Positions 1 to 60,214 of a stretch of DNA of 60,214 nt are shown one piece after another. Where the stretch lies: NCBI GenBank assembly GCA_012840345.1, contig DULO01000022.1, positions 1 through 60,214 of the forward strand. Direction: 5' to 3'. The notes under the pieces are model-generated. The model ran no database searches, was not told the origin of the DNA, and saw only the letters and a list, made by a program, of their open reading frames with translations. This stretch comes from Candidatus Fermentithermobacillaceae bacterium (GTDB taxonomy: Bacteria; Bacillota; Sulfobacillia; Fermentithermobacillales; Fermentithermobacillaceae). Both the position numbers and the translations under genes were made by a program. The first letter of the stretch is position 1, and each line of letters begins with the position of its first letter.

Positions 1-112
1 TCCCCAGTGTGATCTCCCAGATGATTGCGTATTGGACCAGAGAAGATCCAAAGAGGGAGACGGTCTGGCTGGCCAAGAATAGCGCTGTGTTCCGCTTCCA
101 GTTAGGGTTCAT
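1..112 (-). CDS. MFS transporter, N-terminal fragment cut by the window edge
   Basis: Reading from 112 towards 1 there is an open frame of 37 codons that starts MNPNWKRNTALFLASQ and continues SLFGSSLVQYAIIWEITLG. This is the usual first transmembrane helix of major facilitator drug-efflux permeases of the macrolide-efflux type, where the SLFGSSLVQYA segment is typical. The frame stays open upstream to further ATG codons (near positions 148 and 160), so the exact start is uncertain. The rest of the gene lies outside the window. It is divergent from feoB. Identification rests on sequence resemblance only; the substrate is unknown. Confidence 0.7.
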   Translation of the reverse strand, partial: MNPNWKRNTALFLASQTVSLFGSSLVQYAIIWEITLG

Positions 113-399
113 GTGTAAGATATCCTGCTCCAGTCGGTTGGACACTACCTTCCTGCCCATTAGGTTGCCCATCTACTTTGCATGTCACAGACTGTTTATC
201 CCGCGGGTTGTTCCATGCGGCCATTCACCAGTTTAGCGGGTCGCTCCCGCCCAGACAGTGCTCCAGTGTATACGAACCTGGTGACTACCGCAACTCGGGA
301 CGTGACGGCGCAAGAAGCACCGCGAGGGCGGCGTCACGATAGAAAAAGCACTACAAGGCGGGTCTCATGCTCAACCCACATCACAAACCTGAGTTCCTA

Positions 400-462
400 T
401 TGCGCGCAGCTTCCCCTGATATATAATGAACGTGAAATTGTTAGGCGTACCTAACATATAAT
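400..462 (+). promoter_or_regulatory. Probable feoBA promoter region
   Basis: A TTGCGC hexamer at 400-405 and a perfect TATAAT at 422-427 are 16 bp apart, a good housekeeping sigma promoter. A second TATAAT sits at 457-462, directly after the palindrome, but has no clear -35. Transcription would give a leader of about 110-140 nt before feoB. Confidence 0.5.
439..456. promoter_or_regulatory. Palindromic operator, probably iron-responsive (DtxR/IdeR-like)
   Basis: The sequence TGTTAGGCGTACCTAACA has two perfect 7-bp arms around a 4-bp centre. The TTAGG and CCTAA half-sites resemble the known DtxR/IdeR iron box. It starts about five bases after the expected start site of the first promoter and touches the second TATAAT, so a bound repressor would block both. 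The regulator assignment is an inference from the half-sites and from the iron transporter downstream. Confidence 0.5.
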
Positions 463-573
463 CTAAACGAAACATATCCCGCCGATTGTCTGGGCCGGAC
501 TCGGTCTACTCACGATCAAGCGGGCCTGATATGGACGGGAGCCGTAACAGACCGCATGGAAAGAAGGTGCCGG

Positions 574-2661
574 ATGTCAACCACAACAGATAGCAGGTTG
601 TTTACGGTTGCCCTCGTTGGCCAGCCCAACGTAGGCAAGAGCGTGGTCATGAACCTGCTCACTGGAGCAGGCGCAGTCGTCTCTAACTACCCGGGGACAA
701 CCGTGGAGATAACAGAAGGAACCATTCAGGGAGCCACCGGGCCGATCCAAGTGATTGACACGCCGGGCATCTACAGCCTCCACTCGGATACCCCGGAGCA
801 GCGTGTCACGCAGAAAGTCCTTCTTGAGGGCAAGGTGGACCTCATTCTTAACATAACCAACGCCAGGACCCTGGCCCGCAGTCTCTACTTGACGCTGCAG
901 CTCTTGGACCTGGAGATCCCCATGATCGTCATCCTTAACCAGATGGACATGGCCGAGGAAGCCGGCATGTCCATTGATGTTCAGGAACTGTCTAAGCGGC
1001 TTGGTGTCCCTGTGGTCCCGATGGTAGCCTCAAAGGGTGCCGGACTGGCTACGCTGAAGAACCGCATTTTCGAAGTGCAGATGGCCCTTTCCGATGAAGC
1101 TGTGTGCCCGCACTGCGGCAGACTCGACAAGGGCCGCTTGAGCAGAGCTTCGACTCCATCCGAAAACGATGAGAACCTGGGCGCCCTCGCGCGCTTCCTA
1201 GGCCGTCCGTTGCGCTTTTCAGAGGACGTCGAATCGGTACTTGAAATCCTGACCACCCGCATCGGCGAAATCATACCTTCCGAAGGCGGCAAACACGGGC
1301 ATCACACCGCCAGAGCGCTGGCTATCCACCTCTTGGAACACGACTCCATGGATGAGGAGCTCCTGAGCGTGTACCCGGAACTCGGTCCGATGATCGAGCA
1401 GTTCCAGAGCGAGGTGGCTTCGGGCCATCCACCGTGCAAAGGATGCTTTAGGGGATGCGCCTTTTGCCCGATGAGCCAAGATCATCCTGCGTCTTTGACC
1501 TGCCTGGAGCGGACCGACGCGGCCCACGATATCGCCCTGGGCGTGCTTAGGAAGGGTTCTCTGAAGACGTCAACCGGATACCGCCAGAAACTCGAACGGT
1601 TGCTCGACGCCCCTCTGACCGGATTGCCGCTTCTAGGCTTGACTCTATGGATTACCTTCTTAGGGGTAATCAAGTTCATGGAGTTCGCTGAGCATTGGGT
1701 ATCGGTGGCCGCGACGCCTCTGGCGGAATGGTTCGCCGCAAAGGCCGCGGAACAGACGGGCCTCCTCAGCGCGTTGCTGCAGTCTATCCCCGACGGGATC
1801 ATCCTGCCGTTTACCGTGGTCATGCCCGCTATGATAGGCATTTACACGGCCATGGCGATATTGGAAGACAGCGGGCTTTTGCCGAGGATTGCCGTGATGA
1901 TGGATAGGCTTATGTCCTTTTTCGGACTGCCCGGACAGTCAACTATTCCCTTGCTTCTGGGGTTTGGATGCAAGGCTCCGGCGATACTCGGAACCAGGGC
2001 TCTTCCAGGAAAAGACCAGCGTTTCATCATCTCCGCCCTCCTCGCCATCACGGTCCCGTGCGCGGCAAGCCTGGGGATCATAACGGGTCTTGGGACAACG
2101 TTTAACGCTCGCCTTCCCGTCATCTATGGCTCGATGGCGGTCGTGTTCGTGATCCTGGGGCTCAGCCTCGGACGGACTTCGCGCGGAGTGGATCGCCACT
2201 TGGTTCTTGAAATTCCGCCGCTTCGCCTGCCGGTGGTATCCAATGTCATCTCAAAGACGTGGATGCGCCTGCAGGGGTTCTTCGGCCACGTGCTCCCCCT
2301 GCTTGTAGCTACCAGCATCGGGGTCCAAGTCCTTCTGGAACTTGGAGTCCTGAGCGGGCTAGCCAGGCTTAACCCGATTAGCCTGAGATGGCTGGGCGTC
2401 GGCGGAGAATCGCTGGTAGGCGTGGCGGTCTCGGCCATTCAGAAGTATATGGGTCCCATGGTGCTGATGAACCTCCCGCTTTCCGCGCGAGAGGCCACTA
2501 TAGCGGGCGCGATGGTATCGGTGTCCATGCCCTGCTTGCCCGTGTCTATCCTTATCGGCAAGGAACAGGGGTGGGGAGCGCTGGCAAAGATATTCGGGCT
2601 AGCGTTGATGTTGTCGTTAGTCGTGGGAGTCGTTCTCAACGCGGTGCTTCCGGTTTTCTAG
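574..2661 (+). CDS. feoB: FeoB ferrous iron transporter with G-protein domain
   Basis: FeoB imports Fe(II) across the cytoplasmic membrane. The protein (695 aa) opens with a GTPase domain: G1 motif GQPNVGKS at residues 16-23, DTPG at 62-65 and NQMD at 122-125. The C-terminal half (from about residue 350) is a series of hydrophobic segments with the two Gate-type nucleoside-recognition regions of the family. The ATG at 574 is chosen because AGAAGG lies seven bases before it; an in-frame ATG at 556 has no such site. Unusual is a cysteine-rich linker between the two domains: CPHC at 178-181 and cysteines at 288, 291, 295, 298 and 310, which could bind a metal or cluster. feoA follows after 68 bases. 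Confidence 0.95.
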   Translation: MSTTTDSRLFTVALVGQPNVGKSVVMNLLTGAGAVVSNYPGTTVEITEGTIQGATGPIQVIDTPGIYSLHSDTPEQRVTQKVLLEGKVDLILNITNARTLARSLYLTLQLLDLEIPMIVILNQMDMAEEAGMSIDVQELSKRLGVPVVPMVASKGAGLATLKNRIFEVQMALSDEAVCPHCGRLDKGRLSRASTPSENDENLGALARFLGRPLRFSEDVESVLEILTTRIGEIIPSEGGKHGHHTARALAIHLLEHDSMDEELLSVYPELGPMIEQFQSEVASGHPPCKGCFRGCAFCPMSQDHPASLTCLERTDAAHDIALGVLRKGSLKTSTGYRQKLERLLDAPLTGLPLLGLTLWITFLGVIKFMEFAEHWVSVAATPLAEWFAAKAAEQTGLLSALLQSIPDGIILPFTVVMPAMIGIYTAMAILEDSGLLPRIAVMMDRLMSFFGLPGQSTIPLLLGFGCKAPAILGTRALPGKDQRFIISALLAITVPCAASLGIITGLGTTFNARLPVIYGSMAVVFVILGLSLGRTSRGVDRHLVLEIPPLRLPVVSNVISKTWMRLQGFFGHVLPLLVATSIGVQVLLELGVLSGLARLNPISLRWLGVGGESLVGVAVSAIQKYMGPMVLMNLPLSAREATIAGAMVSVSMPCLPVSILIGKEQGWGALAKIFGLALMLSLVVGVVLNAVLPVF

Positions 2662-2729
2662 GCCTGTGTTTTGGGCAACCGCGGGGTCTACAAGTCTGAG
2701 TAGTTTTTCAAGGATAGGGGGAGTCTAGC

Positions 2730-2951
2730 ATGACACTAGCCGAAGCCCGTCCCGGCGACAATCTGACGGTCGAGCCGGTAGCTGGACAGGGAGTTCTGCG
2801 AAGGCTTTGGGACCTGGGTGTCCTGCCAGGGTCCACCGTTAAGGTGCTTGCTTCGCATCCGTTTCGAGGCCCGGTTGTGATCGCTGCCGACGGAATCCAG
2901 GTGGCAATCGGCCGCGGTTTGGCTGCAAAGGTCCCGGTCTCGAGAGCCTGA
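2730..2951 (+). CDS. feoA: FeoA accessory protein for ferrous iron uptake
   Basis: A 73-aa SH3-like FeoA domain. The pattern GVLRRLWDLGVLPGSTVKVL is the usual FeoA core, followed by a short second sheet ending IGRGLAAKVPV. FeoA is thought to act on FeoB at the inner face of the membrane. A strong purine-rich site (GGGGGAG) precedes the ATG. The order feoB then feoA is opposite to the common feoA-feoB order. It should be co-transcribed with feoB under the same iron-responsive control. Confidence 0.92.
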   Translation: MTLAEARPGDNLTVEPVAGQGVLRRLWDLGVLPGSTVKVLASHPFRGPVVIAADGIQVAIGRGLAAKVPVSRA

Positions 2952-3009
2952 CAGAGCTTGATTTGGAAAGTCTAATCTTGGCAGTTCAACGCAGAACCTA
3001 ATGCGGAGC

Positions 3010-3573
3010 CTAAGGCGTTGATTCGTCTTCCTGCTTTAGATCTCCTCGGAACATAAGCACCATACGCGGATGGCGGTGGGATAGCGCCACCGCCACCGGT
3101 ATCACTCCGATTTGGAGGATGATTCCCGGAAGCGATTGGGTGAAAGCCGCAGCGATGGGCGCCCACACCGGCACCCGGTCGAAGCCGAGGAGCGGGAACA
3201 GAAGGAACGTCAGTAAGCCGTAGACAATCCTTCCGCCAAACATGGCTCCAAGCAGCGAGGGAATGACCCCCAAGCGCGCTTTGTCGTACAGGAGCCCGGC
3301 GATAAGTCCGTAGACCGCCAACTCGAAAGCCATCAGCCAGGCTGTCGGAGGAAACAAGGGGGGCATGCCCGTCATAACTCCGCTCAACAGAGGAGTGGCA
3401 AACCCAATCAACGCGGCTCTGACAGGGCCGCAATAGTAGGCTGAAAGTAGTACGGGGATATGCATTGGCAGAAAGGTTTTCCCGAGCCCAACCGCGTGAA
3501 ACATGATGGGCACGAGGATTCCCAACGCGACAAACAGCCCGCCTAAGGCAGTCTTCCTAAGACTCCGGTCCAT
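3010..3573 (-). CDS. ECF transporter S component (substrate-binding membrane protein)
   Basis: A 187-aa integral membrane protein with five to six hydrophobic segments. The segment FLPMHIPVLLSAYYCGP is characteristic of one subgroup of energy-coupling factor S components, which bind vitamins or related small molecules with high affinity. The ATG at 3573 has GGAGG seven bases upstream. No ECF ATPase or T component is nearby, so it would use a shared module encoded elsewhere, which is common for group II ECF systems. The substrate cannot be told from the sequence; no known vitamin riboswitch was recognised upstream. Confidence 0.8.
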   Translation of the reverse strand: MDRSLRKTALGGLFVALGILVPIMFHAVGLGKTFLPMHIPVLLSAYYCGPVRAALIGFATPLLSGVMTGMPPLFPPTAWLMAFELAVYGLIAGLLYDKARLGVIPSLLGAMFGGRIVYGLLTFLLFPLLGFDRVPVWAPIAAAFTQSLPGIILQIGVIPVAVALSHRHPRMVLMFRGDLKQEDESTP

Positions 3574-3968
3574 AGTCCGCCCTCCGCGCTTTAGACTCGC
3601 TCGCTATACTGTAACACGAGGAAGCTTCGTTACACCACAATTCACAACAGTTGATTACTCCCCAAGGCGGAGACGTCTCCTGTTCATGACTCCGCGTCAC
3701 AAAGTCGTCGGTTCTTGGACACAGTATCTTGCGGTGAAACTTCTTTGGCGAAGGTTGTGTGTTCGGCACATTTGGCTGACCTAGACCGTGCAGCAACATG
3801 TCCGGACTGGTCAAAGGGCAAGGAACACCGCAGGGTGAACTAACAATGTGGCGCACCGAGGCGCATCTATAAGGGCTTCATACGGTACAATTTGGCTCGG
3901 GCGGGAGGTGCGAGCGGCGGCAACACGCCGGCGGTCTCCCGGAAACCCGACGATCGGGAGGTCAGGAC
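3574..3968. other. Divergent intergenic region with two inverted repeats
   Basis: About 395 bases between the ECF S component gene and the SDR gene. It holds a 12-bp perfect palindrome GGAGACGTCTCC at about 3668-3679 and an imperfect inverted repeat with arms TGTAAC and GTTACA at about 3609-3634, close upstream of the minus-strand gene. Either could be an operator. A TACAAT near 3885-3890 could be a -10 for the plus-strand gene. No gene and no recognisable riboswitch was seen. Confidence 0.4.
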
Positions 3969-4814
3969 ATGAGTTTCGAAGGCAAGGTAGCCATAATCAC
4001 CGGCGGCGGTCGAGGAATCGGAAGGGCGACGGCCATCACCATGGCCAAGAAAGGCGCGAAGGTCTGCGTAGCCTCTAGAACAAAGGAAGACCTGGAAGAG
4101 ACGTGCCGCATGGTAAGGGAAGCCGGCGGGGAATGCATGTACGTGGTCACAGACATTTGTAAGCTGGACCAAATCAGGAACATGATCGACAAAACGGTCG
4201 AGGCGTACGGACGGCTCGATATCCTGGTGAATAACGCGGCAGGCGGAACGCGCACCTCTTCAAGGGGAGACATCTTGACCGTGACCGAGGAAGAATGGAA
4301 GTGGACCTACGACGGAACGGTCACAGCGGTTTACCGGGCATCTCAATACGCTCTACCCCACCTCATTAAGACCAAGGGCAACATCGTAAACGTCGGCTCC
4401 ACCCAGGGGCTCAGCGGACGACGGAGAAACGCGGCTTACAGCTCAGCTAAGGCGGCAATCGTCAACTTGACCCGCTGCATGGCACTGGACCTGCTCGATT
4501 ACGGTGTCAGAGTCAACTGCGCGGTTCCCGGCCATATCGACAACGAGTACTACGTGGCTTTGAAGGCCGCTCTCAATGATCCTGAGCACGAGGAAGAGAT
4601 CATCGCCGCCCAACCTGTATCCATCCAGAAAAAACTGCGTGAACAGATCGAAGCCTACAAAACTGACCCGATAGTAAGGACTCACCTCGGGAGAGGCTTT
4701 AGCGGCACCCCGCAGGAAATGGCAAACGCTATCGTCTTCTTGGCCTCGGATGAAGCATCGTTCATTAACGGAGAATATCTAGTAGTAGACGGAGGTTCTT
4801 CCTGCGGGAAGTAG
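3969..4814 (+). CDS. SDR-family NAD(P)-dependent oxidoreductase
   Basis: A 281-aa Rossmann-fold short-chain dehydrogenase/reductase. The dinucleotide-binding motif TGGGRGIG is at residues 11-18, the NNAAG motif at 88-92, and the catalytic Ser144, Tyr157 and Lys161 lie in NVGSTQG and AAYSSAK. An insertion of about 30 residues after the VPGHIDNEY segment covers the substrate loop, so the substrate is not predictable. GGGAGG precedes the ATG. It appears to be a single gene; the next plus-strand transcript starts at its own promoter at 4854. Confidence 0.88.
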   Translation: MSFEGKVAIITGGGRGIGRATAITMAKKGAKVCVASRTKEDLEETCRMVREAGGECMYVVTDICKLDQIRNMIDKTVEAYGRLDILVNNAAGGTRTSSRGDILTVTEEEWKWTYDGTVTAVYRASQYALPHLIKTKGNIVNVGSTQGLSGRRRNAAYSSAKAAIVNLTRCMALDLLDYGVRVNCAVPGHIDNEYYVALKAALNDPEHEEEIIAAQPVSIQKKLREQIEAYKTDPIVRTHLGRGFSGTPQEMANAIVFLASDEASFINGEYLVVDGGSSCGK

Positions 4815-4853
4815 GATAACCTGACCGTGGACGGTCTCAGAAGCAACAACCGC

Positions 4854-4882
4854 TTGCGCGCTAGGCCTTAGCCATGTATAAT
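4854..4882 (+). promoter_or_regulatory. Housekeeping promoter of the proline operon
   Basis: TTGCGC at 4854-4859 and a perfect TATAAT at 4877-4882 are separated by 17 bp. The start site would be near 4889, about 350 bases before the proC-proB start codon, which fits the T-box leader that follows. The same TTGCGC -35 sequence is used in front of feoB. Confidence 0.7.
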
Positions 4883-4888
4883 GCATGA

Positions 4889-5222
4889 AACCTCGCCGCA
4901 AGCGCGCGGTATTCGGATGGGCCGTTCGAACGCGGCACGAACGCGACGTAAATATAAGGCAACTGAATAGCGACAGGCTATGACCGGGAACAGAGAAGAA
5001 CCTCTGACGCACAGAAAGCCAGCCGTTAGATGAGAGGCCGGACGCAGTGACTTCTCACACCCGCCCGTGAGCCTCCGGTGATGAACCGCGACGGGTAAGT
5101 CTGCCCGTTAACACAGACGGGGTTTTGAGTAGAATTCCAGAACCCGGCAGAGCGGGGCTTATGCCCAACTAAGGTGGTACCGCGAAGATGACCCTTCGTC
5201 CTTTGAGGACGGAGGGTTTTTG
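4889..5222 (+). ncRNA. T-box riboswitch leader controlling proline biosynthesis
   Basis: The conserved T-box sequence AAGGTGGTACCGCG is at 5171-5184, immediately before a strong terminator hairpin (5191-5217, then a T run). The region between the promoter and this motif is long enough for stem I and the connecting stems. In this RNA class uncharged tRNA binds the leader and stabilises an antiterminator. As the genes downstream make proline, the cognate tRNA is inferred to be tRNA-Pro. I could not place the CCN specifier codon or fold stem I by eye. Confidence 0.85.
5191..5221 (+). terminator. T-box-controlled intrinsic terminator
   Basis: Arms ACCCTTCGTCC and GGACGGAGGGT pair over 11 bp around a TTTGA loop and are followed by a T run. 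The 5' arm starts a few bases after the T-box motif, as expected for a terminator that competes with the antiterminator. The end is only 17 bases before the proC-proB start codon. Confidence 0.85.
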
Positions 5223-5238
5223 ATTTGGAGGGATTAGC

Positions 5239-6918
5239 GTGATCGAGAACGGAATTGGATTCATCGGGGCCGGGAACATGGCTTCGTCCCTCATCAGAGG
5301 AGTAATCTCGGTGGGCATCGTGCGCCCGGAAGAGATCGTTGCCATAAACAAGGTCAACCGCGACCGCCTGGAAGGGCTGGTGCGAGAGCACGGCATTCGC
5401 GCCGCCGGCAGCTTGAAAGAGCTGGTGGAACAATGCGGGACGTTAGTCCTGGCGGTCAAGCCAGACCAAGTTCCGGAGGTGCTTGACGACCTGTCGCGGA
5501 TTCCTATCGCGGCGTCTGGACAAGAAAACGCTCCCGAGCTATCCAAAGGACACCGCCTGCTCATATCGGTAGCGGCTGGAGTGCCCCTATCCTACTTCGA
5601 AACCGCTCTGGGCGAGCGCTTTTCGGTGGTGAGGTCGATGCCCAACATCCCCTCTCAGGTTGGGGAAGGGGTCACCGCTCTCTGCGCTGGACCGTCCGTC
5701 GGAACGGCGGAAAGACTGCTCGCGGAAAGGATCTTAGGAGCGGTCGGAAAGGTGTTCTGGGTGAACGAAGACCAGCTGGACGTAGTCACCGCCCTTTCCG
5801 GCAGCGGTCCCGCCTACTTTTTCAGGTTCGCCGAAGATATGGCGGCTGCCGGAGCCAAGATGGGCCTCGACTCCGAGTTGGCGGAACAGTTGGCCCGTCA
5901 CACCTTGGCGGGAGCGGGACATCTCGTGAAGAGCACAACGCTCAGCCTGCGGGAACTGGTCCGCAAGGTAACCTCTCCCCACGGCACCACGGCCGCCGCC
6001 CTTTCGGTCTTCCAAGGAAAGCGCCTGGACCTAGTGGTTGAGGAAGCCATGGCGCGGGCGGCGGCAAGGTCCAGGGAGATGGCCCAAACGCCTGAGCGGC
6101 ACATCTTAACCAAAGCACAGAGAGTGATAGTCAAAGTCGGGTCGTCTACGGTCGCGGATTCCTCCGGCCGGCTCAACGCGACTGTGCTGAAGGAGCTGGT
6201 AAGGCAAATAGCGGCTCTTAAGGCGCTGGGCAGAGAGGTCATCTTGGTGTCTTCCGGGGCCGTTGCCGCAGGAAGGGGCAAGATGCAGGCACAAGGGAAG
6301 GAGTCTGTGACCGAGCGGCAGGTATTGTCGGCAGTAGGTCAAGCCATCCTCATGCAGACGTACGAGTCCTTGTTCGCGGAGCACGGCATGACGGTCGCGC
6401 AGGTGCTTTTGACAAAGGATGATTTCACCATCCCCAAACGCTCAGAGATATGTAAGAACACTCTGTCAGAGTTGTGCAGGCGGGGGATCGTTCCCATCAT
6501 CAACGAAAACGATGCCGTGTCCTTCGACGAGATCAAGCTTGGGGACAATGACACTCTCTCGGCGAGAGTCGCGGTCTTGGTTTCCGCCGGGGCGCTAATC
6601 CTGCTTACGGATACCGATGGACTGTTCAGCGCGGACCCGAGGCTGGACCCCGGCGCGACATTGCTGAGGACGGTTGAAAAGATAAGTCCGGAAGTCTCGG
6701 CGATGGCGATGCCCACTTCAGATCTGCGCGGGACCGGCGGCATGGTCACAAAACTGTGGGCTGCCAACCTGGCGACGGTAAACGGCATCCCCACAGTGAT
6801 TGCCAACGGCAGCACCCCGGATGTCCTCCTGTCTGTGGTGGCGGGCAAGGAGATCGGCACGTTTTTCCCCGCAAACGGAAAAGAGCCGACCAACGGCAAG
6901 GAATCGTACACAGGGTAG
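5239..6918 (+). CDS. proC-proB: Fused pyrroline-5-carboxylate reductase (ProC) and glutamate 5-kinase (ProB)
   Basis: One continuous 559-aa frame carries two enzymes of proline synthesis. Residues 1 to about 283 are ProC: GFIGAGNMA near the start, the core SGSGPAYFF at 187-195 and VTSPHGTT at 244-251 (the second Gly of the usual SPGGTT is His here). Residues about 289-550 are ProB: VIVKVGSS at 297-303, ILVSSGAVAAG at about 335-345 and the glutamate-binding INENDAVSF region. ProB lacks the optional PUA domain. The linker is only a few residues. The start is GTG with GGAGGG upstream. ProB makes glutamyl phosphate and ProC does the last reduction; proA, which does the middle step, follows after 48 bases. 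The continuous frame argues against two overlapping genes. Confidence 0.92.
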   Translation: MIENGIGFIGAGNMASSLIRGVISVGIVRPEEIVAINKVNRDRLEGLVREHGIRAAGSLKELVEQCGTLVLAVKPDQVPEVLDDLSRIPIAASGQENAPELSKGHRLLISVAAGVPLSYFETALGERFSVVRSMPNIPSQVGEGVTALCAGPSVGTAERLLAERILGAVGKVFWVNEDQLDVVTALSGSGPAYFFRFAEDMAAAGAKMGLDSELAEQLARHTLAGAGHLVKSTTLSLRELVRKVTSPHGTTAAALSVFQGKRLDLVVEEAMARAAARSREMAQTPERHILTKAQRVIVKVGSSTVADSSGRLNATVLKELVRQIAALKALGREVILVSSGAVAAGRGKMQAQGKESVTERQVLSAVGQAILMQTYESLFAEHGMTVAQVLLTKDDFTIPKRSEICKNTLSELCRRGIVPIINENDAVSFDEIKLGDNDTLSARVAVLVSAGALILLTDTDGLFSADPRLDPGATLLRTVEKISPEVSAMAMPTSDLRGTGGMVTKLWAANLATVNGIPTVIANGSTPDVLLSVVAGKEIGTFFPANGKEPTNGKESYTG

Positions 6919-6966
6919 TCCCGGTTTTCAGCGACAAGCGCGAGTAATTCTGGAGGTGACCCCTTC

Positions 6967-8217
6967 ATGGACCGACTTAGTGTCAAAGACATGGCGATCC
7001 GGGCCCGAAGCGCGAGCAAGTATTTGGCGGGCGCGGGGCAGGAAGCGAAAAACCGCGTCCTGGAGCTTATGGCTGAATCTCTGCTGGAAAGAGCAAACGA
7101 CGTTCTGGAAGCCAACGGTCGCGATGTGGAAAAAGCCACTCTAGCCGGATTGCCGTCCGCTATGTTGAAGCGTCTAACCGTGACCCAAGCCAAATTGGAG
7201 TCTATGGCCAACGGCATCAGGAAGGTTGCGGCTTTGCCTGATCCTGTCGGTAAAGTCCTTGAATCCTGGGAGCGCCCCAACGGCCTCAAGATTCAGAAGG
7301 TTAGCGTACCTTTCGGTGTGATCGGGATAATCTACGAGTCCCGCCCTGACGTGACGGCGGATGCCACAGCGTTGTGCCTTAAGTCCGGAAACGCGGTCAT
7401 CCTTCGCGGCGGTACGGAGAGCATCGAATCCAACTTAGCTATTGTCGGAGCTTTGGGAGCCGCTCTTGCCAAGGCGGGAGCCCCGGTAGATTGTGTGCAG
7501 TATCTGGTCGATCCTGACCGCTCGGCTGTGAAAGAAATGCTGCATCTTAGCGGTTACATTGACTTGCTGATCCCAAGGGGCGGGGCAAACCTCATTAAGA
7601 CGGTCGTTCAAGACTCGACCGTACCCGTAATCGAGACGGGCACAGGAAACTGCCACGTCTACGTCCATGAGAAGGCGGACCTCTCCATGGCGCTAGACAT
7701 CGCGATAAACGCCAAGTGCAGCAATCCGGCAGTGTGCAACGCCATGGAGACCCTCTTGGTTGACCGGGCCGTTGCCCGTGACTTCCTGCCAGGTCTAGTC
7801 TCGTCGCTCAAAGAGCGCGGAGTCGAAGTCCGCGGATGCTCCGAGACCAGAGCCATAGTGCCGGACGTGCAGCCGGCAACCGAAGATGACTGGGCTACTG
7901 AGTATTTGGACCTTACCCTGGCCGTGAAGGTTGTCGGAGGACTCGACGAGGCGCTGGATCACATCTCCAAATACGGAACAATGCACTCTGAAGCCATAGT
8001 AACCACGGATGAAGCCGCGGCAGCGCGTTTTAGGTCGTCGGTCGACGCCGCGTGCGTCTACGTAAACGCCAGCACCCGCTTTACCGATGGGTTCGAGTTT
8101 GGTTTCGGCGCGGAGATAGGGATATCAACGCAGAAACTGCACGCCCGCGGTCCAATGGGGCTAAGGGAGTTAAACACCTATAAGTACGTGGTGACCGGGA
8201 ACGGGCAGATTAGATAA
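6967..8217 (+). CDS. proA: Gamma-glutamyl phosphate reductase (glutamate-5-semialdehyde dehydrogenase)
   Basis: This NADPH-dependent enzyme turns glutamyl phosphate into glutamate semialdehyde, which cyclises to pyrroline-5-carboxylate for ProC. The protein is 416 aa, the normal family length. The probable catalytic cysteine is Cys257 in NPAVCNAMETLL. The ALDH-like nucleotide-binding segment IYESRPDVTADA is at about 122-133 and the conserved C-terminal segment STRFTDGFEFGFGAEIGIST is complete. TGGAGGTGA precedes the ATG. It is the last gene of the T-box-controlled operon; a strong terminator follows four bases after the stop. Confidence 0.96.
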   Translation: MDRLSVKDMAIRARSASKYLAGAGQEAKNRVLELMAESLLERANDVLEANGRDVEKATLAGLPSAMLKRLTVTQAKLESMANGIRKVAALPDPVGKVLESWERPNGLKIQKVSVPFGVIGIIYESRPDVTADATALCLKSGNAVILRGGTESIESNLAIVGALGAALAKAGAPVDCVQYLVDPDRSAVKEMLHLSGYIDLLIPRGGANLIKTVVQDSTVPVIETGTGNCHVYVHEKADLSMALDIAINAKCSNPAVCNAMETLLVDRAVARDFLPGLVSSLKERGVEVRGCSETRAIVPDVQPATEDDWATEYLDLTLAVKVVGGLDEALDHISKYGTMHSEAIVTTDEAAAARFRSSVDAACVYVNASTRFTDGFEFGFGAEIGISTQKLHARGPMGLRELNTYKYVVTGNGQIR

Positions 8218-8220
8218 CAA

Positions 8221-8255
8221 GAAAGACCGGTCCCAAAAGCACGGACCGGTCTTTC
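8221..8255. terminator. Intrinsic terminator after proA
   Basis: GAAAGACCGGTCC and GGACCGGTCTTTC form a perfect 13-bp stem with a 9-base loop. The T-rich end of the 3' arm fits plus-strand termination; because the stem is symmetric it could also stop transcripts coming from nagA. Confidence 0.85.
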
Positions 8256-8352
8256 TGTCTCATCTTTTGAGCCCGTTTTAGACGCGGCGGCTCAGGAGCG
8301 CGGAGCGATCCAGAAACCCTCTTGACGCTCACCGAGCTCCTTCCCTGTTTCG

Positions 8353-9525
8353 CTAGTTTTCAGGCGACTTCTGCACTTCTCCTTCCACTAGCGACCAAAC
8401 CACGTTGTAGTCGTCGTCTAGGACCACAATGTCCGCGTCCTTCCCGACAGACAGCGAGCCCTTGAAGTCCTGTACTCCCGCCACACGCGCGGGCGTTAGG
8501 GCAGTCATGCGCAAGGCGTCCTCGAATGACACCCCGACGATCTCCACCAGGTTCCGCAAGCACTTTACCATGGTAGCGCTGCTTCCCGAGATGGTGCCGT
8601 CCGGAAGCCTGGCCAGCCCGGAAGGCTCGATTGTAACTTGTCTTCCTTCGTCATCGTAGACGCCCGGGGCAAGGCCGGCGAACCTGGAAGCGTCGGTGAT
8701 GACCGCGACTCTGTCCGGCCCTTTCAGCTCAATGATCATCCTCATCACCGCCGGGTGCACGTGCATGCAGTCTCCTATCAGCTCGCACGTTACTCCCATG
8801 TCGGTCAACACCGCGCCGGGGACACCGGGCTCACGGTGGTTAAGGGGCCGCATCGCGTTGAATGTGTGGCAGGCCAGGTTGACTCCCGCCCGGAATGCCT
8901 CAAGCATTTGCTCATAGGTCGCGTCGGTGTGACCTGCTGAGACGGTGACCCCCATAGAGGCCAGGTACCTGATCACGTCGAGCGCTCCGGGCATTTCGGG
9001 AGCGATAGTCATCTGGTTGATGGTGCCTTCCGCTCTGTCCATCCATTCCTCGGTCAGCTTCAAATCCGGAGGGATGATGAACTCTTCCACCATTGCGCCC
9101 TTCCGCACCGCATTGAGGAATGGCCCTTCAAGATGGGCTCCAATGACGCGGGCACCGTAGACGGGTTCGTCCACCAGGTCCTTTGTTATCTCCAAGAACC
9201 TGTCGAACAGCTCTTTCGGTGCGGTGGCGCACGTCGAGTTGAACGCGGTTGTACCTGCTTCAGCAAGGGCTTTGGCGATCTTCTTCACTTCTTCGGCTGT
9301 GCCTGAACCCATGTCAAGGCCCGCGAAGCCGTGGGAGTGGATGTCTATCAAGCCCGGGATTACGCGGTTGTCACCGACATCTATGATGCGCGTACCCGTG
9401 TCTGCGGGACGACCTGAGCCCATAGACACGATCTGCCCTTCAGACACGGTTACGTAGCCCGAGAACGGACGGTCCTTGCCGTAAATCCGTGTTGAGACAA
9501 AAGTGAGTTCCTGTTTAGACAACAC
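8353..9525 (-). CDS. nagA: N-acetylglucosamine-6-phosphate deacetylase
   Basis: NagA removes the acetyl group from GlcNAc-6-phosphate during recycling of cell-wall amino sugars. It is an amidohydrolase-fold enzyme: metal motif DIHSHGFAGLD near the N-terminus, HLEGPFLN with the metal-binding glutamate, HTFNAMRP, and ITDASRFAG, which holds the catalytic aspartate. The frame is open for 46 codons further upstream, but a GTG at 9525 has AAAGGGG at a good distance and gives 390 aa, the usual family length. No nagB or transport genes are adjacent. It is downstream of murI with a hairpin between, so probably a separate transcript. Confidence 0.93.
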   Translation of the reverse strand: MLSKQELTFVSTRIYGKDRPFSGYVTVSEGQIVSMGSGRPADTGTRIIDVGDNRVIPGLIDIHSHGFAGLDMGSGTAEEVKKIAKALAEAGTTAFNSTCATAPKELFDRFLEITKDLVDEPVYGARVIGAHLEGPFLNAVRKGAMVEEFIIPPDLKLTEEWMDRAEGTINQMTIAPEMPGALDVIRYLASMGVTVSAGHTDATYEQMLEAFRAGVNLACHTFNAMRPLNHREPGVPGAVLTDMGVTCELIGDCMHVHPAVMRMIIELKGPDRVAVITDASRFAGLAPGVYDDEGRQVTIEPSGLARLPDGTISGSSATMVKCLRNLVEIVGVSFEDALRMTALTPARVAGVQDFKGSLSVGKDADIVVLDDDYNVVWSLVEGEVQKSPEN

Positions 9526-9670
9526 GTCCCATCCCCTTTCAGCTTTAGACAAGGGCAATTTCTCTACTGGAGGAAGTTTTCCCTTTGAAACACGTCCCGT
9601 CATCGCGGTCATCAGAACCTGGTGGGTGGACACGTCGGGTCCGATTAGTGAGTAGGCACACAAATAGGAA

Positions 9671-9696
9671 GGGCCAGCGGCTCTTGCCGGTGGCCC
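9671..9696 (-). terminator. Probable terminator of murI, between murI and nagA
   Basis: A hairpin with about 10 bp (one mismatch) and a 4-base loop. On the minus strand it is followed by TTCCTATTTG, a weak T-rich tract. The whole interval 9526-9846 holds no gene; an additional short hairpin (GCGGAG and CTCCGC) lies just before it in the minus direction. Confidence 0.55.
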
Positions 9697-9846
9697 CGGG
9701 CGGAGAAGTTACTCCGCATTTTATACGCATAAACACCGCGTCTCAACCCCTGATGTAAGGAATTGTGACACTTAGATTGGACTAGATCGTGTTCAATCCA
9801 TTCGCAGCGTGCGGTCCGATCAACCCTATCCGGACAGGCACACGTC

Positions 9847-10725
9847 CTACTCGAATTTCACCTGTTGGACCTTGCCCGTGGGCGCCCCGAAGAACCGCGA
9901 GCCGAGTTTCTCGAAGTGGACGGGATCGCCGCTGGTGTAGAAGTGATAGGTTGGAGCGCACTCGCAGGAGCCATCGCGCCGTTCAGACTCCCGCTCTAAC
10001 TCCTCTCTGCGCGAGCTTGTCTCTCTACCTGGCGCCGCCGGTTCGCAGGTCTGGACAACAACACCGCGCTCTTTCAGCACCCCTATGGCCTGCTTCACTG
10101 TCTCCACGGCGGGGTCGACCACCGCTACTCCATCAGGAATGTGACGCCGTATGGTGTCCGCAATCAGAGGATAATGGGTGCAAGCCAGCACCAGGGTATC
10201 GATCCCCGAATCCTTGTAAACCGAAAGGTACTCCCGGGCATCCCTGTCCATCTCGGGTGAGTCCGCCAAGCCGGCCTCAATCAAAGGACAAAAGGACGGG
10301 CAGGCTTTGCCGATGACATCGATTTCCGGATTAGCCTCCTGGATGGCTTTCTTGTGGGCTTCACTTTGTATGGTGAACTGGGTGGCGATGACGCCTACCT
10401 TATTGTTTTTGGTAGTGGCGATGGCAGCGTTGACTCCCGCTTCGATGACGCCAATAACGGGAAACGGGTACTTCCCGGTCAATTGGTCAAAAGCGGCGAC
10501 AGTAGCCGTGTTGCAGGCTATGATGAGAAGGTCCAGATCCTTGGACGCCAGGAAGTCCACGCACTGACGAGTCATCCGGACTATCTCGTCGCGGGTTCGA
10601 GATCCGTAAGGCGCCCGGCCGTTGTCCCCGTAATATTCGATGTTAGCGCAGGGCATTTGGCGGCGCACTTCCCTCGCCACGGTCAACCCGCCGAATCCCG
10701 AATCGAAGAGTCCGATAGTTGTCAT
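9847..10725 (-). CDS. murI: Glutamate racemase
   Basis: MurI makes D-glutamate for peptidoglycan. The cofactor-independent racemase uses two cysteines: Cys71 in IIACNTATV and Cys182 in VLACTHYPL, both present. The N-terminal GLFDSGFGGLT and the YYGDNGRAPYG segment are typical. Between residues of about 215 and 245 a charged low-conservation stretch (rich in Arg, Glu and Ser) makes it slightly longer (292 aa) than most members. GGGAGG precedes the ATG. It starts on the minus strand, divergent from the SPFH gene. Confidence 0.95.
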   Translation of the reverse strand: MTTIGLFDSGFGGLTVAREVRRQMPCANIEYYGDNGRAPYGSRTRDEIVRMTRQCVDFLASKDLDLLIIACNTATVAAFDQLTGKYPFPVIGVIEAGVNAAIATTKNNKVGVIATQFTIQSEAHKKAIQEANPEIDVIGKACPSFCPLIEAGLADSPEMDRDAREYLSVYKDSGIDTLVLACTHYPLIADTIRRHIPDGVAVVDPAVETVKQAIGVLKERGVVVQTCEPAAPGRETSSRREELERESERRDGSCECAPTYHFYTSGDPVHFEKLGSRFFGAPTGKVQQVKFE

Positions 10726-10984
10726 CGAAGCAACCTCCCAAGATAACCATATTCTTCCCCAGCGCCGGTGAGCGAAACGCGGTCGTGCCTAACCCCGCCG
10801 CGGCGCAAGTCCGTTCGCCTAGATATCTCCACGTCACGCCTCTTCAACCCAGGTGCCCGCAACGTCAGCGCCTGTAGAACGGCATCTGTGAGCCAAGGCG
10901 TCCGCAAACCAAATGTTCGAGAAAGGCACGACGGATCCTCTTTCCGGCCCATCTTGTAGGTAGGGCGTGGATACGATATCATTT

Positions 10985-11003
10985 TGATAGCACTGCACTA
11001 TCA
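10985..11003. promoter_or_regulatory. Palindrome upstream of the SPFH/ribbon-helix-helix pair
   Basis: TGATAGCACTGCACTATCA has 6-bp arms (TGATAG and CTATCA) around a 7-bp centre and ends about 22 bases before the start codon. It could be an operator, possibly for the small ribbon-helix-helix protein encoded two genes on. This link is only inferred from position. Confidence 0.35.
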
Positions 11004-11024
11004 TGGCACGGGAGGGAATATTGA

Positions 11025-12029
11025 GTGAGAGAAATGTGCCCCGAGGAAATCGAGCTTAAGGCCCCCAACGGAATGCCAATGCTGATACTCAGCATCTTTC
11101 TTGTCCTGGCGGATATCGCTGTCATAGTCCTAGGAGCATCGATCTTAGAACGAGGCAAGAACCCCGTGTTGGGAGGCATCTTGCTCGTCGTCGGTATCCT
11201 TTACTTTCTTGTTTGTTGGATCCCATTCATGGGATTGAAAGTCCTAAAACCGCAAGAGGCCCTCGTGCTCACTCTGTTCGGGAAGTACATCGGCACTCTC
11301 AAAGGTGAAGGCTTCTACTACGTAAACCCGTTTTCTGTGGCCGTGAACCCCGCGGCCGGGGTAGGCATGGCGACCGCTACTGAAGATGAGAACCCGGCGG
11401 TGCCTTCCGGCAAACGGCAAGCTACTCCCTCAAGCCCTGTTAGGAAAACCATCTCTCTTAAGGCCATGACGCTAAACAACAACAAGCAAAAGGTCAATGA
11501 CGAGTTGGGTAATCCCGTCGAGATTCAGGTAGTCGTGGTCTGGCGCGTCGTAAATGCCACGAAAGCCGTGTTCAACGTAGAGAACTACAAGGCTTTCCTT
11601 TCCATTCAGTGCGACGCGGCGCTTAGGGACATCGCGCGGTTGTATCCCTACGATGTGGAAGAAGACGGAGAGATGAGCCTCCGCGGAAGTAGCCGCGAAG
11701 TTGCCGAGAAACTCAAGACTGAGCTTCAATCGAGAGTAGAGATCGCGGGAATCGAGATATTGGAAGCCCGGATCACGCACCTCGCATACGCGCCTGAGAT
11801 CGCCGCCGCGATGCTCCAGAGGCAGCAAGCGTCCGCCGTCATCGCGGCGAGGAAGAAGATTGTAGACGGCGCGGTAGGCATGGTGGAAATGGCTCTCGCC
11901 AGACTCGCCGAGAACGACGTTGTGCAACTGGATGAAGAGAGAAAGGCTGCCATGGTCAGCAACCTTCTGGTAGTGCTCTGCGGGAACAGGGACCCTCAGC
12001 CTGTGGTCAATAGCGGATCCATTTACTAG
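11025..12029 (+). CDS. SPFH-domain (stomatin/prohibitin-like) membrane protein
   Basis: A 334-aa protein with two N-terminal transmembrane helices (about residues 17-37 and 48-67), then an SPFH domain: the segments [30 protein letters not shown] and [14 protein letters not shown] (split here for length in the family description) are characteristic. The C-terminal part, with an [20 protein letters not shown] segment and an Ala/Gln-rich helix, fits the oligomerising coiled region. Such proteins form ring assemblies at membranes. The start is a GTG with GGGAGG upstream. A small ribbon-helix-helix gene follows after only six bases, so the two are probably one operon. Confidence 0.85.
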
Positions 12030-12035
12030 GTCGGC

Positions 12036-12281
12036 GTGATGAGCAAGATGACCGGCCCGAGAGATGATAAGACGGATAGGGACAGGAAACCCGACAAGGA
12101 GAAAAAGCAGGTACTACTGCGTCTGTCCCCGACCTTGTGGCGAGAGCTGGCTGCCTGGGCTGAAGACGAGTTCCGTTCAATCAACGGGCAAATTGAGTAC
12201 TTGCTGACAGAGGCCGTGCGGATGCGGAGAAAGGCGCGCTTGGGTGGGCAGGGAGAGCCCATGGAATCTCAAGATGAGTGA
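12036..12281 (+). CDS. Small ribbon-helix-helix (Arc-like) DNA-binding protein
   Basis: An 81-aa protein. Residues of about 24-65 read QVLLRLSPTLWRELAAWAED followed by a second helix FRSINGQIEYLLTEAVRMRR, the Arc/MetJ ribbon-helix-helix pattern in which the first strand contacts DNA. The N-terminal 22 residues are highly charged. The start is GTG at 12036 or ATG at 12039. Such genes are often found next to SPFH genes; it may regulate the pair through the palindrome at 10985. No toxin gene is adjacent, so an antitoxin role is not supported. Confidence 0.7.
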   Translation: MMSKMTGPRDDKTDRDRKPDKEKKQVLLRLSPTLWRELAAWAEDEFRSINGQIEYLLTEAVRMRRKARLGGQGEPMESQDE

Positions 12282-12349
12282 CGATGGCTTAGTTCAGTGC
12301 GTACGCCCTGAGGCATGAGAGTTTGGCTTGCCCTTGTTTATAACTCCGA

Positions 12350-12382
12350 GAGAAGTGGGATCCCAATGGGATCCCACTTCTC
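12350..12382. terminator. Perfect 15-bp hairpin, possibly a bidirectional terminator
   Basis: GAGAAGTGGGATCCC and GGGATCCCACTTCTC pair perfectly around a 3-base loop. It lies between the end of the ribbon-helix-helix gene (plus) and the aldolase remnant (minus). There is no good T run on either strand, so termination is plausible but not certain. Confidence 0.5.
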
Positions 12383-12391
12383 GTCTACCTG

Positions 12392-12775
12392 TTACATTAC
12401 TGCCAGGGCACTCTCCACGTCAGCGTCCTCGTGCACTATCTTTCGGATGGCAGTTACGAAGCCTCTAACGTTCGGATGGCTCCACACATTCCTTCCCATG
12501 GCCACCCCGCGACACCCTGCATCCATCGCTTCCCTTACGCCCCGGAGGACCTTCGCCGTATCAGGGTCAGCCGGTCCGCCGAGCGCCACTATTGGCACAT
12601 ATGTGTTGGCCACTACCGTCCTGAAAGCCTCTATCGGAGGAATGTACTGCGTTTTTATGAGGTCAAGCCCGAGTTCCGCAGCTACCCGGCATGCTACCTT
12701 CATTTTCTCGGGCGGCCTGCTCGCAAAGTCGGGTGAGTAGGCCGGAGTATCCGGCGTAAACTCTCCCGCCGCCAC
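12392..12775 (-). pseudogene. C-terminal remnant of a DhnA/class I fructose-bisphosphate aldolase family gene
   Basis: The 127-aa frame matches only the second half of DhnA-type aldolases: VAAELGLDLIKTQY (the strand that carries the Schiff-base lysine in the family), IVALGGPADPD, then DAGCRGVAMGRNVW and a final IVHEDADVESAL. Full members are about 260-270 aa, so the N-terminal barrel strands are missing. An in-frame TAG lies four codons upstream of the first usable GTG, and the sequence further upstream does not resemble the family. I read it as a decayed gene; a very short functional protein is unlikely. Confidence 0.65.
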
Positions 12776-13101
12776 AAGGCCCTAGAAACACGCCACCAAG
12801 GTCCCGGATTCGTCTGGGGCCTTGATGTTTTCACTTTGCTAGAGCTCGCGCCTCTTGCTTTCTTCTGGCTCAGTTTTTCTTCGCGCTGGTCCCCTACTGC
12901 CGCCCCGACTCCTCATAACGCTCGCCTGCTCGGCATCTCACGTCCTCAACGGTGTTGAGCGACATCCTTGACTCGGGTTCGCCCGACTATCTGAACTCTG
13001 TTCATTTCCTCGACCGCCACTCGTTGCGATTGTCACCCCTTTGACGGCGTTAACATAATATGGTCCGCGATGCAATGTGCGCTCGAAAGGAGGTCGCTCA
13101 A
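12776..13101. other. Intergenic region before the YjcZ-type miniprotein gene
   Basis: No gene recognised. It contains a short hairpin CTCAAC-GGT-GTTGAG at 12945-12959. Just before the miniprotein the sequence CATAATATGG at about 13053-13062 resembles the -10 of mother-cell sporulation sigma factors (SigE/SigK), but no clear -35 was found. Confidence 0.35.
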
Positions 13102-13194
13102 ATGTCCGGGTTCGGCGGAGGTTCCAATTGGGCTTTCATCCTGTTCCTGATTCTGATCCTTCTAGTCCTGGGGTTCATGTGCTTCTGCTTCTAA
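13102..13194 (+). CDS. YjcZ-type sporulation-associated miniprotein (30 aa)
   Basis: A short frame with an excellent ribosome-binding site (AAAGGAGG, then ten bases, then ATG). The product begins MSGFGGGSNWAFILF, continues with one hydrophobic helix, and ends with the residues MCFCF. This Gly-rich head followed by one membrane helix is the pattern of the YjcZ family of very small proteins that are abundant in spore-forming Bacilli and linked to sporulation. It stands alone. The function of the family is not established. Confidence 0.7.
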   Translation: MSGFGGGSNWAFILFLILILLVLGFMCFCF

Positions 13195-13231
13195 AAACCC
13201 AGAAGCTGCGGTTCCACCCCTCCATGTCACC

Positions 13232-13262
13232 CATGCGGGGACTCCGTGGGGGTCCTCGCATG
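13232..13262. terminator. Hairpin downstream of the miniprotein gene
   Basis: CATGCGGGGAC and GTCCTCGCATG pair over 11 positions (one G-T) about 38 bases after the stop codon. There is no T run, so this is a weak terminator call. Confidence 0.35.
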
Positions 13263-13416
13263 TCCCCATTCGCCCATCCAAGACAGCGTCATCTTCTCAC
13301 AGGGTATCGTTATGGAGGATTCTTAGTCATGTGGTCTTCAACCTATGAACAAAGGGATAAAGCTAACTAACCAATTGGGACAAACGTTGGGGGAGAACAG
13401 AATTTGGGGGTAACGC

Positions 13417-13491
13417 TGGTGGGCCATAAAGGACTCGAACCTTTAACCCCCCGATTAAGAGTCGGATGCTCTACCATTGAGCTAATGGCCC
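13417..13491 (-). tRNA. tRNA-Lys (anticodon CUU)
   Basis: The minus strand folds into a full cloverleaf. The acceptor arms are GGGCCAT and ATGGCCC, the D-arm is GCTC-AATGGTA-GAGC, and the anticodon loop CTCTTAA gives anticodon CTT. The T-loop TTCGAGT is present. The 3' CCA is encoded. It is six bases from the next tRNA gene and downstream of it. Confidence 0.95.
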
Positions 13492-13497
13492 ACTTTA

Positions 13498-13574
13498 TGG
13501 TAGCGGCGACTGGATTCGAACCAGTGACACTACGGGTATGAACCGTATGCTCTGACCAACTGAGCTACGCCGCC
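13498..13574 (-). tRNA. tRNA-Met (anticodon CAU), elongator type
   Basis: The minus strand begins GGCGGCGTAGCTCAGTTGG. The anticodon loop is TTCATAC, so the anticodon is CAT, and the T-loop TTCGAAT and an encoded CCA are present. The first acceptor pair is G-U. The initiator tRNA hallmark (unpaired first base and three G-C pairs in the anticodon stem) is absent, so I call it elongator. A tRNA-Ile with modified CAU anticodon cannot be fully excluded. Confidence 0.88.
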
Positions 13575-13623
13575 CTAACGACATCCTTGATTATACCAAA
13601 GGAAAGGCTATCGTCAACAGGTA

Positions 13624-13791
13624 TTGGACTCCAGAATCGCCGCGAACTCGGAATACGGCCCCTATGACTCCACAGCTCTTCGTGAGATGTGTGATCTCTT
13701 GACGATTTTTGCGGAAATCCGTCTATTGCTGAAAGGGAAATACCCACCAAAGCTAGAATATGATTACAAGGATGAGTGCAAAACCGAGTAG
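13624..13791 (+). CDS. Possible small protein or gene fragment (55 aa)
   Basis: An open frame from a TTG at 13624 to TAG at 13789 encodes a protein with normal composition, with a helical stretch ALREMCDLLTIFAEIRLLLK and an acidic end LEYDYKDE. The frame opens only seven codons before the TTG, and there is no convincing ribosome-binding site. It could be the tail of a decayed gene or a real small gene. I do not recognise a family. Confidence 0.3.
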   Translation: MDSRIAANSEYGPYDSTALREMCDLLTIFAEIRLLLKGKYPPKLEYDYKDECKTE

Positions 13792-13906
13792 GCCTTGAAG
13801 CAAGGCGGACGTCACATTCGGCTTTCATCCCCTGCTCACATGGCTTACCGTTCACAGAAGGCAACGTTTGGGATGTTGCCAACGACAGCATCCAGGAGGT
13901 TTACCC

Positions 13907-14770
13907 TTGGCTTTCATTTTGTCGATTTCAGGCAGCACGGTCCGTTCCGAATCCAAACGTCTTCCCGAACTATTTCAGTGGCACACACAAGGAATGGAGG
14001 TTGGAGATTTCGCGTCCACCAGGGACCTGGACTACATCGTCTCCAAGTGCAAGAAGTGTTCAGTCAAGCTTGGCCTACACACTCCCCTGCTTCGAACTGA
14101 TGACCGTCACGGATTGCTGTGGGATTCCTCCACCACCGCTTGGGATGAACTCCGCCGGAATCTAGAGTTTGCCAGGGATCACGAAATAGCCTATGTGCTG
14201 GTCCACTTCCCCTATATCTGGGATAAAGGAGGAAGGAACCTGGGAGTCGAGGGCGTCCGCTCCGCCGTGCACCGGCTAAAGCGCCTTGAAGAATGGTCCG
14301 GGGTTCCAATCGTGTGCGAACCTAAGCTGGGGCCCAACAGAGATCCTTCGGTGTTTATGCTTCTTTGGTCGATCGGAAAACAAGAACTCCGCCAATGGGA
14401 TATCTCCTTTGCCCTAGACGTCGGAGACATCTATCTGGCCAGCCAAAAGCTCCGTGGCCGGTGGGAGCCTCTCTTCAGCCACTTGGCTCCATGGTGCTCG
14501 GTAATCCATCTTCACAACGTCTGGGCTGGCGGAAGGCAATACTACTGGACGCCTGTCTCGCCACGCGGAAACGTCCCGGTGGACAAGATGATGGCTTACC
14601 TGGACAGCGAGAACAAGGACATTTACGCCGTACTGCAGCATAATCCCCATCGTTCGGGCGGCCGGGAAGAAGTTGGCGAAGGCATTAATTGGCTGCTTCA
14701 AAACGCGGGACCTTGGAAAGACCGGGAAGGTTACGACACCTGGGATGGGAAGTACACACGTGTGAAGTGA
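13907..14770 (+). CDS. Xylose isomerase-like TIM-barrel protein (sugar phosphate isomerase/epimerase family)
   Basis: A 287-aa protein. It shows the alternating pattern of AP endonuclease 2/xylose isomerase-like barrels: KLGLHTPLL, IAYVLVHFPYIW, GVPIVCEPKLG with a likely metal-binding glutamate, FALDVGDIYLAS, and SVIHLHNVW with metal-binding His. The first barrel strand starts at ILSISGS. The start is a TTG at 13907, seven bases after AGGAGG; a longer frame from 13868 has no such site. It stands alone and ends just before a large nested palindrome. The substrate is unknown; related proteins act on sugars, sugar acids or abasic DNA. Confidence 0.7.
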   Translation: MAFILSISGSTVRSESKRLPELFQWHTQGMEVGDFASTRDLDYIVSKCKKCSVKLGLHTPLLRTDDRHGLLWDSSTTAWDELRRNLEFARDHEIAYVLVHFPYIWDKGGRNLGVEGVRSAVHRLKRLEEWSGVPIVCEPKLGPNRDPSVFMLLWSIGKQELRQWDISFALDVGDIYLASQKLRGRWEPLFSHLAPWCSVIHLHNVWAGGRQYYWTPVSPRGNVPVDKMMAYLDSENKDIYAVLQHNPHRSGGREEVGEGINWLLQNAGPWKDREGYDTWDGKYTRVK

Positions 14771-14779
14771 TCCAAAGGT

Positions 14780-14842
14780 ACGTCAATGACCCCGTCGGGC
14801 ATGGCCCGAGCGTAGGCCGACCGTGTAGCGGGTCATTGACGT
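14780..14842. repeat. Nested inverted repeat between two converging genes
   Basis: Outer arms ACGTCAATGACCC (14780-14792) and GGGTCATTGACGT (14830-14842) pair perfectly over 13 bp. Inside them is a second perfect hairpin, TCGGGC-ATG-GCCCGA (14795-14809). The element ends three bases before the stop codon of the next, converging gene. It may be a bidirectional terminator or a small mobile palindromic element; no T run is present. Confidence 0.6.
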
Positions 14843-14844
14843 GA

Positions 14845-15825
14845 CTAGGCTTCTCCCATATCCCGGTCGATTGGATACCATTTAGTCCACGGTCCTAGCA
14901 CATCATCATAGAACCAACAGCCCCTCCGCACCGGGATCAAGTTGGCTTGCTCCGGGTTGATCCCGAGTGCGGAGCACAGGGCCTCCTTAAGCGCGTCTCT
15001 TTCTGAGATTGTCTCCGCGTAGCCTATTAGCAGATAGTCGAGGTCGGCGTCGGGATATCCGTCTTCGGGGATTCCGCTCCGTACAACGGGGATTGGTTCC
15101 TTGGACACCTTAATCACTGAAGAGGTGCGTGAGACTACGGCTTCGGCAGCTTCCCCCAGGTCATACCAATCCATCTCTTTGGGAAGCGCAGCGGATGAGC
15201 CCCACACTTCTACTTTCCAGCAGTTCACGCAGGGAGTAATAGGGTTTTTCCATAATGACACGGCTTCTCGACATTCGGCGCATTTCGATGGCCAATCACG
15301 GGCGTCAGATGCTCTGTATTGGACCCATACTTCATCCTCACTGACTAGGACTTGCCTCGCCGGCGCTTTTTCGCGGTGTGGGTGGTCAGCCTGTTCAGGG
15401 GACGCCGGACCCACCTGTGCCTCGTGAGTTCGCGGCGACTTCGCCGGTGGCCGTGGGTCCGCTCCCATCCTACCTGTTAGTCGTGGGCCGGCGCCGGTCC
15501 CTCCCGTTGATCGCGAGTCTGCGTCCATCCTGCCCTTTGGCCGTGAGTCGGCACCGGTCCCTCCCGTTGACGGACTACCTTGTCCCTCAAGCAAACGGGA
15601 AGGTTGTCTGTCGTCGACCGGCCGGACATAACCCAAGCGGCTCTCCTCCGTACGCTTCGCTTCGGCTGGCCTGAACTCCGGCTGTCTACGATCCTCCTGT
15701 CCTTGTTCAAGGCGCTCTGGGTGCTCTCGCCGGGACTGCTCTCGCTCTGGCTCTCCTCGTTCTGGATGCTCTCGTTCCGGTTGCCCGGGTTCCGGCTGTC
15801 TTGTCCTGCGGAAACCGTATATCAC
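14845..15825 (-). CDS. Unknown protein: charged repeat N-terminus plus zinc-ribbon-like C-terminal domain
   Basis: A 326-aa protein of no recognised family. Residues 1 to about 65 are rich in Glu, Arg, Pro and Gln in short repeats (for example PEREHPERGEPEREQ). Residues of about 84-130 are four 10-residue repeats related to STGGTGADSR and GRMGADPR, with a 30-bp DNA period. The C-terminal 150 residues look globular: CAEC and CVNC, 17 residues apart, suggest a zinc ribbon, followed by an acidic DADLDYLLIGYAETISERDA segment and a Trp/Tyr-rich end. The start is GTG. Disordered tail plus a compact Zn domain might suit a structural or spore-surface role, but this is only a guess. Confidence 0.55.
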   Translation of the reverse strand: MIYGFRRTRQPEPGQPEREHPERGEPEREQSRREHPERLEQGQEDRRQPEFRPAEAKRTEESRLGYVRPVDDRQPSRLLEGQGSPSTGGTGADSRPKGRMDADSRSTGGTGAGPRLTGRMGADPRPPAKSPRTHEAQVGPASPEQADHPHREKAPARQVLVSEDEVWVQYRASDARDWPSKCAECREAVSLWKNPITPCVNCWKVEVWGSSAALPKEMDWYDLGEAAEAVVSRTSSVIKVSKEPIPVVRSGIPEDGYPDADLDYLLIGYAETISERDALKEALCSALGINPEQANLIPVRRGCWFYDDVLGPWTKWYPIDRDMGEA

Positions 15826-15970
15826 AACTCATCACCCCAAGAGACACATATGAGGGAGTTGGGGCGATAGAGAACGACTGACCCAAGCTGGATCCAAGAC
15901 CCCCGAGTCATCTATAGTTCTGGGCTGACACACGGTTTACGATTGACACACAACTTGCGGTGCGCATGCA

Positions 15971-16210
15971 TTACGGCTTCTGAAGCCCCAACAAGTCGTC
16001 CGCCATACGGGACACGAACTTGTACGAATCGTAGACGCCCTGGTTGTAGAAGTAAGGCGCCAGTTCTTCCGTAAAGAAGTCCAAGACAAGCGCAGCTGCT
16101 AAGTCCCCTAAGTCCTCGTCCCGTTCCTCCAGAAACCACTTCCGTATCTGCCCGATCATCTCGTCACGCTTTTCTTTGCTGAACTGGAACTGCTGGTTCA
16201 CGGGCTTCAC
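15971..16210 (-). CDS. DUF2164 family small protein
   Basis: A 79-aa protein. The pattern KRDEMIGQIRKWFLEERDED, then LGDLAAALVLDFFTEELAPY and FYNQGVYDSYKFV, is the DUF2164 signature, in which FYNQGV is nearly invariant. The function of the family is unknown. The start is a GTG at 16210 (another GTG four codons later is possible). It follows a Tyr/Arg-rich small frame after six bases, so the two are probably co-transcribed. Confidence 0.75.
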   Translation of the reverse strand: MKPVNQQFQFSKEKRDEMIGQIRKWFLEERDEDLGDLAAALVLDFFTEELAPYFYNQGVYDSYKFVSRMADDLLGLQKP

Positions 16211-16216
16211 CTGCCT

Positions 16217-16486
16217 TCAAGCGTCTTTGCCGAAGCGTTTGGATTCCGCCAAGCCTTCGCCGCGGACTGGTAATCCATACCTACAAGCATAGGTTCCCCA
16301 TTCTTGCGCGCGGTACCTGCCCGCTACGCGAGTGTATCTGCCTGCCCAAACACGTACATCCCCACGCCGAGAAACGGAAGGGTATCTATACTGGGCCACG
16401 CTGGTCTTAACCGGATGACTTGGGGAACAATCTGCGTCCGGAACTCCCGCTTCGTTTTGCCAGTCAGAGATGTGTGGTAGATTCAT
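16217..16486 (-). CDS. Small Tyr/Arg-rich protein of unknown function
   Basis: The ATG at 16486 is preceded by GGAGCGG at a suitable distance and gives 89 aa. The middle is rich in Tyr, Arg, Val and Gly (QYRYPSVSRRGDVRVW and GRYTRVAGRYRAQEWG). I know no family like it. The composition is reminiscent of small spore-coat or adhesive proteins, but that is conjecture. Support comes from the ribosome-binding site and the six-base gap to the DUF2164 gene. Confidence 0.4.
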   Translation of the reverse strand: MNLPHISDWQNEAGVPDADCSPSHPVKTSVAQYRYPSVSRRGDVRVWAGRYTRVAGRYRAQEWGTYACRYGLPVRGEGLAESKRFGKDA

Positions 16487-16599
16487 GGTGACACCGCTCC
16501 GGTAGCAACACTGCTTCAGACGTAATTGGACTCCCACGTACACAGCGTCGGTTCGCGGCAGTGGCTGGTTTATCCAGGTTGTTGCTTCTGGTCGGGGGG

Positions 16600-16816
16600 A
16601 GTAGTATGAAAACTACGACTGAGCGACGGCAGTAGTTGAATTCTTACAACTCGTCGGGGCGAGTGGTACCAAAACTACAACTGGGCGACGGCAGTGGTTG
16701 AGTTCTTACAACTGGTCCGAGCCAGTGGTACGAAAACTACGACCCGGCGGCAACAGTGGTTAGAATGATGCTACTGCCCGCCGTAAGTGGTAGGAAGACT
16801 ACAACCGAGCGACTGC
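16600..16816. repeat. Array of seven 31-bp units with dyad-symmetric cores
   Basis: Seven units of exactly 31 bp start at 16600, 16631, 16662, 16693, 16724, 16755 and 16786. Each begins AGTAGT or AGTGGT, followed by a mirrored ACTAC or ACAACT about ten bases later, and ends in about ten G+C-rich bases. Two subtypes alternate (core GTACCAAAACTACAAC and core GTTGAATTCTTACAACT), so a 62-bp higher-order period is visible. Degenerate units flank both ends (about 16569-16599 and 16817-16847). The array fills most of the region 16487-16895 upstream of a lipoprotein gene. It cannot be coding, since 31 is not divisible by 3, and it has no spacer/repeat split as in CRISPR. Confidence 0.9.
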
Positions 16817-16895
16817 AGTAGTAACAATCTCGCTTTCGGCCCGGAACCGTAGCATCTTTGAGACTCCGGAATTGCCCAAGAAAGGGGCTTTGAAC

Positions 16896-18524
16896 ATGCG
16901 CAGCTTATACAGAGGCAGATCTCGCCTCGTCATTCTTATGATGGCCATGCTTTGCGTTACACTCCTTACCTCCTGCAAGCCGAAAGAACCTGATTGGAGC
17001 GAGGAGTACGTTCTCGAGCCCCATGTGATCAGGACTTACCAAAGCGAGGACTGGGTTTGGGCCGGCGACCCGTCAAGAGCTATCTCCCCTGATGGGAAGT
17101 GGCTCCTGGTCTCCCAATACGGCATGTCAAAGAGTATCCTGGCAGTGCCATTGAAGGCTGAAGAAGGACAAGACGCCCAGGGTGCCCAAAGCGGAAACAG
17201 TCAGGTACCGACCCCGGTACCAATGACTGCCGCAGCAGTGGAGTTTAAGACCGAAGCGGACCGCGCTCAATTGCTGCCCGTCGGTTGGCTGTCAGATAGC
17301 AGGTGCGTTTTCCTTGTGGAAGGATACCATGACCAACCTCCTCATAAGGGCCAAACGGGAGTGTCCGTCCTCTCTGGAAATGTAGCGGACGGTGCGGTTG
17401 AGGAAATCTCCTTTGTCCCAATCCCCGAAGGACAACTTAGAGAAGCGAGCATATTCCCGTCCTCCAACTGGCTCGTTCTCGATGCTATGGGGTCTATATG
17501 GACGGTTGACCTGGGAACCGGGGAGGCTAGAGCCTTAAGGAAGTTGGAAGTCCCTGACTACAGCGGCCTTTTCACCCCGAAGGTTTCTCCTGACGGCACA
17601 AAATGCGTCTATGCATCGGATGGGATTGGGTCCGGCCAAGGCGAGAGCGGGCTCTGCCTGCTTGATCTCAAGACGGGAAAGGAAACACTCCTAGCCAGAA
17701 ACGATGACGAGTTACACCTCTACCCCGAATGGTCACCTGATGGGAAGATGGTCGCGACTTACACTGTAGACCGACGGTCAGGAACCACAGGCGCCGCTTG
17801 GTCAAACTTCGAGATTTACCCGGGGGATGACGCGCCGATGGCTTGGGGAACGGCCATCCGCGTGCTCGACCTCAGCGGCAGTACCGTCAAAGAGATTTCG
17901 GTAGAAGACAAGATACTGGGTCTTTTCAAATGGGCTCCGGACTCCAAATCTCTCGCTTTTCTTGCCGCGCGAAAAATCCCCGCTCCGGATATCGACGGCA
18001 ACTGGGAAGTCGTGATGCCCAGTCCCGACAGCGTTGTGATATCGTCGGTGGACCCCTCCGAGCGGGCAACCACGATAGCCGATCTGGGGCAACAAGCCGC
18101 CAACACCTCAACCGGATATCTAAGTTCGTATGTAGTCGGGTTTGATCCGGAATCCAAGGGTGTGTTCTACGAGACTCTCAACGAAGAAGCTTGGTTGATA
18201 TGGTACCGCGCCAAAGGTAAGACGGGGATTCAGTCAGAGCCGGACAAACCGGTAATAGTGGCTGAAGGCCCGTGGCACCACACCCCGAGCATCCCTGCGT
18301 TTAAGGAGCAGGGCAAGAGCTTTGTCGCTTTTATTACTGGAAGCGGCCCCAAGCTCAGCATGTACCTGGCCGGTCCTACCGCGATTAGGAATGTGGCGAA
18401 CTGGGAAGGCCTAACCAGCGTGATAGTGGCCTATGATGAAAAGACGCTGGTAGTGAGCACCTTTACCGATGTCTACAGCCTATCGGTATACGAGATGCAC
18501 TCGCCGGCTAGGAGAACACCATAG
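16896..18524 (+). CDS. Lipoprotein with TolB/WD40-like beta-propeller repeats
   Basis: A 542-aa secreted lipoprotein. The signal peptide ends in LLTSC, with the acylated cysteine at residue 27. The mature part has repeated blades with the SPDG motif of TolB-like propellers: AISPDGKWLLVS, KVSPDGTKCVYAS, EWSPDGKMVATY and KWAPDSKSLAFLA. It should sit on the outer face of the membrane and bind a partner or ligand; no enzyme motif is visible. The ATG at 16896 is chosen because AAAGGGG precedes it. The larger propeller lipoprotein at 20442 is a probable distant paralogue. The 31-bp array lies directly upstream. Confidence 0.75.
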   Translation: MRSLYRGRSRLVILMMAMLCVTLLTSCKPKEPDWSEEYVLEPHVIRTYQSEDWVWAGDPSRAISPDGKWLLVSQYGMSKSILAVPLKAEEGQDAQGAQSGNSQVPTPVPMTAAAVEFKTEADRAQLLPVGWLSDSRCVFLVEGYHDQPPHKGQTGVSVLSGNVADGAVEEISFVPIPEGQLREASIFPSSNWLVLDAMGSIWTVDLGTGEARALRKLEVPDYSGLFTPKVSPDGTKCVYASDGIGSGQGESGLCLLDLKTGKETLLARNDDELHLYPEWSPDGKMVATYTVDRRSGTTGAAWSNFEIYPGDDAPMAWGTAIRVLDLSGSTVKEISVEDKILGLFKWAPDSKSLAFLAARKIPAPDIDGNWEVVMPSPDSVVISSVDPSERATTIADLGQQAANTSTGYLSSYVVGFDPESKGVFYETLNEEAWLIWYRAKGKTGIQSEPDKPVIVAEGPWHHTPSIPAFKEQGKSFVAFITGSGPKLSMYLAGPTAIRNVANWEGLTSVIVAYDEKTLVVSTFTDVYSLSVYEMHSPARRTP

Positions 18525-18667
18525 TGCCAGAACCAAGGGTAAGTCATCAATCTTTGATGGCCTCTCTCCGCGCGGCCTCAGTTTCTCAGGATTTCCCTCG
18601 GATTCGTGCAAGCTGAGACATCGCGCCCGCAATAGCGTAGTATTGCTCTGGATGGGGAGGGATCGAC

Positions 18668-19144
18668 GTGAGCAACAGACGAAGAATCACAAGCATCAAG
18701 CCTGGACGCGCACCATCGTTCTTGGGTGGAATCGGTTCTGCCTTCGCGGTCATCTTCGGCATATTCTGGACCGCCATGGCATTCTCGATAACAAGACACT
18801 CGCCGTTTGGCGGCGTCTCGATCATTTTCCCCCTGTTCGGCATCTTGTTCATAATCATGGGAGTCGTTAACGCGGTATACAACTTCAGACAGGCCACACA
18901 GAAAAACCGGTACTCGGTTCTGGATATCACTGACTCAGAAACCGAACCCGATCCGCTGAATGAACGGTTCGGCCCTATCATCGAAGGGCATGTGTTCGAA
19001 ACTCACCAAGGTGATGTTGAGTTCGAGGCTCATGATGACGGCACACGTGATAACCGTCGTCCGCGTTTTTGCCCGTATTGCGGGGACGACCTAGGTGAGG
19101 ACTTCCGCTTTTGCCCATCGTGCGGCAAGCGATTGCCGGAATAG
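18668..19144 (+). CDS. Membrane protein with C-terminal zinc ribbon
   Basis: A 158-aa protein. Two hydrophobic helices at about residues 19-40 and 47-68 are joined by a short loop. The C-terminus is a cytoplasmic-type double CxxC zinc ribbon: FCPYCGDDLGEDFRFCPSCG. A charged linker of about 55 residues connects them. The start is a GTG preceded by GGGGAGGG. The function is unknown. The position, 140 bases after the lipoprotein gene and in the same direction, suggests a shared context. Confidence 0.6.
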   Translation: MSNRRRITSIKPGRAPSFLGGIGSAFAVIFGIFWTAMAFSITRHSPFGGVSIIFPLFGILFIIMGVVNAVYNFRQATQKNRYSVLDITDSETEPDPLNERFGPIIEGHVFETHQGDVEFEAHDDGTRDNRRPRFCPYCGDDLGEDFRFCPSCGKRLPE

Positions 19145-19202
19145 GCCTAGACGACGGAGAGCGAGCTAAAACTGTTTCGAGAAAAGCAAGCGCTTGGCGA
19201 GA

Positions 19203-20165
19203 TTACGAGGCCTGCCCCCGACGTCTCAGTATCCTACTGATGAGCAGTACGACGGCCATGCCTGCGCATACCCATGCCAGAACAGACTTCATGATGTCAA
19301 CGATGGTGGTTGGGTCCAACGGGGCGAGTATGCGGAGGTTCTGAGGGGGCAGTTCGTTGAAGTGCGCCACGTAAGTGTTGCCTTTGCGTTGGAATCCCTC
19401 CAAGGAGGTTTGAATGCGGATATGGGCCGGCACGTTAACCGTGACAGTCAGGTCAGCGAAGTCCTTCCAATACCGGGCCGGCTCCAAGAAGTAGTAGAAC
19501 TCAGCGGTCGGGTTTACGTACGAGTAACCCTTGCGCTCCTTGATGACAGCAGCCTTTTCGGAGTAGGTTACCTCAAGGGTATGCGTGCTCCCGGCCGCGA
19601 AGTCCAACTTAAACATTGATATCTCAAGGTCATAGCCAGCGTTGGTGTCGCCCGTTCTCTCACCGGTACTCGCGAATCGCAGGATTTCCTCAAAGGTGGG
19701 TTCCCAAGCGCCGTACTCGACCCACGATCCCACGTTGTCCCAGTGCCTAGACAACAGGTCGCCTACATAGACCTCCTTTCCTGATATGTTCCACGGCATC
19801 GTCTTGGATCCCAGAACTTGAACACTTTCCCCGTCAACACGCACTTGAGCCTTAGTCGAGGGGTTGTTGGCTACGAAAGCCACCAGGGTGGAAACATCCT
19901 CCTGCGAAGTGTTGCGCATCTCGTAAGTAGCGGTGATATCGGCGTAAGCCTCTTCTTCGCCCGTCACCTTTATGTCGTATACCAGGTCTTCCGACACTAT
20001 CTCGATGAACTCGTGCTTGACCGGCAGGAAAAACACGGCGTCGCCGTCCTCCACGGATTTCGGAGGACCGGCGTTGGCGTAAACAGTGGCAGCGAAAAGG
20101 TTCGGCAAGAAGAGCACGCTAATGATGATAGCAAGCGTCATCCTTCCATACATCCGTCTATCCAT
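19203..20165 (-). CDS. Secreted, membrane-anchored protein of unknown function
   Basis: A 320-aa protein with a signal peptide (hydrophobic residues of about 9-27, likely cleavage after VYANA) and a C-terminal transmembrane helix (about 295-314) followed by a short basic tail. The body between is beta-rich with patterns such as ITATYEMRNTSQEDVSTLVAFV and TLEVTYSEKAAV, as in surface Ig-like or adhesion modules. The start at 20165 has AAGGGGG before it; a longer frame to 20195 is less likely. It converges with the zinc-ribbon gene and diverges from the large lipoprotein. I do not assign a family. Confidence 0.6.
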   Translation of the reverse strand: MDRRMYGRMTLAIIISVLFLPNLFAATVYANAGPPKSVEDGDAVFFLPVKHEFIEIVSEDLVYDIKVTGEEEAYADITATYEMRNTSQEDVSTLVAFVANNPSTKAQVRVDGESVQVLGSKTMPWNISGKEVYVGDLLSRHWDNVGSWVEYGAWEPTFEEILRFASTGERTGDTNAGYDLEISMFKLDFAAGSTHTLEVTYSEKAAVIKERKGYSYVNPTAEFYYFLEPARYWKDFADLTVTVNVPAHIRIQTSLEGFQRKGNTYVAHFNELPPQNLRILAPLDPTTIVDIMKSVLAWVCAGMAVVLLISRILRRRGQAS

Positions 20166-20441
20166 CGGAAAAACCCCCTTAGTCTCTGCCACCACGCGGT
20201 ATGCCGGACTCCCATGTTGGGCTGTCTCGCCTCTTCAGCTGTCGTTGGACTCCAGTCTCGGTTTATCTGTTCCACGTCGAACAGTCAACTTGCCCTCGGG
20301 GTGGTACGCTGCTCATCAGTCTCGGGAAGGGAACACGCCCCACTTTGTCGTATAAAGAGAGGGTCAAAAGCGGAGCATTTTGCGCCTGCGACGCTCAGAC
20401 CGGCTCAGCTTGGTCCGACAACATCGTGAGGAGTGCTGCGG

Positions 20442-23048
20442 ATGCTCGAACAACATTGCGGGACGCGCAGCATGCGTAGAACGGGCAACCCGCGGGTGAC
20501 CTTGGAACAGCGCGCGTCTGCAGCACTGTTTAGGCGCGCCCATGCGGTATCGTTGACGTTTGCTGGGCGTACACTGGCGGTACTGTTGGCCTTCTGCCTC
20601 TTGGTGCCTACCCTCGCCTCTTGTACGCTTCCCGTTATGGCCTGGCGCCAAGAACCTCCTTCTCTGTACATCGAAAGCCTCTCCGGCACCATCCCGGCGT
20701 TCCGAAACGCGTTCACCTGGCCCGCGTCTCCCGAAGGACTTAAGCATCTCGAACGGAAAGAGACGTCGCCGGAACCGGCTTACGTAGCGGCGACAGCTCC
20801 CGGCGAAACTCTCCAATTCACCCTTAGCGGATGCCCAAGAAAGCCTCAATCAGTTTTTTTGGAGCTGTTCGATTCCTCGGTGTTTACGGACCCTGACGCT
20901 TGGGAGCCCTTGTACTCTTTCACTTGGGACTCCGCGGCCTTGTATTACACACCTCTTGTGGGAAACGAAATGACGTTGAGCTGGACCGTCCCCCTTGAGG
21001 GCGCGAACCGGAAAGCTGAAGGCCTCAACCCGCAGGACATCCCACGCTGGGACAAAGACGACTATTGCTTGTCAGTTTACGTCCTGTGGGACACTCCAGA
21101 AGAGACGCTCGCCACTCTCAAGCCGATCCACGTCCAGTACATCGCGCGCCTCGCCATCGCTGACAAAGAACTCATAGAGCGCGCCGCGCAATTATCAGAA
21201 GAGGTGTTCAGAGCGGCATGGGAGGGTGACCAGGAAACGATCGCCGCGTTAATCCCCGACGTTTGCTTGGAGAACGAGACCAACGGTACCGGGGAGAGCA
21301 ACTATCCGAGCAATCCTTTTGACACGCGGATGGAGTCCTGGGAGTCCATACTCTGGGAAAGCGATGAAATGGAGTTTTCTTTGGCGTCCGATCCCCAGTT
21401 CCACCTTGCGGAACTGAGAAGCCATTCGGCGGAGCCATACGCGAAAGTAGATATAACATACAAAGTGAAGGTCAAAGACAACGAGGGCAAGTCGGGGTTG
21501 TGGAGTTTCAGAGAGTCGTACAGGCTGGAATTGGGAAAGTCGGTCACGAAACCGTTGAGTTTCATGGAAAGGCGCGGGGAACCAGACTTCGACGAGAATA
21601 CCCCGCCCGAGTGGCTGCCGAAGGTGTCCCGGGAAGGACAAGTGTCTAAGGTCGGTCCGTTCTGCGATTTGTCGTGGCCCTACGGTGTTTGGAGCGATGA
21701 CGGCAAGTACATGGCGTTCATCGCCTGTGAGTCTACAGGACACGCGGGGATCTGGGTCGTCTCGCGAGACGGTTCCGAGCTTAAGCCTCTGTACATCCTC
21801 TATGAGCCCGAAACTCCGGTCCCGCCCACCTACCTTCACCTCCTAGGCTGGGCTCCCGACCAACACAAGGTGCGGTTTTACGTAAGCGGGTATCAGCCGG
21901 GTCCAGGTCCAGACGCCGAAGACTGCGGGTTCTGGTTCGCTGAGGCTGACGTCGCTACAGGAGAAACGCGAAGCGTAGCGTTCTTGAGGTCCGGACGGTG
22001 GCGGGTGTCGAACAAGCACGTGACCAAAGACAGAAACGATGTCATCGTGAGAGACCCAGATAGCCTTTGGCGAGTGAACCTGGTTACCGGAGAAACCGTT
22101 AAACTTGCCGAAGACATCCGCCCACCCGGATACGATCTTTTCAACTTGCGCTTCTCGCCTTCGGGCTGGTACGCGGCTGATGTCGCATGGGAGGAAGATG
22201 GGCTTTCCCTGGTCGTGTACGATATGAAGACTGGTGTGAGGACCGACATCCCTTTTCCGGGCAACTATATGGACCCCAACGTTCAGGGCTCTGATGTTGT
22301 GATCCCGTTCTTTCTCTCGTGGACCTCAGACGAACTGCTGACCGTCGGCCTCGCGGATAAGGAACATGTAGGCAGCGATTCAGGTTTCGCGGTCGGTTTC
22401 CAGAAGCTCCAGTTTTACTCCCCCGATGGAACGCTGCGCCGCGAACTTGAGCACCCGGGCGCGACCATCGGTGCATGGGCTTGGACAGACAACGCGGATA
22501 AACTGGCATATACGCTGGTGTCCGTGTCAAAGGGTTCGTCCGACCCCGTGTCTCCGTGGAATTGGCAGGGTTTCTACTGTGAGCTCAAAGAGGTCTGGGT
22601 GCAGGATGCCGCTCATGAAGACCCCTACCAACTGGCTTCTCTAACCGACCAGCCCAACGCCATATCCGCGTCCATGAGCTGGACGGAAAACGACACTGCC
22701 TTGGAAATATGGTTTTACCCGGACTACTGGGAGCCCTCGGCAGATAGGCGCGGCGTACGGATCAACTTGGACGGCGAGATAACCCCTCTGTCGCAGCCTT
22801 CCAACCGCCTCGACGTCGCATGTCCGTGCGGGACCATCGGAGACACTTCGTATTACGTCCTACGCACTCAGGAAGGGTCCCGCGTCTTCGCGGTTGATAC
22901 CGCGGGAAACGAGACAGTCATCTACGAGGGATCCGCTCGTGACCTGACAACGGAGGTTTACTCAGACGTGTTTCTGACGGTTGTAGGCGAGTCGCGTTGG
23001 GACATGTTAGGACATCGCGCGTATATCCTCCTCCATCAACCGCAATAG
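20442..23048 (+). CDS. Large lipoprotein with beta-propeller-like C-terminal half
   Basis: About 868 aa. The membrane segment TLAVLLAFCLLVPTLASC ends in a lipobox, with the cysteine near residue 61, or 51 if the ATG at 20472 is used. Residues of about 60-390 are a separate secreted region with no recognised fold. The rest shows propeller blades: WPYGVWSDDGKYMAFIA, LLGWAPDQHKVRFYV, LRFSPSGWYAADV and AWTDNADKLAYTLV. The ATG at 20442 is preferred for its GAGGAG site. The region 20166-20441 upstream holds only a divergent promoter region. Resemblance in design to the lipoprotein at 16896 suggests a common surface function, unknown at present. Confidence 0.7.
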   Translation: MLEQHCGTRSMRRTGNPRVTLEQRASAALFRRAHAVSLTFAGRTLAVLLAFCLLVPTLASCTLPVMAWRQEPPSLYIESLSGTIPAFRNAFTWPASPEGLKHLERKETSPEPAYVAATAPGETLQFTLSGCPRKPQSVFLELFDSSVFTDPDAWEPLYSFTWDSAALYYTPLVGNEMTLSWTVPLEGANRKAEGLNPQDIPRWDKDDYCLSVYVLWDTPEETLATLKPIHVQYIARLAIADKELIERAAQLSEEVFRAAWEGDQETIAALIPDVCLENETNGTGESNYPSNPFDTRMESWESILWESDEMEFSLASDPQFHLAELRSHSAEPYAKVDITYKVKVKDNEGKSGLWSFRESYRLELGKSVTKPLSFMERRGEPDFDENTPPEWLPKVSREGQVSKVGPFCDLSWPYGVWSDDGKYMAFIACESTGHAGIWVVSRDGSELKPLYILYEPETPVPPTYLHLLGWAPDQHKVRFYVSGYQPGPGPDAEDCGFWFAEADVATGETRSVAFLRSGRWRVSNKHVTKDRNDVIVRDPDSLWRVNLVTGETVKLAEDIRPPGYDLFNLRFSPSGWYAADVAWEEDGLSLVVYDMKTGVRTDIPFPGNYMDPNVQGSDVVIPFFLSWTSDELLTVGLADKEHVGSDSGFAVGFQKLQFYSPDGTLRRELEHPGATIGAWAWTDNADKLAYTLVSVSKGSSDPVSPWNWQGFYCELKEVWVQDAAHEDPYQLASLTDQPNAISASMSWTENDTALEIWFYPDYWEPSADRRGVRINLDGEITPLSQPSNRLDVACPCGTIGDTSYYVLRTQEGSRVFAVDTAGNETVIYEGSARDLTTEVYSDVFLTVVGESRWDMLGHRAYILLHQPQ

Positions 23049-23207
23049 GACTCCTCTTTAGGTAGCTTGATTAGCGTCGCGGGCAATCCCTTGCAGGGTG
23101 GACTGGAGCGGCGTTTTCTCCTGTAGAGGCGCACCATCGTCCGTAACTTTACATAACCTGTTTACGATAACAACATGCCCCTATCAATCCATTGGAGGTT
23201 GAAACCC

Positions 23208-24038
23208 ATGGACGACGCGAAAGCAACAGGCATCTTTGACCAAGTGTCGGACCGCAAGAGGATCTTAGCGGAAATCCGGTTTTGGGTGAGGATTCTGAAA
23301 GAGCATGCTCTCTTCATTCAACTTGGCCTGCCTTGCAACAGGCCCGACCTTATAGCTGAAGCCGGGAGATTCTACGACCTCTTTCAAGGGCTTCAAGACC
23401 AGGTGGAATGCGTCGCGGTGGTGGACCAGGCCCTTCTGGCTGAGCTTGTGAGGGCAGTGGAGGCCCTGATAGCCTTTAAGCATTCCCTCCTCAGGTTGAT
23501 GGTTCAGTGCGAGTTGCCGGGCGCGAATCTCTATCCGCTGCTCCTGGCCCATATCACGCGAGAGGCGATTCATTTTCTCGAGTTCCTCCGGGGTATCGCG
23601 ATGGCCTCGGACCCACTGGTCGCCATCCTCGCGGAGCAATCTTTTTGGCTGCGGCAGATGAAGGAGCACATCGAGTTCATCATCGGATTACTAGACCCCT
23701 CAGAAAAAGAGTTGTTGGCCCAAGCTCACGCGACTCGCGTTGAGTTCTCAAACCTCTTGGAAACCGCCCGAGACCTCGAGTCAATGGCCCTGTCCCGACC
23801 GCAGACCTTCAACGCGGTCATTCGGTTTACCGAGACGTTACTAGAGAGAGTTACTGAACTCCGGAATTTCAAGGCCACCGCTTACGAGCTAGCGGTTCTC
23901 TGCAGACTTCTGAGCGCGCTACCGACTCCCCTCTTGCTCGACCATGTCCGACGCGAGGCTGATAAGTTCCTCGACGAGCTCCGCGAAATGCTAAGAGACC
24001 TTACGCGCTGGGAGGGTTGCCCGCGTCAGAAGCAATAA
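23208..24038 (+). CDS. DUF2935 helical protein
   Basis: A 276-aa all-helical protein with two repeats of one domain. The first holds EIRFWVRILKEHALFIQLGL and HITREAIHFLEFLRG; the second has EQSFWLRQMKEHIEFIIGLL and HVRREADKFLDELREM. The recurring Glu/His positions (FW..xxKEHxxF, REAxxFL) suggest a four-helix bundle that binds a di-metal centre, as known for the DUF2935 family, which is common in Bacillota. TTGGAGG precedes the ATG at 23208. Its role is unknown. It is a single gene. Confidence 0.8.
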   Translation: MDDAKATGIFDQVSDRKRILAEIRFWVRILKEHALFIQLGLPCNRPDLIAEAGRFYDLFQGLQDQVECVAVVDQALLAELVRAVEALIAFKHSLLRLMVQCELPGANLYPLLLAHITREAIHFLEFLRGIAMASDPLVAILAEQSFWLRQMKEHIEFIIGLLDPSEKELLAQAHATRVEFSNLLETARDLESMALSRPQTFNAVIRFTETLLERVTELRNFKATAYELAVLCRLLSALPTPLLLDHVRREADKFLDELREMLRDLTRWEGCPRQKQ

Positions 24039-24150
24039 GGAACTCAACAACACGCGCAACAGAACGCCCAGGCAAGGGTGCTGGACGGTCGTGTATCCGA
24101 TTCGCCTCGGGTAGAGCGACCGGATGTCACCCGGCGGCAGGCCGGCGCCC

Positions 24151-24711
24151 TCACATGGGCTTCTTGTTCTCGTTGAGGCGGCTCACGATCTGCTGAAGTC
24201 TCCTGGCTCTGGTGCTCTCTGTTTTCGCGTCGAGATAGTGCGCCGTGTACGTCCTCCTCACCGACGGAGACATGTTTTGAAAGTTGGTAAACGCGGGCTC
24301 GTAACCCCTCAAGGCCTCGGTCAGAATGTCGATCTGTTCGTCAGATATAGGGCTCTGCTTGGGAGCGTCCCATGTCCCGGCCTTCTTGGCCTCTTCGATT
24401 GCGTCAAAACCCGGTTCAGCCATACGGCCCTCCTCGATGAGCTTGCCGGCGAGTTTGCGGTTCCTCTCAGACCACACGCTGCCCTTTCGTCTAGGGGTGA
24501 ACCGCTTGATGTAGCAGTTCTCGTCAATGCTCTTGATCTGGCCGTCTATCCATCCGAAGCACAGGGCCTCTTCCAGCGCCTCGTCCGCCTTCAGAGTCTT
24601 TACGGCCGGCGTCTTTCCGAATACAAGCCAAACGCCTTGGCTTCTATTGTGGTGCTCAGCAAGCCACTGCCTAAACTCGCCGGCACTTGAGAATCGGAGT
24701 TGTTCGCTCAA
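24151..24711 (-). CDS. YdeI/OmpD-associated family protein
   Basis: A 186-aa protein. The run EEALCFGWIDGQIKSIDENC, the ITRFTPR-like IKRFTPRRKGSVWSERN segment and the helix LIEEGRMAEPGFDAIEEAKK are typical of YdeI-like proteins, sometimes annotated as bacteriocin-protection proteins. The biochemical role is not established. The TTG at 24711 is chosen because TGGAGG lies seven bases upstream; the frame stays open to 24852, but the extra 47 residues do not look like the family. It is divergent from the AraC-type regulator. Confidence 0.75.
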   Translation of the reverse strand: MSEQLRFSSAGEFRQWLAEHHNRSQGVWLVFGKTPAVKTLKADEALEEALCFGWIDGQIKSIDENCYIKRFTPRRKGSVWSERNRKLAGKLIEEGRMAEPGFDAIEEAKKAGTWDAPKQSPISDEQIDILTEALRGYEPAFTNFQNMSPSVRRTYTAHYLDAKTESTRARRLQQIVSRLNENKKPM

Positions 24712-24914
24712 CTCGTAACCTCCATTCGTTCTGTACTCGGTATGGAAATGAACCTCGCGGCTATCCCAGAGCCTTCCGTTAGTCGAGAGGTTTTTCGCTT
24801 TGAGATCCTGAATCTCCCTCTGCCATATTATCTTCTCTCGGAAAATGCTCAATTTCAGTCAAGAACGAAACGGTCCGATCGCGGTATCCTATCCTCGCGG
24901 AAGGAGGAGGCGCT

Positions 24915-25817
24915 TTGCGAGAACAGGTTGAGGCGGTCCAGCGGATGCAGACATACATCGAGTCTCACCTGCGAGAAGAGATCACGCTGGACACGCTTGC
25001 CGAAGTCGCGGGATACGTCCCCGAACATGCCTGCAGGTTGTTCAAAAAGTACACAGGCCTGAGCCCGCTTGAATACGTTCGCGCTCGCCGGCTGTCCCGG
25101 GCAGCTCTGGAACTGCGCGACGCCCGTAAGCGGGTGCTGGATGTAGCGTTGGAGTATGCCTTCGGGTCACACGAGGGTTTCACACGCGCGTTTTCCAGCG
25201 AGTTCGGGATATCGCCAAAAAGATACCGAGAGACCGCTCCGCCGCTCAGGCTGTTCCAGCCGCGAAGTGCCTACCACACCTATCTGCGCGACAAGGGCGA
25301 TAAGAAAGGAGACGATTCTGTGGAGAAATTGCAGACAGTCTTCGTCCAGGTAATCCAGAGGCCGGCGCGCAAGTTCATCCTTCAACGAGGAATAAAGGCC
25401 GAAGACTATATGGAGTATTGCGGAGAAGTGGGCTGCGACGTCTGGGGAGTCCTGGAAAGCCTGAAGGGCGCGCTGTACGAGCCCATAGGCGCCTGGCTGC
25501 CTGAGAAGCTGCGCAGGCCGGGGACATCTGAGTACGTGCAGGGCGTGGAGGTGCCCCTCGACTATGACGGACCCATCCCCGACGGAATGGAGATTATCGA
25601 TCTCGAGCCGTGCCACATGATGGTATTTCAGGGACCTCCCTACCCGGAAGAAAAGATGGGTGAAGCCATCAGCGCGGTCTGGAAGGCGATTGACGAGTTC
25701 AACCCTACTCTCTACGGCTGGCAGTGGGCGGATGAGGATGCTCCGCGATTCCAGCTTGCACCCATAGGTGAGCGAGGGTATATCGAGGCTAGACCGGTTA
25801 AGGAGATACGCCGGTAA
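24915..25817 (+). CDS. AraC-family transcriptional regulator with GyrI-like effector domain
   Basis: A 300-aa protein. Residues of about 8-110 are the double helix-turn-helix of AraC/XylS proteins: LDTLAEVAGYVPEHACRLFK and the second ending AFSSEFGISPKRYR. Residues of about 140-298 are a GyrI-like small-molecule-binding domain with the segments EVPLDYDG and YPEEKMGEAISAVWKAIDEF. Such regulators act on drug or stress response genes. The start is TTG after AGGAGGAGG. It is divergent from the YdeI-type gene, a likely target on positional grounds. Confidence 0.85.
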   Translation: MREQVEAVQRMQTYIESHLREEITLDTLAEVAGYVPEHACRLFKKYTGLSPLEYVRARRLSRAALELRDARKRVLDVALEYAFGSHEGFTRAFSSEFGISPKRYRETAPPLRLFQPRSAYHTYLRDKGDKKGDDSVEKLQTVFVQVIQRPARKFILQRGIKAEDYMEYCGEVGCDVWGVLESLKGALYEPIGAWLPEKLRRPGTSEYVQGVEVPLDYDGPIPDGMEIIDLEPCHMMVFQGPPYPEEKMGEAISAVWKAIDEFNPTLYGWQWADEDAPRFQLAPIGERGYIEARPVKEIRR

Positions 25818-25851
25818 CAGGCAGGTCGCGAAGGACGCCGCCCGCCCTCCT

Positions 25852-26404
25852 TTACCTGGCTGTATCGCCGTTCATAAAGCAAAGGTAGCCGCGGCCAACA
25901 ATGGGGGAATTGACGGGGTTCCCGTAGATTATCCGCAGTAGGTGCCCCAAAGTTCCTCCATGGGCCACGACGCATACGCTATCGGCAAGGTGCTTATCCA
26001 GTAGTTCGCAGTAAGAGCTCAGTGAGCGCGCATAGTGATCGATGGTTGATTCTCCTTCAGGAATCGGCTCGTAGGTCCTATACCCGCCCGGCGGCTCCGG
26101 TTGAACCCGGGCAGCTTCGACTGGAGTCAGCCCCGCAACCTTGCCCGTGTGCAGTTCCCTAAGCCGGGGATCGAGAATCACCTCCACGCCCAGTTTCCCG
26201 GCGATGATTTCCGCTACTTCGCTCGCCCGTTTGAGGGGACTCGCGAACTGGGCGTCAAAGCGATATTCCTCGAGAGCTAGCCTTTCAGCCAACAATCGAG
26301 CCTGGCCGTCCTTCTTCTGTCAACGGAGCGTCGTACCCGCCGCCTTCCACAACGCCCTCATCGTCCCCAGCCGAACGACCATGCCTAATAAGAACCAGGT
26401 CCAT
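25852..26404 (-). pseudogene. Histidine phosphatase family gene broken by one frameshift
   Basis: The ATG at 26404 follows a strong AAGGAGAG site and starts [19 protein letters not shown], with the RHG catalytic motif. After LTEEGR (codon 33) the frame shifts near 26300-26306 and would stop soon after. The other frame continues at once with [24 protein letters not shown], and a C-terminal VAHGGTLGHLL with the second catalytic histidine. Total length 553 bases is one more than a multiple of three, so a single extra base explains it. This is either a recent pseudogene or a sequencing error. Corrected length is 183 aa, normal for phosphoglycerate mutase-like phosphatases. Confidence 0.8.
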
Positions 26405-26606
26405 CGTATCTCTCCTTTTCGGTGCGCTTTGTCATGCTTCTCAGGCTTTCGAGAGCCTGGGTGTGCCGCTTGCTCGCCGAAGCCCATTTTGTCAAGCAGG
26501 CAATTCTGGGCGATAGCGAGTTCTCCTTCTTGACGCGGCCGGTCGGACTTCGGTGGGGTGCCCACGTTGGTGTGAATTGTAAGTATAATGTGCCTACAAG
26601 AGAACC

Positions 26607-26816
26607 GTGAGCTACGCCCCGGAGGCAAGATGCGGTAAGTGGTTTGACCGGGGAGTGGACACGAAGGACTACAGCGTACGCATGTGGGAAAAGCTCGGGT
26701 TTCCGAGAGTTTTGGAGGAACCATTGCCGAAGAACTACAAAGGCCGGTTCCAGTACCACTACAGACTCACCAGGCAGGAGTACGGTGAGCGCCGGACGGG
26801 TTCATCCTCCATATGA
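26607..26816 (+). pseudogene. Possible C-terminal remnant of a GNAT acetyltransferase
   Basis: The frame contains SVRMWEKLGFPRVLEEPLP and FQYHYRLTRQEY, which match the last helix and strand of GNAT acetyltransferases (family pattern of a small residue, then L-Y-x-K-L-G-F). The acetyl-CoA-binding core is absent upstream in any frame. A TATAAT lies at 26583-26588, but no good -35. The remnant ends right before the 13-unit repeat array. A true small protein is possible but less likely. Confidence 0.4.
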
Positions 26817-26818
26817 TG

Positions 26819-27221
26819 TAGGGTTCTAAGCCCGAACCGTCCCTGGACATAGGGTTATAAACCCCAATCGTCCCACGACCTAGGGCTCTGAGCCCGAACT
26901 CTCCTCCGATCTGGGGCTTTAAACCGCAACCGTCTCCCGACCTAGGGTTCTGAACCTTAGTTCTCCCTCGATCTGGGGTTCTAGATCCCAATCGTCCCTC
27001 AACGTAGGGCTCTAGACCCGAATTCTCCTCCGATGTGGGGCTTTAGACCCTAATCGTCTCCCGACCTAGGGTTTTGAACCTCAATCTCGCCCAAATCTAG
27101 GGCTTTAGACCCCAACCTCCCCTCAACTTAGGGTCCAAAACCCTATCCTCTCCCCAATTTAGGGTTTTAAACCCCATTCTTCCCGCCAATTAGGGCTCCA
27201 AGCCCTAATATCAGTTCCCGT
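26819..27221. repeat. Array of thirteen 31-bp units with dyad-symmetric cores
   Basis: Thirteen units of exactly 31 bp follow without interruption from 26819. Each starts TAGGG (or TGGGG) and has a palindromic core close to TAGGGTTTTAAACCC, then about 14 mostly pyrimidine bases such as AATCGTCTCCCGACC. Units 3 and 7, and units 4 and 8, are nearly identical, so a 124-bp higher-order repeat is also present. The core dyad is better conserved than the pyrimidine tail. It fills nearly all of the 520-base gap before cutA. It is not coding (31 is not a multiple of 3) and not CRISPR (no unique spacers separated by constant repeats). Confidence 0.93.
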
Positions 27222-27338
27222 CGTACGTAGGTGTAGTCACACACCCCGGAGTTGTACGGGTGACCGCAGAAGGAAAGGGTCGGCCTGATCATGAGGTAGA
27301 ATACGCATGGCAACGCAGTTCACTCAGGAGGTACAACT

Positions 27339-27659
27339 ATGGGGAAGTACGGAATCGCCTTAACGACATTTGAAAGCGCGGAGCAGGCAAAGCCTGTAAT
27401 AGATGAGATCATCAGATGTAAATTGGCCGCGTGCGTCCAAGAGATCAACATAAGAAGCCATTACTCGTGGAAGGGCGAACTCTGCCATGAAGATGAGGTC
27501 CTAGTGCTGTTCAAGACCCGAAAGGAACTATATCCCGAACTGGAAAAGAGACTCCTAGAACTCCATTCATACGAGACGCCAGAGATCTTATTTGTAGATG
27601 TGGAAAAGGGGAGCGCCGCATACTTGGCATGGATAGATGAACAGACAGGTAGGCAATAA
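27339..27659 (+). CDS. cutA: CutA1 divalent-cation tolerance protein
   Basis: A 106-aa protein with the CutA signature: IIRCKLAACVQEINIRSHYSW near the start, KGELCHEDEVLVLFKT and the C-terminal SYETPEILFVDVEKGSAAYL. CutA1 forms very stable trimers of ferredoxin-like fold; it is named for copper tolerance, but its exact role is unclear. AGGAGG precedes the ATG. A TAGAAT at about 27295-27300 could be the -10 of its promoter. The 31-bp array lies just upstream, so the array could influence this gene. Confidence 0.92.
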   Translation: MGKYGIALTTFESAEQAKPVIDEIIRCKLAACVQEINIRSHYSWKGELCHEDEVLVLFKTRKELYPELEKRLLELHSYETPEILFVDVEKGSAAYLAWIDEQTGRQ

Positions 27660-27789
27660 CCCCGCAAGCGCGGAAATCGCAGTCCTCTACATACAAGGGT
27701 TAATCAAACACGCCGCACTCAAGGCAGGTAGTCAAAAACGCCAAGTTCCACGTGAAGTAGCATTTCGGATAGGGTGAGGTAGGATAAGT

Positions 27790-27880
27790 TGGTGCCGGGG
27801 GCGGGACTCGAACCCGCACGGGCCTCACGACCCAAGGGATTTTAAGTCCCCATTGTCTACCTATTCCAACACCCCGGCAC
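27790..27880 (-). tRNA. tRNA-Leu (anticodon UAA)
   Basis: The minus strand begins GTGCCGGGGTGTTGGAA and ends CCGGCACCA, with a 7-bp acceptor stem and encoded CCA. The anticodon loop CTTAAAA gives anticodon TAA. A long variable arm (GGGTCGTGAGGCCC region) marks it as a class II tRNA, as expected for leucine. The T-loop TTCGAGT is present. Confidence 0.95.
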
Positions 27881-28047
27881 AGCCTTATTGTATCTCATTA
27901 ATCTACCCTAAATAAAGCGAACCCAGCGGATCGCCCGCTGGAGGTTTTCTGCCGATTGATCTACATGCCTATATAGAACCGAGACGTCTACCAAATGAAC
28001 ACGCCCATAAATAATAAAGCCGAGTGTTCCGGTCCGTCCTCTTGCTT

Positions 28048-28440
28048 CTAGAAGTCCCTTCGAGAACCTCGCCCGCCACGTTTCGAATCAACGTTCCTCT
28101 TCAAGTCGGCCAGACGCTCGTCGCTCTCTTTCATAAACCGCTGCAGTTTGTCTTCAAAGTTTGCCCTGCTTCTCCTGAAGTCAACCGCGGTTCTGGGCCG
28201 GTAATTTGGGTTCGCCTGTTTGATGCTGAGCCCTATCTTACCCGATGCGTCCACGGACAGAATCTTGACCTGTACTCTGTCTGTCTTTTTCACGTACTCA
28301 TTAATGTCTTTAACGTATGCGTCAGCGATTTCTGAGATGTGTACTAATCCGGTTTTTCCGTCCGGAAGACTCACAAACGCCCCGAAATTGGTGACTCCAG
28401 TTACAACCCCTTCAACGATCGCTCCGACTTCGAGCGCCAT
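28048..28440 (-). CDS. yabR: S1-domain RNA-binding protein, YabR type
   Basis: A 130-aa protein. Residues of about 5-72 are one S1/OB-fold RNA-binding domain (GAIVEGVVTGVTNFGAFVSL, VHISEI, VKILSVD, KIGLSIKQ). The tail of about 55 residues is very basic and ends Arg/Gly-rich. B. subtilis yabR sits next to divIC, as here, but divIC is on the opposite strand in this window. AGGAGG is found before the ATG. It probably binds ribosomes or RNA; the specific role is not known. Confidence 0.88.
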   Translation of the reverse strand: MALEVGAIVEGVVTGVTNFGAFVSLPDGKTGLVHISEIADAYVKDINEYVKKTDRVQVKILSVDASGKIGLSIKQANPNYRPRTAVDFRRSRANFEDKLQRFMKESDERLADLKRNVDSKRGGRGSRRDF

Positions 28441-28628
28441 ACCTCCGCCATTCCTCCTGGGATCTGTTTCTTTGCTAGGGCAAAGTCATTATAGGTTATG
28501 CGGATTTTGAGTGTCAAGGATACAGTAATGCCAGAAAACGGCGCATATCTCGGAAGACTTCGCATATCTATCGTCAGGACACCTTTGTCCAGAGGCATGC
28601 CGGTGCCTGGATTGGAGGAGGAGAGAAC

Positions 28629-28922
28629 TTGGACGAGTTCGGGGCCGAAGAAAGAACACACAAAATAGAGATAGTGCAGCGAGAACAAGTCCGCTTGCAG
28701 GGAGTCATCCACGTGGAGAGTTTCGACGAACAGCAAGTCGTGGTCGAAACTGACTTGGGAATGCTGACGCTGAGCGGCGAGGAATTTCATATAACCAGTC
28801 TCGATCTGGATAAAGGTCTGATGATTATCGAGGGGAACGTCGGGGCCTTGGAATACTCGCACCTGGACAGGGCAAGACTCCGGCAAAAAGACAAAGGGTT
28901 CCTCCAGCGCCTATTCCGGTAG
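28629..28922 (+). CDS. yabP: Sporulation protein YabP
   Basis: A 97-aa protein of the YabP/YqfC family: HKIEIVQREQVRLQGVIHVE, VVVETDLGMLTLSGEEFHI and LDLDKGLMIIEGNVGALEYS. YabP is made in the mother cell during sporulation in B. subtilis. The start is TTG after GGAGGAGGAG. yabQ begins one base after the stop. The gene is on the plus strand, opposite to mazG, hup, rqcP and yabR, in a segment that is inverted relative to the ancestral order. Confidence 0.9.
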   Translation: MDEFGAEERTHKIEIVQREQVRLQGVIHVESFDEQQVVVETDLGMLTLSGEEFHITSLDLDKGLMIIEGNVGALEYSHLDRARLRQKDKGFLQRLFR

Positions 28923-28923
28923 C

Positions 28924-29541
28924 ATGCGCACGCCTGTCGAGGTCCAGATCTGGAGGCTGGCGGTCCTGTTCCTGGCCGGGATCGCCGTCAGCATACTGTT
29001 CCAGGTCTACACCGCTTTTCGTGGAGTATTCCGCCCGCGGCGGTTCAGCCTCCATTTCCTTGACATCCTGTTCTCTCTGGCTATACTGGGCGCCGCGGCT
29101 GCCGTCATATTCTTGGTGAACTGGGGCGAACTGAGGCTCTACGTTCCCATTTCCCTGCTGCTTGGATTCTGGTTCAGCAACTGCTTAGTTGGGGAACTCG
29201 TCTACGCCTTGGCTTACCGGAGCTTCACCCTTGCTAAGAAGGGAGGCCGGTGGACCAAGACGAAGGTCATCGTCCCTTCTCGCCGGTTCATCTCTCACGC
29301 GAGCTCCAAGGCCAAGAACTGGCTGTTTCCTCCTATCGCGGACGAGGATGAGCCTCCTGCCGGCGAATCGCCTACTGACGAATCGCCTGGTGATGAATCA
29401 CCTCCTGACGAACGGCCTACAGCCGGACGGCCTACTGACGAGCCGCCTGCTGACGCCTCCCCTACCGGCAGACCGCCTGCCGGTGAACCGCCGGCCGCCC
29501 CTCCTCACGGTGACCCGCCAAACCCCGGACTGCCCTCCTAA
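28924..29541 (+). CDS. yabQ: Spore cortex protein YabQ with a repeat tail
   Basis: A 205-aa membrane protein. Four hydrophobic helices lie in residues of about 10-100, with VYTAFRGVFRPRR between the first two, as in YabQ, which is needed for cortex formation in B. subtilis. The last 65 residues are a hydrophilic tail of five-residue repeats such as PTDES, PGDES, PPDER and PTDEP, encoded by 15-bp DNA repeats. This tail is not part of the family core. yabP is directly upstream. A 211-base gap separates it from the next gene. Confidence 0.85.
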   Translation: MRTPVEVQIWRLAVLFLAGIAVSILFQVYTAFRGVFRPRRFSLHFLDILFSLAILGAAAAVIFLVNWGELRLYVPISLLLGFWFSNCLVGELVYALAYRSFTLAKKGGRWTKTKVIVPSRRFISHASSKAKNWLFPPIADEDEPPAGESPTDESPGDESPPDERPTAGRPTDEPPADASPTGRPPAGEPPAAPPHGDPPNPGLPS

Positions 29542-29718
29542 GGACAGCCTTCCAAAGGCGCTTGCCTACGTACTTCACCGGTTACCCGTAGGACCTTGGG
29601 CCGCCCGGCCTACGATCTTTTGGAAAATCCTCAGAAAATCGCTTTCCGCTATAGAAGGAATTCCCTGATCCTTGTAGAATAGGCTTGTACTAATTCTGTC
29701 CTAAATCTGTCCACAGTT

Positions 29719-29738
29719 TGTGCATAATCTGTGGATAA
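29719..29738 (-). promoter_or_regulatory. Two consensus DnaA boxes 11 bp apart
   Basis: TGTGCATAA at 29719-29727 and TGTGGATAA at 29730-29738 are both perfect minus-strand matches to the DnaA box TTATNCACA, in the same orientation. A weaker match with two mismatches (around 29707-29715) lies alongside. They are 15 bases upstream of the start codon of the small HTH gene that precedes divIC. Binding of DnaA is an inference. Confidence 0.5.
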
Positions 29739-29752
29739 CCGGAGGATAACCT

Positions 29753-30001
29753 GTGCAAATCGAAATCCGAGGCGCTGAACGACTGAGCTTCCGTGAGCGG
29801 CAAGTAGTCGTTCTAAAGGAAACCGGCTATTCGGCGCAAGATATCGCCGCACGGCTGAACATCAGCCAGAGTTCGGTCGCGACCTTGTATAACCGGGCGA
29901 AAAGCAAGGGCTATCAGGTAGTCATAGTAATCTCCGGGGATCCGCTTAACCTATACGGCAATAACGAGCCCGACGAACTCGAGGAGGAGGATCTTAAATG
30001 A
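29753..30001 (+). CDS. Small sigma-region-4/LuxR-like HTH protein between yabQ and divIC
   Basis: An 82-aa protein. Residues of about 11-48 read LSFRERQVVVLKETGYSAQD and IAARLNISQSSVATLYNRAK, a helix-turn-helix as in sigma-70 region 4 and LuxR-type domains. The C-terminal 25 residues are acidic. No region 2 is present, so it is not a full sigma factor. The start is a GTG after GGAGG. Its stop overlaps the divIC start by 4 bases (ATGA), so the two genes are translationally coupled. This gene is not in the B. subtilis locus. It might regulate division or sporulation genes. Confidence 0.65.
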   Translation: MQIEIRGAERLSFRERQVVVLKETGYSAQDIAARLNISQSSVATLYNRAKSKGYQVVIVISGDPLNLYGNNEPDELEEEDLK

Positions 30002-30297
30002 ACGTAAGAGAGCCTAAGAAACGGAGGCCTGTGGTGCCTGTTTTAGGGGTTGTTGTCCTCTTCCTTGCGGTAGCGGTTTCGTTCGTCTTGCGACAAGCGG
30101 AAGTGAACGCCGCTAGCAGGAAACTGGCTGCCCTGAAAGCGGAAATAGAGAGGTACCAGGCCCTCAACGTCGCTCTGGAACAGCAAATAGAACTCTTGAA
30201 GACCGACGAGCACATAGAGCGAATCGCCAGAGACAAGCTGGGTTTGGTCAAGGCGGGAGAAGTACAATACATGTTCGTAAATGACAAGAACCGGTGA
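29998..30297 (+). CDS. divIC: Septum formation initiator DivIC/FtsB family
   Basis: A 99-aa bitopic membrane protein: a basic N-terminus, one transmembrane helix (about residues 12-32), a coiled coil (residues of about 35-66: LAALKAEIERYQALNVALEQ) and a C-terminal ERIARDKLGLVKAGEVQYMF motif that is typical of FtsB/DivIC. It acts with FtsL and DivIB at the division site. It overlaps the HTH gene upstream by 4 bases. The placement near yabQ and yabR supports divIC over ftsL. Confidence 0.85.
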   Translation: MNVREPKKRRPVVPVLGVVVLFLAVAVSFVLRQAEVNAASRKLAALKAEIERYQALNVALEQQIELLKTDEHIERIARDKLGLVKAGEVQYMFVNDKNR

Positions 30298-30374
30298 ACT
30301 TGTAGGATATCCTGGTCCGGAGCGGGTATCTACCCCCGATCCGGCATGAGCGAGAACACCTCACCAAGCATCTT

Positions 30375-30405
30375 AAAAGGGGCTCCCGGATTACCCGGGG
30401 GCCCC
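30375..30405 (-). terminator. Terminator of the rqcP-hup-mazG side, between converging genes
   Basis: GGGGCTCCCGG and the mirrored CCCGGGGGCCCC form an 11-bp stem with a 4-base loop and one G-T pair. On the minus strand it is followed by TTTT. It ends the minus-strand transcript that comes from mazG, hup and rqcP and could also stop divIC transcripts. Confidence 0.75.
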
Positions 30406-30438
30406 ATCTGTCGTTCTACTGACGCGGATGGCGCCGGA

Positions 30439-30720
30439 CTACGATTCTGCCTCCAAACCGGCCGGCGCTCCAGAGATAATCTCGTACATCTCACCGGCGG
30501 TCTTCTTGTCGGCGGTCTCCATCACTTTAGTAACCCTGCACTCGATTCTCCGGGGGCCGATTGTCAACTCCAAGACATCTCCGACTTCCACCGGGGTCGA
30601 TGACTTGGCGGTACGGCCGTTCCTCTTCACGTGACCGCCATCGCAAAGTTCTTGAGCCAACGTCCGCCTCTTGACCAGGCGACTCACCTTCAGGAATTTG
30701 TCTAGCCGCACCTGTCTCAC
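30439..30720 (-). CDS. rqcP: S4-domain ribosome quality-control protein RqcP (YabO)
   Basis: About 93 aa. The S4 RNA-binding domain VRLDKFLKVSRLVKRRTLAQ then CDGGHVKRNGRTAKSSTPVE is complete. RqcP (YabO/RlbA) helps add alanine tails to stalled nascent chains on 50S subunits in Bacillota. Two GTG codons, at 30720 and 30711, are candidates after GGGAGAGG; a longer frame to 30753 lacks a ribosome-binding site. It lies downstream of hup and upstream of the strong terminator, in the order known from other Clostridia. Confidence 0.85.
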   Translation of the reverse strand: MRQVRLDKFLKVSRLVKRRTLAQELCDGGHVKRNGRTAKSSTPVEVGDVLELTIGPRRIECRVTKVMETADKKTAGEMYEIISGAPAGLEAES

Positions 30721-30790
30721 GCCTCTCCCATATGTAACGCCGAGTGCCTCCAAAGGGCCGCAAGGACCGCCTCGACACTCAAGAAGATAT

Positions 30791-31078
30791 CTATTTCTCC
30801 ACGTCGCCGCCTACAGAACCTTTCAGACCACGACCCGGCCTGAAAACGGGAACCCTGGCCGCGGGGATCTGAATAGCTTCGCCGGTTCTGGGATTTCTGC
30901 CGTCCCTGGCCGGTCTTTCGCGGGATAGGAAAGTGCCGAAGCCAAGAATGGCCACGGGTTCGCCCTTCGCGAGGGTGTCCTGTACCACATCAATAAGAGT
31001 GTTAACGATCTTCTCCGTGTCCTTCTTAGTCATACCTGCCTGTTCGGCGACCTTGGCGATGAGTTCCGTCTTGTTCAA
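30791..31078 (-). CDS. hup: HU-family DNA-binding protein
   Basis: A 95-aa nucleoid protein with the whole HU pattern: MNKTELIAKVAEQAGMTKKD, the arm ILGFGTFLSRERPARDGRNP, and the DNA-binding signature NPRTGEAIQIPAARVPVFRP with the intercalating Pro in the IQIPA segment. HU bends DNA and compacts the nucleoid. The start is TTG with AGGAGG seven bases upstream. Such a gene between mazG and the yabO orthologue is common in Clostridia. Confidence 0.95.
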   Translation of the reverse strand: MNKTELIAKVAEQAGMTKKDTEKIVNTLIDVVQDTLAKGEPVAILGFGTFLSRERPARDGRNPRTGEAIQIPAARVPVFRPGRGLKGSVGGDVEK

Positions 31079-31147
31079 CTTGCTGCCTCCTTCATTGCTC
31101 CTGTCTCGTCTTCGTTAGTTATAATCTCCGCTAAGAGACCCTGAGTT

Positions 31148-31960
31148 CTAGGCTTTATCAGGATTCTCGCGCTCTTTAGCTTTTTCCCACAATGCGTCAA
31201 GATACTCCAGATCGACGTCTCCGGCCGTCAAGTTCCGTTTGCTTAGTTCCTCTTCTACCTGCCGGTATCGTCGAGAGAATTTCTCGACGCATCCCAATAG
31301 AGCCGACTCAGCGTCTACCTTCAGGTGCCGTGCCAGATTCACGCACGCGTATAGAAGATCGCCCACCTCCCCGGCAATTTCCGCGGGCGAGCCTTTCTTC
31401 CTGGCTTCAAAGACCTCGGCCAGTTCCTCTTTGACCTTGTCAAAGACAGGCTCCACCGAGTCCCAGTCAAACCCGACTCCCGCCGCGAGCGTTTGCTGCC
31501 GTTGCGCCCGCATGAGGGCGGGAAGCCCCTTCTGGACCTCGTCCATTAAGGAGTGACCCTTCTTGTACCTCCCCGGTTCAGCCCTCTTGATTTCATCCCA
31601 GCGCTCTCTGACCGCTTCCGGCGTATCCAGCTTCTCGTCGCCGAACACGTGCGGATGACGCCTGATCAACTTCTTTGTGATCCCGGACAGGACTTCCGAA
31701 ACCGAGAAGTCCCCTCTCTCGGAGGCTATCTGGCAATAAAGCCCGATTTCTAAGAGCAAGTCTCCCAATTCCTCTTTGAGTTTATCCGCGTCCTCCTCCA
31801 AAGCCGCGGCTACGAGTTCGTGAGACTCTTCCAACACGAACTTCGTCAGGGAGCGATATGTCTGCTCCTTGTCCCACGGGCAGCCGTTTTCGCCCCGAAG
31901 CTTGGCCACAACCGAGAGGAACTCAGTCCAGGCAGCGCTGGCCGCGTCATCTCCGTTCAC
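31148..31960 (-). CDS. mazG: MazG nucleoside triphosphate pyrophosphohydrolase
   Basis: A 270-aa protein with two MazG domains. The first holds LRGENGCPWDKEQTYRSLTK and the metal-binding EESHELV and EELGDLLLEIG; the second has EVGDLLYACVNLARHL. MazG cleaves non-canonical NTPs. The B. subtilis YabN homologue at this position carries an extra N-terminal tetrapyrrole-methylase-like domain, which is absent here. The GTG start has GGAGG upstream. It lies between spoVB and hup on the minus strand, as in relatives. Confidence 0.93.
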   Translation of the reverse strand: MNGDDAASAAWTEFLSVVAKLRGENGCPWDKEQTYRSLTKFVLEESHELVAAALEEDADKLKEELGDLLLEIGLYCQIASERGDFSVSEVLSGITKKLIRRHPHVFGDEKLDTPEAVRERWDEIKRAEPGRYKKGHSLMDEVQKGLPALMRAQRQQTLAAGVGFDWDSVEPVFDKVKEELAEVFEARKKGSPAEIAGEVGDLLYACVNLARHLKVDAESALLGCVEKFSRRYRQVEEELSKRNLTAGDVDLEYLDALWEKAKERENPDKA

Positions 31961-32009
31961 AAAACCGCACCTCCATCAAGAAGAAACCGGGAAGTCTTCT
32001 TTGCCGGCG

Positions 32010-33587
32010 CTATTTCTCCGGCGTTCCGAAGAAGCGGCCTAAGAGCGGGAAGGCCGCCAGGTCTTCCGATCTGACTATCCCGAGCAAGAGAGCGAACACC
32101 CCGTATACTACGGCACCCACGCCGACGGCCGCAAGCGTCGCGACCTTCCAGGACACAAGTACCGACAGGCGCGAATAGGCGAGCACCGCCGCCACAGCCA
32201 TCGCTCCTCCCGCGAGCGGCAGCTTCAGCAGGTCTCGCCAGTTCAGGACCGGCCCCGTATCTCGCATGACGGCCCGGAGGTTTAAGAGTCCGGCGATGCC
32301 GAAGTGGACAGATGTCGCTATCCCGGCTCCCAGTATACCGAGGGAGGGCGTGCCTACCAACACGTATGTGACCACGGCCTTAATCCCTACGGCCCACGCC
32401 AGGTTTACCAACGGCGCCCTGAGCCTGCCGAGCCCGTGGAGAACTCCCGCTGTAACTTGCTGGAGCGCCAAGAACACCACGGCGGGAGTCAGGGTGCGCA
32501 AAATCGGAGCTACTTCCGGCTGAGAGTAAAGCAAAGTGGGAATAGGCTCCGCCAGTACATAAAGCCCAATAGCCGCCGGCACCGCCAGAGCCAGCGTGAG
32601 CGACAATGCCTTCATGACCCTCCTCCGCACCGCGTCCCTGTCTCCTAGGGCCATAGCGGCGCTTATAGAGGGAACCAGGGCCATTTGCAAAGCGGAGGTA
32701 AACAGAGTGGGCAAGTTGAGCAACGGGAACGCCCCCGCTGCCAGGCGCCCGAACTGCCTGGTCGCCTCCTGGGTCTCAAGCCCAATGGACTGCAGCCGTC
32801 CCGGCACGATGGCCAAATCAACAATCTCAGTTATCCCGAAGATAGCGGAGGCCAAGGATATGGGGGCCGCGATGGTGATGATCCTCTTGGTTGTGTCGGA
32901 CCAGAAATCGGAAGCTTCAACCCTTCTTCTCTCGTTAAGCCAAGGTCTAGGTCCGCGGAAGTAAGCGGCAAGCGCCCACATCGCGGCGACAAAAGCGCCG
33001 ACAGACGCCCCCAGAGTCGCCCCGGCCGCCGCCACTTCCAGCCCCCTGGGCAGGAGCATGTTGGCCAAGAAAAGCATGGTCACCAGCCTGCCCACTTGTT
33101 CTACGACTTGGGTCAGCGCGGGGACTTCCATCTTCTCGATACCCTGGAACCACCCTCGAAAAGCCGATAGGACCGCCACTGTGAACAGCGCGGGCGATAA
33201 CGCCCTGATCGAGATGGCCGCCCGCGGGTCGTGGGCCATGTTGTCCGCTATCCAGCCGGCGGAGAAATACAGGATTAGAGTAGAGGCCAGACCGAGGACC
33301 GCCATTAGGGCCAAAGCCACTCTGAAGGCATCGGCCGCTTGAACCCTCTTCCCGAGAGCCCATCTCTCAGCGACCACCTTGGATATGGCTACGTTCAAAC
33401 CCGAGGAGGAAACGGTGAGAAGGATGGTATAGATGGGATAAGCCATCTGATAGAGGCCCATCCCTTCGTCTCCGAGTATCGAGTAGAGGGGAATTCTGTT
33501 CAGAGCTCCGATTAGCTTTACCAGGATCCCGGCGCCCGTCAGGACGAAAGCGCCTTTCAAGAATGTGGAGTCGTCTCTCTTCGTCAT
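32010..33587 (-). CDS. spoVB: Stage V sporulation protein B / lipid flippase of the MOP superfamily
   Basis: A 525-aa membrane protein with about 14 hydrophobic segments. The start LKGAFVLTGAGILVKLIGAL and NRIPLYSILGDEGMGLYQMA is typical of the SpoVB/YabM group. SpoVB proteins are needed for cortex synthesis; relatives such as MurJ flip lipid II. The synteny with yabM (spoVT, then this gene, then mazG) and sequence support this role; the B. subtilis yabM and spoVB are paralogues, so the exact one cannot be told. It starts after a hairpin that ends spoVT. Confidence 0.85.
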   Translation of the reverse strand: MTKRDDSTFLKGAFVLTGAGILVKLIGALNRIPLYSILGDEGMGLYQMAYPIYTILLTVSSSGLNVAISKVVAERWALGKRVQAADAFRVALALMAVLGLASTLILYFSAGWIADNMAHDPRAAISIRALSPALFTVAVLSAFRGWFQGIEKMEVPALTQVVEQVGRLVTMLFLANMLLPRGLEVAAAGATLGASVGAFVAAMWALAAYFRGPRPWLNERRRVEASDFWSDTTKRIITIAAPISLASAIFGITEIVDLAIVPGRLQSIGLETQEATRQFGRLAAGAFPLLNLPTLFTSALQMALVPSISAAMALGDRDAVRRRVMKALSLTLALAVPAAIGLYVLAEPIPTLLYSQPEVAPILRTLTPAVVFLALQQVTAGVLHGLGRLRAPLVNLAWAVGIKAVVTYVLVGTPSLGILGAGIATSVHFGIAGLLNLRAVMRDTGPVLNWRDLLKLPLAGGAMAVAAVLAYSRLSVLVSWKVATLAAVGVGAVVYGVFALLLGIVRSEDLAAFPLLGRFFGTPEK

Positions 33588-33635
33588 TTAGGACCCTTCC
33601 CCGGATTCCTCGCTGGTGTTAAGAAAACCATGAAT

Positions 33636-33661
33636 GAAGGTGGCTTGAATAAGCCACCTTC
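33636..33661 (-). terminator. Hairpin between spoVT and the flippase gene
   Basis: GAAGGTGGCTT and AAGCCACCTTC pair perfectly over 11 bp with a 4-base loop. On the minus strand ATTCATGGTTTTC follows, a weak T-rich tract. It probably ends spoVT transcripts. Confidence 0.65.
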
Positions 33662-33708
33662 CCTTTCCAAATCATGCCTCATCACTGAGATACCGCATGT
33701 TAAAGGTA

Positions 33709-34269
33709 CTATTCTTCCATCTGCTTGGCAAGGAATCCGGCTGCCGTTTCAGCGAGTTTGAGTTCCAGTTCGCCCACTACCTGCCCGGGTTCTCTGGTAC
33801 ATATGATTACGGCGCCTATCGGGTCTCCTTCGGCTATGATAGGAGCGATTACTTCCGATGTGAACTTGCATCCGGTCTCATCGTCGGTAATGCACTCTTT
33901 GCAATAGCGGTCTTCCCCCGGGCGGGTGATGAGGACCGGCTTCCTATCCTCCATGATCCGCTCCACGGCCGAAGATATCCGCTTGTTCAGGAACTCTTTC
34001 TTAGGAGCCCCGGATACCGCGATGATTCCGTCCCTATCAGCGATCATGGCGATGTGCCCAGTTGCTTCTGCTAGTGAGTCGGCGTACTCTTTAGCGAAGT
34101 CCCCTAACTCACCAATGGGTGAGTATTTCTTGAGGATAACTTCACCGTCACGGTCCACGAAGATCTCAAGGGGGTCTCCCTCCCGGATCCTCAGAGTTCG
34201 CCTGATCTCCTTGGGGATTACGACGCGCCCGAGATCATCGATGCGCCGGACAATGCCTGTTGCTTTCAC
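33709..34269 (-). CDS. spoVT: Stage V sporulation regulator SpoVT
   Basis: A 186-aa transcription factor. Residues 1-50 are an AbrB-type swapped-hairpin DNA-binding domain, with GIVRRIDDLGRVVIPKEIRR. Residues of about 55-180 are the GAF-like domain of SpoVT (IAMIADRDGIIAVSGAPKKE, VIAPIIAEGDPIGAVIICTR). SpoVT tunes SigG-dependent genes in the forespore. Conserved cysteines (YCKECITDDETGCKF) are present. The next gene upstream, mfd, ends 69 bases away. The domain closely resembles that of the abrB-like gene at 50424. Confidence 0.97.
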   Translation of the reverse strand: MKATGIVRRIDDLGRVVIPKEIRRTLRIREGDPLEIFVDRDGEVILKKYSPIGELGDFAKEYADSLAEATGHIAMIADRDGIIAVSGAPKKEFLNKRISSAVERIMEDRKPVLITRPGEDRYCKECITDDETGCKFTSEVIAPIIAEGDPIGAVIICTREPGQVVGELELKLAETAAGFLAKQMEE

Positions 34270-34338
34270 GTGTCCACCACCCCCTTTTGACTCCTAAAGC
34301 CCCGTTTCTTTTGCTAGTATATAGGCGTTTTGGAATCG

Positions 34339-37300
34339 TTATTCACCGCCGGTTAGGCGTTTAACAAGGGACAAGGCGGTGTCCAGGGCATCTCCGTCTT
34401 GCTTGGTAAGGGCGAGCTTTAGGAGATTCAGGCGGCGGTCGACCTCCAAACCTGGGAAGTCTTTCTGAAGCGAGGGCAAGCGCTCTCCGGGGAACAAGTG
34501 AGGCACTTCAACTTTAAAACTTAGGTGAGCCCTGCCGAAGGTCAGGTCTTCGCGAACCAGAGTGACTTGAGTGATTCCAAGCTGGCCTGACAAGAGGCGC
34601 AAGTGGGCAACTTTAAGCAGGTTCCGGACAGGCTGCGGAAGGGGCCCGTACCTATCCCGCAACAATTCTTCGGTCTCAACTAGCATCTCGGCATCGGAAG
34701 CCCCCGCTATCCTCTTGTAAAGGGCATAGCGCTCCTTGGGGCTTTCCACATAAGACTCGGGCAGGTAAGCATCGCTCGGAAGGTCAACCGTGGCAAGGAT
34801 GCGTTCCACCTTTTCTTCCTTCTGGCCCTTGAGCGACCTCACGGCTTTCTCCAGCAAGCTGACGTACATCTCATAACCTACCAGCGTCATAAAGCCGTGC
34901 TGCTCTCCGCCAAGCAGGTTTCCGGCTCCCCGTATCTCCATGTCCCGCATAGCCAGCTTGAAACCTGACCCCATCGTGGTGAAATCCCTGAGGGCGTTTA
35001 GCCTCTCCTCCGCCACGTAGGTCATGTTCTTGTCATGCCTGTAGGTAAAGTAGGCGTACGCGATGCGGTTGGAACGTCCCACTCGCCCACGAAGCTGGTA
35101 AAGCTGGGCCAGCCCGAGCCTGTCAGCGTCCTCAACGATAAGCGTATTGACGTTGGGAAGGTCCAGTCCGGATTCGATGATCGTCGTGGATATCAGCACG
35201 TCATACCTGCCCTGCAAAAAGTCCTGCATAGTACGGGAAAGCTCGTGCTCTCTCATCTTGCCGTGGGCCACGGTGATGCGGGCTTCGGGGACCAACGCCT
35301 GCAGGCGCTGGTAGACCCTGGCGATGGAATACACTCTGTTGTAAACGTAAAACACCTGCCCGCCACGGCGAATCTCCCTCCTGATGGCCTGAGCTATGAG
35401 GGACGGGTTGGCGGCGACCACGTAAGTCTCAACCGGAAACCTTCCTTCAGGCGGAGTCTCTATGACGCTGATGTCCCTGAGCCCCGACAAAGCCATGTTC
35501 AAAGTGCGCGGGATGGGAGTCGCGGTCATGGTTAGGACATCGCACGTCTCGCTGATCTCTTTGATACGCTCTTTCTGCGCCACGCCAAACCGGTGCTCTT
35601 CGTCAATGATAAGGAGTCCTACGTCCTTGAACTTCACGTCCTTGCTCAAGAGACGGTGAGTACCGATGATGATATCTACCGCCCCGGCCTCGAGGTCTCT
35701 GATTATCCTCTTCTGCTCCGCCGGGGAACGGAAACGGCTTAAGCACTGGATCGTGACCGGGTAGTCTGAAAACCGGCGCGTAAAAGTGGCATAGTGCTGC
35801 TCAGCAAGTATGGTTGTGGGGACCAGGACGACGACCTGTTTTCCGTCCATGACTGCCTTAAAGGCACACCTCATGGCTACCTCTGTTTTCCCGTACCCAA
35901 CGTCGCCGCAAAGGAGCCTATCCATGGGCACCGTAGACTCCATGTCAGCCTTGATCTCCATAGTGGCGCGGGCTTGGTCTTCGGTGTCCTCATACTCAAA
36001 AGCGTCCTCAAACTGGCGCTGCCAAGGGGTGTCAGGCGAAAACGCGAACCCCCGTCTGGACTTGCGCTTTGCCTCGAGGACCAAAAGTTTGCGAGCCAAG
36101 TCCTCGACGGAGCTTTTGACCCGCGCTTTAATCCGTTGCCAGTCTCCTGTGCCAAGCTTTTGAAGGGTCGGAGGCCTGCCTTCAGGGCCAACATACCGTT
36201 CGACCATATCTACCTGGTCTATGGGAACGTAGAGGGCGTCTGTGCCGGCGTACCGGAGGTGGAGGTAGTCGCGGGTTACTCCGTTCACCGTCATGGTCTT
36301 TAATCCCATGAACTGACCGACGCCGTGTGTCGCGTGGACCACGTAGTCCCCAGGTGAAAGCTCCCGCCAGTCCAAGGTGGGCCGGGACTTCTTGACTCGC
36401 TTCTGGCGAACCACGGTCCGTCCATAGATCTCTGTTTCCGTAAAAACGGCGAGGTTCAGCGATTCGCAGTTAAAGCCGTTTTCGCCGCTGCCCAAGGAGA
36501 GCGTAACCATGCCTTCTTGGGGATGCTCCACAATAGAATCCAAAGCGAGAGCCCATATCTCTTGGCGCTCCAACCATTTGGCCAAGAGACCTTGGCGGTC
36601 TTTGTTCCCCGCGAGGACTACTACGCGCTTTCTTTGGGACAAGAGGTCTTTGAGTTCTGTCGCCAGATCCGCCCAACGGCCGCTAAAACCCACTTGAGTC
36701 GTTGTGTCCGACTCGACCATGTCGCCAAGCCCAACGGCGATATCCATTCGCGGTATCAGGCTCAGCAAGAGATGGCTCTTGCGCAAAATGCCGGTTACGT
36801 GTCCCGAGGGGAAGTATACTGCCGCTTCTTCCCTTCCCATGGTTCCCGCCACCATGCGGGCCGAAGCGATTTCAGCTCCAATCTTCTCAAACTCTACTAC
36901 CGCGTCCCTGCAGCGTTCAAAGCTGTCTACTATCAGAAGACCGTCTTTCCCGATGTAGTCCAGAATCGTGCCGCTGTCGTCGGCTTCGTCCCCTTGATCC
37001 TGCCCCAAAACCCGGTGCTGGATATGGTCGAGAGCGGGAGTTAAAAAGATCTCTTCCACCGGCTCGGCCGAGACTTGAGTCTCAGGATCGAAAGCGCGGA
37101 TGGATTCCACCTCGTCGAAGGCGAACTCCAGCCGGTAGGGAACTTCTGAGGAAGGTGGGAAGACGTCCAGGATACCGCCTCTAAGAGCCACCTGGCCTTT
37201 GGCCTCGACCGAAAACTCCCGTTCATAACCGAGGCCGACCAGTTCCCTAATCAACTCGTCCGGAGAAAGCGGCGTCCCCAACCGGATGGTCCTGCAGCCT

Positions 37301-37719
37301 CCGACGAAACGCTCCTTGGGCATGAGCTTCCTGACCAACGCGGTAGCCGGCATTACAACCAGCAGATTCTCGTTCTGAGGGAAGGCCAGCCTGGCCAGAG
37401 CGCTTATTCGCATCCAAAGAGACTCCTGATTTCCGTGAGTCTCAAAGGGCATGACCTCACGCGCCGGGAACAACACTACTTTGTCGGGTCCCAGGAGGTC
37501 CGATAGGTCTCTCTTCGCGGTTACAGCCTCATCGGGGTTGGACATCACCAACACCCCGGGACGGTTTAGGCGGTGAACCACAGACGCGACGGTGGCGATT
37601 TTGGCGTAGCCTTGCGCTCCGGTGAAGAGCACGGGTGTTTTTCCCACCGAAATATCATCTATGGTCCGACGAAGCCCGGGGCTCCGGGAGAGGATGTCCA
37701 ATAAACCGGGGTGAGACAT
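34339..37719 (-). CDS. mfd: Transcription-repair coupling factor Mfd
   Basis: A 1126-aa protein, the normal length. It removes stalled RNA polymerase and recruits UvrA. The N-terminal UvrB-like module (with LRGGILDVFPPSSEVPYRLE), the RNA-polymerase-interaction domain (SPGDYVVHATHGVGQFMGLK), and the RecG-like translocase with Walker A GDVGYGKTEVA, DEEH in LLIIDEEHRFGV and the motif VI region QLRGRVGRSNRIAYAY follow in that order; the TRCF C-terminal domain is complete. pth starts upstream with a 5-base gap. The fin gene of B. subtilis, found between pth and mfd, is absent. Confidence 0.97.
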   Translation of the reverse strand: MSHPGLLDILSRSPGLRRTIDDISVGKTPVLFTGAQGYAKIATVASVVHRLNRPGVLVMSNPDEAVTAKRDLSDLLGPDKVVLFPAREVMPFETHGNQESLWMRISALARLAFPQNENLLVVMPATALVRKLMPKERFVGGCRTIRLGTPLSPDELIRELVGLGYEREFSVEAKGQVALRGGILDVFPPSSEVPYRLEFAFDEVESIRAFDPETQVSAEPVEEIFLTPALDHIQHRVLGQDQGDEADDSGTILDYIGKDGLLIVDSFERCRDAVVEFEKIGAEIASARMVAGTMGREEAAVYFPSGHVTGILRKSHLLLSLIPRMDIAVGLGDMVESDTTTQVGFSGRWADLATELKDLLSQRKRVVVLAGNKDRQGLLAKWLERQEIWALALDSIVEHPQEGMVTLSLGSGENGFNCESLNLAVFTETEIYGRTVVRQKRVKKSRPTLDWRELSPGDYVVHATHGVGQFMGLKTMTVNGVTRDYLHLRYAGTDALYVPIDQVDMVERYVGPEGRPPTLQKLGTGDWQRIKARVKSSVEDLARKLLVLEAKRKSRRGFAFSPDTPWQRQFEDAFEYEDTEDQARATMEIKADMESTVPMDRLLCGDVGYGKTEVAMRCAFKAVMDGKQVVVLVPTTILAEQHYATFTRRFSDYPVTIQCLSRFRSPAEQKRIIRDLEAGAVDIIIGTHRLLSKDVKFKDVGLLIIDEEHRFGVAQKERIKEISETCDVLTMTATPIPRTLNMALSGLRDISVIETPPEGRFPVETYVVAANPSLIAQAIRREIRRGGQVFYVYNRVYSIARVYQRLQALVPEARITVAHGKMREHELSRTMQDFLQGRYDVLISTTIIESGLDLPNVNTLIVEDADRLGLAQLYQLRGRVGRSNRIAYAYFTYRHDKNMTYVAEERLNALRDFTTMGSGFKLAMRDMEIRGAGNLLGGEQHGFMTLVGYEMYVSLLEKAVRSLKGQKEEKVERILATVDLPSDAYLPESYVESPKERYALYKRIAGASDAEMLVETEELLRDRYGPLPQPVRNLLKVAHLRLLSGQLGITQVTLVREDLTFGRAHLSFKVEVPHLFPGERLPSLQKDFPGLEVDRRLNLLKLALTKQDGDALDTALSLVKRLTGGE

Positions 37720-37724
37720 TGAGA

Positions 37725-38324
37725 CTACTTACCTCCGCTGTCTTCTATGACCTCTCTGCCGTTGTATTCTGACATGGCGGCTTCGATACCCTTGGCGAAT
37801 ACTTGTATGGCGGCATCCGCCGCAAGGCCAATGATGTCCGCAAGGTAAGTCAACTCTTGAGGAGAAAAAGGTTGAAGCACATGGTCGATGACGTCGTCGC
37901 CTTCCGGTGGCCGTCCGATACCGACCTTGAGGCGCATGAACTCGCCTGTGCCGAGGTGGGAAATGATCGACTCGATGCCCCTGTGCCCCCCGGAACTGCC
38001 GCCGCGCTTTAGGCGGATCTTCCCGAACGGCAAATCCATGTCATCGTGGATAATCAATAGTTCGGAAACGGTGAAGCGGTATCTGGATACGGCCTCGGCA
38101 ACCGCCAAGCCGGAAGCGTTCATGTAAGTACCGGGCCTTACGAGGACCATAGGAACATTATCGCCGCCGGCGGAGATGACTCCCTCCGCAATGTCGAAAA
38201 AACCTGACTCAGCAAACTTGGCCCCCATCCTGCGGGCCAACTCTGCCAATACCATGTACCCGGCATTATGCCGGGTACATGTATACTTGCGTCCTGGGTT
38301 CCCAAGTCCGATTACGCAGTTCAT
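37725..38324 (-). CDS. pth: Peptidyl-tRNA hydrolase
   Basis: A 199-aa enzyme that releases peptides from tRNAs that drop off the ribosome. It begins with the family motif VIGLGNPGRKYTCTRHNAGY, with the catalytic histidine in RHNAGY, and includes LIIHDDMDLPFGKIRLKRGG and GGHRGIESI. The C-terminal part is slightly longer than usual. It lies 5 bases upstream of mfd, so the two genes should be one transcript. A hairpin lies between it and rplY. Confidence 0.96.
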   Translation of the reverse strand: MNCVIGLGNPGRKYTCTRHNAGYMVLAELARRMGAKFAESGFFDIAEGVISAGGDNVPMVLVRPGTYMNASGLAVAEAVSRYRFTVSELLIIHDDMDLPFGKIRLKRGGSSGGHRGIESIISHLGTGEFMRLKVGIGRPPEGDDVIDHVLQPFSPQELTYLADIIGLAADAAIQVFAKGIEAAMSEYNGREVIEDSGGK

Positions 38325-38363
38325 CCGCTCGCCGCGCCCATCCTCTTCACGTAGCGCAAAACC

Positions 38364-38391
38364 GTGAGGAGCAGGGTTGCCGCAACCTCAC
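38364..38391 (-). terminator. Hairpin between rplY and pth
   Basis: GTGAGG and CCTCAC arms, with an inner TTGCGGCAA stem-loop, are followed on the minus strand by GGTTTTG. This is a weak terminator or attenuator just after the rplY stop codon. Confidence 0.45.
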
Positions 38392-38396
38392 AGAAC

Positions 38397-39017
38397 CTAT
38401 CTATCAGATTCCGGCTTGCCCTCGTCAGCCGAAGCCTCTTCACCGGCTTCCTCGGCCTCTTGCTCGACCGACTTAGGCGCCAAAGCCACCACTAACACCT
38501 CAGCCGGGGAGGTAACCAGCCTCACGCTCTTGGGGATGGCTAGGTCGCCTGCAGTTATGGATTCGCCCGGCTGGAGATTAGCCACGTCGATCTCGAAAAC
38601 CGCGGGTATGTCATTGGGAAGGCACTCAACGGTGACCTCCCTGGCCTGCCTCTGAAGCAGGAATCCGCGCTTCTCCAAGGACTCCTCGCCCTTTACTTCC
38701 ACGGCGACTTCTGTCTTGACTTTATCGGTCATGGAAATCTTGTGAAGGTCTATGTGGAGTACCTTCCCCGTCATGGGATCGTATCTTACGTCCTGTACCA
38801 TGACACTGCCCTCAAACGGAGGTTCTTCCACTACCAGGTTGTGGACGTGGGCTCGGGAGTGCCTTAGAAGCTCCTTGACTCCCTCTTGGTCCAACGAAAT
38901 GGCCATGGGTTCTATTGACTTCCCGTATACAACCGCCGGAACAAGACCGGCCCTGCGGCATGCCTTGGCGGCAGCCTTGCCTGTCCCTCTGCGAGTCGCT
39001 CTAACGGCCGCTTCCAT
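38397..39017 (-). CDS. rplY: Ribosomal protein bL25 (Ctc/TL5 type)
   Basis: A 206-aa two-domain L25. The N-terminal 5S-rRNA-binding domain has GLVPAVVYGKSIEPMAISLD and SVMVQDVRYDPMTGKVLHID, and the C-terminal beta domain runs from VEVKGEESLEKRGFLLQRQA on. A Glu/Ala-rich tail ends the protein. The ATG at 39017 is preferred over the GTG at 39029, which overlaps the AAAGGG site. ctc next to prs and pth is the conserved order in Bacillota. It is part of the general stress response in B. subtilis. Confidence 0.95.
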   Translation of the reverse strand: MEAAVRATRRGTGKAAAKACRRAGLVPAVVYGKSIEPMAISLDQEGVKELLRHSRAHVHNLVVEEPPFEGSVMVQDVRYDPMTGKVLHIDLHKISMTDKVKTEVAVEVKGEESLEKRGFLLQRQAREVTVECLPNDIPAVFEIDVANLQPGESITAGDLAIPKSVRLVTSPAEVLVVALAPKSVEQEAEEAGEEASADEGKPESDR

Positions 39018-39037
39018 GAAACAGATCACCCTTTCAG

Positions 39038-39985
39038 TTACCTGAACATCTCAGATATCGAGCGTCCTTCGTGAATCCTCACAATTGCGTCTCCAAGCAG
39101 ATGCGCCACAGATAATACTTTTACCAAAGGACGCGCTCTGTCATCAACCGGAATCGTATCTGTGACGACTAGCTCGAGGAACTTCGCTTGACTGATGTTT
39201 TCCAAGGCGCTGCCGGAAAACACGGGATGAGTGGCGCAAGCCATTACATCTTTGGCCCCCATCTTCCTCAAAGCTTTGACCGCGGACAGGAGGCTTCCGC
39301 CCGTATCGATCATATCGTCAAGAAGGATACACGTGCGTCCTCCCACTTTGCCGACAATGTTCATAACCTCGGCCACGTTGGGCTCGGGCCTTCTCTTGTC
39401 AATGAAAGCCATGGGGAGGTTTAGGAGTTCGGCCATATCCCTTGCCCTGGGGATGGCCCCGGCGTCGGGAGCTACTACGACGTGGTCCTTAACGTCCTTT
39501 CCCTTGAGGTATTGCGCCAGGAGGCGCACAGCGGTCAGATGGTCCACAGGGATGTCGAAAAACCCTTGAATCTGGTTGGCGTGAAGGTCTATGGTCAACA
39601 CCCTGTCAACACCGGCCGTAACCATCAGGTTTGCCACCAGCTTGGCCGTAATCGGCTCACGTCCTCTGGTCTTTCGGTCTTGACGCGCGTAACCGTAGAA
39701 CGGAACAACCGCCGTGATCCGGTCAGCCGAAGCCCGCCTCAGAGCGTCCACCATGATCAGGAGTTCCATCAGGTTGTTGTTCGTCGGCGCGCATGTTGAC
39801 TGGATAACGAAGGTATCCGAACCTCTGACGTTCTCGTTGATGATGACCTTGACCTCGCCATCGGAGAAAGTACTGACTTCGCTTTTCCCCAACGGTATGC
39901 CAATATGGTCGCAAACATCCTGAGCCAACTGCCGACTGGCGTTTCCACAGAAAATCTGCAGTCTCTTATCACCGTACGGTGACAT
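39038..39985 (-). CDS. prs: Ribose-phosphate pyrophosphokinase (PRPP synthetase)
   Basis: A 315-aa enzyme, the normal length. Prs makes PRPP for purine, pyrimidine, His and Trp synthesis. Visible motifs are SDGEVKVIINENVRGSD, VVPFYGYARQDRKTRGREPI, DLHANQIQGFFDIPVDHL, and the PRPP loop CILLDDMIDTGGS. A short GGGGAGG site is before the ATG. It is located between glmU and rplY, as in B. subtilis. Confidence 0.97.
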   Translation of the reverse strand: MSPYGDKRLQIFCGNASRQLAQDVCDHIGIPLGKSEVSTFSDGEVKVIINENVRGSDTFVIQSTCAPTNNNLMELLIMVDALRRASADRITAVVPFYGYARQDRKTRGREPITAKLVANLMVTAGVDRVLTIDLHANQIQGFFDIPVDHLTAVRLLAQYLKGKDVKDHVVVAPDAGAIPRARDMAELLNLPMAFIDKRRPEPNVAEVMNIVGKVGGRTCILLDDMIDTGGSLLSAVKALRKMGAKDVMACATHPVFSGSALENISQAKFLELVVTDTIPVDDRARPLVKVLSVAHLLGDAIVRIHEGRSISEMFR

Positions 39986-40006
39986 CTGAACGCTACCTCC
40001 CCTGGC

Positions 40007-41407
40007 CTAGTTCTGTTTTCTTCTGTCTACCCATCCCTCTTTGACCACCTGTCGCTCCCTGGCTATAGCCAAAGACCTTTCAGGAACGTCGTCGGTAATG
40101 GTAGACCCGGCTGCGATATAGGCGCCCTTGCCTATGGTGACGGGTGCTATTAGGTTGGCGTTACATCCGATGAAAGCGCCGTCTTGGATGATGGTACGGA
40201 ACTTGCGGATTCCGTCGTAGTTGACGGTGACCGTGCCCGCGCCAATGTTCACACCTTGACCTACATCGGAATCGCCTAAGTAGGAATGGTGATGAACCTT
40301 GGTGCCGCTCCCGATAACAGAGTTCTTTATCTCGGCGAAGTTGCCCACAAGCACGTTTTTCTCTAGGGTTGTGTTGGGACGTATGTGAGAAAAGGGCCCG
40401 ATCTGGACTTCCTCACCGACATCCGAGTTCTCCACGACAGACATCCACACTTTGCTGCCGCGGCCCACCTTTGTATCAAAGAGTTCCGTTCCGGGACCGA
40501 TTACGCAATCCTCGGCTATGGAAGTCTCCCCGCGAAGGTACGTGTTTGGCTCAAGCACCGTTCCTGGGCCCACTTTCACCCCGAAATCCACATAGGTCGA
40601 CTCAGGATCTCTCACGGTCACCCCCGAGATGGCTAAGTCTCTCAGAATACTTTCCCGCTTAATGCTTTCCGCTGCGGCAAGTTCCCAACGGTCGTTTATC
40701 CCTTGCACCAGCGAGAAATCATCGCAGTAGAAACCGTTCACCGGCAAGCCAGCCTCTGATGCCAATCTGATTATGTCGGTTAGGTAGTACTCGCCTTTGG
40801 CGTTGTTGTTGTCTACGCGTTCGAGCAGGCTATACAACAAAGAAGCCCGGCAATAATAGATGCCGGCGTTAACTTCAGAGAGGTGCCGCTCCTCGGGCCT
40901 AAGGTCTCTGGCCTCAACAATTCTCACGACATGACCTTCGTCGTTTCGCACTATTCTCCCATAGGGTCCGGGATCCTGGGGTGTGGCGGTCATGACCGAG
41001 ATTGGAGCGCCGCTTCTCTCATGGCTTTGGACGAAACGCAGTAGGAGGTCTCCGGTGACAAGCGGCGTGTCGCCGTACATGATCAGGACGTCTGGGTCGC
41101 CTTCGGGCAACGACTCTCTCGCGGACATCACCGCGTGGGCCGTGCCCAATCGTTGATGCTGCCAAGCAAATCTCACCGTATCCTGAGCGCCGGGCCAAGC
41201 GCGGAGTATGGTGTCTTTGACTTCCTCACCTTTATGTCCGACAACAACAACTATCCGTTCAGGGCCAAGACTTCCGGCGGCGTCAAGGACATAGTCCACC
41301 ATGGGGCGCCCGCATATGGGGAACAGAACTTTGTGGAGGCTCGACTTCATACGTGTGCCTTCACCGGCGGCCAGTACGATCACGGCGGTTCCGGTCGCTC
41401 TCTGCAT
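40007..41407 (-). CDS. glmU: Bifunctional GlmU (GlcN-1-P acetyltransferase / GlcNAc-1-P uridylyltransferase)
   Basis: A 466-aa protein that makes UDP-GlcNAc for peptidoglycan and other wall polymers. The N-terminal uridylyltransferase has VLAAGEGTRMKSSLHK, and IMYGDTPLVT with the metal-binding aspartate. From about residue 250 a left-handed beta-helix of hexapeptide repeats forms the acetyltransferase (IGPFSHIRPNTTLEKNVLVG, NIGAGTVTVNYDG, PVTIGKGAYIAAGSTI). A TATAAT lies on the minus strand at 41425-41430, just upstream, but no good -35 was found. Confidence 0.97.
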   Translation of the reverse strand: MQRATGTAVIVLAAGEGTRMKSSLHKVLFPICGRPMVDYVLDAAGSLGPERIVVVVGHKGEEVKDTILRAWPGAQDTVRFAWQHQRLGTAHAVMSARESLPEGDPDVLIMYGDTPLVTGDLLLRFVQSHERSGAPISVMTATPQDPGPYGRIVRNDEGHVVRIVEARDLRPEERHLSEVNAGIYYCRASLLYSLLERVDNNNAKGEYYLTDIIRLASEAGLPVNGFYCDDFSLVQGINDRWELAAAESIKRESILRDLAISGVTVRDPESTYVDFGVKVGPGTVLEPNTYLRGETSIAEDCVIGPGTELFDTKVGRGSKVWMSVVENSDVGEEVQIGPFSHIRPNTTLEKNVLVGNFAEIKNSVIGSGTKVHHHSYLGDSDVGQGVNIGAGTVTVNYDGIRKFRTIIQDGAFIGCNANLIAPVTIGKGAYIAAGSTITDDVPERSLAIARERQVVKEGWVDRRKQN

Positions 41408-41430
41408 TTCATATCACCCCAGGCATTATA

Positions 41431-42180
41431 TCACTTACCCAGGATGCGGCGACAAAGCTCGAGATCGGAAGGTTTGTCCACGTCCACTCCTATCTCGGGG
41501 TCGGCGCCCAACAAAGCCTTAGGTTTCAGGTGTATAAGCCTCTCAACCCTCCGCTCCAGTTCGCTTACTGAAGCTCTTTTCAGCGCCACTTTCAGAAGAA
41601 GCCACGGCCCCAGCTGCGCCGCCATCTTAAGGGGCGATTTCCGGTAGCTTATCATCTTCTCAACCATTGGCCAGGCTTGGGAAACGGCGGCCTTTCGCAC
41701 GAAGAACAGGTTGCCGCCGGTAAAGGTGCCTTCACGAATGGTAAGGTACGTTCGTTTCACGCCGGGAAAGGCCTTGTCGCATTGGGATTTCTCGCAAACC
41801 GGGTAACAGAAATCGGCTCCCGACTCAACGCAACGGGAAAGGAATCTCTCCATGATTTCGGACGTTATCAGGGGTACATCTGAGGCGCAAACCAGAGCGT
41901 ATTCTGAAGAAACGGCGTCCAGTCCCCTCTTGACATTGTCGAACAGGTCTCCTCCCGGGGGGAGTATCTTGACCTTGCCCGTCTCGTATCGGGACAGGCC
42001 CTCCCTGGGACCAATCAGGTGAATTTTGGTTATCTGGTCCATCCTCTCAAGAACATCGAGAATGTAGGAGACCATAGGCCGCCCCGCGATATCTATGTTC
42101 GCCTCTAACGGTTCCTCGCTCTCTCCCGCCAGTTTTCCGTCATTGGCTCGCCCGGCCAGCACAATCGCTTCTAGTTCCAC
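41431..42180 (-). CDS. Nucleotidyltransferase family protein (MobA/GlmU-like fold)
   Basis: A 249-aa protein. The start ELEAIVLAGRAND is the glycine-rich loop of NTP transferases, and YALVCASDVPLITSEIMERF carries the metal-binding Asp. The rest contains GTFTGGNLFFVRK and GVDVDKPSDLELCRRIL. It resembles MobA-like or sugar-phosphate NTP transferases, but the substrate is unknown. The GTG start at 42180 is three bases after the ispE stop; the longer frame runs through ispE. A gene of this sort between ispE and glmU is typical of Clostridia, in place of purR/spoVG. Confidence 0.8.
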   Translation of the reverse strand: MELEAIVLAGRANDGKLAGESEEPLEANIDIAGRPMVSYILDVLERMDQITKIHLIGPREGLSRYETGKVKILPPGGDLFDNVKRGLDAVSSEYALVCASDVPLITSEIMERFLSRCVESGADFCYPVCEKSQCDKAFPGVKRTYLTIREGTFTGGNLFFVRKAAVSQAWPMVEKMISYRKSPLKMAAQLGPWLLLKVALKRASVSELERRVERLIHLKPKALLGADPEIGVDVDKPSDLELCRRILGK

Positions 42181-42182
42181 GG

Positions 42183-43136
42183 TCAAATCACCCCTGTCCG
42201 TACCACCAGTACGTCGTGAAGGTAACCCATCTTGAAGCCCCGGATTCTTTCCCTGACGTCCAAAGCGTGCTCTTGGGAACCGCAAATGCCGTATACCGTG
42301 GACCCGCTGCCAGTCATGACGGCGGAAAGAGCGCCCGCTCTAAGGAGCGCTTCTTTGGCGCCCGCTATATCCTTCCTACGGGCGATGATGGGTTCTTCCA
42401 GATCATTGTAAAGCACTTGAGCCAGGCTTTCCGCCGTGCCGTTTCTGAGTTCCCCGGCTACGGCCAAAGGCCTGTCATCCCTTTCGGACGAAAACGCGCG
42501 CCCCCCCTCAGGGTTGTCCAGATCCCACACGGAAAAAGCCCACGGGGTGCTCACGCCTTCTTTCAACAACAGTATGACCAGCCAAAACGGATTGGCTTCC
42601 ATAGGAGTCACTATATCACCAATACCCGTGCACAGGGCAGCCGTATATTGGGGAGGCACGCTGTTTGGCCCCAGGAAAAAGGGGACGTCAGCCCCAAGAC
42701 GCATTGCCATATCCCGAAGATCGCAAGCCTCTTCTCCCGGAGGCAACGCTCCGGCGGTTCGCAAGGCGTTCCCGACGGCCAAGAGTGTCGCCGCCGCGTC
42801 AGAACTGCCTCCCCCCATGCCTCCGCCGGGAGGTATGCCTTTGTCTACGCGCACCCGGACTCCAGTTCGAACAGGGTTTCGAGACAAGTACTCACGGGCG
42901 GCCCTAAAGACCAGGTTTTGTTCCTCTGGGAGATCCGGTAACGCGGGACAACATACTGAAAGAACTCGTCCTTCCTTGAAAGGAGCTAATTCTACGGTAA
43001 GCAGGTCAAACAGGTTTACGGCGGTCATGACGGTAGACACTTCATGGTACCCGTCTTGCCTCCGCCCCAAAACGGAAAGTCCCAGGTTTACCTTTCCGTA
43101 CGCTTTACACGTGACTCTGGCAAAGGACTGCGGCAT
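42183..43136 (-). CDS. ispE: 4-diphosphocytidyl-2-C-methyl-D-erythritol kinase
   Basis: IspE phosphorylates CDP-methylerythritol in the non-mevalonate isoprenoid pathway. It is a GHMP kinase: KAYGKVNLGLSVLGRRQDGY at the N-terminus, and the ATP loop GIPPGGGMGGGSSDAAATLL. The C-terminus has AVMTGSGSTVYGIC. The start at the ATG 43136 gives 317 aa; the frame stays open to 43247 but no ribosome-binding site decides the start. A loop of about 15 residues (around LDNPEGGRAFSSERDD) is unusual. It is transcribed before the nucleotidyltransferase with which it almost overlaps. Confidence 0.92.
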   Translation of the reverse strand: MPQSFARVTCKAYGKVNLGLSVLGRRQDGYHEVSTVMTAVNLFDLLTVELAPFKEGRVLSVCCPALPDLPEEQNLVFRAAREYLSRNPVRTGVRVRVDKGIPPGGGMGGGSSDAAATLLAVGNALRTAGALPPGEEACDLRDMAMRLGADVPFFLGPNSVPPQYTAALCTGIGDIVTPMEANPFWLVILLLKEGVSTPWAFSVWDLDNPEGGRAFSSERDDRPLAVAGELRNGTAESLAQVLYNDLEEPIIARRKDIAGAKEALLRAGALSAVMTGSGSTVYGICGSQEHALDVRERIRGFKMGYLHDVLVVRTGVI

Positions 43137-43243
43137 GTGTCTAGTTTCTGCGGATTCCCCGGAAATCCCTCCAAAAGGGACCGGACGAGACCGCCGGTCG
43201 GGCAAATGAGCGCTTAACGCTTTTGGCCGACCGGCCCCTCCGG

Positions 43244-44257
43244 TCATCTCGGTCTTGTGAAAGTCACGCCCAGAGCGCTGCAGACGTTTTGAATGCGCCC
43301 GAATATGGAAACCGTATCGGACCCTGCCGACAGCAGGCCCACCACCTGTTTCTTCTCATTCAACACGACAGAGCCGCTGTCTCCCGGCTGAGCCATATGC
43401 GTGGTGACGCATTGGTCCGTGAACACAGCGTCTCCGGCATCCCCCATGCTGATCCTTATCGTAGCCTGCACAACTCTGACTTCTCCCCAATTGGTCCCGG
43501 TAGTTCGCCCGCTTTTTGCGACTCTGTCCCCTACGTTGACCTCCCCAATTCCTTGGGGCACGCCCAGGTCGATTATGGCGTCTGAGATGATGTCCGGCGA
43601 AACCGGTTTAGCCACCGCCGCGTCCACCAGGTTGTTGACGTTCCTGGTCGCATAGACCTTGAGGCTATAGTTCCGCCGAAAACGCCGGATGACTTTGTTG
43701 AGGGTGCGTTCAAAACTGGCGGCTACCGGACAATCGGGTGCCGTCACTTCCATGGATATAGGAACGAAACGATGGAGTCTCGCAATCACGTCTTTGTCAG
43801 TGCCGTTGTCGTATCTCCCCGGTTGCAGAATCGGATCGCCGATGGCGCACCTGCCGTCCCGTCCGTTCGAGGAGTTCGCCAAAACGTGATTATTGGACAA
43901 GATGAGGGGCTCGCCGGTCTTCACGTCGTACACTACCGCTCCGAAAGTACCCGCTGTGATCTTGTAATGTCCGATGCTAGAACCCGGCACCGCCGGACGG
44001 TACCTCTCCATCCGCGCTAAGGCGACTACTTCGCCTACCTCTATAACGTCGGTATCCGCCATATCTATGCTCTTGGGGACTATATCGCACGAGTGGAGTT
44101 TCGCTTTCGGTACTTTCTTCGTGACAAGCACGGTTATGCTTGGCTTCCCAGTGCACTGACCGCCCACGCATTTGGTTCCTTTGCCAACGCCGATCACGTT
44201 AGGCAGTTCCAGCAGTCTGGGAGCTGACACTCTCAGAGCCTTGACTACAGCGTCCAC
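43244..44257 (-). CDS. Trypsin-like serine protease
   Basis: A 337-aa protein with no signal peptide. The chymotrypsin-fold triad can be seen: His at about 124 in ILSNNHVLAN, an Asp in LVDAAVAKP, and the Ser in AQPGDSGSVVLN. The N-terminal domain (VIGVGKGTKCVGGQCTGKPS then VLVTKKVPKAKL) is found in a bacterial S1 family that includes cytosolic or exported forms. GGGAGGAGG precedes the GTG at 44257. B. subtilis has the sporulation protease yabG near this place; the two are not related by sequence as far as I can see. The substrate is unknown. Confidence 0.8.
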   Translation of the reverse strand: MDAVVKALRVSAPRLLELPNVIGVGKGTKCVGGQCTGKPSITVLVTKKVPKAKLHSCDIVPKSIDMADTDVIEVGEVVALARMERYRPAVPGSSIGHYKITAGTFGAVVYDVKTGEPLILSNNHVLANSSNGRDGRCAIGDPILQPGRYDNGTDKDVIARLHRFVPISMEVTAPDCPVAASFERTLNKVIRRFRRNYSLKVYATRNVNNLVDAAVAKPVSPDIISDAIIDLGVPQGIGEVNVGDRVAKSGRTTGTNWGEVRVVQATIRISMGDAGDAVFTDQCVTTHMAQPGDSGSVVLNEKKQVVGLLSAGSDTVSIFGRIQNVCSALGVTFTRPR

Positions 44258-44359
44258 AGGTTCCTCCTCCCTTCCGCGCATAAGGAATCTGTAAACACCT
44301 TATGTTGAGGGGATCGGAGTGGTTACCGGAGGATTAGCCCTGAGAGCAGGTACAAACCA

Positions 44360-44396
44360 GAAGGTCCGCGAGAGCTCTTGTCTCCCGCGGACCTTC
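44360..44396. terminator. Terminator downstream of veg
   Basis: GAAGGTCCGCG and CGCGGACCTTC form a perfect 11-bp stem; the loop contains a second short GAGA/TCTC pair. On the minus strand TGGTTTG follows. The region 44258-44497 around it has no gene. It probably ends the ykuK-veg transcript. Confidence 0.65.
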
Positions 44397-44497
44397 TCAT
44401 CTGCCGTTGTTCGGTTTTATCGCGAAACCGCGTCTGCCTGGCTTGCCTGCCGCGGCTCAGACCCATTAGGGCCGGAGCAGGGCGGGCCACAGGGCGA

Positions 44498-44758
44498 TCA
44501 GTTGTCAGAATCGGCATCGGCTGTGGTGTCAAAGTGGATCTCCACAGCGTCTGTGAGCACATCAATGTAACTCCATGACATGGCGCGGCTATCGTCATCG
44601 TCGAAACGCACTATGAAAATGCTGGGATAAGTCTTCTCGAGGACACCTTCCCGTTCGAATACCTTCCTCCGTCCTTCACTGGCGCGAACCCTGACACGTT
44701 CTCCCAGATGGCTATCCAGCTTAGTACGGATAGCCTCCAGTGCCGCCTTTTCCGCCAT
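44498..44758 (-). CDS. veg: Veg protein, biofilm/sporulation-related
   Basis: An 86-aa protein of the Veg family: IRTKLDSHLGERVRVRASEG, then RRKVFEREGVLEKTYPSIFI, VRFDDDDSRAMSWSYIDVLT. Veg stimulates biofilm genes by inhibiting SinR in B. subtilis, and is widespread in Bacillota. The position between rsmA/ykuK and ispE is the conserved one. The C-terminal TADADSDN tail is acidic. It follows ykuK by 20 bases. Confidence 0.95.
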   Translation of the reverse strand: MAEKAALEAIRTKLDSHLGERVRVRASEGRRKVFEREGVLEKTYPSIFIVRFDDDDSRAMSWSYIDVLTDAVEIHFDTTADADSDN

Positions 44759-44778
44759 TGGCTATCCCTCGCTCATTA

Positions 44779-45249
44779 TTATTTTGAATGTTTATCCGCT
44801 ACCTGAGATGCGCCGTACGCATCCGGCTTGATCCGGGCCATAAACCCGCTTCCGACGATCTCCTGGACCAGTTCCCGGATCATGGACTTTGTCTGGCCGT
44901 TCCTACCCACATCCAGATGTATCTCGACATTAAGGTCTGAGTGGCCGTTCTTGGATATCTCCGCCGCTAATCGAGACGCGACATCAAGGCTCAAGTGCGC
45001 CTCGTAGAAGATACGCTGCTTCAGACTGGGCATTTTTGTGACGTGCTCTCGGGTGTAATAGTAGCGGCCGCCTTTTCCGAGACGGTGTATTACTACCGCG
45101 GTGACGAAGCAAACCTGGTCACGCGCCTGGGAGTCGCTGCCCACAATCAACTTGTACTCGGCCGTTGGGTCATCCGCCATGAAGCTGCAAATGTCTTCGA
45201 ACATGGCGTTGAAGGACATCGGTCCTTTGGTTGGGCTAACGAAGTACAT
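44779..45249 (-). CDS. ykuK: YkuK family protein (RNase H-like)
   Basis: A 156-aa protein. The start MYFVSPTKGPMSFNAMFEDI, the IVGSDSQARDQVCFVTAVVI segment and HRLGKGGRYYYTREH are the DUF458/YkuK signature, with a predicted RNase H-like fold. Acidic residues (VGSDSQ, EIHLDVG, IKPDAYGA) may form the metal site. The ATG at 45249 follows AAGGAGGG; a longer frame to 45324 covers the promoter and is not used. In B. subtilis ykuK is elsewhere; here it takes the place of yabG between rsmA and veg. Confidence 0.88.
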   Translation of the reverse strand: MYFVSPTKGPMSFNAMFEDICSFMADDPTAEYKLIVGSDSQARDQVCFVTAVVIHRLGKGGRYYYTREHVTKMPSLKQRIFYEAHLSLDVASRLAAEISKNGHSDLNVEIHLDVGRNGQTKSMIRELVQEIVGSGFMARIKPDAYGASQVADKHSK

Positions 45250-45281
45250 ATGCAGCTCCCTCCTTCGCCCGGTCCATGATT

Positions 45282-45324
45282 CAATTGACAGCTCAATTGT
45301 ATCACTTTTCCTTAATTGAGGCAA
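45282..45324 (-). promoter_or_regulatory. Promoter of ykuK-veg with an overlapping inverted repeat
   Basis: On the minus strand TTGCCT (45324-45319) and TACAAT (45301-45296) are 17 bp apart, a good housekeeping promoter. The CAATTGA/TCAATTG inverted repeat at about 45282-45299 overlaps the -10 and the start site and could be an operator. Confidence 0.6.
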
Positions 45325-45399
45325 ATGCAGGGCTAGCAGGAATGGGCCTTATGCAGGGAGTGAGGTCATCCTGGAGTGAAGGATACTTCGGTTAGCGAA

Positions 45400-46293
45400 T
45401 TATTCCGCGGAGCCTCCGGTAGAAACGAGAGAGTTAGGAAGGGGTAGGCCCTTGGCGAGTCTAAGGAAGCCCCAAACCCCCAGTTCCTCCGGCCTCCGGT
45501 CCGGGTCGATCCCGCAAGCTGAGATCGCCGATGCCAGGGCCGCTTTGTCCTGATAAAGGGGCTGGAGGCCATTTAGCAGGGTTTTCCGTCTCTTGGAGAA
45601 GGCGGCTCTGGATACTACATCCATCAAGGACTCCTGCTCTTCCGAGAGTTCCCAGGACGAGCGCATCTCCAGGACAACTAGACAAGAGCCGACGTCGGGT
45701 CTGGGCAAGAAGGCCCCCCTGGGAATCCTTCGTTCTATCCTGGGCGTGCCCCGGTACTGGCACCACAAGGACAGCCTTCCAAAATCGCCCCCGGGCGGGG
45801 CGGCCATGCGCTCTCCCACTTCTTCCTGCACCACGAACCCCATCCGGGACCATTGGGGACGCTTCACCAAGGCGGAGTATAGAAGTTCGGAGGTAATGTA
45901 ATAAGGCAGGTTGCCGCACAAAACCAGAGGGGCATCGGGATGCATCTTTCGGGCAGCGTTTCCACTCAGATCGTATTCGAGGGCATCTCCCCACACCCAG
46001 GTGAGGTTCGTAAGGCCCGCGCAGGACTGGGCGACGGCTTCTTCCAGATCCCTGTCCACTTCCAGCGCGTACACCCAGCGGGCTCTCTGGCAGAGTTCCC
46101 TGGTCAAGGTACCTATGCCCGCTCCCACTTCCACCGCCACCCAAGAATTGTCCGGCACGATGACAGAAGCGATAGACCCCAAGAGTCTGGGGTCTGTCAT
46201 AAAGTGCTGGCCTAATCGCTTCTTGGGGAAGACCTTGGCTTCGCTCAGGATCTGCCCAAAGGCCTTCCTTTCAGGAGGTTCACTCAAGCACAT
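45400..46293 (-). CDS. rsmA: 16S rRNA dimethyladenosine transferase RsmA (KsgA)
   Basis: RsmA dimethylates two adjacent adenosines (A1518, A1519) near the 3' end of 16S rRNA. The 297-aa protein has KKRLGQHFMTDP, the SAM motif VEVGAGIGTLTRELC, ALEVDRDLEEAV, the catalytic NLPYYITSELL and RPDVGSCLVVLEM. The ATG at 46293 lies inside the end of the preceding gene, with GAAGG before it, a translationally coupled start. The rnmV gene, between yabE and ksgA in B. subtilis, is missing here. Confidence 0.96.
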   Translation of the reverse strand: MCLSEPPERKAFGQILSEAKVFPKKRLGQHFMTDPRLLGSIASVIVPDNSWVAVEVGAGIGTLTRELCQRARWVYALEVDRDLEEAVAQSCAGLTNLTWVWGDALEYDLSGNAARKMHPDAPLVLCGNLPYYITSELLYSALVKRPQWSRMGFVVQEEVGERMAAPPGGDFGRLSLWCQYRGTPRIERRIPRGAFLPRPDVGSCLVVLEMRSSWELSEEQESLMDVVSRAAFSKRRKTLLNGLQPLYQDKAALASAISACGIDPDRRPEELGVWGFLRLAKGLPLPNSLVSTGGSAE

Positions 46294-47302
46294 ACACCTT
46301 CACTTGCTTGATGCCCCACCTTAGAGCCTCATCATGGGTGTCGAAACACACGTCTATGCGGTTTCCTTTTATCGCTCCGCCTGTGTCGGCGGCGACCGCG
46401 TACCCGTAACCGTCCACGTAGACCCTAGTACCCAAGGGAATCAGTCTCGGGTCAACCGCTATGACCCCCTGCTTGGCGGGCAAACCAATATGGGTCGTGC
46501 CGTTGGCGTAGGCCCCGCAGCACTTGACGCAAGGGCAATAGGCTGTGGCTTTCACCTCAATGGCTCTGGTAAAGCGGATATTTTCTCCGCCACGGGACAT
46601 CTGCGTCAGAGTACCGGTAAGGATTATCTTGCTTACGGGCTCTCTTACCGTCCCTTTGGCAACTTCTTTGCGGCTTACTTCCTTGCCGTCCTCGTACCGC
46701 ACCAAATACCGCACGCGTTCGATACCGGTGACTCCCTCACGATAGACTCTGGTCAAACCGGCTTCGATAGAGTCATCGGGCCTTGTCTCGGTCTTGAACG
46801 CTACTACCCTGTCTTCCCACACATCCTCATAGGTGACCCTGACAACCCGGACGGGTTCGCCGTCAGATAACAGGGCGTCGACGTCGGGAAGCACCACGTC
46901 ATCGGGCCCGGGCGTGATGTTCGCCAGGGCAAGCACGGCGGACACCGATTTTTCAGTTGTAAAGACGGTGGTCACATTGCCGTCGTAGTAAACAAAGCGG
47001 GGTTCTGCCCGGTAAACTTCCACCCTCAATCCCTCTACCACTGGAGTATCCAAAGGCTTGTCGCAGACATCGCCCTCCGCAAGTTGAATATTGGCTTCTT
47101 CCAGCACTTCGGCTACCGTAGACGCGGTGGTGTGAAGCGCGACCTCGCGGTCCCAAGCGACCACCGTGACCGCGCACTCTTGGGATTTGGATACGTACCA
47201 GCAAGCAAACGCCAACGCGGCGCAAAGGACGACGCTAGTGATGATAAAAGGCACGGCCCTATAACCCCGGCCTTGCCCTACTTCCGCCTCTCTTAGGCGC
47301 AA
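46280..47302 (-). CDS. Cell-wall protein with G5 and 3D domains (YabE/RpfB-like)
   Basis: A 340-aa protein. A signal-anchor helix is at residues of about 18-38. Two DUF348 (ubiquitin-like) repeats follow (around 45-80 and 100-135), then a G5 domain (RVRYLVRYEDGKEVSRKEVA), and a C-terminal 3D lytic domain: KATAYCPCVKC, GVIAVDPRLIPLGTRVYVDG and DTGGAIKGNRIDVCF with the metal/acid Asp residues. The domain order is that of YabE. It likely cleaves peptidoglycan, as Rpf-type factors do in spore germination or resuscitation. The start is TTG after AGGAGGG. Confidence 0.92.
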   Translation of the reverse strand: MRLREAEVGQGRGYRAVPFIITSVVLCAALAFACWYVSKSQECAVTVVAWDREVALHTTASTVAEVLEEANIQLAEGDVCDKPLDTPVVEGLRVEVYRAEPRFVYYDGNVTTVFTTEKSVSAVLALANITPGPDDVVLPDVDALLSDGEPVRVVRVTYEDVWEDRVVAFKTETRPDDSIEAGLTRVYREGVTGIERVRYLVRYEDGKEVSRKEVAKGTVREPVSKIILTGTLTQMSRGGENIRFTRAIEVKATAYCPCVKCCGAYANGTTHIGLPAKQGVIAVDPRLIPLGTRVYVDGYGYAVAADTGGAIKGNRIDVCFDTHDEALRWGIKQVKVYVLE

Positions 47303-47357
47303 AAGGTATCCCTCCTAAAGTGACTCATTCTATGAGCGAGACCCTTTTCCCTGTTAA

Positions 47358-47378
47358 GGAAGGCTAAAGGAGCCTTCC
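47358..47378 (-). terminator. Short hairpin between tatD and the G5/3D gene
   Basis: GGAAGGCT and AGCCTTCC pair over 8 bp with a 5-base loop. On the minus strand it follows tatD, with TTAAC after it, so it may be a weak terminator. Confidence 0.4.
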
Positions 47379-47471
47379 CAATTCATGGAAATGGGACTAC
47401 TTTCTCCTAAGGATGCTCAAAACCTTCCGCTTTCATCCTCATTCTCAGGGTCTCGTCTTCCGCGTCGCTTT

Positions 47472-48263
47472 TTACGAAGTAAGGGACCCAAAAACCCTAA
47501 GCGCGTTTTCCTTGGTAATCCTCGCGACTTCTCCCACGCCAATTCCGAGGGCCGCTGAAAGCGCTTTCAAAGTCTCAAGCACGAACGCGGGCTCATTTCG
47601 TTTTCCTCGAAAGCCCTGTGGAGGCAAGTACGGACAATCTGTTTCAAGGAGCAGCCGGTCCAATGGCAGTTTTTTGACCAGCTGTCTGAGCCCGTCGTTC
47701 TTCGGGTACGTCAAAACGCCGCCTATTCCGAAATAGCCGCCCAGCTCCAGGCATCCGTCAGCGTAGTTTTCGTCCTGGGAGAAGCAATGGAACACCACCG
47801 GTTGGGAAAGCCTTGCCGAGCGCAACTCTCGAAGCAGATCGTTTTCGGCGTCCCGCTGGTGGATGATAACCGGCAGACCCAACTCCTTGGCCAGCTTAAG
47901 ACCTTCCCGGAAACACTCTAACTGGGCTTCTCTAGGAACTAAGTTCCTGAAATAGTCCAATCCCATCTCTCCCAGGGCCTTGACCACGCCCGGGTTGGAG
48001 ACCGCCAGGGCTTCTATGAAGCCCCACCGCTCTGGAGGCGGGTCTCCTCCCGCGTAATGGGGATGAATCCCGACGGAACAAATGCCCCGGGTTGACGTCG
48101 CGAAGCGAACGGCCTCGGCCGATGAGGCCTCGTCATATCCTATTTCGATAAACCCCACACCGTTCTCTCGAGCCCTACTTTCTACCTCTGAACGGTCCAG
48201 GTCAAACTCGGGAGAGCACAGGTGAGCGTGGGTATCGAAAACCTCAAGAAATCCTGGTTCCAT
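47472..48263 (-). CDS. tatD: TatD-family metal-dependent hydrolase
   Basis: A 263-aa TIM-barrel nuclease. Motifs are VFDTHAHLCSPEFD (two metal histidines), CSVGIHPHYAG, ALGEMGLDYFRN, VIIHQRDAENDL and LLLETDCPYLPPQ. The protein starts at the ATG 48263, inside the last codons of metG, after AGGAAG; the longer frame to 48365 overlaps metG too far. TatD enzymes have 3'-to-5' DNA exonuclease activity in E. coli. The order metG-tatD-yabE is conserved in Bacillota. Confidence 0.95.
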   Translation of the reverse strand: MEPGFLEVFDTHAHLCSPEFDLDRSEVESRARENGVGFIEIGYDEASSAEAVRFATSTRGICSVGIHPHYAGGDPPPERWGFIEALAVSNPGVVKALGEMGLDYFRNLVPREAQLECFREGLKLAKELGLPVIIHQRDAENDLLRELRSARLSQPVVFHCFSQDENYADGCLELGGYFGIGGVLTYPKNDGLRQLVKKLPLDRLLLETDCPYLPPQGFRGKRNEPAFVLETLKALSAALGIGVGEVARITKENALRVFGSLTS

Positions 48264-50241
48264 TCGGTATCTTCCTGTCGACAGTAAGGACTGTGAGTTC
48301 GTTCCCGCTCTTCGCGGCCAGGAGCATTCCGTTAGACTTGACTCCTCGTATGACCGCGGGTTCAAGGTTTTTCACGACCACGATTTGCTTGCCCACCAAC
48401 TCCTCCGGGGAGTAGAAGACTGCTATCCCGGCCACGATCTGAGTCTGTTCGGTTCCAAGGTCGATCTCCAGCCGGTACAGTTTATCCGCTCCTTTGATGC
48501 GAGAGCAAGTCAACACTGTGGCCACTCGCAGGTCCACCTTGCGGAACTCTTCTATATTGATAGTCCCGATGGGCTGGTCTGTAGATGCTCGGGGTCGTGG
48601 CGTCGAAGCAGCTGAAGGCTCTAGACCCTCTGCCTTCTCTTGGCTGCCGGTGACCGGGGACTGTCCTGCCGGTCGGTCGACGGGCTCCGCTTCCTGCTCC
48701 TTGTCCTCGATCCTGGGGAACAGGGGTTTCCCGCGACGAGTAACTTGCCCTTCTTTACAGACGCCCCAGGTGCCCGCGGAATCCCAGTCGGCGTTGTCTA
48801 TGGATTCGGGCATCCCAAGAGAACTCCAAATGAGCCCGGGGGTCCTAACCATGAAGGGCCTCAGAAGCTGCGACACGATCCTCAGGCACTCGCAAAGACC
48901 GTACAATACTGTACCCAGCCTGGAATCGTTGGTCTTGGCTAAATCCCAGGGGCTGGCCGTGTCAATATACTTGTTGGCAGCGCCTACGACGGCCATGATC
49001 TCTTCCAGCGCGGAGCTTAGGTGGAGGGCGTCCAACTCCTTCTCCACTCTGCCCTTGAGGGTTACGCATTTGTCCCTGAAAGCCCGGTCCGCTTCTTCCT
49101 CCCTGCCGGGAGCCGGAACCAGCCCGCCGCTGAACTTCTTGACCATGGTGAGGGTCCTGTACGCGAGGTTCCCCAAGTCGTTGGCCAAATCCGAGTTAAT
49201 TCTGGCGACAAGGGCGTCCTCTGTGTAATCGCCGTCGGCTCCGAAGGGGACTTCACGCAACACAAAATACCTGACGGCGTCCAGTCCATATTTCCTGGTA
49301 AGCTCGATCGGGTCCACCACGTTTCCCATGGTTTTCGACATCTTCTTGCCGCCCAAGTTGAGCCAACCGTGGGCAAATACTTGTTTCGGAAGAGGAAGAT
49401 CCAGCGCCATCAGGAGTATTGGCCAGATCACCGCGTGGAAGCGCAGGATCTCCTTACCTATGAGGTGAACGTCGGCGGGCCACCACTTCTCGAACCTCTC
49501 CCGGTCGTGAGGGTATCCCATGGCCGAAATGTAGTTGGTCAAGGCGTCTATCCAAACGTACACCACGCTGGATGGATCAAACGGAACCCTGATCCCCCAG
49601 TCAAATGACGTACGAGAAATGCACAAGTCCTCCAGCCCGCTCTTTACAAACTGAACCACTTCGTTTCTTCGAGACACAGGCTGTATGAAGTCGGGATGGG
49701 ATTCTATGTACTGGAGCAAACGGTCTTGGTACTTGGAGAGCCTGAAAAAGTAGCTTTCCTCCTGTACTCTCTCGAGGGGTTTCCCGTGGTCCGGACACAC
49801 CATGTCAGGGAAAGCCCGGGCTTGAGTCTCGGTAAAGAAGGACTCGCAGCCGACGCAGTACCAGCTCTCATAGTTCTTCTTGTAGATGTCCTGGTTATCG
49901 AACAGCTTCTGGAACACCCACTGGACCGTTTGGACGTGTTGTTCGTCGGTGGTGCGGATGAACCCGTCGTACGTTATCTCCAAGGTTCTCCAAAGCTCTT
50001 TGATCTTGGCGACAATCTCGTCGACAAACTCCTTAGGTTCTTTGCCCAAAGACTCGGCCTTTCTCTGGATCTTCAGGCCGTGTTCGTCGGTCCCTGTCAG
50101 GAAGAACACATCATAGCCCCGAAGCCTCTTGTACCTGGATATGGCGTCCGCGGCCAGAGTGGTGTAAGAATGCCCGATGTGGAGATCGCCTGATGCGTAG
50201 TAAATCGGTGTTGTTATATAATACCTCTTGCTGTCCGCCAT
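48244..50241 (-). CDS. metG: Methionyl-tRNA synthetase with C-terminal tRNA-binding domain
   Basis: A 665-aa class I synthetase. HIGH is at 21-24 in SGDLHIGHSYTT, and KMSKT occurs in LGGKKMSKTMGN. The zinc-binding CVGC and CPDH pair lies in the connective domain. The C-terminal 110 residues are the EMAP-II-like tRNA-binding domain (FRKVDLRVATVLTCSRIKGA to NGTRIS), joined by a Pro/Ser/Ala-rich linker of about 40 residues. AGGAGG precedes the ATG. It is divergent from the abrB-like gene and is followed by tatD with a 20-base overlap. Confidence 0.97.
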   Translation of the reverse strand: MADSKRYYITTPIYYASGDLHIGHSYTTLAADAISRYKRLRGYDVFFLTGTDEHGLKIQRKAESLGKEPKEFVDEIVAKIKELWRTLEITYDGFIRTTDEQHVQTVQWVFQKLFDNQDIYKKNYESWYCVGCESFFTETQARAFPDMVCPDHGKPLERVQEESYFFRLSKYQDRLLQYIESHPDFIQPVSRRNEVVQFVKSGLEDLCISRTSFDWGIRVPFDPSSVVYVWIDALTNYISAMGYPHDRERFEKWWPADVHLIGKEILRFHAVIWPILLMALDLPLPKQVFAHGWLNLGGKKMSKTMGNVVDPIELTRKYGLDAVRYFVLREVPFGADGDYTEDALVARINSDLANDLGNLAYRTLTMVKKFSGGLVPAPGREEEADRAFRDKCVTLKGRVEKELDALHLSSALEEIMAVVGAANKYIDTASPWDLAKTNDSRLGTVLYGLCECLRIVSQLLRPFMVRTPGLIWSSLGMPESIDNADWDSAGTWGVCKEGQVTRRGKPLFPRIEDKEQEAEPVDRPAGQSPVTGSQEKAEGLEPSAASTPRPRASTDQPIGTINIEEFRKVDLRVATVLTCSRIKGADKLYRLEIDLGTEQTQIVAGIAVFYSPEELVGKQIVVVKNLEPAVIRGVKSNGMLLAAKSGNELTVLTVDRKIPNGTRIS

Positions 50242-50337
50242 CTGTAATACCTCCTATGGGTATCTTGCGCAATTCTAACACTGATAGCCTTTTCGTGAAA
50301 GTTATCCCTAACTCTCCAAAAACTTGGCGAATTTCTC

Positions 50338-50366
50338 TTGACGGTTTTTGGTACTACTGGTATCTA
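50338..50366 (+). promoter_or_regulatory. Promoter of the abrB-like gene
   Basis: TTGACG (50338-50343) and TATCTA (50361-50366) are 17 bp apart, a good housekeeping promoter with a modest -10. The start site would be about 50 bases before the ATG. The spacer contains TTTTGGTACTACT, a partial mirror of the core of the array at 16600 (see findings). Confidence 0.6.
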
Positions 50367-50423
50367 TTTAGTTGTTACTGGTGTCGAACCGTGGAGAAAC
50401 CGGCAGGAGGGGATTCGGAGTTG

Positions 50424-50666
50424 ATGAAATCAACCGGTGTTGTGCGTAAAGTGGACGAACTGGGCAGAGTAGTTATCCCTATCGAATTGCGTCGAACTTT
50501 GGATATCGGTGAGAAGGACTCCCTCGAGATATATGTTGACGGTGAAAGCATCATCCTCAGGAAGTACGAGCCTGCATGCGTCTTCTGCGGGAACGCCGCG
50601 GACGTTGAGATGTACAAGGGCAAGCGCGTGTGCAGGAATTGCCTGGATGAGCTCTCTCGAAAGTAA
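50424..50666 (+). CDS. abrB: AbrB-family transition regulator with zinc-ribbon-like C-terminus
   Basis: An 80-aa protein. Residues 1-46 are the AbrB swapped-hairpin domain: MKSTGVVRKVDELGRVVIPI. The C-terminal part differs from B. subtilis AbrB: CVFCGNAADVEMYKGKRVCR and a second CxxC (CRNC) look like a small zinc ribbon. AGGAGGGG lies upstream. AbrB represses post-exponential genes in B. subtilis; the position divergent from metG matches the B. subtilis locus. Its DNA-binding domain is close to that of SpoVT at 33709. Confidence 0.88.
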   Translation: MKSTGVVRKVDELGRVVIPIELRRTLDIGEKDSLEIYVDGESIILRKYEPACVFCGNAADVEMYKGKRVCRNCLDELSRK

Positions 50667-50712
50667 GGATCCGTAAGACAGCGCAGGAAGACAGCCTGTA
50701 ACTAAAGCGGAG

Positions 50713-51459
50713 TCACCGGAGGCGGGCATCGGCCTGGCCTCCTTCTTCTTTCTCACCGATCTCGTCCACTTCTTCGACTCTCACAACGATAACCCACTCG
50801 CCTTGCAAGGCCTGTTTCTCCAGTGTAGCCAGTACTTCTCCTACCGACCCCGCCACCACGCTCTCGTGTATCTTGGTCATCTCGTGGCAAAGACGCACAA
50901 GGGCATCGGGGTAAACCGCGGCGAGGTCAGATAGGGCTTTCTTTACACGAAACGGGGATTCGAAGAATACAGAAGTTATCCCCGGTTTTATCCATTCTCG
51001 AAAGAACCGCTGCCTGTCTTTGGGCTTGCGGGGAGGAAACCCTCCGAAGATAAAGCGGTCCGCGGGAAAACCGGACAACGCCAGAGCGCCCGACACCGAT
51101 GACGGACCCGGCACCAACAACACCCTGTGTCCGTCATCGCGCGCGGCCTGAACTAAGTAGGCTCCGGGGTCAGAAATGACCGGCATCCCCGCGTCCGACA
51201 CAAAAGCCACGGACTTTCCCTGCCTCAAAACGTCGAGTATCCTTGCGGCTCTTTCCCTCTCCACGTGCTGGTGCAGGGATATGACCGGTTTCTTTATCTC
51301 AAAATGGGTAAGCAGCTTGAGGGTCCGCCGTGTGTCTTCACAGGCCACAGCGTCTACCGCGCCCAAGACCTCCAGCAGGCGCAAGGTCACATCTTTCAGG
51401 TTGCCGATGGGCGTACCGCAGACATACAGAGTGCCCGCGGAATTCCGCGTTGTCGTCAC
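50713..51459 (-). CDS. rsmI: 16S rRNA 2'-O-methyltransferase RsmI
   Basis: RsmI methylates the ribose of C1402 in 16S rRNA. It is a 248-aa tetrapyrrole-methylase-fold protein: GTLYVCGTPIGNLKDVTLRL at the start, VACEDTRRTLKLLTHF, FVSDAGMPVISDPG, and FGGFPPRKPKDRQRFF. The C-terminus has CHEMTKIHESVVAGS. The GTG start overlaps the ricT stop (GTGA). Order holB-ricT-rsmI matches the yaaT-yabC neighbourhood of B. subtilis; yabA, yabB and yazA are absent. Confidence 0.96.
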   Translation of the reverse strand: MTTTRNSAGTLYVCGTPIGNLKDVTLRLLEVLGAVDAVACEDTRRTLKLLTHFEIKKPVISLHQHVERERAARILDVLRQGKSVAFVSDAGMPVISDPGAYLVQAARDDGHRVLLVPGPSSVSGALALSGFPADRFIFGGFPPRKPKDRQRFFREWIKPGITSVFFESPFRVKKALSDLAAVYPDALVRLCHEMTKIHESVVAGSVGEVLATLEKQALQGEWVIVVRVEEVDEIGEKEEGGQADARLR

Positions 51460-52259
51460 GCCTTCTTCTCCTCAACTTCCTCGGCCGGGAACTCCTGGGT
51501 CTTTCCGTCCTCCAGCTGGACCGTGACCGTACCCTTCATGGGGTTTTGTCCAATGACTTTGCCTTCTCCTTCGGTGGTAATGACAATGGCACCCATCCCG
51601 GGCAACGCGGTCTTGGCCACTTCATAGTGCTCGCACTCAAATCGCAAGCAGCACAGCAATCGACCGCACGTGCCGGAAATCTTGGTGGGGTTCAAAGACA
51701 AGTTCTGGTCTTTGGCCATCTTGATCGAGACCGGCAAGAAGTCGTTTAGGAAGCTGGCGCAGCACAGGGCCCGGCCGCACGGACCGATGCCCCCTGTAAG
51801 TTTGGCTTGGTCACGGACTCCAATCTGCCTGAGTTCCACCCGGGTACGCAGGGCGGAAGCCAGGTCTTTCACAAGTTCTCGAAAATCCACTCGCCCGTCC
51901 GCGGTGAAATACAGAATCACCCTGGAACCGTCAAATGTGTATTCAGCGTCAACCAAACGCATCTCGAGGCCATGCTCGGCGATCTTGGTCTTGGCCACTT
52001 CCATGGCCTCTTGCGCCTTCTTCTTGTTCGCGGCATCAATAACCTCATCTTCGGGAGTCGCTACACGCAAGACCTTCTTCAGAGGCAAGACGAGCTTGCT
52101 CTCGGGAACGTCCTTGGCCGCCATGGCGATGTTGCCCATCTCTATGCCCCTGACGGTCTCCACCAACACTCGGTCGCCTATGTTAACTTGGATGTCCACC
52201 GGGTCAAAATAATAGATTTTTCCTCTATCCCTGAATCTGACTCCTACTACAACAGTCAT
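51456..52259 (-). CDS. ricT: RicT (YaaT), PSP1-domain regulator
   Basis: A 267-aa protein. RicT acts with RicA and RicF in a cluster-binding complex needed for RNase Y-dependent mRNA processing, sporulation and competence. The PSP1 domain is recognisable through VRFRDRGKIYYFDPVDI and MRLVDAEYTFDGSRVILYFT. Six conserved cysteines lie in GGIGPCGRALCCASFLNDF and TCGRLLCCLRFECEHY, the cluster ligands of the family. Its start overlaps the holB stop by 4 bases. The lysine/glutamate-rich tail is short. Confidence 0.93.
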   Translation of the reverse strand: MTVVVGVRFRDRGKIYYFDPVDIQVNIGDRVLVETVRGIEMGNIAMAAKDVPESKLVLPLKKVLRVATPEDEVIDAANKKKAQEAMEVAKTKIAEHGLEMRLVDAEYTFDGSRVILYFTADGRVDFRELVKDLASALRTRVELRQIGVRDQAKLTGGIGPCGRALCCASFLNDFLPVSIKMAKDQNLSLNPTKISGTCGRLLCCLRFECEHYEVAKTALPGMGAIVITTEGEGKVIGQNPMKGTVTVQLEDGKTQEFPAEEVEEKKA

Positions 52260-53146
52260 GTGGTTTTCCCCTTTATGTCAACCAACCGGAAACTCCGGTT
52301 GAGTTCCATGAACAGTATCGAAAACGTCAAGAACGCGTTCACGTTCCCCGACAGCCGGTCTTTCGCCCGTACCAGGGCCGTCAACGCCCGGTAATCCCCT
52401 TTAGTATCCTCATCAGCCGACCAGTCTCTATCAAAGCCGCTTTCCACGCGGCGGCCTATGCGTTGATATACGGCGGTCTCCAAGAGCGACACCAAGTTCA
52501 GCCGCTCGGCGGGCTCGGTCTTGGCGTACTTGACGGCCTCTTCAACCGGCGAAGACTCCAGTATCTCCCTCAGCAATCTTTCGGCTTCTTTACCCCGCTC
52601 CATTAGGGCTTCCCGATCCTCATGGGGTGCCGGTAGCTGGCGACACGGGATGACCTGACACCTGGAAATGATGGTTTCCGGGATTTTTGACGCGTTTCCG
52701 GTAGTCAGAATGAAGACTACGTACGAAGGCGGTTCCTCAACGAGTTTCAACAGCGCATTGGACGCCTCGTCGGTCATCTCCTCGGCATCTTGCAGGATAA
52801 AGACCTTCCTTCTCGAGTGAAAAGGACGAGAGAGAGCCTCTCTTAGTACCTCATGGGACCTCTTTATCCGGATCGCCGAGCCTTCCTTTTGAATCACATA
52901 GAGGTCCGGGTGGGCTCTCTTGGCCACCTCTTTGCACGAATAGCATGTCCCGCACGCCGAGCCGTCGGGCGCGGGATGGTCACACAACAGTCCGGCGGCG
53001 AACTCGAAGGCGAGAGCTTCCTTGATCGACGCCGACGGACCCCTCAAGAGATAAGCGTGGGCAATACGGCCAGACTTAAGGACGTTGGCCACAATTTTGG
53101 ACGCCACTTGATTCCTCAAATCCAAACCGGCACCCATAGAACGCAC
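52256..53146 (-). CDS. holB: DNA polymerase III delta-prime subunit (HolB)
   Basis: A 296-aa clamp-loader subunit. The AAA+ core includes RIAHAYLLRGPSASIKEALA, with a degenerate Walker A as usual for delta-prime, a zinc-binding group CDHPAPDGSACGTCYSC, and the sensor part EASNALLKLVEEPPSYVVFI then TGNASKIPETIISRCQ. The start is GTG 53146 or ATG 53137; the ribosome-binding site does not decide. It is flanked by darA (5 bases away) and ricT (4-base overlap). The B. subtilis gene yaaR between yaaQ and holB is missing. Confidence 0.92.
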   Translation of the reverse strand: MRSMGAGLDLRNQVASKIVANVLKSGRIAHAYLLRGPSASIKEALAFEFAAGLLCDHPAPDGSACGTCYSCKEVAKRAHPDLYVIQKEGSAIRIKRSHEVLREALSRPFHSRRKVFILQDAEEMTDEASNALLKLVEEPPSYVVFILTTGNASKIPETIISRCQVIPCRQLPAPHEDREALMERGKEAERLLREILESSPVEEAVKYAKTEPAERLNLVSLLETAVYQRIGRRVESGFDRDWSADEDTKGDYRALTALVRAKDRLSGNVNAFLTFSILFMELNRSFRLVDIKGKTT

Positions 53147-53151
53147 CGTGT

Positions 53152-53478
53152 CTAGACCTTGACAAACTTGTCAACCGGCATAACGAATACGGTGGCCCCT
53201 CCAACCACAACTCCCACCGGATAGGGGACGTAGGACTCTCCGGGCCCCACCGGTGTTACAGGGGTAACCAACTGTTCACGGGCCTTGCATGTCTTTTTGA
53301 TGACTTCCAACACCTTATCAACTTGAGCGTCGTCCACACCCACAAGAACCGTCGAGTTGCCTTCCCTCAAAAACCCTCCGGTAGACGCCAGTTTTGTGGC
53401 GGTGAAATTGGCCTGAACCAGGCTTTGCATGAGGCGAGGAACGTCTTTGTCTTGGACAACCGCTATGATAAGTTTCAT
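53152..53478 (-). CDS. darA: Cyclic-di-AMP receptor DarA (PII-like, YaaQ)
   Basis: A 108-aa PII-like protein: MKLIIAVVQDKDVPRLMQSL, VQANFTATKLASTGGFLREG and NSTVLVGVDDAQVDKVLEVI. DarA (PstA) binds c-di-AMP as a trimer; what it regulates is unclear. The ATG at 53478 overlaps the tmk stop by 4 bases and is preceded by a purine-rich AAGGGGGAAGGG. The gene order tmk-yaaQ-holB is conserved. Confidence 0.95.
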   Translation of the reverse strand: MKLIIAVVQDKDVPRLMQSLVQANFTATKLASTGGFLREGNSTVLVGVDDAQVDKVLEVIKKTCKAREQLVTPVTPVGPGESYVPYPVGVVVGGATVFVMPVDKFVKV

Positions 53479-54122
53479 TGGGCCCTTCCCCCCTTCTTGT
53501 CTCTTAACACCTTCCATACATTATCTTCAACGATGGCCAAAATACGCTCGGGAGGCAAAGTGGCGTCTATTAAGCGGACGCGTTCCGGATTGCCAAGTGC
53601 CAACCGCCGATATCCCTCCCGAACCCTGGAATGGTACCGGTCGTCGCGCATTTCGATCTTGTCTTTTGCCTTGGGAGCCAGCCTGTCGTGGAATACGCGA
53701 GGATCATTGACGTCGAGCACGAAGGTGAGATCCGGGACCAGCCCGCAAGTAGCGACGTTGTTAATGGTTTCTATGACCTCGATGGGAATTCCTCCCGCAT
53801 ATCCCTGATATACGGTTGTAGAGTCCGCGAACCGTTCGGTCAGCACCACTCGCCCGCTTTCAAGGGCAGGGATGATTACCCTTTGCACGATTTCGGCCCT
53901 GGCGGCGGAATACAGGAAAAGCTCGGCGAGACTGGTTCGGTCTGGCCCATTTGAGTCAAGCAGGACCTTGCGCACCAGTTCTCCGAACTCGGTCCCTCCC
54001 GGCTCTCTCGTGACAAGGACATCAACCCCGGCGTCTTTGAGTTTTTCCGCCAAAAGCTTGATCTGAGTACTCTTGCCCGACCCGTCGCATCCTTCAAACG
54101 AGATGAAGATGCCTCTCACCAT
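53475..54122 (-). CDS. tmk: Thymidylate kinase
   Basis: A 215-aa enzyme converting dTMP to dTDP. The P-loop FEGCDGSGKST is at about 9-19, and VLVTREPGGTEFGELVRKVL, VLTERFADSTTVYQGYAGGI, and a LID with RDDRYHSRV are all typical of Tmk. It is the first gene of the tmk-darA-holB-ricT-rsmI set, which overlap or nearly overlap at each junction, so they should be one operon. Confidence 0.96.
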   Translation of the reverse strand: MVRGIFISFEGCDGSGKSTQIKLLAEKLKDAGVDVLVTREPGGTEFGELVRKVLLDSNGPDRTSLAELFLYSAARAEIVQRVIIPALESGRVVLTERFADSTTVYQGYAGGIPIEVIETINNVATCGLVPDLTFVLDVNDPRVFHDRLAPKAKDKIEMRDDRYHSRVREGYRRLALGNPERVRLIDATLPPERILAIVEDNVWKVLRDKKGGRAQ

Positions 54123-54281
54123 GCCTCATCTGCCTTTCACATGCCCTCGCGGAAGCGGGAACGGAACCGAAAACCGCCTCGCGCCCCCGTCTTCTGCGTT
54201 AAGTGTAGCATAGTAAGCCGCCGCTGGCAGTGGATGCCTTGACGCACGATGAAGGATCACCTTATGACATCATTGGTAATC

Positions 54282-54310
54282 TTATCCACACTTTCTGACA
54301 GTTATCCCCA
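54282..54310 (+). promoter_or_regulatory. Consensus DnaA box and near-match between tmk and potA
   Basis: TTATCCACA at 54282-54290 is a perfect DnaA box; TTATCCCCA at 54302-54310 is a one-mismatch copy in the same orientation, 20 bp on. DnaA binding is an inference. The wider gap 54123-54575 also holds the potA leader described separately and no gene. Confidence 0.4.
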
Positions 54311-54366
54311 GACTTGTCAACAGGCTTCGTCAAAGGAGTTGATTCCAGATACGGCACCCGATGCGC

Positions 54367-54575
54367 TATAATGAGATGACCGCAACCTTGTACGGATCCC
54401 AGTAGAGAACCGCATAAGCGTACGCTCCACAGTTCTAGTGGCAATCCGGGGTGCGGTTTTCTCACATTACTAGAGAAAAGCGGGTCTAAGAAGAAGATGG
54501 GAAACCAACGCGGCAACCAGAACCACAATCGCGTGAAACCTGTCGCAAAAATCTCCGCGATAGGCGCGGTCCAAA
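54367..54575 (+). promoter_or_regulatory. potABCD promoter (-10) and structured 5' leader
   Basis: A perfect TATAAT is at 54367-54372, without a clear -35. The leader that follows can form a terminator-like hairpin: AACCGCA (54408-54414) with TGCGGTT (54452-54458) and a T/C run, with an inner CCAC/GTGG stem. The T run, TTTTCTC (54457-54463), is also complementary to GAGAAAA (54473-54479), so two exclusive structures are possible. This looks like an attenuator; I do not recognise a known riboswitch class. Confidence 0.45.
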
Positions 54576-55712
54576 ATGGATGATACCGTCATCCTTCAAC
54601 TGAGCCAGATCCATAAGAGCTTCGGCGACGTCAAGGTGCTCGACGGCATTGACCTGTCAGTGCGAAAAGGCGAGTTTATCACCCTTTTGGGCCCTTCCGG
54701 ATGCGGCAAGACGACGACTCTAAGGATCATCGCGGGACTTGAGAGACCCGACAGCGGCCGGGTCTTTATCGCGGGGAAAGACGTGACGAACGAAGAGCCA
54801 AACCGGCGAAACGTGAACACCGTTTTTCAGAACTACGCCCTTTTCCCGCACATGACAGTGGAAGCGAACATCGGGTACAGTTTGAGGCTTAAGCGCGTCG
54901 ACAAGGAAACCATCAAAAAGACAGTGTCCCAGGCGCTCGAACTTGTCCAGTTGAGCGGATACGAGAAGCGGATGCCCGACGAACTGTCCGGCGGTCAAAA
55001 GCAGCGGGTGGCTATCGCCAGGGCCATCGTCAACCAACCGGCGGTGCTGCTTCTCGACGAGCCCCTCGGTGCCTTGGACTTGCAGTTGCGGCGCCAGATG
55101 CAAGTTGAGTTGAAGCGGCTTAGGGCGCGGCTTGGAGTCACCTTTGTCTACATCACCCACGACCAAGAGGAAGCTCTCAATATGTCGGACAGGATAGCCG
55201 TAATGCGAAATGGGAAGTTCGAGCAGATAGGCACTCCGTCGGACGTGTACGACCGTCCCAAGACAAGCTACGTAGCTCGATTTGTGGGCTCGGCCAACAT
55301 CGTCGAGGGAACGGTCCTGGAAAGCGACGGCCAAAGGATAGCCTTTCGAAGCCAAGGCGCCGTTTGTCTCGTAGCCGCTCGCGGCGCTCGACTATCTCCC
55401 GGTGAGGCGGTGAGAGTCGCGGTGCGCAGCGAAATGGTGGACCTTACGCCGTACGCTTCCCCAGAGTTGCCTTACAGCGGGCTTGACGCAGCGGGAGGAA
55501 ACCCGGGCGATTCCCAAGTGGGGCTTCAGGCGGTAGTTAAAGAAAAGAACTTCGCGGGAGGGGTCCTTCAGATCACCGTGTCCTTGGCTGACGGCAGCGA
55601 ACTGGTAGCCAGCCGTCACGGGATAGACTCACCGCTGGTTCCGGGAGACAAAGTCAGAGTGACCTGGCAACCCGAACGAGCGGTCCTCGTAGACCTGGAG
55701 GAAACGCCTTGA
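54576..55712 (+). CDS. potA: Spermidine/putrescine ABC transporter ATPase PotA
   Basis: A 378-aa ABC ATPase. The Walker A GPSGCGKTTT, the Q loop VFQNYALFPHMTV, the signature DELSGGQKQRVAIARA, Walker B AVLLLDEPLGALD and switch THDQEEALNMSD all lie within residues 35-210. The C-terminal 140 residues are a TOBE-type domain with a linker of about 30 residues (rich in Pro, Ala and Gly). Polyamine specificity is inferred from the operon: two permeases and a PotD-like binding protein follow. The ribosome-binding site is weak. Confidence 0.9.
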   Translation: MDDTVILQLSQIHKSFGDVKVLDGIDLSVRKGEFITLLGPSGCGKTTTLRIIAGLERPDSGRVFIAGKDVTNEEPNRRNVNTVFQNYALFPHMTVEANIGYSLRLKRVDKETIKKTVSQALELVQLSGYEKRMPDELSGGQKQRVAIARAIVNQPAVLLLDEPLGALDLQLRRQMQVELKRLRARLGVTFVYITHDQEEALNMSDRIAVMRNGKFEQIGTPSDVYDRPKTSYVARFVGSANIVEGTVLESDGQRIAFRSQGAVCLVAARGARLSPGEAVRVAVRSEMVDLTPYASPELPYSGLDAAGGNPGDSQVGLQAVVKEKNFAGGVLQITVSLADGSELVASRHGIDSPLVPGDKVRVTWQPERAVLVDLEETP

Positions 55713-56641
55713 AACCTGAAGCGCTTGCCAAAACCGGCGAGCCGAGACCTGGCGAGCCGACCTCGCGCGAAGAAGGGGCGAGGAAGCCAACCAAGCGACG
55801 CGACGCTATGGTCCTGTCGGTCCTGCCGCTATACGTCTTTACTTTCCTTTTCGTTATAGGCCCCCTCGTATACATGCTTGTGCTGAGCTTCCTTAGACGG
55901 GCCGAGGTTTGGGGAGTCACCCTCGAGTTCACCTTCGAGAACTACGCCAACATCCTGAAGCCCGTGTATCTAAAGACGTTCCTGGAGTCTCTAAAGCTGG
56001 CGTGCCTCACCACACTGCTTGTCGCCCTTTTCGGCTACCCATTCGGGTACTTCATGGCAAGGCAAAACGCTGCCTGGAAACGCCGGATCATGGTGCTCTT
56101 AATGATCCCGTTCTGGACCAGTTCTCTCGTCAGGCTATACGGCTGGATCATCATATTTCGCGCCAACGGCGTGCTAGACGGGCTGCTCATGGCCTTGAAC
56201 ATCACCAACGCCCCGCTCAAGGTGCTGTATACGTATGCGGCCGTTGTTGTCGGCATGGTCTACGCTCTAGTGCCGTTCATGATCTTCGCGGTGTATTCAA
56301 GCGCGGAAAAACTGGACTGGCAGCTTGTTGAAGCCGCCAGGGACCTGGGGGCCACCCCCTTCCAGGCCTTCTGGACAGTGTCTTTCAAGCTGACCCTGCC
56401 CGGGCTTTTGTCAGGGATAGTCCTCACCTTCATTCCGTCCATGGGACTCTTCTTTATTGCCGATATCCTGGGAGGCAACAAAGTTGTCTTGGTAGGCAAC
56501 CTTATACAAGAGCAACTCATGAAGGCTCGCAATTGGCCTTTCGCGGCCGCTCTGTCTGTCGTGCTGTTGACTCTCACCAGCATTATGATTGCCTTGTACC
56601 GGAAGATTTCCGGGGTCAAGGACCTGGAGGGTCTCGTATGA
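55709..56641 (+). CDS. potB: Spermidine/putrescine ABC transporter permease PotB
   Basis: A 310-aa permease with six hydrophobic segments. A charged N-terminal extension of about 33 residues (Pro/Glu/Arg-rich) precedes the first helix VLSVLPLYVFTFLFVIGPLV. The EAA-type loop ARDLGATPFQAFWTVSFKLT contacts the ATPase. The TTG start at 55709 overlaps the potA stop and has GGAGG seven bases before it. The arrangement with potC, with a 4-base overlap, indicates one operon. Confidence 0.92.
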   Translation: MKPEALAKTGEPRPGEPTSREEGARKPTKRRDAMVLSVLPLYVFTFLFVIGPLVYMLVLSFLRRAEVWGVTLEFTFENYANILKPVYLKTFLESLKLACLTTLLVALFGYPFGYFMARQNAAWKRRIMVLLMIPFWTSSLVRLYGWIIIFRANGVLDGLLMALNITNAPLKVLYTYAAVVVGMVYALVPFMIFAVYSSAEKLDWQLVEAARDLGATPFQAFWTVSFKLTLPGLLSGIVLTFIPSMGLFFIADILGGNKVVLVGNLIQEQLMKARNWPFAAALSVVLLTLTSIMIALYRKISGVKDLEGLV

Positions 56642-57435
56642 GGAAGAAAGCCAGGTTCCCCGGCATCTATCTGGGCATTATTCTCGCTTTGATGTACGTC
56701 CCCATCTTGCTCGTCATCATCTACTCATTCAACGAGAGCAGGATAAACTCGGTGTGGAGCGGCTTCTCCCTCCGGTGGTACCGGGATCTGTTCAGAGACA
56801 AGGACATGCTTGAAGCGCTTATAAACAGCCTTGTCTTGGCGACAGTGAGCAGCCTGTCGGCTGCCGTCATCGGCACCTTGGCCGCTGTGGGCATGCCTCG
56901 AGTGAAACTGAGAGGCAAGAGCGTGGTCGAGTATATCTCCACACTGCCTATAATGATCCCTGAGATAATCCTGGGGATGGTCTTCCTGGTGTACTTCTCC
57001 CTGATTAGGCTGCCTTTCGGCATGATCACGTTGACGGTGGCTCACACCTCGTTTTGCATCCCCTATATCTACATGCTGGTGAAAGCCAGGCTGGTAGGGA
57101 TCGACAAGAGCTACGCGGAGGCCGCGAAGGACCTTGGCGCGAATGAGTGGAACGTCTTCTGGGACATTACTCTTCCCCTCATCTTGCCAGCCATCGCTTC
57201 AGGCGTTTTGTTGTCTTTCGCCATGAGCCTGGATGATGTGGTTATAAGCGTTTTTGTGACAGGCGTGAACACCAACACTCTGCCTATCAGGATCTACACC
57301 CAGCTTAAGACCGGGGTCACCCCCAAGGTCAACGCGCTTTCCACTTTGATGTTCGCGGCGACTCTTCTGATAATAATGTTGTCGACCTGGTTTGGTAGAA
57401 AAACTACTTTAAGCGTGAAAAGGAGGAATACCTGA
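56638..57435 (+). CDS. potC: Spermidine/putrescine ABC transporter permease PotC
   Basis: A 265-aa permease, partner of PotB. It has six membrane segments beginning FPGIYLGIILALMYVPILLV, the FNESRINSVWSGFSLRWYRD segment typical of PotC, and the EAA loop AAKDLGANEWNVFWDITLPL. The DDVVISVFVTG motif near the end is also characteristic. Its ATG overlaps the potB stop (ATGA), with GGAGGG upstream, and potD begins two bases after its stop. Confidence 0.93.
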   Translation: MRKKARFPGIYLGIILALMYVPILLVIIYSFNESRINSVWSGFSLRWYRDLFRDKDMLEALINSLVLATVSSLSAAVIGTLAAVGMPRVKLRGKSVVEYISTLPIMIPEIILGMVFLVYFSLIRLPFGMITLTVAHTSFCIPYIYMLVKARLVGIDKSYAEAAKDLGANEWNVFWDITLPLILPAIASGVLLSFAMSLDDVVISVFVTGVNTNTLPIRIYTQLKTGVTPKVNALSTLMFAATLLIIMLSTWFGRKTTLSVKRRNT

Positions 57436-57437
57436 AC

Positions 57438-58490
57438 ATGAAAAAGACCGCTATAGCTGTCTTGGTTCTGTTCTTGTTCGCGAGTCTTCTGGCGGGATGC
57501 GCGAAGAAGGAAGCTCAACCACAGTTGAACTTGTTCACATGGGAGGGCATGTTTCCCCAAGAGGTCCTGGAGGCTTTCACTAAAGAAACCGGGATCGTCA
57601 TCAACTACAGCAACTTCGACTTCAACGAGACCATGCTGGCAAAACTCGAGGCCGCTAAAGGTAGAGACTATGACCTGGTCATAGCCGACGACTACATCAT
57701 AGAAACGGTCATATCCCGGGGTCTTGCTCAGAAGCTCGACAAGTCCAAGATCAGTAACTTCGGCAACATAAACCCAATCTATCAGGGTCAGTTCTACGAC
57801 CCGAAAGATGAGTACACCGTTCCTTACGGAGCCGGCGTGCAGACTATCGTCTACAACGACGACGCGGTCGACATCGACATCAAGGGCTACGCTGACCTTT
57901 GGGATCCGTCCCTTGCCGACACCTTAGGGATCATCGCGAACCACCGGGTCATAAACGGCATGGCCCTCAAGGTACTCGGCGAAAGCTACAACACGGAAGA
58001 CCTGGATACCATCAGGCGCGCGGGTCAGAAGCTCTTGGAACTGGCCCCCAACATCAGGATTATCAAGGACGACAACCTTCAGGACGACCTCCTCTCCGGG
58101 GAGATCGACGTAGCGGTCATGTACACATCCCAGGTCACCATGGCCAAACTTGCCAATCCTGACCTTAGAGTGGTCTTCCCCACCGAGGGCATCGGATTCG
58201 GGATCATGGCCAATTTCATCCCGTCCAACGCGCCGAACCCGGACGCGGCTCATAAGTTCATAGACTTCATACTGCGTCCTGAGATTTCCGCTCAATGCTT
58301 CGAGTGGCTCGGATACTACTGCACCAATAAGGCGGCGGACGACTTGATCGCTGACGAGTACAAAGACTTCCTGACGTTGCCGGAAGACTTCACAGGCGAC
58401 ATGGAGATGATCCGGAGCGTAAGCGCTGATGCCGAGGAAGTCCACACAGAGGTATGGACTGAGTTCAAGGCCGCGTGCGGGCAGAGCTAG
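57438..58490 (+). CDS. potD: Polyamine-binding lipoprotein PotD
   Basis: A 350-aa periplasmic-type binding protein anchored as a lipoprotein: LLAGC, with the acylated cysteine at 21. The mature part has LNLFTWEGMFPQEVLEAFTK, SNFDFNETMLAKLEA, DYDLVIADDYI, VPYGAGVQTIVYNDDAVD and the PTEGIGFGIMANFIP segment seen in PotD/PotF. It captures spermidine or putrescine outside the cell; preference between them cannot be read. The operon ends with two hairpins. Confidence 0.92.
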   Translation: MKKTAIAVLVLFLFASLLAGCAKKEAQPQLNLFTWEGMFPQEVLEAFTKETGIVINYSNFDFNETMLAKLEAAKGRDYDLVIADDYIIETVISRGLAQKLDKSKISNFGNINPIYQGQFYDPKDEYTVPYGAGVQTIVYNDDAVDIDIKGYADLWDPSLADTLGIIANHRVINGMALKVLGESYNTEDLDTIRRAGQKLLELAPNIRIIKDDNLQDDLLSGEIDVAVMYTSQVTMAKLANPDLRVVFPTEGIGFGIMANFIPSNAPNPDAAHKFIDFILRPEISAQCFEWLGYYCTNKAADDLIADEYKDFLTLPEDFTGDMEMIRSVSADAEEVHTEVWTEFKAACGQS

Positions 58491-58566
58491 CCCCTAAAGG
58501 GCAAGTCCCTAAAGAGCTAGTCTCTAACTAGCTCCTAGTTAATCTCTAACTCCTAATCAGAAAGGG

Positions 58567-58648
58567 CCGGCCCCCAATCGGGGGCCGGGGCAACAAAGTG
58601 ACCCGCGACACTGGGACATTAGCCGCTGTCGCGGGTCTGGTCTTTTCT
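58567..58648 (+). terminator. Two hairpins after potD, the second with a T run
   Basis: CCGGCCCCC/GGGGGCCGG (58567-58588) is a compact 9-bp stem without a T run. GACCCGCGACA/TGTCGCGGGTC (58600-58637) is an 11-bp stem followed by TGGTCTTTTC, a good terminator for the pot operon. Short AT-rich repeats with CTAACT/CTCCTA lie before, at about 58510-58555. Confidence 0.75.
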
Positions 58649-58650
58649 AC

Positions 58651-58704
58651 ACCTGTAGGTATCTCACTTACCTTGACCTGTCCCACTCACCTACAGGTAT
58701 CTCA
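58651..58704. repeat. Paired 16-bp repeats with a mirrored core
   Basis: ACCTGTAGGTATCTCA (58651-58666) and ACCTACAGGTATCTCA (58689-58704) share the same 3' part, while their first ten bases are reverse complements of each other. The first ten bases can therefore pair as an inverted repeat (ACCTGTAGGT with ACCTACAGGT) across 28 bases. It lies just after the end of the amidohydrolase gene and could be its terminator region. Confidence 0.45.
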
Positions 58705-58711
58705 TCTGGAG

Positions 58712-59941
58712 CTATCTTGTGACCACTACCTTCCCTGCCTTCATGACCATCTTAATTCGGGACAGGTCTTGTAGCACCTTGATGTCCGCGAGAGGGTCGC
58801 CGTCCACCAGTATGAGGTCCGCCCAGAACCCCGGCTTTACCTGTCCGAGGCAGTCGCCCCAGTCCAGAAGCTCGGCACCCATCTTGGTGCACGCGACCAG
58901 GGCGTCGATGGGCTTCATTCCCGCTTTGACCATGAGTTCCAGTTCGATCGCATTCTTACCGTGGTAGTTGAAAGGTGTGGCGGAGTCCGTCCCCATGGCT
59001 ATCTTTACCCCGGCCTCGTAGGCCTTCTTGAAACTGGCCAAGTGAGCGGCCTGGGCCTCTTTGGCTTTGCGCACGCCGTACTCCGGTATGCCTCCTTCAA
59101 GTCCATGTTCCACGATGTGGTGAACCGCGGCCAAAGTCGGCACCAGGAACACGTCTTTTTTGAGCATGAGCTCGATTATCTCATCCGTGAGGTAGAAACC
59201 GTGTTCGATGGATGAGATTCCGGCCAGCACAGCGTTCTTAATCCCCGTGGCCCCCTGAGCGTGGGCCATAGTCTTCTTGCCCACGTTGTGAGCTTCTTCG
59301 ATGGCTGCCCGCATTTCCTCGAGCGTTAGGCCGCGTGCGGTGGGAACGTCCCCTTCTGACATCACTCCTCCGGTTGCGTGGAGTTTGATGTGGTCGGCTC
59401 CATCTCTGAGCTGTTCCCGGGCTGCCTTTCTAGCCTCGTCCGGGCTGTCGACGACACAGCGTCCCTTGAACTCGACTTCTGGCGGCCAGCCGTTCCGAGT
59501 GTCGCCGTGACCTCCGGTGATGGAAAGCCCGTGACAAGCTACCCGCATGCGCGGCCCGGGTATCAATCCCTCGTTTACGGCCTGCTTCAATGCCACGTCA
59601 ACGAGGAACCCGGCGCCGGCGTCCCGGATGGCGGTAAACCCCGCCTCCAACGTGGCCTTGGCGTTAAGCCCCGCCCTGATGGCCGCGTGAGGCACAAGCT
59701 CCTTTTTGGCCTTGAGGACGTTGGGATCGCCTGAACCCGTAATATGGATGTGGGCGTCAATCATCCCGGGCATAAGCCATTTGCCTTCGGCGTCGATAAC
59801 CTGGGCGTTCTCAGGCACCGCTACTTCCTGCGCGGGGCCCACCGTAAGTATCCTGTCATCCTCGATGATCACGTGCACGGGCCCGTAAGGCTCGCGTCCG
59901 CTTCCGTCAAAGAGCCTGGCGTTCTTTATGGCAGTCAGCAC
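58712..59941 (-). CDS. Amidohydrolase family protein
   Basis: A 409-aa metal-dependent hydrolase of the amidohydrolase superfamily. The metal motif DAHIHITGS is at 62-70, KLHATGGVMSEGDVPT supplies the likely carboxylated Lys region, AHAQGATGIKNAVLAGISSI contains further histidines, and MGTDSATPF holds the catalytic Asp. The C-terminal domain has GFWADLILVDGDPLADIKVL. It resembles the imidazolonepropionase/prolidase-like branch; the substrate is unknown. GTG 59941 is preferred over GTG 59950 because GGGGTGG then lies at a good distance. A structured region precedes it. Confidence 0.85.
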   Translation of the reverse strand: MLTAIKNARLFDGSGREPYGPVHVIIEDDRILTVGPAQEVAVPENAQVIDAEGKWLMPGMIDAHIHITGSGDPNVLKAKKELVPHAAIRAGLNAKATLEAGFTAIRDAGAGFLVDVALKQAVNEGLIPGPRMRVACHGLSITGGHGDTRNGWPPEVEFKGRCVVDSPDEARKAAREQLRDGADHIKLHATGGVMSEGDVPTARGLTLEEMRAAIEEAHNVGKKTMAHAQGATGIKNAVLAGISSIEHGFYLTDEIIELMLKKDVFLVPTLAAVHHIVEHGLEGGIPEYGVRKAKEAQAAHLASFKKAYEAGVKIAMGTDSATPFNYHGKNAIELELMVKAGMKPIDALVACTKMGAELLDWGDCLGQVKPGFWADLILVDGDPLADIKVLQDLSRIKMVMKAGKVVVTR

Positions 59942-60214
59942 TTCTACCACCCCTGTCCGAGCGTATGGATTTCATGCTAGTTTCGGACAAGCGTCTCGAT
60001 TCTCCTTTACTTTTCACCGGGTGATGGGTCGCTTTTTGGGGCAAACACCATGTACGCCACAAAACGGTGCCTCTACGTTGTGATGAGGCGCGAGGACGAG
60101 CGGCCCTCCCGCGAGTACGCCTCAAATCGAAGCAGTGTCCGCGTTTTCGGGAGGGCCGCCGAGGCACCTTGTTGCGCTCCGCTTCCTTTTGAGGCACTTC
60201 CATGGTGATGAGGA
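59942..60214. other. Upstream region of the amidohydrolase gene, to the right edge
   Basis: No gene could be supported. The only plus-strand open frame (ATG near 60050, about 53 codons) and the minus-strand open frame (ATG 60203) have no good ribosome-binding site and odd composition. The stretch holds the nested inverted-repeat structure at 60066-60168. Confidence 0.4.
60066..60168 (-). ncRNA. Candidate structured RNA in the amidohydrolase leader
   Basis: Read on the minus strand, an outer stem GGTGCCTC/GAGGCACC (8 bp) encloses a 12-bp stem GCGGCCCTCCCG/CGGGAGGGCCGC with a 36-base loop. The loop contains TGAGGCG, complementary to CGCCTCA in the 3' joining segment, which would form a pseudoknot. 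A GTTTTG follows the outer stem. It lies about 125 bases before the amidohydrolase start. No known riboswitch class was recognised. It may instead belong to something beyond the window edge. Confidence 0.4.

Follow-up and report, generated by a model that had tools for sequence, protein, structure and literature searches.

Dispersed arrays of helically phased dyads in a Fermentithermobacillaceae genome, candidate cooperative sites for dimeric DNA-binding proteins

The genome of this Candidatus Fermentithermobacillaceae bacterium carries at least 21 arrays of tandem, helically phased dyads, which fall into three core families and range in size from 3 to 18 dyads. We consider it probable that these arrays are cooperatively filled sites for two-fold symmetric dimeric proteins that bind double-stranded DNA and organise or insulate the chromosome. 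Two arrays, one of family A and one of family B, are located in the window, that is, the whole stretch of 60,214 nucleotides that was analysed, and their coordinates and those of their neighbours are listed in Table 1.

The family A array of the window consists of 13 contiguous units of exactly 31 bp with no indel, as the sequence-only reading had described. Its autocorrelation at 31 bp was 0.65, compared with a maximum of 0.36 over all periods from 20 to 60 bp in 500 dinucleotide shuffles. Each unit begins with a 17-bp dyad core, TRGGGYTYNRRRCCCNA, followed by a 14-bp variable tail, and the units are direct head-to-tail repeats that do not alternate in orientation; a higher-order period of 62 bp is superimposed on the 31-bp period. 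The palindromic core noticed earlier was also confirmed, the dyad axis lying at unit position 8 with 72% complementarity across 8 pairs (median of the other axes, 21%). The tail had been called pyrimidine-rich, which is true of this array only, since other arrays have tails that are rich in purines or mixed. The array was rightly regarded as non-coding, as no called gene lies inside it, and it occupies the intergenic region between the divergent phosphatase gene and cutA. A scan for promoter and terminator consensus sequences around it gave no match, and an Rfam search returned tRNAs only, with no match in the array. Elsewhere in the window, a 15-bp tandem repeat (6 copies, 29364-29455) was observed near a YabQ-like gene and is probably coding. 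The YabQ gene points to a Firmicute-like bacterium able to form spores.

Table 1. Coordinates in the window of the two arrays and of their flanking genes.
Feature	Position	Strand	Description
Family A array	26819..27221	.	13 units x 31 bp, core TRGGGYTYNRRRCCCNA; unit starts 26819, 26850, ..., 27191
First dyad core of array A	26819..26835	.	TAGGGTTCTAAGCCCGA, axis at 26827, recurring every 31 bp
cutA	27339..27659	+	CutA1 (PF03091); lies 118 bp to the right of array A and bounds the divergent intergenic region on that side
Histidine phosphatase gene	25852..26292	-	PF00300; its start codon lies 527 bp to the left of array A
Family B array	~16594..16830	.	About 7-8 units x 31 bp, 21-bp dyad AGTNGTAGNAWTNCTACNACT
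DUF2164 protein gene	15971..16210	-	Left neighbour of array B
WD40-like PD40 protein gene	16938..18524	+	Right neighbour of array B at 108 bp

The link to cutA drawn in the sequence-only reading proved not to be specific, the array being only one of at least 21 in the genome; cutA, when tried as a marker for the array in relatives, is seldom retained there. A whole-genome pattern search with the two-unit core of family A yielded 7 arrays and 68 units, on contigs C19, C73, C74, C77, C111 (the window), C116, and C120, and this core was matched, with at most two mismatches, 58 times in the forward sequence and once in the reversed control. Family B, built on a different 21-bp dyad (AGTNGTAGNAWTNCTACNACT) again with a 31-bp period, comprises 11 arrays and 127 scored units; the search gave 53 forward matches against none in the control, and revealed 10 arrays besides that of the window. 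Family C has a core resembling TAACTACYGCCAGGCAACACTTA and a period of 33 bp, with at least 27 units in at least three arrays (C23, C124, and C33) and remnants in C77, and its period was found at L157:1056-1393, L154:1183-1545, L161:9606-9825, and L059:217-303. When 334 kb of the genome, in part DNA picked for holding arrays, were scanned with no motif specified, the 31-bp period was prominent, with 9 arrays once masked loci were set aside. Higher-order periods of 62 bp and 93 bp occur among the arrays. Several arrays are found at contig ends, and the genomes appear to be drafts (136 contigs in this one). At L163:3025-3284 (G000:C16), a further tandem array of 31-bp units has a weak dyad and possibly a fourth core.

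When arrays are compared with each other, identity reaches 69% (A) and 64% (B) in the cores, whereas in the tails it is only 31% (A) and 34% (B), for a composition-based chance level of 26% and 31%, respectively. Substitutions in the tails number 277 (A) and 446 (B), whereas only a few indels were counted, and the internal spacing is exactly 31 bp in nearly all A and B intervals. As the tails differ between arrays, the arrays are not recent copies of one another. The sites are also almost confined to arrays: 63 strict B cores were found inside arrays and none outside in the 604 kb scanned, and A cores occurred outside arrays at three loci in the whole genome, about the control level, one of which (C50:12108) is followed by a degenerate second copy at a distance of exactly 31 bp. 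It is thus likely that single sites have little function or affinity alone. Absence from close relatives together with a lack of core conservation had been proposed as grounds for rejecting the array; the A and B cores were not found in 13 other genomes of the family, yet the A core is strongly conserved across loci, and the array therefore stands.

Base changes in one arm had been thought to be matched in the other, so that the dyad would be kept by selection. Our counts contradict this idea, since complementary changes were no commoner than in shuffled data. At family A pairs 5/11, 7/9, and 1/15, Watson-Crick combinations were present in 36, 24, and 13 of the 68 units, for a shuffled expectation of 33, 31, and 22, and the variable pairs of family B were near the shuffled level, except for a small excess at the outermost pair (p about 0.03). 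One of the examples given earlier, TGGGGCT...AGACCC, actually contains a C/A mismatch. A slight Watson-Crick excess was seen at a few pairs in genus g5, a genus with 53-bp arrays, for which shared ancestry could account. Each half-site varies, as Y or R, independently of its partner, which favours recognition of double-stranded DNA by a symmetric dimer over RNA hairpins. The transcript with 13 hairpins suggested earlier was not recovered either, as the predicted RNA folds differ from this structure on both strands.

Sister genera devoid of the A and B cores bear phased arrays of their own with other cores. These include a 31-bp array with the dyad CAGAnnGTNACnnTCTG in G001 (p = 0.008), a 32-bp period with GCNGAANNNTTCNGC in G002, a single-contig genome in which clear arrays lie at 1.008 and 1.034 Mb, and an array with a 33-bp period in G006. 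The core of genus g5, TGGTGCACNNNGTGCACCA, was matched 162 times in the forward sequence of G010, compared with 8 times in the control (at most two mismatches). Among the neighbouring spacings in g5, 202 of 236 are exactly 53 bp, and there are exceptions near 34, 43, 63, and 95 bp, in steps of about 10.5 bp. The 34 spacings other than 53 bp fold best at a period of 10.4-10.6 bp, with a phase of about 0.2 bp; at 10.5 bp, R was 0.63 (nominal p about 2e-6), or 0.54 (p = 0.001) with spacings of 51-54 bp left out, these p-values being optimistic because some spacings come from internally duplicated arrays or blocks and the intervals are not independent. An alignment of the orthologous arrays L253 (G004) and L236 (G007) showed 10-bp deletions between dyads, and L253 itself mixes spacings of 33/34, 43, 52/53, and 62 bp. 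These results indicate that helical phase is kept rather than length, and the quantised spacing in g5 provides the strongest evidence, from sequence comparison, that one face of the helix is probably conserved. The proposal that all dyads face the same side of the DNA, initially made from a single array, is thus much strengthened by the relatives. The helical phasing of dyads expected of a cooperative nucleoprotein array was therefore found; tandem duplication of 31-bp or 62-bp blocks can, however, also pass on exact spacing, and the 33-bp period exceeds three turns of 10.5 bp by 1.5 bp.

In g5, array loci are common to more than one species, and in the clearest cases the proteins encoded on either side are about 80-92% identical, whereas about 0.15 shared loci are estimated to arise by chance. 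Comparison of L246 and L265 revealed the contraction of an array between species. L248 (G004:C43) and L265 (G010:C100) are near-identical over the array and its left flank, and the right flank diverges abruptly within the array, which may reflect recombination at the array, transfer, or contamination. The livF neighbourhood (C73 here, and G007/G010) was set aside as a position shared between genera, because about one such coincidence is estimated to be expected by chance, and the glycosyltransferase neighbourhood of G004 was discarded as it contains a single dyad only. A small contig, L148 (G005:C20, 5616-7702), was also seen to hold a mixture of tandem arrays, with periods of 31, about 15, and 27 bp.

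The 21 arrays examined in this genome are not overlapped by any called gene, one abutting a gene edge by a few bases, and all those with called flanks are intergenic. Where both flanks were called, the gene pairs are divergent (6), tandem (10), or convergent (1). The distance from an array to a start codon is never below 108 bp, with gene starts taken from a simple home-made gene finder. The flanking proteins have no common function and include a chromate transporter, sigma-70, ThiF, an amidohydrolase, glycosyltransferases, MatE, peptide deformylase, and MarR/TetR, among others.

In the model that we propose, each dyad would bind one dimer, and adjacent dimers would be whole helical turns apart (three turns for 31 or 33 bp, four for 42-43 bp, five for 53 bp, and six for 62-64 bp), which would place them on the same face of the DNA. 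Neighbouring dimers would touch, so that the array would fill cooperatively into one large nucleoprotein body, and such arrays may anchor, loop, or insulate chromosome segments. Dimer binding and cooperativity, which the sequence-only reading had also envisaged, are predictions from the sequence. The unrelated neighbours, the distance from start codons, and the rarity of single cores make an architectural role likely, although this role, which we infer only from the absence of a shared gene function, is speculative, as is the idea of a dedicated protein family.

The main rival to an architectural or insulating role is that the arrays are bound by cooperative transcriptional regulators and act as enhancer- or silencer-like operators on downstream promoters. 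We regard this as rather unlikely. It agrees with the finding that 16 of the 17 arrays with both flanks called have a start codon downstream of them on at least one side, 108-780 bp away, and with the presence of regulators among the neighbours (MarR/TetR at C120, AraC at C116, and sigma-70 at C74). However, the neighbouring genes do not belong to a common pathway, and in all 10 tandem pairs the array is closer to the preceding stop codon than to the next start codon. Isolated operators at the promoters of related genes, the hallmark of an ordinary operator regulon, were not observed: the 604 kb scanned contained no isolated B site, and the genome-wide search gave almost no isolated A site.

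Somewhat less probable still is that the arrays are selfish, satellite- or REP-like repeats that have no role in the host and owe their spread to a transposase or to unequal recombination, the dyads being recognition sites of the amplifying enzyme. The 62-bp and 93-bp higher-order periods are typical of tandem amplification, the cores are lineage-specific, an array has contracted between species (L246 and L265), and several arrays are at contig ends. Such an origin would agree with the higher-order periods but gives no reason for quantised helical spacing, nor does it fit with array positions kept between species or with tail differences that exclude recent copying. REP/BIME elements (e.g., BIME-2; PMC2817692) resemble the arrays in being extragenic palindrome clusters in many copies with a proposed protein-binding and chromosome-organising role, and extragenic imperfect palindromes do exceed 100 copies in this genome (about 68 units in family A, 127 in B, and no fewer than 27 in C). 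In contrast, REP/BIME alternate in orientation and have a cognate RAYT transposase, for which no match (Y1_Tnp, PF01797) was found in this genome while the E. coli positive control was detected. In addition, their palindrome is maintained by complementary mutations (PMC2817692), a type of change not seen here above the shuffled expectation. The rigid helical spacing and the several unrelated cores per genome further distinguish the present arrays.

A partition-system centromere (parS-like), or another array for replicon maintenance, appears highly unlikely. In plasmid centromere and iteron arrays (parC, parH, and parS clusters), dimers cooperatively occupy sites that stand in tandem and in helical phase, an architecture that the present arrays resemble. 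However, the arrays described here are found at about 20 chromosomal loci and in three core families, and no par genes were found among the flanking genes, nor any adjoining rep genes. One ParB gene and one weak ParB-like gene are both located on contig C75, which holds no A or B array. In the single-contig relative G002, the clear arrays are mid-arm by GC skew (the contigs of the genome studied here are unordered). Lastly, tandem RNA hairpins in a transcript, serving as a 3' UTR element, sponge, or small RNA, are the least credible of all, for although the dyads could form stems, the array A region is predicted to fold more stably than shuffled sequence on either strand (z about -4.5), and many arrays lie just past stop codons, the arms do not covary, the predicted fold is not one of 13 hairpins, at least six arrays lie between divergent genes, no match to an Rfam covariance model was obtained, and helical spacing is irrelevant for RNA.

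Known bacterial nucleoid proteins use scattered single sites or bind non-specifically. The palindromic sites of the dimeric proteins RacA (ram), Noc (NBS), MatP (matS), and SlmA (SBS) are dispersed singly over the chromosome, whereas the dyads form rows of 3 to 18 here, with almost no single sites. CRISPR had been dismissed from the outset, and correctly so: CRISPR arrays combine near-identical repeats, unique spacers, and cas genes, whereas the cores here are degenerate, the tails within an array are related, and no cas domain was found in array-flanking genes. A CRISPR array, GTTTTGAGCCTACCTATGAGGGATGGAAAT, was observed at the start of the single-contig genome G002 (L132, C1:859-1335 and further). 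The LTRR repeats of heterocystous cyanobacteria, which are cited in PMC2408588, are also tandem and intergenic and have no assigned function. Their sequence is unrelated to the array cores. The LTRR unit is about equal in size to that of the arrays, and we know of no described dyad phasing for it. A pattern scan of named genomes gave three matches, which are ordinary, near-identical 31-bp tandem repeats in actinobacteria and unrelated, and the array pattern was not found in viral contigs. Within the open-access literature, no described element with such an architecture was found, in line with the initial impression that no element of this kind had been reported.

As this genome contains three or more core families and sister genera have others, the binding proteins probably form a small family with lineage-shifting specificity. 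More tentatively, and with our opinion nearly evenly balanced, the arrays may represent an undescribed class of bacterial element, consisting of dispersed phased dyad arrays with several core families per genome, co-evolving dimeric architectural proteins, and cores that change between genera while the layout of the arrays persists. The arrays yield a clean prediction, opposing 10-bp to 5-bp insertions, and their sequence could serve as bait for the protein. If the proposal is true, such elements would be the bacterial counterpart of satellite-plus-binder systems. With phased dyads at about 20 intergenic loci per genome, whose helical phase persists as spacing and core sequence change, the family would then provide a natural experiment in how DNA is packed cooperatively, and in how a DNA-binding protein and its hundreds of sites switch specificity together.
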